This document shows positions 1 through 23,646 of a stretch of 23,646 bases of DNA, piece by piece. The position numbers and the translations under genes are program-made. How positions within the stretch are numbered: position 1 is the stretch's first letter; each line of letters opens with the position of its first letter. Below the pieces are notes generated by a model. That model was not told the DNA's origin and ran no database searches. It worked only from the letters and a program-made list of their open reading frames with translations. This DNA is from Actinomycetota bacterium (lineage in GTDB: Bacteria; Actinomycetota; Thermoleophilia; Gaiellales; Gaiellaceae): contig VAXA01000001.1 in NCBI GenBank assembly GCA_005883365.1, positions 1 to 23,646 on the forward strand, in the 5' to 3' direction.

Positions 1-3634
<3,634 letters not shown>

Positions 3635-3669
3635 GTCTCTCCTCTGCCGTTAGTCGGCTGCTCTTCTGT

Positions 3670-7353
<3,684 letters not shown>

Positions 7354-7439
7354 GTAGAACAGCCTCCCTTGAAGCGTGCGAAAACGGGCAAGAAATCGGC
7401 GTCAGAACTGCGAGCGGCCAAACGTAGGCGCAACCCGCC

Positions 7440-7469
7440 AGGGTACCGGAACAACCCCCCTCACCGCAA
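7440..7469 (-). promoter_or_regulatory. candidate promoter of rpoBC
   Basis: On the minus strand a -35-like TTGCGG (7464-7469) is followed by an 18-nt spacer and a -10-like TACCCT (7440-7445), which fits the TAnnnT core of vegetative promoters. This leaves an untranslated leader of about 80 nt before the rpoB TTG. It lies downstream of the rplL terminator hairpin, where a separate rpoB promoter would be expected. No experimental support; alternative matches in this GC-rich leader are possible. Confidence 0.45.
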
Positions 7470-7540
7470 GCCGAAGCAGCGGCGGTCGCCGGTATCGGCT
7501 GAAACTGTAGCTCCGGGCCGCTGATTCGGCAAGCGGAATG

Positions 7541-7597
7541 AAAAAGACCGGTGCCTGCCACCCCGGGGGCCTCGGTTGGCTCCGGGTGGCAGGCACC
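7541..7597 (-). terminator. intrinsic terminator/attenuator between rplL and rpoB
   Basis: A perfect 14-bp inverted repeat (GGTGCCTGCCACCC at 7550-7563 with its complement at 7584-7597) encloses a 20-nt loop. Read on the minus strand it follows the rplL stop by 16 nt and is followed by CGGTCTTTTT, a T-tract. This is a good Rho-independent terminator. Because rpoB and rpoC lie downstream on the same strand, it probably acts as a partial terminator, as in the known rplL-rpoB attenuator of other bacteria. Confidence 0.75.
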
Positions 7598-7613
7598 TTC
7601 GTCTGTTGAGCCG

Positions 7614-7991
7614 CTACTTCACCTCTACTGTTGCGCCTGCTTCCTCGAGCTGCGCCTTGATCTGGTCGGCCTCCTCCTGGGCGACGCCCTCCTTGACCGC
7701 CTTGGGGGCCGAGTCGACGAGGTCCTTCGCCTCCTTGAGGCCGAGGCCGGTGACCGCGCGGACGACCTTGATCACCTGGATCTTCTGGCCACCCGCCTCG
7801 GAGAGCACCACGTCGAAGGCCGTCTTCTCCTCCACCGCGACGTCGTCGCCCGCAGGCGCGCCGGGCGCCGCGACCGCCACCGGAGCAGCGGCAGTGATGC
7901 CCCACTCCTCCTCGATCTTGTTCTTCAGCTCGACCAGCTCGAGGACACTCATCTTGCCGAGCGACTCGAAGATCGAATCCACACCAGCCAT
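7614..7991 (-). CDS. rplL: 50S ribosomal protein L7/L12
   Basis: Stalk protein that recruits translation GTPases to the ribosome, 125 residues, the usual length. It has the N-terminal dimerisation helix ([15 protein letters not shown]), an Ala/Pro/Gly-rich hinge near residues 35-48, and the C-terminal domain with [18 protein letters not shown] and [15 protein letters not shown], the factor-binding surface. The ATG overlaps the rplJ stop by one base (TAATG), giving translational coupling to L10, its partner on the stalk. A terminator hairpin follows. Confidence 0.98.
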
Positions 7992-8683
7992 TACTCCTCC
8001 TCCGTGCTTTCGTCGGTAGTCGTCTCTTCAGTCGCCGGCTCTTCTTCCGCGGCGTCCGCTTCGGGGGCGGCTTCGGCCACCTCCTCCTCGACCGGGGCCT
8101 CCTCTGCCACTGGCTCAGGCTCGGCCGCGGACTCGGGCTCAGGCTCGGACTCGGGCTCCTCGCCGCCCAGCTGCTCGATGCGCGCATCGATGAGGCCGAC
8201 GAGGTTCTGCAAAGGCGCGTTGAGCAGGCCGGCGAGCGCGGTGACCGGCGCGACGATCGCGCCGAGCACCTGTCCGCGCAAGACGTCCTCCGGCGGCAGC
8301 TTCGCGAGGGTCTCGATCTCGGCCGCGGTGACGGCGCGTCCCTGCATGATGCCGCCACGAATCTCGAGCACGCGCGTCTCGCGCGCGGCGTCGGCGAGCG
8401 CCTTCGCCGCCGCAACCATGTCGCCGTCGGCTTCGAGGAACGCGATCGCACTCGGACCGTCGAGCAACGTGAGCAGCGCCTCGGTCCCTGCCGCCTCGGC
8501 CGCGCGGCGGGTAAGCGTGTTCTTGATGACGGTGAAGCGGGCGCCGCTCTCGAGCAGCCGCGTGCGGAGCTCGTCGATCTGCGGCATCGTGAGCCCGCGA
8601 TAGTCGGCGACGAGCAGCGTGTCAGCAGCCCTCAGCCGCTGGGTCAGCTCGTCGACAACCTGTTCTTTCTGTTCCTTCTTCAT
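7991..8683 (-). CDS. rplJ: 50S ribosomal protein L10 with long acidic tail
   Basis: L10 anchors the L7/L12 dimers on 23S rRNA and with them represses its own mRNA in many bacteria. The body (residues 1 to about 172) is normal: [23 protein letters not shown] and [13 protein letters not shown] are recognisable. After [12 protein letters not shown] comes a tail of about 57 residues made almost only of Glu, Ala, Pro, Asp, Ser and Thr. That makes the protein 230 residues against a usual 165-180. The start has an AGGTGAG directly before the ATG. A 64-nt leader that can fold separates it from rplA. Confidence 0.97.
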
Positions 8684-8747
8684 CTCACCTCGACTGGTCT
8701 TCCGCCCTCGCAGAAAGGACTGCCAGTGGTCTTCGGCGGGTCAGTTG
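8684..8747 (-). promoter_or_regulatory. candidate L10 (rplJ) leader, autoregulatory RNA
   Basis: The gap between rplA and rplJ can fold on the minus strand. An outer stem CCGCC/GGCGG (plus-strand 8735-8739 with 8702-8706) encloses an inner GCAG/CTGC hairpin with a TCCTTT loop. A purine-rich GAAGACCA sits in the internal loop and recurs 3' of the stem. The position, length and two-stem layout match known L10 leaders, where the L10-L12 complex binds to lower L10 translation. This was judged by eye only. Confidence 0.45.
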
Positions 8748-9494
8748 CTAAGCGGGAACTGTAGCGGCCCCCTGCGGCTGCTCGTCCAGCTCTTCGACGA
8801 CGCCGCGCGTTCGCGCCGGGTCGACATGGATTCCGGGGCCCATCGTGCTCGTGAGCGTGATCTGCCGGATGTAGCGACCCTTCGCCGCCGACGGCTTCGC
8901 ACGCAGGATCTCGTCGAGGACGGCGGCGTAGTTCTCGACGAGCGCGCGCTCGTCGAAGCTCTTCTTGCCGATCACCACGTGGACGTTCGCGCCGCGGTCG
9001 GTCCGGTATTCGAGCTTGCCGGCTTTCGCCTCCGAGACGGCCTTGCCGACGTCCATCGTCACCGTGCCCGTCTTCGGGTTCGGCATCAGGCCCCGGGGCC
9101 CGAGGACGCGGCCCAGCCGGCCGACGTTCCCCATCTGGTCCGGCGTCGCGATCGCGACGTCGAACTCCATGAAGCCCTCCTCGACCCGCTTCGCGAGGTC
9201 GGCCGAGCCGACGACGTCCGCCCCGGCCTGCTCCGCCTCGCGGGCCTTGTCGCCCTCGGCGAACACGGCGACGCGCACGTCCTTGCCGCTGCCGTGCGGC
9301 AGCATGAGCGTGCCGCGGAGCTGCTCGTCGGCGTGGCGGACGTTCAGCCCCAACCGAAAGTGCAGCTCGACGGTCTCGTCGAACTTCGTGGCGTCCATCG
9401 ACTTGAGCAGGCGCACAGCCTCGACCGGCGAGTAGACCTGCTCGCGATCGAAGATCGCGCGGGCGCCGCGATAGCGCTTTCCGTGCTGAGCCAT
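8748..9494 (-). CDS. rplA: 50S ribosomal protein L1
   Basis: L1-stalk protein of the large subunit, 248 residues, slightly above the usual 230-235 because of a short C-terminal extension ([17 protein letters not shown]). Typical motifs are [37 protein letters not shown] and GKKSF. The ATG overlaps the rplK stop by one base (TAATG), so L11 and L1 are translationally coupled, as is common. L1 usually represses this pair through its mRNA; I did not identify the site. Confidence 0.98.
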
Positions 9495-9919
9495 TACAGA
9501 TCCACCTCGACGCCCATGCTCCGCGCCGTGCCGGCGATGATCCGCGCCGCCTGGTCGATGTCGCGCGCGTTGAGGTCGGGCATCTTCGTCTCGGCGATCC
9601 GGTGCACCTGGTCACGCGAGAGGCGGCCGACCTTCATCCGGTTGGGCTCGCCGGAGCCCTTGTCCAGCCGCAGCGCCTCCTTGATCAGGACGGCGGCCGG
9701 CGGCGTCTTCGTGATGAACGTGAACGAACGGTCCTCGAAGACCGTGATCTCGACGGGGGTGATGCGGCCGTTCTGGTCGCTCGTCTGCGCGTTGAACGCC
9801 TTGCAGAACTCCATGATGTTGACGCCGTGCTGGCCGAGCGCCGGGCCGACCGGGGGGGCCGGGTTCGCCTGCCCGCCGGGGATCTGGAGCTTGATCAGGG
9901 TGAGAACTTTCTTGGCCAT
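9494..9919 (-). CDS. rplK: 50S ribosomal protein L11
   Basis: L11 binds the GTPase-associated region of 23S rRNA, the thiostrepton site. It has 141 residues, the usual length. The N-terminal domain begins [15 protein letters not shown] and the proline-rich [20 protein letters not shown] motif is intact. The C-terminal domain ends with [17 protein letters not shown]. The ATG lies 5 nt after the nusG stop, with GAGGAAG as ribosome site overlapping the end of nusG. This is the only complete copy in the window; the first 16 codons recur at 12769-12816, fused to another gene. Confidence 0.98.
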
Positions 9920-9924
9920 CTTCC

Positions 9925-10455
9925 TCAGTCCAGTTTCTTGACGTTGTCGAATCCAACCTCGACCGGCACCTGCCGCTCGAAGATGTTGACCATCACCTGC
10001 AGCTTCTGCGCGTCGGGATTGACGTCGGTGATCTCGCCGTCGAAGTCCGCGAGCGGGCCCGAGGTGATCTTGACCGACTCCCCGAGCTGGAACTCGACCT
10101 GCGCGCGCGTCTGCAGCGCGGTGGCCGAGCCCGTGTGGAGGATCCGGTCGACCTCGGGCTGCGAGAGCGGCACCGGCGTCGCGCCGGCACCGACGAAGCC
10201 CGTCACGCCCGGCGTGTTCTTGACCACGGTCCAGGCGTCGTCGTTGAGGTCCATGTTCACGAGCACGTAGCCCGGCAGCGTGCGCTTCTCGGCCTGCACC
10301 TTCTGGCCGTCCTTCGTCTCGATCACCTGCTCGGTCGGGACGACGACGCGCCGGAAGCGGGAGCGCTGGTTCATCGACTCGATCCGGTGCTCGAGGTTGG
10401 CTTTCACCTTGTTCTCGTGCCCGGAATAGGTGTTGATCACGTACCAGCGGAACAT
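9925..10455 (-). CDS. nusG: transcription factor NusG, copy 1 (complete)
   Basis: NusG rides on RNA polymerase, promotes processive elongation, and links it to Rho and to the ribosome. It has 176 residues: the NGN domain ([19 protein letters not shown], then [13 protein letters not shown] and TPGVTGFVG) and a C-terminal KOW domain from about residue 126 ([18 protein letters not shown]). The length is near the bacterial minimum, without the long acidic N-terminal extension of many actinobacterial NusG proteins. It lies 33 nt after secE and 5 nt before rplK, the normal order. The copy at 12822-13352 encodes the same protein. Confidence 0.97.
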
Positions 10456-10488
10456 CAGGGTCTCTTCTCGGCTCCCAATTCTCGGCGA

Positions 10489-10842
10489 CTAGCGCAGGAA
10501 CACATGCTTGACGACGTAGCTCCACAGCTCGTCGTTCGCGTACAGGTAGACGCCGGTGATGAGCGAGGCGATGATGACGACGGCCGTGCCGCTGATCACC
10601 TGCTGCTGGCTCGGCCACTCGACCTTCCTCAGCTCCGCCCAGGACTCCTGGAGGAAACGGATTCCGGGCGAGCCCGGCCGGACCTCGTCCCGGCGCTCGG
10701 GGCGCGGCTCGCGACCGCGGGACGGCTCGTCGCCGCCGTTCTCGACCGGCCGGACCGGCGGGCGTGCGGGAGGCCCACCGGCGAGAGCCGGCCGCTGCTG
10801 CGCGCGGCGCTGCCGGCGCTGCTGACGCGTCGAGCGGGCCAT
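10489..10842 (-). CDS. secE: preprotein translocase subunit SecE, copy 1
   Basis: Small membrane subunit of the SecYEG channel, 117 residues. The first 58 or so residues are a basic, Pro/Arg-rich cytoplasmic extension typical of actinobacteria. Then come the amphipathic helix ([20 protein letters not shown]) and one membrane segment at about 84-102 ([20 protein letters not shown]). The ATG at 10842 is intact, but rpmG and its ribosome site do not precede it. Junction J1 lies 3 nt upstream, where a truncated nusG begins. It differs from the other two copies by a synonymous Ala codon (10636) and encodes Ser58. Confidence 0.95.
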
Positions 10843-10844
10843 TA

Positions 10845-10846
10845 CT
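10845..10846. other. rearrangement junction J1 (secE start joined to nusG interior)
   Basis: Plus-strand sequence runs cgagcgggcc-attac from the secE start and then switches to tgatcttgacc inside nusG. Intact copies show attac followed by cgcgtc (rpmG) and, in nusG, cgagg before tgatc. The switch point is therefore exact, with no shared base at the break. A 10-bp match (cgagcgggcc) lies 5 bp to its left. Confidence 0.9.
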
Positions 10847-11236
10847 GATCTTGACCGACTCCCCGAGCTGGAACTCGACCTGCGCGCGCGTCTGCAGCGC
10901 GGTGGCCGAGCCCGTGTGGAGGATCCGGTCGACCTCGGGCTGCGAGAGCGGCACCGGCGTCGCGCCGGCACCGACGAAGCCCGTCACGCCCGGCGTGTTC
11001 TTGACCACGGTCCAGGCGTCGTCGTTGAGGTCCATGTTCACGAGCACGTAGCCCGGCAGCGTGCGCTTCTCGGCCTGCACCTTCTGGCCGTCCTTCGTCT
11101 CGATCACCTGCTCGGTCGGGACGACGACGCGCCGGAAGCGGGAGCGCTGGTTCATCGACTCGATCCGGTGCTCGAGGTTGGCTTTCACCTTGTTCTCGTG
11201 CCCGGAATAGGTGTTGATCACGTACCAGCGGAACAT
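10846..11236 (-). pseudogene. truncated nusG lacking the KOW domain (copy 2)
   Basis: The first 130 residues match NusG exactly, through GESVKI. At J1 the reading frame then passes out of frame into secE sequence ([11 protein letters not shown] and onward), so the KOW domain that contacts Rho and ribosomal protein S10 is lost. The frame stays open, by GC-rich chance, all the way into rplK. If real it would give an NGN-only NusG with a nonsense tail. More likely it is a product of rearrangement or misassembly. Confidence 0.85.
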
Positions 11237-11269
11237 CAGGGTCTCTTCTCGGCTCCCAATTCTCGGCGA

Positions 11270-11623
11270 CTAGCGCAGGAACACATGCTTGACGACGTAG
11301 CTCCACAGCTCGTCGTTCGCGTACAGGTAGACGCCGGTGATGAGCGAGGCGATGATGACGACGGCCGTGCCGCTGATCACCTGCTGCTGGCTCGGCCACT
11401 CGACCTTCCTCAGCTCGGCCCAGGACTCCTGGAGGAAACGGATTCCGGGCGCGCCGGGCCGGACCTCGTCCCGGCGCTCGGGGCGCGGCTCGCGACCGCG
11501 GGACGGCTCGTCGCCGCCGTTCTCGACCGGCCGGACCGGCGGGCGTGCGGGAGGCCCACCGGCGAGAGCCGGCCGCTGCTGCGCGCGGCGCTGCCGGCGC
11601 TGCTGACGCGTCGAGCGGGCCAT
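11270..11623 (-). CDS. secE: preprotein translocase subunit SecE, copy 2
   Basis: Same 117-residue SecE as copy 1 except Ala58 instead of Ser58 (RPGAPG against RPGSPG), caused by 11452; 11456 is a silent change in the adjacent Pro codon. The start at 11623 overlaps the rpmG stop by one base (TAATG), which decides it over a longer frame that begins upstream inside rpmG. The normal upstream neighbours rpmG and tRNA-Met are kept here. Downstream is the truncated nusG rather than a whole one. Confidence 0.95.
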   Translation of the reverse strand: MARSTRQQRRQRRAQQRPALAGGPPARPPVRPVENGGDEPSRGREPRPERRDEVRPGAPGIRFLQESWAELRKVEWPSQQQVISGTAVVIIASLITGVYLYANDELWSYVVKHVFLR

Positions 11624-11784
11624 TACCGCGTCTCCCGGTGCAGGGTATGGCTGCCGCACCAGCGGCAGTACTTGCGGAACTCGACGCGGTCGGGCGAGTT
11701 TCGCTTCGACTTCTGCGTCTGATAGTTCCGCCGCCTGCACTCGGTACAGGCGAGCGTGATTGCGACTCTGACTCCGGTTGCCAT
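11623..11784 (-). CDS. rpmG: 50S ribosomal protein L33, copy 1
   Basis: Small large-subunit protein of 53 residues with a zinc ribbon: CTEC near residues 13-16 and CRWC near 40-43 (the four-cysteine, zinc-binding form). [12 protein letters not shown] and [19 protein letters not shown] are typical. The ATG has CAGGA just upstream. The stop shares one base with secE. It lies 32 nt after tRNA-Met, the usual actinobacterial context. Confidence 0.95.
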
Positions 11785-11816
11785 TCCTGTATCTCGCTCT
11801 GAGGGACGCGCTCCAG

Positions 11817-11890
11817 TAGCGCCGGGTGGGCTCGAACCACCGACCTCTGCATTATGAGTGCAGCGCTCTGACCAGCTGAGCTACGGCGCC
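11817..11890 (-). tRNA. tRNA-Met (CAT), elongator type, copy 1
   Basis: A full cloverleaf can be drawn: acceptor GGCGCCG with CGGCGCT (first pair G-U), D arm GCTC/GAGC, anticodon stem CTGCA/TGCAG with loop CTCATAA, T arm GGTGG/CCACC with TTCGAGC. The anticodon is CAT. The paired 1-72 position argues against initiator tRNA, which has an unpaired C1-A72. No CCA is encoded. Its first 10 nt form the end of the oxidoreductase reading frame. A tRNA-Ile2 that reads AUA after lysidine modification also has a CAT gene anticodon and cannot be fully excluded, but the position before rpmG favours Met. Confidence 0.93.
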
Positions 11891-12816
11891 ACGCGCCGCC
11901 GCATAGTAGCGGAGAAGAAGCCGACCGCTCCGACCGCCACCGCGGCCAGTGCGGCACCCCTCGCGGCCCGCCGTACGAGCGACGGCTTCGGCCGGATCTC
12001 GTAGTAGAGGCGCTCGGGCCGGGGCCCTCTAGGACCGGCGGCGCCGTGCTCGCGGGCGAGCTTCAGCACCTGCGCGACGTGCAGCGCGCGCCGGCCGGTG
12101 CCGCCCTGCTCGATCTGCGTCTTGCAGGAGAAGCCGTCCGCCACCACGATCGTGTCCTCCTCGAGCTCGCGCACCTTCGGCAGGAGACCCAGCTCGCCGC
12201 ACCGCATCGAGACCTCGTGGTGCCCCGCCTCGAAGCCCCACGAACCCGCGAGCCCGCAGCAGCCGGCCTGCAGCGTCTCGACCTCGACGCCCATCTTCTC
12301 CAGGAGCTCGACCTCGGGGTCGATCCCGCCGGTCGCCTTGTGGTGACAGTGGCCCCAGACGAACGCCTTGCGCTCGAGCCGTGGCGGCTCGACGTCGAAC
12401 TTCTCGAAGAACTCCGCGAAGTGGTACGTGCTCTGCGCGAGCCGCTTCGCGTCGTCGTCGTGCGGGAGGAGCTTGCCGAGCTCGTCCTTGAACACTGCCG
12501 CGCAGCTCGGCTCGAGCGAGACGATCGGGATTCCCTCCCGGTACCACTCGCGCAGCTGGTCGAGGCTGCGGCGGAGGTAGCGCTCGGCGAGCTCGAGGAA
12601 GCCGTAGTCGTAGAGCGGCCGCCCGCAGCAGACGTGGCCCTCGGGCATGAGGACCTGCCAGCCCGCAGCTTCGAGCGCCTCGACGGCGGCCACCCCGACG
12701 TCCGTGTGCATGTGGTTGTTGAAGGTGTCGGGGAAGAGGACGACCTTCCGCCCGGCCGGGTTCATCGTCCCGCCGGGGATCTGGAGCTTGATCAGGGTGA
12801 GAACTTTCTTGGCCAT
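11881..12816 (-). pseudogene. chimeric frame: L11 N-terminus fused to oxidoreductase C-terminal Fe-S part
   Basis: The frame starts at the duplicated rplK ATG (12816), reads 16 L11 residues ([15 protein letters not shown] after Met), crosses junction J2 in frame, and continues as the C-terminal part of the FAD/Fe-S oxidoreductase. That part holds both Cys-rich CCG modules (HVCCGRPLYDYG and LQAGCCGLAGSWGFE) and the HGHCHHKA-like WGHCHHKATGG motif. The end is the same TAG inside tRNA-Met as in the long copy. The FAD domain and the ferredoxin-like cluster are absent, so it cannot work as a dehydrogenase alone. It preserves the roughly 160 residues (NPAGRKVVLFPDTF to VEVETL) missing from the 853-residue copy. 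Confidence 0.88.
12768..12769. other. rearrangement junction J2 (oxidoreductase interior joined to rplK)
   Basis: Plus-strand ggccgggttc-atcgt from the oxidoreductase switches to cccgccgggg of rplK. In intact rplK the same place reads ggccgggttc-gcctg-cccgccgggg (9857-9881). So a 10-bp identity sits 5 bp left of the switch, exactly the geometry of J1. Four of the five intervening bases differ. Confidence 0.88.
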
Positions 12817-12821
12817 CTTCC

Positions 12822-13352
12822 TCAGTCCAGTTTCTTGACGTTGTCGAATCCAACCTCGACCGGCACCTGCCGCTCGAAGATGTTGACCATCACCTGCAGC
12901 TTCTGCGCGTCGGGATTGACGTCGGTGATCTCGCCGTCGAAGTCCGCGAGCGGGCCCGAGGTGATCTTGACCGACTCCCCGAGCTGGAACTCGACCTGCG
13001 CGCGCGTCTGCAGCGCGGTGGCCGAGCCCGTGTGGAGGATCCGGTCGACCTCGGGCTGCGAGAGCGGCACCGGCGTCGCGCCGGCACCGACGAAGCCCGT
13101 CACGCCCGGCGTGTTCTTGACCACGGTCCAGGCGTCGTCGTTGAGGTCCATGTTCACGAGCACGTAGCCCGGCAGCGTGCGCTTCTCGGCCTGCACCTTC
13201 TGGCCGTCCTTCGTCTCGATCACCTGCTCGGTCGGGACGACGACGCGCCGGAAGCGGGAGCGCTGGTTCATCGACTCGATCCGGTGCTCGAGGTTGGCTT
13301 TCACCTTGTTCTCGTGCCCGGAATAGGTGTTGATCACGTACCAGCGGAACAT
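12822..13352 (-). CDS. nusG: transcription factor NusG, copy 3 (complete)
   Basis: 176 residues, same protein as copy 1, with full NGN and KOW domains and the same 33-nt spacing from secE. What follows differs. Instead of an intact rplK, only 16 codons of rplK follow before the frame changes into the oxidoreductase. Since nusG is normally single-copy, this copy is either an assembly duplicate or part of a recent amplification. Confidence 0.95.
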   Translation of the reverse strand: MFRWYVINTYSGHENKVKANLEHRIESMNQRSRFRRVVVPTEQVIETKDGQKVQAEKRTLPGYVLVNMDLNDDAWTVVKNTPGVTGFVGAGATPVPLSQPEVDRILHTGSATALQTRAQVEFQLGESVKITSGPLADFDGEITDVNPDAQKLQVMVNIFERQVPVEVGFDNVKKLD

Positions 13353-13385
13353 CAGGGTCTCTTCTCGGCTCCCAATTCTCGGCGA

Positions 13386-13739
13386 CTAGCGCAGGAACAC
13401 ATGCTTGACGACGTAGCTCCACAGCTCGTCGTTCGCGTACAGGTAGACGCCGGTGATGAGCGAGGCGATGATGACGACGGCCGTGCCGCTGATCACCTGC
13501 TGCTGGCTCGGCCACTCGACCTTCCTCAGCTCGGCCCAGGACTCCTGGAGGAAACGGATTCCGGGCGAGCCCGGCCGGACCTCGTCCCGGCGCTCGGGGC
13601 GCGGCTCGCGACCGCGGGACGGCTCGTCGCCGCCGTTCTCGACCGGCCGGACCGGCGGGCGTGCGGGAGGCCCACCGGCGAGAGCCGGCCGCTGCTGCGC
13701 GCGGCGCTGCCGGCGCTGCTGACGCGTCGAGCGGGCCAT
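13386..13739 (-). CDS. secE: preprotein translocase subunit SecE, copy 3
   Basis: 117 residues with Ser58, the same protein as copy 1; at the synonymous site 13533 it agrees with copy 2. It has the basic N-terminal extension and one C-terminal membrane helix. The start shares a base with the rpmG stop, as in copy 2. The full native order tRNA-Met, rpmG, secE, nusG is kept here. Confidence 0.95.
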   Translation of the reverse strand: MARSTRQQRRQRRAQQRPALAGGPPARPPVRPVENGGDEPSRGREPRPERRDEVRPGSPGIRFLQESWAELRKVEWPSQQQVISGTAVVIIASLITGVYLYANDELWSYVVKHVFLR

Positions 13740-13900
13740 TACCGCGTCTCCCGGTGCAGGGTATGGCTGCCGCACCAGCGGCAGTACTTGCGGAACTCGA
13801 CGCGGTCGGGCGAGTTTCGCTTCGACTTCTGCGTCTGATAGTTCCGCCGCCTGCACTCGGTACAGGCGAGCGTGATTGCGACTCTGACTCCGGTTGCCAT
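13739..13900 (-). CDS. rpmG: 50S ribosomal protein L33, copy 2
   Basis: Second copy of the 53-residue, four-cysteine L33; no difference from the first copy was seen. Same ribosome site, same one-base overlap with secE, same 32-nt gap after tRNA-Met. Confidence 0.95.
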
Positions 13901-13932
13901 TCCTGTATCTCGCTCTGAGGGACGCGCTCCAG

Positions 13933-14006
13933 TAGCGCCGGGTGGGCTCGAACCACCGACCTCTGCATTATGAGTGCAGCGCTCTGACCAGCTGAGCTAC
14001 GGCGCC
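13933..14006 (-). tRNA. tRNA-Met (CAT), elongator type, copy 2
   Basis: No difference seen from the copy at 11817-11890: CAT anticodon in CTCATAA, 7-bp acceptor with a terminal G-U pair, no encoded CCA. Its U8-A9-G10 is the in-frame stop codon of the oxidoreductase gene upstream. Confidence 0.93.
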
Positions 14007-16558
14007 ACGCGCCGCCGCATAGTAGCGGAGAAGAAGCCGACCGCTCCGACCGCCACCGCGGCCAGTGCGGCACCCCTCGCGGCCCGCCGTACGAGCGACG
14101 GCTTCGGCCGGATCTCGTAGTAGAGGCGCTCGGGCCGGGGCCCTCTAGGACCGGCGGCGCCGTGCTCGCGGGCGAGCTTCAGCACCTGCGCGACGTGCAG
14201 CGCGCGCCGGCCGGTGCCGCCCTGCTCGATCTGCGTCTTGCAGGAGAAGCCGTCCGCCACCACGATCGTGTCCTCCTCGAGCTCGCGCACCTTCGGCAGG
14301 AGACCCAGCTCGCCGCACCGCATCGAGACCTCGTGGTGCCCCGCCTCGAAGCCCCACGAACCCGCGAGCCCGCAGCAGCCGGCCTGCAGCGTCAGCGGCG
14401 CGAACTTCGGCACCGCGCGCTCCTGCGTCATCCCCGCGGCGAGCTTGAATGCCTGCGCGAACGGCGGCGTGTGCGTGACGAAGTTGACGGGCCCGGGCGC
14501 CCGCGACGCGAGCCGGGCGACCTGGTCGATCAGCCCGAACGCGTACGCGTGACGCGGGCGAAGCTTGTGCTTCCAGCGCTGATGGAGGAACTCCGCCTTG
14601 TAGGTCGGCATGTCGACATTGACGGGGCAGTCGTGCGTGCAGCCCTTGCATGCAAGGCAGAGGTCGAGCGCCTCCATCACCTCGTCCGACTGCCAGCCGT
14701 CGGTGATGACCTCGCCTTCGAGCATCTCGAACAGGAGGCGCGTGCGCCCGCGCGTCGAGTGCATCTCATCCCGCGTCGCCATGAAGGACGGGCACATGAC
14801 GTCGACGCCGTCGGGCGTCCGGCACTTGCCGACGCCGACGCAGCGGACAGTCGCGTGCGCGAAATCGCCGTGGTCCTCGGGATACGCGAACTTGACCTTC
14901 GGCCGCCAGGGCTCGTAGTCGGCGCCGAGGCGGAGGTTCTCGTCGACGCGGTACGGCCGGACGACCTTGCCCGGGTTCATCTTCCAGTCGGGATCCCAGA
15001 TCGACTTGAACTCCTCGAAGGCGCGCACGAGGTCGTCGCCGAACATCTTGGGGAGAAGCTCTGCACGCGACTGGCCGTCGCCGTGCTCGCCGGACAGTGA
15101 GCCGCCGAGCTCGAGCACGAGGTCGCTTGCGTCCTCGAGCCAGCGGCGGAACTTGGCGATCCCCGGCTTCGTGACGAGGTCGAAGTTCCAGCGAGCGTGG
15201 ACGCAGCCCTGACCGTAGTGGCCGTAGAGCGAGCTCTCGTACCCGTACTCGTCGGCGAGCTTGGAGAGGCGGCGGAGGTACTCGCCCAGCCGCTCGGGCG
15301 GGACGGCCGAGTCCTCCCAGCCCTCGTGCGTGTCCTCCTTGCCGGGGATGAACGCGGTCGCGCCGAGCCCCGCCTCGCGCACCTCCCAGATGTGCTGCTC
15401 GCCCGCGGGGTCGTCGTACAGCTTCATGCCCGACGGCGGCCGGCCGTCCTTCTCGAGGTCGCGCATCAATGCCCGCGCCTTCGCGTCGGACTCCTCCTTC
15501 GTCTCGCCGCCGAACTCGACCAGCAGCCAGCCGCGGCCGTCGGGGAGCATCGAGCGCTCGTGCTGGTGGATGCCGAGCAGCGTCATGTCCTCGATCAGCG
15601 TGTCGTCCATCCCCTCGATCGAGATCGGCCGGTGCTCGCGCGCGAGCATCACGTGGTCGGCCGTGCGGAACTTGTCGGGGTAGCCGGCGACGAGCAACGA
15701 GACGCACGGCGGCTTTGGGATCAGCTCGAGCGTCGCCTCGAGCACCGTCACGCAGGTCGACTCCGTGCCGACGAGCGCGCGACCCACCTCGAAGCCCTTC
15801 TCGGGGAGGAGCTCGTCGAGGTTGTAGCCGGAGACCCGCCGTGGGATCTGCGGATAGCGCGCGCGGATCTCGTTGGCGTGCGTAGCTGCGAGCTCGCGGA
15901 GCCGCTCGGCGACCGCGTCGGGCACGCCTGCGCCGCCGCGGCCGATACGCAGGCGCTCGCCCCGGTACGTCAGCACCTCGAGCTCGACGAGGTTGTCCGC
16001 GACGCGCGGCCCGGGCCCGTGGAACTCCGACTGGACCGAGTGCCGACCACACGAGTTGTTGCCGAGCATGCCGCCGAGCGTGCAGTAGGCATGCGTGGAC
16101 GGATCGGGCCCGAAGGTCAGGCCGTACTTCTCGCTCGCTGTCTCGCGCAGGTGGTCGAGGACGCAACCCGGCTGCACGCGGGCGAGGCGGCGATCGGGGT
16201 CGATCTCGAGGATGTGATGGAGGTACTTCGAGAAATCGACCAGCACCGCCGTGTTGCAGCCCTGGCCGGCGAGGCTCGTGCCGCCGCCGCGCAGGACGAT
16301 CGGCGCGCCGTACTCGCGGCAGACCCGGTGGATCTCGACGAGCTCGTCCACGTGGCGCGGGACGACGACGCCGATCGGCGGCATCCGGTAGTTCGAGGCG
16401 TCGGTCGCGTAGAGCGCGCGGCTCGCGGTGTCGAAGCGGACCTCGCCCTCGATCGCCGCGCGGAGTTCGGCGGCGATGGTGCGCCGGTCGATCTTCTCGA
16501 CGCCGGCGGTGCCGCCCTGAACGCGCGTCTCGGTTCGTTTCGGGATCGTGGCGCTCAC
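13997..16558 (-). CDS. FAD/Fe-S D-2-hydroxyacid dehydrogenase (YdiJ/GlcD-GlcF fusion type) with internal deletion
   Basis: Flavoprotein fused to an Fe-S module, expected to oxidise a D-2-hydroxyacid such as D-2-hydroxyglutarate or D-lactate and pass electrons to the respiratory chain. The FAD domain shows RGGGTSLAGQGCN (about 90-102) and LGGMLGNNSCG (161-171); the cap domain has SLSGEHGDGQSR. Cysteines near 579 (VGKCR and MCPSF) and the CLACKGCTHDCP cluster near 636 bind Fe-S centres. At about residue 721 the sequence jumps from VPKFAPLTL to QAGCCGLAGSWGF, skipping the first CCG module kept in the chimeric copy. It has 853 residues; family members are near 1000. The GTG start overlaps the preceding stop by 4 nt (GTGA). 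An unusual C-terminal tail has a hydrophobic stretch (GAALAAVAVGAVGFFSA), perhaps a membrane anchor. The exact substrate is not known. Confidence 0.88.
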   Translation of the reverse strand: MSATIPKRTETRVQGGTAGVEKIDRRTIAAELRAAIEGEVRFDTASRALYATDASNYRMPPIGVVVPRHVDELVEIHRVCREYGAPIVLRGGGTSLAGQGCNTAVLVDFSKYLHHILEIDPDRRLARVQPGCVLDHLRETASEKYGLTFGPDPSTHAYCTLGGMLGNNSCGRHSVQSEFHGPGPRVADNLVELEVLTYRGERLRIGRGGAGVPDAVAERLRELAATHANEIRARYPQIPRRVSGYNLDELLPEKGFEVGRALVGTESTCVTVLEATLELIPKPPCVSLLVAGYPDKFRTADHVMLAREHRPISIEGMDDTLIEDMTLLGIHQHERSMLPDGRGWLLVEFGGETKEESDAKARALMRDLEKDGRPPSGMKLYDDPAGEQHIWEVREAGLGATAFIPGKEDTHEGWEDSAVPPERLGEYLRRLSKLADEYGYESSLYGHYGQGCVHARWNFDLVTKPGIAKFRRWLEDASDLVLELGGSLSGEHGDGQSRAELLPKMFGDDLVRAFEEFKSIWDPDWKMNPGKVVRPYRVDENLRLGADYEPWRPKVKFAYPEDHGDFAHATVRCVGVGKCRTPDGVDVMCPSFMATRDEMHSTRGRTRLLFEMLEGEVITDGWQSDEVMEALDLCLACKGCTHDCPVNVDMPTYKAEFLHQRWKHKLRPRHAYAFGLIDQVARLASRAPGPVNFVTHTPPFAQAFKLAAGMTQERAVPKFAPLTLQAGCCGLAGSWGFEAGHHEVSMRCGELGLLPKVRELEEDTIVVADGFSCKTQIEQGGTGRRALHVAQVLKLAREHGAAGPRGPRPERLYYEIRPKPSLVRRAARGAALAAVAVGAVGFFSATMRRRVAP
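14393..14394. other. rearrangement junction J3 (in-frame deletion in the oxidoreductase)
   Basis: Plus-strand ggcctgcagcgtc is shared with block 2 (to 12277) and then diverges: agcggcgcg here, tcgacctcg there. The join keeps the reading frame (APLTL then QAGCC) and removes about 500 bp. The parent sequence on the right of this junction is not in the window, so the microhomology cannot be checked here. Confidence 0.85.
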
Positions 16559-17664
16559 CGTGTCACCTCCGCGAGCTGCACGCCGAACCGAGCCGCGTCG
16601 CTGTGGCGGAGCTCGAGGCCGTTGCCCGGCCGCGACCGGTCGGGCCGCAGGACCCCGTCCTCGGGCTCGGGGACTCCGTCGAACAGCATCCCCTCGATCC
16701 GGACGTGGTCGTGGAAGTACTCGAGATGCCGCCGCCGCTCGACCGCGCAGAAGGCGTGCACCGAGATCGCCGGCGCGCAGTGGGCCGAGACGTCGATCGA
16801 GTGGGCGTTCGCGAGACCGGACGCAGACAGGAGGCCGGTGATCCCGCCGCAGCGGGTCACGTCGGCCTGGAGGCAGTCGACGCAGCCGACGAGATTCCGG
16901 AAGTCGGCCGGCACGTAGGCGTACTCGCCTGCAGCGATCTCGAGCCCAGCCGGCCCCGAGTCACGGATGAGGCGCAGCCCCTCGAGATCGTCCGAGGAGA
17001 CGGGCTCCTCGAACCACGTCACGTTCCAGGTGTCCGCGTAGCGCTCCGCCCAGGCGAGCGCCTCCTTGCGCGCGAAGGCGCCGTTCGCGTCGACGTAGAG
17101 CTCGACGTCGTCGCCGATCGCTTCCCGCGCCGCATCGAGGCGTACCGGATCGCGCTCCGGTTCCCGCCCGACCTTCATCTTCACGCGCGGGATCCCGGCC
17201 TCGGCCCAGCCGCCGAGCTGCTCGCACAGCCGCTCGTCGGAGTACGAGCAGAACCCTCCGCTGCCGTAGATCGGGACGTCGTCGTGCGCAGCGCCGAGGA
17301 GCACGACGAGCGGAACGCCGAGCAGGCGAGCCTTCAGGTCCCACACCGCCTGGTCGACGGCGGACACGGCGCAGAAGCCGATCCCGGGCTGGCCGGCGTT
17401 GCGGACCTGCGCGGTCATGCGCAGCCACGCGGCGCGTACGTCCATCGCGTCCTCGCCCTCGACCGCGCCCGCCAGCTGAGAGGAGATCACCTCGGCAGCA
17501 GCGGCGTCGCAGTACGTGTACCCGAGCCCCGTCTGGCCGTCGGCGTGCGCTTCGACGACGACGATCGTCGTCGAGTCCCACTCGAGCGTCCCGTCCGACT
17601 CGGGCTCGTCGGTCGGGATCGTGTACGCGTGGACGTCGAGCCGCTCGACCGGCGCTGCAGCCAC
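16555..17664 (-). CDS. enolase-superfamily (mandelate racemase/muconate lactonizing) enzyme
   Basis: 369 residues from a GTG start that overlaps the stop of the ThDP enzyme by one base (TAGTG). The superfamily abstracts a proton alpha to a carboxylate, with Mg stabilising the enolate. Visible are the KxK base motif (VKMKVG, Lys162/Lys164), metal ligands Asp192 (DANGAF), Glu219 (FEEP) and Glu247 (AAGEYAY), and the His-Asp pair Asp268 (ADVTRCGGIT) and His295 (SAHCAP). KxK plus His-Asp is the mandelate-racemase subgroup, most of whose bacterial members are sugar-acid dehydratases giving 2-keto-3-deoxy acids. I cannot name the substrate. It sits between a ThDP enzyme and a 2-hydroxyacid dehydrogenase and is translationally coupled to both. 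Confidence 0.9.
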   Translation of the reverse strand: MAAAPVERLDVHAYTIPTDEPESDGTLEWDSTTIVVVEAHADGQTGLGYTYCDAAAAEVISSQLAGAVEGEDAMDVRAAWLRMTAQVRNAGQPGIGFCAVSAVDQAVWDLKARLLGVPLVVLLGAAHDDVPIYGSGGFCSYSDERLCEQLGGWAEAGIPRVKMKVGREPERDPVRLDAAREAIGDDVELYVDANGAFARKEALAWAERYADTWNVTWFEEPVSSDDLEGLRLIRDSGPAGLEIAAGEYAYVPADFRNLVGCVDCLQADVTRCGGITGLLSASGLANAHSIDVSAHCAPAISVHAFCAVERRRHLEYFHDHVRIEGMLFDGVPEPEDGVLRPDRSRPGNGLELRHSDAARFGVQLAEVTR

Positions 17665-19460
17665 TACGACTTCAGGTGCTCCGTGAATTCGATGAGCTTC
17701 CCGCGGAGCGACTTCTCCATCACGCCCATCCTCTCGGGGTCGCCCTTGACCATCGCCTTCGCCATCTCCTCGGCCTGCTCGAGCCGGATGTGCGGCGGCA
17801 GCGGCGGGATCTCGGGGTCGGTCTTGACCTCGAGCACGACGGGGCGGTCGGCGGCGAGCGCCTCCTCCCAGGCGGAGCGCATCCGGTCGCCGTCGTCGCA
17901 GAAGATCCCCTTCAGCCCGCAGAGCTCGGCGTAGGCGGCGTAGTCGAAGTTCGGCAGCCACTGCGTAGCCGGGAACTTCGGATCGCCCTCCATCACCCGC
18001 TGCTCCCACGTCACCTGGTTCAGATCCTGGTTGTTGAAGACGCAGAAGACGAGGCGCTTGTCGTGCCAGCGCTCCATGTAGCGCTTCACCGTCAGCATCT
18101 CGTTCATGCCGAGCATCTGGAACGCGCCGTCGCCGACGAAGCAGATGACCGGCCGCCCCGGGTGCGCGAACTTCGCGGCGATCGCGTACGGGACCCCGGG
18201 CACCATCGTCGCCAGCGTCCCGGAGAGCGAGGCGAGATTGCCCTTGCGCAGCTTCAGCTGGCGGGCGAACCAGTTCGTCGAGGAGCCCGAGTCGGCCGTG
18301 ATGATCGCGTCCTCTGGCAGCACCTGGGAGAGCTCGTGGACGACGCGCTGCGGGTTCATCGGGTCGGCGTCCATCATCGAGCGCCGCTCGACGATGTCCC
18401 ACCAGTCGCGGACGCCCTCCTCGATCTGCTCGCGCCAGCCGCGGTCCTCCTTGCGCACGAGGTGCGGCTCGAGCGCGCGCAGCGTCTCCTTCGCGTCGCC
18501 GATCAGCAGCACGTCGGCCGGGTAGCGGATGCCGATCATGCCGGCGCTGATGTCGATCTCGACGCAGCGCGCCTGCCCCTCCTTGGGAAGGAACTCCGCG
18601 TACGGGAAGCTCGTGCCGACCATGAGCAGCGTGTCGCAGTTCTCGATCATGTCGTAGCTCGGGATCGAGCCCAGGAGGCCGATCGCGCCGGTCACGTACG
18701 GGAGGTCGTCGGCGAGGACGTCCTTGCCGAGCAGCGCCTTCGCGACGCCGGCGCCGAGCAGGTCCGCGACCCGCTCGAGCTCCTCGGCGGCGCCGCGGGC
18801 GCCCTGGCCTACGAGCATCGCGACCTTCTCCCCCTCGTTCAGGATCTCGGCGGCGTGCTGGATGTCGTGCTCTTGCGGCAGCACGCGCGGCCGGCGGTAG
18901 CCGACGCTCGAATAGACGGAGCCGTGGGTGCGCGGCGGCGACTCGACGGCTTTCAGCTCGGCAACGTCGTTCGGGACGATGATCGTGCAGACGCCGCGGT
19001 GGTCGAGCGCGATCCGGCACGCGCGGTCGACGAGATGGCGCGCCTGGGCCGGGTCCATGCAGACCTGGACGAATTCCGACACGTCCTTGAACAGGACCTG
19101 CAAGTCGACCTCTTGCTGGTAGTGCGAGCCGAGCGAGCTGCGCTTTTGCTGGCCGACGATCGCGACGACCGGGACGTGGTCGAGCTTCGCGTCGTAGAGG
19201 CCGTTGAGCAGGTGGATCGCGCCCGGGCCCGACGTCGCCATGCAGACGCCGAGCGCGTCGGAGCCGGCGAACTTCGCGTGACCGCACGCCATGAACGCGG
19301 CCATCTCCTCGTGACGGGCCTGGATGAAGTCGGGGTCGCCGTCGGCGCGGTCGAGCGCGCCGAGAAACGCGTTGATCCCGTCGCCGGGATACCCGTAAAT
19401 GCGATGAACGTCCCACTCGCGCAGGCGCTTCAGGAAGTAGTCGGCGACGAGCTCGCCCAT
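17664..19460 (-). CDS. ThDP-dependent enzyme, PoxB-like (pyruvate oxidase/quinone-dependent pyruvate dehydrogenase family)
   Basis: 598 residues, full-length for the family. The N-terminal Pyr domain carries RHEEMAAFMA (about 49-58) with the catalytic Glu, then SGPGAIHLLNGLYDAKLDHV. The middle domain is FAD- or nucleotide-binding in PoxB relatives. The C-terminal PP domain has the ThDP/Mg motif GDGAFQMLGMNEM, starting at 443 and ending at NN 476-477. The short C-terminal segment (MEKSLRGKLIEFTEHLKS) is amphipathic and could contact the membrane, as in PoxB. The best fit is decarboxylation of pyruvate or another 2-keto acid with transfer to quinone; acetolactate synthase or a lyase of the same fold remains possible. 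A strong GAGGAGG site lies 6 nt before the ATG. It follows the hydrolase gene by 65 nt on the same strand. Confidence 0.88.
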   Translation of the reverse strand: MGELVADYFLKRLREWDVHRIYGYPGDGINAFLGALDRADGDPDFIQARHEEMAAFMACGHAKFAGSDALGVCMATSGPGAIHLLNGLYDAKLDHVPVVAIVGQQKRSSLGSHYQQEVDLQVLFKDVSEFVQVCMDPAQARHLVDRACRIALDHRGVCTIIVPNDVAELKAVESPPRTHGSVYSSVGYRRPRVLPQEHDIQHAAEILNEGEKVAMLVGQGARGAAEELERVADLLGAGVAKALLGKDVLADDLPYVTGAIGLLGSIPSYDMIENCDTLLMVGTSFPYAEFLPKEGQARCVEIDISAGMIGIRYPADVLLIGDAKETLRALEPHLVRKEDRGWREQIEEGVRDWWDIVERRSMMDADPMNPQRVVHELSQVLPEDAIITADSGSSTNWFARQLKLRKGNLASLSGTLATMVPGVPYAIAAKFAHPGRPVICFVGDGAFQMLGMNEMLTVKRYMERWHDKRLVFCVFNNQDLNQVTWEQRVMEGDPKFPATQWLPNFDYAAYAELCGLKGIFCDDGDRMRSAWEEALAADRPVVLEVKTDPEIPPLPPHIRLEQAEEMAKAMVKGDPERMGVMEKSLRGKLIEFTEHLKS

Positions 19461-19525
19461 GGCGTTCCTCCTCGGATCGTTCCTTCAGGTTGTGGACGTC
19501 GGGCCCGAACGGGAAACGCCGGAGG

Positions 19526-20263
19526 CTACGAATTCGCTTCGATAAAGGAGAGGACGCGGTTCCAGGCCCCGTCGGACGCCGCCTGGAACTCCTCCTGCTT
19601 GCGGTCGAAGAAGCTGTGCGGCGCGCCCTCGAACTCGACGAGCTCGTAGTCCTTGCCCGCCTCGCTCAGAGCCTGCTCGAACTCGACGTTGTCCTCGTGG
19701 GGGATTCCCTGGTCGGCGCCGCCCTGCAGGGCGAGGATCGGCGCTTCGAGGCTCGGCACCAGCTCGATCATCCGGCTCGGCCGGCCGTAGAAGCCGACGG
19801 CGCCTGCGAGCCCGTGGCCCGAGGCGGCCGCCGCCCACGAGCCGCTGCCGCCGTAGCAGAAGCCGACCGTGAAGATCGAGCTGCAGCCGAGGGTGCGGAG
19901 GTCGCTCACGCAGGCGCCGACGTCCGCCTGCACCTGGTCGTTGGTGTGCTGCTGCACGAGCGGCATGTAGTCCCAGTCCTCCGGCCGCTTCTCGATCCCG
20001 GCGGTGCGGCCGAAGTAGTCGAAGGCGAGCGCCGCGTGCCCGCGCTCGGCGAAGCGGAGCGCGAGCTCCTCGTAGAAGCGGTACAGCCCGCGGACGTCCG
20101 GCAGGATCACGACTCCGGTCCGCAGCTGCAGCACTTCCTCGGGCAGCGCGCGGAACGCCGCGAAGCGGTTGCCGTCCTCGCTCTCGAGTACGAGATCGTC
20201 GTGGGAAACCGCGGCGCCGGAGATCCGCGGGATCGGCGGCTCGGAATCGAGCTCGAAGCACAT
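19526..20263 (-). CDS. dienelactone hydrolase family protein
   Basis: Alpha/beta hydrolase of 245 residues. The catalytic triad of the dienelactone hydrolase family is visible: Cys136 in GFCYGG (Cys nucleophile in place of Ser), Asp184 in GGADQGIP and His216 in GAPHSFFD. VVILPDVRGLYRFYEELALRF and FDYFGRTAG are typical of the fold. The family hydrolyses dienelactone in chloroaromatic breakdown, but most genomic members have other or unknown ester substrates, so no pathway is assigned. There is no strong ribosome site before the ATG. It may be the first gene of the minus-strand run leading into the ThDP enzyme; the 54 nt to the divergent gene at 20318 would hold both promoters. Confidence 0.9.
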   Translation of the reverse strand: MCFELDSEPPIPRISGAAVSHDDLVLESEDGNRFAAFRALPEEVLQLRTGVVILPDVRGLYRFYEELALRFAERGHAALAFDYFGRTAGIEKRPEDWDYMPLVQQHTNDQVQADVGACVSDLRTLGCSSIFTVGFCYGGSGSWAAAASGHGLAGAVGFYGRPSRMIELVPSLEAPILALQGGADQGIPHEDNVEFEQALSEAGKDYELVEFEGAPHSFFDRKQEEFQAASDGAWNRVLSFIEANS

Positions 20264-20317
20264 CGCGCCGCGAGCCTACGAGAGGAGGCGCACGCTCTGC
20301 GGCGTACCCTGACTGCG

Positions 20318-20506
20318 GTGGACGACGAGTCGCAGCGCGACGAGATGAACGCGGCGATCCGCGCCCAGCGCGAGCGGGGAGCGGTGCCGCGTTCCATGCT
20401 CCCGGCCGACGAGGAGCCGCCGCTGGAGCCGGCGGAGCCACCGAAGCCGCCCACTTCCGAGCCGGCACCGAAGCGCGGCCTGCTCTCTCGCTTCTTCCGG
20501 AACTGA
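20318..20506 (+). CDS. small acidic/proline-rich protein, unknown function
   Basis: From a GTG start this encodes 62 residues: VDDESQRDEMNAAIRAQRER, then an acidic Pro-rich middle (DEEPPLEPAEPPKPP) and a basic amphipathic end (KRGLLSRFFRN). An in-frame ATG at 20345 would give 53 residues. No convincing ribosome site is adjacent to either start; an AGGAGG lies about 30 nt upstream of the GTG. It ends 41 nt before the penicillin-binding protein on the same strand and may share its transcript. I recognise no family. Confidence 0.5.
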   Translation: MDDESQRDEMNAAIRAQRERGAVPRSMLPADEEPPLEPAEPPKPPTSEPAPKRGLLSRFFRN

Positions 20507-20547
20507 GGCGTAACCAGGAGTGGCCCGCGGCGTTTACCCGACGTCGC

Positions 20548-22761
20548 ATGGAAGAGGCGAACGCGCGCAACGGAGGGTCGCGCTGGAAGCGAGGGCTGCA
20601 GATCGCCGCCGCTTGCGTCGTCGTGTTCGCCGGGGCCTTCGCGGTCGGCTCCGCGGTCGCCGGGCCGTTCTTCTGGTACTCGTGCAGCCTCGACGGGCTC
20701 GAAGCGCACGGGCCGGCCCACGCGAGCGTCCTGCTCGACCGCGACGGCAAGCGGCTCGGGATGCTCGGGGCGAGCGGCGCGAGGCTCCCCGTCTCGCTGC
20801 GGAAGATCAGCCCGGTGATGCGGAAGGCGATCATCGACACCGAGGACCGCCGCTTCTACGAGAACAGCGGGATCGACTACATCGGGATCCTGCGGGCGCT
20901 CGAGAGCGACGTCTCGTCGGGCCAGTTCGCGCAGGGCGGATCGACCATCGAGCAGCAGCTCGTCCGCAACCTCTATCTCAGCCCGCAGCAGTCCCTCGGC
21001 CGGAAGCTCGACGAGGCGTGCCTTGCCGAGCAGCTCGACCGCCGCTGGAGCAAGAACCGCATCCTCACGGCGTACCTCAACGACATCTACTTCGGACAGC
21101 AGGCGTACGGGATCGAGGCCGCCGCCGGCGCGTACTTCGGTGTGCACGCGAAGAACCTCACGCTCGAGCAGGCCGCGCTCCTCGCGGGGCTGCCGCAGGC
21201 GCCGTCGGCCTACGACCCGCTCACACGCCCGCACGCCGCGAAGGCCCGCCGCGCGGAGGTGCTCGCGGCGATGGTCAAGGCGGGTGACCTCTCTCCTGGC
21301 CGCTACCGCCAGGCTGTGCAGAGCCCGCTCGGCCTGCACCCGCACCAGGCGCCGGGGCTCTCGGGTCAGACGTACCTCACCGGCTTCATCACGTCGCAGC
21401 TCGTCGACGAGTACGGCGCCGAGCGCGTCCGCCGCGGCGGGCTGCGCATCTACACCACGCTCGACGCGAAGAAGCAGACGGAGGCGACGCGCGCGATCCT
21501 CGGCACGCTCGACCGCAAGAAGGACCCGGCGGGCTCGGTCGTGTCGATCGATCCAGCGACCGGTCAGATTCGCGCGATGGCCATCGCCCAGACGGGGAAG
21601 CAGATCGCCTATGACATCGCGGCCGACGGGCAACGGCAAGCGGGATCGACGTTCAAGATGTTCGTGCTCACGCAGGCCGTACAGCGAAAGATCAACCCGT
21701 GGACGACGCAGTACCTGTCTGCCCCGTTCATCGGACCCAACAACTGGCGCGTCCAGACGTTCGAGCACACGTACTCCGGCCGAATCCCGCTCATACAGGC
21801 GACGCTCCTCTCGGACAACACGGTGTACGCCCGCCTCACGCTCGACGTGGGGCCGAAGCCGATCGCGGACCTCGCGCAGCAGATGGGAATCCAGTCGCAT
21901 TTGAAGCCCGTCCCGTCGGTGGGGCTCGGCGCCAACTCGGTCACCCCGCTCGACCTCGCAAGCGCATATGCGACGCTCGCCGACGGGGGCGTCGCGCACA
22001 AGCCGACCATCCTGACGAAGGTCGTCTTCCCCGGCGGTTCCACCGAGGCGGCCTCCAAACCCCGCGGGAAGCGGGTCATCGACGAGAAGGTCGCGGCGGC
22101 GGTCACGCGAGTCCTCGAGGCGAACGTGCGGTCCGGGACCGGGACAGCCGCTGCGCTCGCCGGCCGGCCCGCGGCAGGCAAGACGGGAACGACGGACAGC
22201 TTCGCGGACGCGTGGTTCGCAGGCTTCGTGCCACAGCTCATGACGGTCACCTGGGTTGGCTACCCGACGAACGAGCGGCCGATGAAGGGCGTGCACGGGA
22301 TCGCGGGCGTCACCGGCGGCACGCTCCCAGCGGAGATCTGGCACACGTACATGACCGCTGCGCTGCAGGGACAGCCGGTCGAACAGTTCGCGAACCCGGG
22401 ATCCCCGCCCTACAAGCGGTGGTGCGGGCGCTACGAGTTCGCGCGCACTTGGCGCGACGCACGTAAGCCCGACTCCTGCAAGCACCAGCACAAGCAGAAG
22501 CACAAGCGCAAGCGCACGACGACCGCCAAGACGACGACCGTCCGTACGACGACGCGGACGACCACGCAGCCCGGCACGACGGCACCTCCGCCGACGACGA
22601 CTGCCCCGCCGCCCACGACGACCGCCCCGCCGCCGACGACAACCGCTCCACCGCCGACCACCACCACTACCCCGACGACGACAACAACGACGACGGGCAG
22701 CCCACCCGACGTGCGCCGGGGAGCCCGGCGTCCCGAGCTCCCCACCGCGGGGCGCCGCTAA
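20548..22761 (+). CDS. class A penicillin-binding protein (transglycosylase/transpeptidase)
   Basis: Bifunctional peptidoglycan synthase, 737 residues. Residues 17-39 form an N-terminal membrane anchor. The GT51 transglycosylase domain has the catalytic Glu99 in DTEDRRFYENSGID and the GGSTIEQQLVRN motif (130-141). The transpeptidase domain has SxxK Ser367 (STFK), SxN Ser422 (SDN) and KTG 545-547. All catalytic motifs are intact, so it should polymerise and cross-link wall on the outer face of the membrane. After about residue 640 comes a Lys/His-rich stretch (KHQHKQKHKRKR) and then a Thr/Pro-rich low-complexity tail with four 7-residue repeats. No earlier in-frame start exists before the ATG. 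The ribosome site is weak. Confidence 0.95.
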   Translation: MEEANARNGGSRWKRGLQIAAACVVVFAGAFAVGSAVAGPFFWYSCSLDGLEAHGPAHASVLLDRDGKRLGMLGASGARLPVSLRKISPVMRKAIIDTEDRRFYENSGIDYIGILRALESDVSSGQFAQGGSTIEQQLVRNLYLSPQQSLGRKLDEACLAEQLDRRWSKNRILTAYLNDIYFGQQAYGIEAAAGAYFGVHAKNLTLEQAALLAGLPQAPSAYDPLTRPHAAKARRAEVLAAMVKAGDLSPGRYRQAVQSPLGLHPHQAPGLSGQTYLTGFITSQLVDEYGAERVRRGGLRIYTTLDAKKQTEATRAILGTLDRKKDPAGSVVSIDPATGQIRAMAIAQTGKQIAYDIAADGQRQAGSTFKMFVLTQAVQRKINPWTTQYLSAPFIGPNNWRVQTFEHTYSGRIPLIQATLLSDNTVYARLTLDVGPKPIADLAQQMGIQSHLKPVPSVGLGANSVTPLDLASAYATLADGGVAHKPTILTKVVFPGGSTEAASKPRGKRVIDEKVAAAVTRVLEANVRSGTGTAAALAGRPAAGKTGTTDSFADAWFAGFVPQLMTVTWVGYPTNERPMKGVHGIAGVTGGTLPAEIWHTYMTAALQGQPVEQFANPGSPPYKRWCGRYEFARTWRDARKPDSCKHQHKQKHKRKRTTTAKTTTVRTTTRTTTQPGTTAPPPTTTAPPPTTTAPPPTTTAPPPTTTTTPTTTTTTTGSPPDVRRGARRPELPTAGRR
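22582..22665 (+). repeat. four 21-bp repeats encoding a (TAPPPTT)-type tail
   Basis: Four units of 21 bp (22582, 22603, 22624, 22645), each encoding APPPTTT, lie in the reading frame of the penicillin-binding protein. They differ mainly at third codon positions, so the protein repeat is kept while the DNA has drifted. The tail is extracellular by the topology of the protein and probably a flexible wall-spanning linker. Confidence 0.85.
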
Positions 22762-22765
22762 GGCG

Positions 22766-23050
22766 CTAAGCGGCCCGCTTGTGGCTCTTGCCGAGCATCT
22801 TCGACCACCACTCGTCCTCGTCGACAAGCGAGGCGGCGAACTTCGGCCCACTCGGCCATCGCGGCAACGTCACCCGCCGCTGCTTCGTGAGCTCCTCGAG
22901 CACGGTCGCGCGCAGGGTATGCAACCGCTCGTGCTGCGCTTCGATCTCGCGGGCGAGCTCGCTGCGCTCCGATTCCCGACGGGCAACGTCATGCTCGACC
23001 TCGAGCAAGCTATCCCCGTAGGTGAGGCCCTCCTCGATGGTGCTGGACAT
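22766..23050 (-). CDS. small coiled-coil protein, unknown function
   Basis: 94 residues with a strong GGAGGAGGAG site 7 nt before the ATG, which supports a real gene. Residues about 14-60 are charged and heptad-like (LLEVEHDVARRESERSELAR and onward), suggesting a coiled coil. The C-terminal part has LPRWPSGPKFAA and DEWWSKMLGKSHKRAA with a basic end. No signal peptide or membrane segment. It converges on the penicillin-binding protein with 4 nt between stops, and is divergent from the GspE-N-type gene at 23251. I do not recognise a family. Confidence 0.7.
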   Translation of the reverse strand: MSSTIEEGLTYGDSLLEVEHDVARRESERSELAREIEAQHERLHTLRATVLEELTKQRRVTLPRWPSGPKFAASLVDEDEWWSKMLGKSHKRAA

Positions 23051-23183
23051 GACGGCGCTCCTCCTCCACTCGCTGTGCCAACGGACGCCGCAGTTGTCCT
23101 GGCGGAATCGTCGTCAGGATCCCCTCTGCGCACCATCCCTCGAACAAGCGTTTCTGCCGGGAGCCGCTTCCCATCGGCACCAA

Positions 23184-23211
23184 TCAAGCTCGGCGTTTCG
23201 CGTGCCGATAG
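23184..23211 (+). promoter_or_regulatory. candidate sigma-28 (FliA/WhiG-type) promoter
   Basis: TCAA (23184-23187), a 16-nt spacer and GCCGATAG (23204-23211) closely match the sigma-28/WhiG consensus TAAA-N15/16-GCCGATAA (7 of 8 in the -10, 3 of 4 in the -35 core). The predicted start near 23218 leaves a leader of about 33 nt before the ATG at 23251. An inverted repeat ATCGGCAC/GTGCCGAT (23173-23180 and 23202-23209) overlaps the -10 and might be an operator. The rest of the 200-nt gap 23051-23250 shows nothing else I can identify. Confidence 0.5.
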
Positions 23212-23250
23212 AGAGGTCGTGACTTCTCTGCGGCAGGGCAAGGCTCAGCC

Positions 23251-23646
23251 ATGAGCGCCTCTTATGGAAACGAGCGCATGCCGCAGCGCCAGCTCGGCGA
23301 GCTGATGACCGAGCTCGGGCTCATCAGCGAGGAGCAGCTTGCGACGGTGCTCGAGGTGCAGCAGCGGTCGAAGCGGCCGCTCGGCCAGATCATCGTGGAG
23401 CTCGGCTTCGCCTCGGGCGCCGCAGTCGCGCACGCCCTGGCGATGCAGAGCGGCGGAGCGCTGCGGACCGAGTACGGCTTTGCCCTCGGCGTCAGCCCTG
23501 AACACGCCGAGACCGACGCCGACGGGAACCGCGGCGGCCTGCCGAAATTGCGGCTGGCGCCGACGGCGGTGGTGCCGCCGGTGCGGGCCAACGTTGACCC
23601 CGTCGAAGAGCCACGGACCGAGCAAGTCGACGAAATCGAGGAGGTC
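23251..23646 (+). CDS. GspE/PilB/MshE N-terminal-domain protein (partial, runs off window)
   Basis: 132 residues are visible. The sequence QRQLGELMTELGLISEEQL, followed by a Gln-rich helix and RPLGQIIVELGF, is the double LGxxLxxxG pattern of the N-terminal domain of type II secretion/type IV pilus ATPases (MshEN/T2SSE_N), in which related Arg-Leu-Gly motifs can bind cyclic-di-GMP. After about residue 78 the visible part is a Pro/Glu-rich linker without the ATPase, so either a C-terminal ATPase lies beyond the edge or this is a stand-alone regulator. It probably belongs to a pilus or surface-secretion locus continuing to the right. Confidence 0.75.
   Translation, partial: MSASYGNERMPQRQLGELMTELGLISEEQLATVLEVQQRSKRPLGQIIVELGFASGAAVAHALAMQSGGALRTEYGFALGVSPEHAETDADGNRGGLPKLRLAPTAVVPPVRANVDPVEEPRTEQVDEIEEV

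Follow-up and report, generated by a model that had tools for sequence, protein, structure and literature searches.

Nested copies of a nusG-secE-rpmG region in a draft Gaiellaceae genome: a probable assembly artefact

The apparent duplication of tRNA-Met, rpmG, secE and nusG at positions 9872-14393 of the analysed window, a stretch of 23,646 nucleotides that corresponds to the entire contig C23 of a draft genome of the family Gaiellaceae, is in all likelihood an assembly artefact of a single-copy region. Judged from sequence, pieces of the region appear to have been joined end to end while their true overlaps stayed unmerged. The proteins of the region belong to ordinary families, and the region is no biological feature; in the organism, the locus most likely exists in single copy with the order rplK - nusG - secE - rpmG - tRNA-Met - FAD/Fe-S oxidase. 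The draft comprises 310 contigs and 2,148,135 bases, is 78% complete, and is probably metagenomic, since the named records closest to it come from metagenome-assembled Thermoleophilia or Actinomycetota.

The preliminary description of this DNA left the choice between an artefact and a real nested amplification. Similar repeats in other contigs, the form of the seams, the single-copy order in relatives and a stretch missing from the oxidase gene favor the artefact; real amplification is not supported.

Block structure and variant sites

Self-comparison resolves the region into five kinds of block, arranged as a-b / b-c-d / a-b-c / e. Positions 10065-10845 recur as 10846-11626 (offset +781), 10846-12277 as 12962-14393 (+2116), and 9872-10845 as 12769-13742 (+2897), with breakpoints at 10845/10846, 12768/12769 and 14393/14394. 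These offsets and breakpoints had been reported previously and hold exactly to the base. Repeats of 0.8-1.4 kb at approximately 99% identity are not due to chance, and the window contains no N. The edges of the repeat unit vary from copy to copy, giving three different block sets, where real tandem amplification would be expected to keep constant edges.

All genes of the region lie on the minus strand. The only whole copy of rplK (L11; 9494-9919, Pfam Ribosomal_L11_N and Ribosomal_L11) is the native neighbor of nusG, in the same order as in relatives. It runs into the first copy of block a (9872-10064), which holds the rplK start and the nusG end, and this is followed by the first copy of block b (10065-10845), containing the main part of nusG together with secE and forming the end of the first piece. 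The second copy of b (10846-11626) carries secE and a nusG without its C-terminal end, and continues into the first copy of block c (11627-12277), to which gene and tRNA calls assign rpmG, tRNA-Met and the 3' end of the oxidase gene. The sole copy of block d (12278-12768) covers the middle of the FAD/Fe-S oxidase gene, as indicated by offset comparison and by relatives. A second block a (12769-12961), a third block b with nusG and secE (12962-13742) and a second block c with the same genes as the first (13743-14393) lead to block e (14394-16558, minus strand), which reading frames, relatives and Pfam identify as the first two thirds of the oxidase gene. The region therefore contains two tRNA-Met, two rpmG, three secE, and two whole and one truncated nusG, in agreement with the earlier count; the Pfam check of secE and rpmG covered one copy each. 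The truncated nusG retains approximately 130 N-terminal residues; its match spans residues 1-135, with the seam included.

Edges aside, the copies vary at three sites only, all located in block b and within 40 bp of each other. The first site (10636/11417/13533) reads C/G/G in copies one, two and three, the second (10671/11452/13568) reads A/C/A, and the third (10675/11456/13572) reads C/G/C, so that the three copies of b represent three distinct haplotypes (C-A-C, G-C-G and G-A-C, respectively). Near-identical copies with sparse variants are what false duplication from overlapping assembly pieces would produce.

The simplest account of these features is the following sequence of events. Strain variants in nusG-secE probably led the assembler to issue the region as four pieces, the first ending in a-b, the second spanning b-c-d, the third spanning a-b-c, and the fourth beginning with e. 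A later joining step, either scaffolding or gap closing, would have set the pieces in a row, presumably end to end, leaving true overlaps of 781 bp (pieces one and two) and 1432 bp (pieces two and three) unmerged and gluing the piece ends through chance matches of approximately 10 nt. The outcome would be the observed block order, with about 24 nt between d and e dropped. The earlier suggestion of an assembler walking a branched graph is upheld as to an artefactual origin, while in detail the region looks more like four pieces laid end to end with chance glue of about 10 nt.

Gene order in relatives and the missing part of the oxidase gene

Among 40 relatives searched with nusG, one match was obtained in 32 and none in six, and the other two each had a pair of partial matches on separate contigs; two whole nusG matches occurred in 0/40. 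A single-copy order of oxidase - tRNA-Met - rpmG - secE - nusG - rplK is present in G003, G011 and G014, although in G003 the contig stops short of the first part of the oxidase, and the blocks of the window tile this one collinear order as a-b-c-d-e. The comparison with related genomes that had been proposed as a check on the duplication thus yields a single-copy locus in these three close relatives. A fourth genome, G012, follows the same order as far as nusG, where its contig ends with most of nusG beyond. Within the 20 relative stretches compared, the oxidase adjoins rpmG only in these four genomes and lies approximately 2.5 kb away in G002 and G007; the remaining stretches show rpmG-secE-nusG-rplK or part thereof, with no oxidase in view. 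Duplication in close relatives would support real tandem amplification without being required for it, and neither two whole nusG genes (0/40 relatives) nor repeats (0/20 stretches) were seen.

Several irregular records were also noted. In G012 nusG is split across two contig ends (L098 and L099, on that genome's own contigs C55 and C68), indicating that the locus breaks in this relative's assembly too. Sequences 92% and 82% identical to the query nusG appear under titles of Acidobacteriota (L110, REEB338) and Burkholderiales (L155, HEB_FP_1_bin.11), and these bins are likely mislabelled or contaminated. In bin palsa_612, nusG occurs on two different contigs (L106 and L144), with 93% and 78% identity to the query, suggesting that the bin is mixed.

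The preliminary description treated d-e as the one native adjacency missing from the window, but in relatives these two blocks do not adjoin each other: in all six checked, 10-11 codons separate the parts matching e and d, and all five proteins inspected (P0001, P0002, P0003, P0051 and P0060) carry such codons as well. Three of these codons (TLQ) are matched by the end of block c, and about eight are found at neither edge in the window. Such an absence would be expected if a gap had lain between two pieces of the assembly.

The contig contains no whole oxidase gene. It encodes just an 853-aa fusion, in which e is read on into c without the d region, plus a d-c piece behind the rplK start. When 9872-14393 was searched as DNA against the draft, six short matches were obtained in addition to the region, none longer than 80 bp. 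In the database, the fusion is matched best by oxidases of 1011-1012 aa, with 91-92% identity; lengths range from 712 to 1033 aa in the best 120 of 7,996 matches, and none of the five proteins examined is fused in this way. Apparent gene duplications, truncations and fusions in this draft, such as the extra copies of secE, nusG, rpmG and tRNA-Met and the 853-aa oxidase without its middle, should not be taken as biology.

Seams, recurrence in the draft and rival explanations

Two of the three seams in the window share one form. At J1 (10831-10845) and at J2 (12754-12768), 10 identical nt are followed by 5 nt of the left piece, after which the right piece begins at 10846 and 12769, respectively. 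The identical nucleotides are common to the left piece and to the native flank of the right piece, and the right piece resumes in register. The third seam, J3 (14384-14393), falls in the TLQ codons, where a match of 9-10 nt joins the end of c to the probable native flank of e and creates the in-frame e-c fusion; this flank is absent from the window and was deduced from relatives, three of the six shown having the exact 9-nt string. When pairs of places in the window were drawn at random, skipping draws less than 30 nt apart, the 20 nt upstream matched in register over a run of 9 or more in 87 of 300,000 draws.

Similar faults recur in unrelated genes of the same draft. A census of 79 other contigs (553,299 bases), 11 of them wholly N and 68 readable, used minimum values of 100 bp and 95% identity and revealed self-repeats in four readable contigs (C1, C14, C55 and C138). 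Three control sets, screened with the same minimum length and an identity threshold of 90%, gave 0/20 for contig stretches of G003, G006 and G008 (173,831 bases; two stretches wholly N), 0/20 for nusG-region stretches of relatives (226,213 bases), and 1/80 for nusG loci from named genomes (722,035 bases), the exception being a 125-bp tandem in L131. Recurrence in unrelated loci of one assembly, set against these controls, is a mark of false duplication. Runs of N measuring 7-251 nt are present in 7/68 readable contigs; they may be scaffold gaps or masked stretches and, having two possible origins, are no proof of a scaffolding step.

The closest parallel to the window is in C1 (L041), where positions 7432-11244, across what we take to be genes for a fumarase and an FNR-like flavoprotein, read as a nested a-b / b-c / a-b-c-e with offsets of 893, 1460 and 2353. 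An identical topology for C1 and the window was considered and rejected, as C1 lacks a block d and its seams number two; the 440-aa frame that spans its last joint, c-e, is matched over residues 1 to 432-438 in close relatives, which marks this joint as native. The other repeats are simple tandem copies: 415 bp in C55 (L201, 3665-4494), at the junction of presumed pyruvate dehydrogenase E1 alpha and beta genes; 534 bp in C138 (L213, 2485-3552), within a gene that we read as a 4-hydroxyphenylpyruvate dioxygenase; and 204 bp in C14 (L054, 3145-3554), in frame within a single gene, presumably for an HD-type domain protein. A 128-bp tandem copy with a variant site in C134 (L035, 101-343) lies outside the census and entered through a similarity match. 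Across the eight seams with both sides known, a 15-nt form, composed of 10-11 identical nt and 4-5 nt of the left piece, appears at five: J1, J2 and the seam of C14 (10 + 5 each), and the second seam of C1 and the seam of C55 (11 + 4 each). It is absent from the first seam of C1 and from C134 and C138, so one joining rule cannot explain all eight. The 15-nt form may offer an easy way to screen other drafts for glued contigs.

Breakpoint matches of approximately 10 nt could also arise from microhomology-driven rearrangement, and the leading rival to an artefact, which we consider very improbable, is a real nested tandem amplification in which the template was switched at short homologies. A replication fork would copy a-b, return to b, copy b-c-d, return to a, copy a-b-c, and proceed forward to e. 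Such a route agrees with the 10-nt matches beside J1 and J2, with the open fused frames left at J2 and J3, and with the retention of every native adjacency except d-e. It demands three rearrangements, however, two of which would have to share an odd tail: past the match, the old template continues for 5 nt before an in-register switch, as also seen in unrelated contigs, and simple microhomology joining is not known to leave such a tail. Because the b haplotype differs in every copy, three haplotypes would be needed in one cell line. The lack of a whole oxidase gene in the contig and of any other draft match above 80 bp likewise weighs against amplification, as do the similar repeats in 4/68 other readable contigs.

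A still slimmer chance attaches to an organism with a real and unusually high rate of short nested tandem duplication across housekeeping loci, either fixed in its population or still polymorphic there; if true, this would entail extra doses of secE, nusG and rpmG and a remodelled oxidase. Least probable of all are chimeric DNA molecules formed before sequencing, for example by amplification, which would place the seams in reads but not in cells and would account for seams in several contigs of one sample, but neither ligation nor strand switching would be expected to produce a repeated 15-nt seam form and, while amplification chimeras are often inverted, the window has no inverted repeat of at least 40 bp.

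Comparison with known false and real duplications

The region resembles bacterial tandem gene amplification in presenting direct repeats in tandem. Unlike such amplification, its unit edges vary, its b haplotypes all differ, and the faults recur in unrelated contigs. Assembly of a single-copy locus from overlapping pieces has counterparts in the literature. False segmental duplications, as described in PMC2864568, include duplicated overlapping contigs, in which two variants of one region are built separately, have overlapping ends, and are placed side by side, mimicking a recent duplication. Those cases come from diploid vertebrate genomes and involve separate contigs, whereas the window belongs to an apparently metagenomic draft and shows a series of consecutive joints, all within one contig that contains no N. 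The same paper states that duplications inside one contig are rarely errors, which counts against an artefact. In metagenome drafts, according to PMC7111523 on local assembly errors, truly overlapping flanks left unmerged at scaffolding give rise to duplicate sequence. The joints described there hold N, in contrast to the window, whose piece ends are fused at matches of approximately 10 nt.
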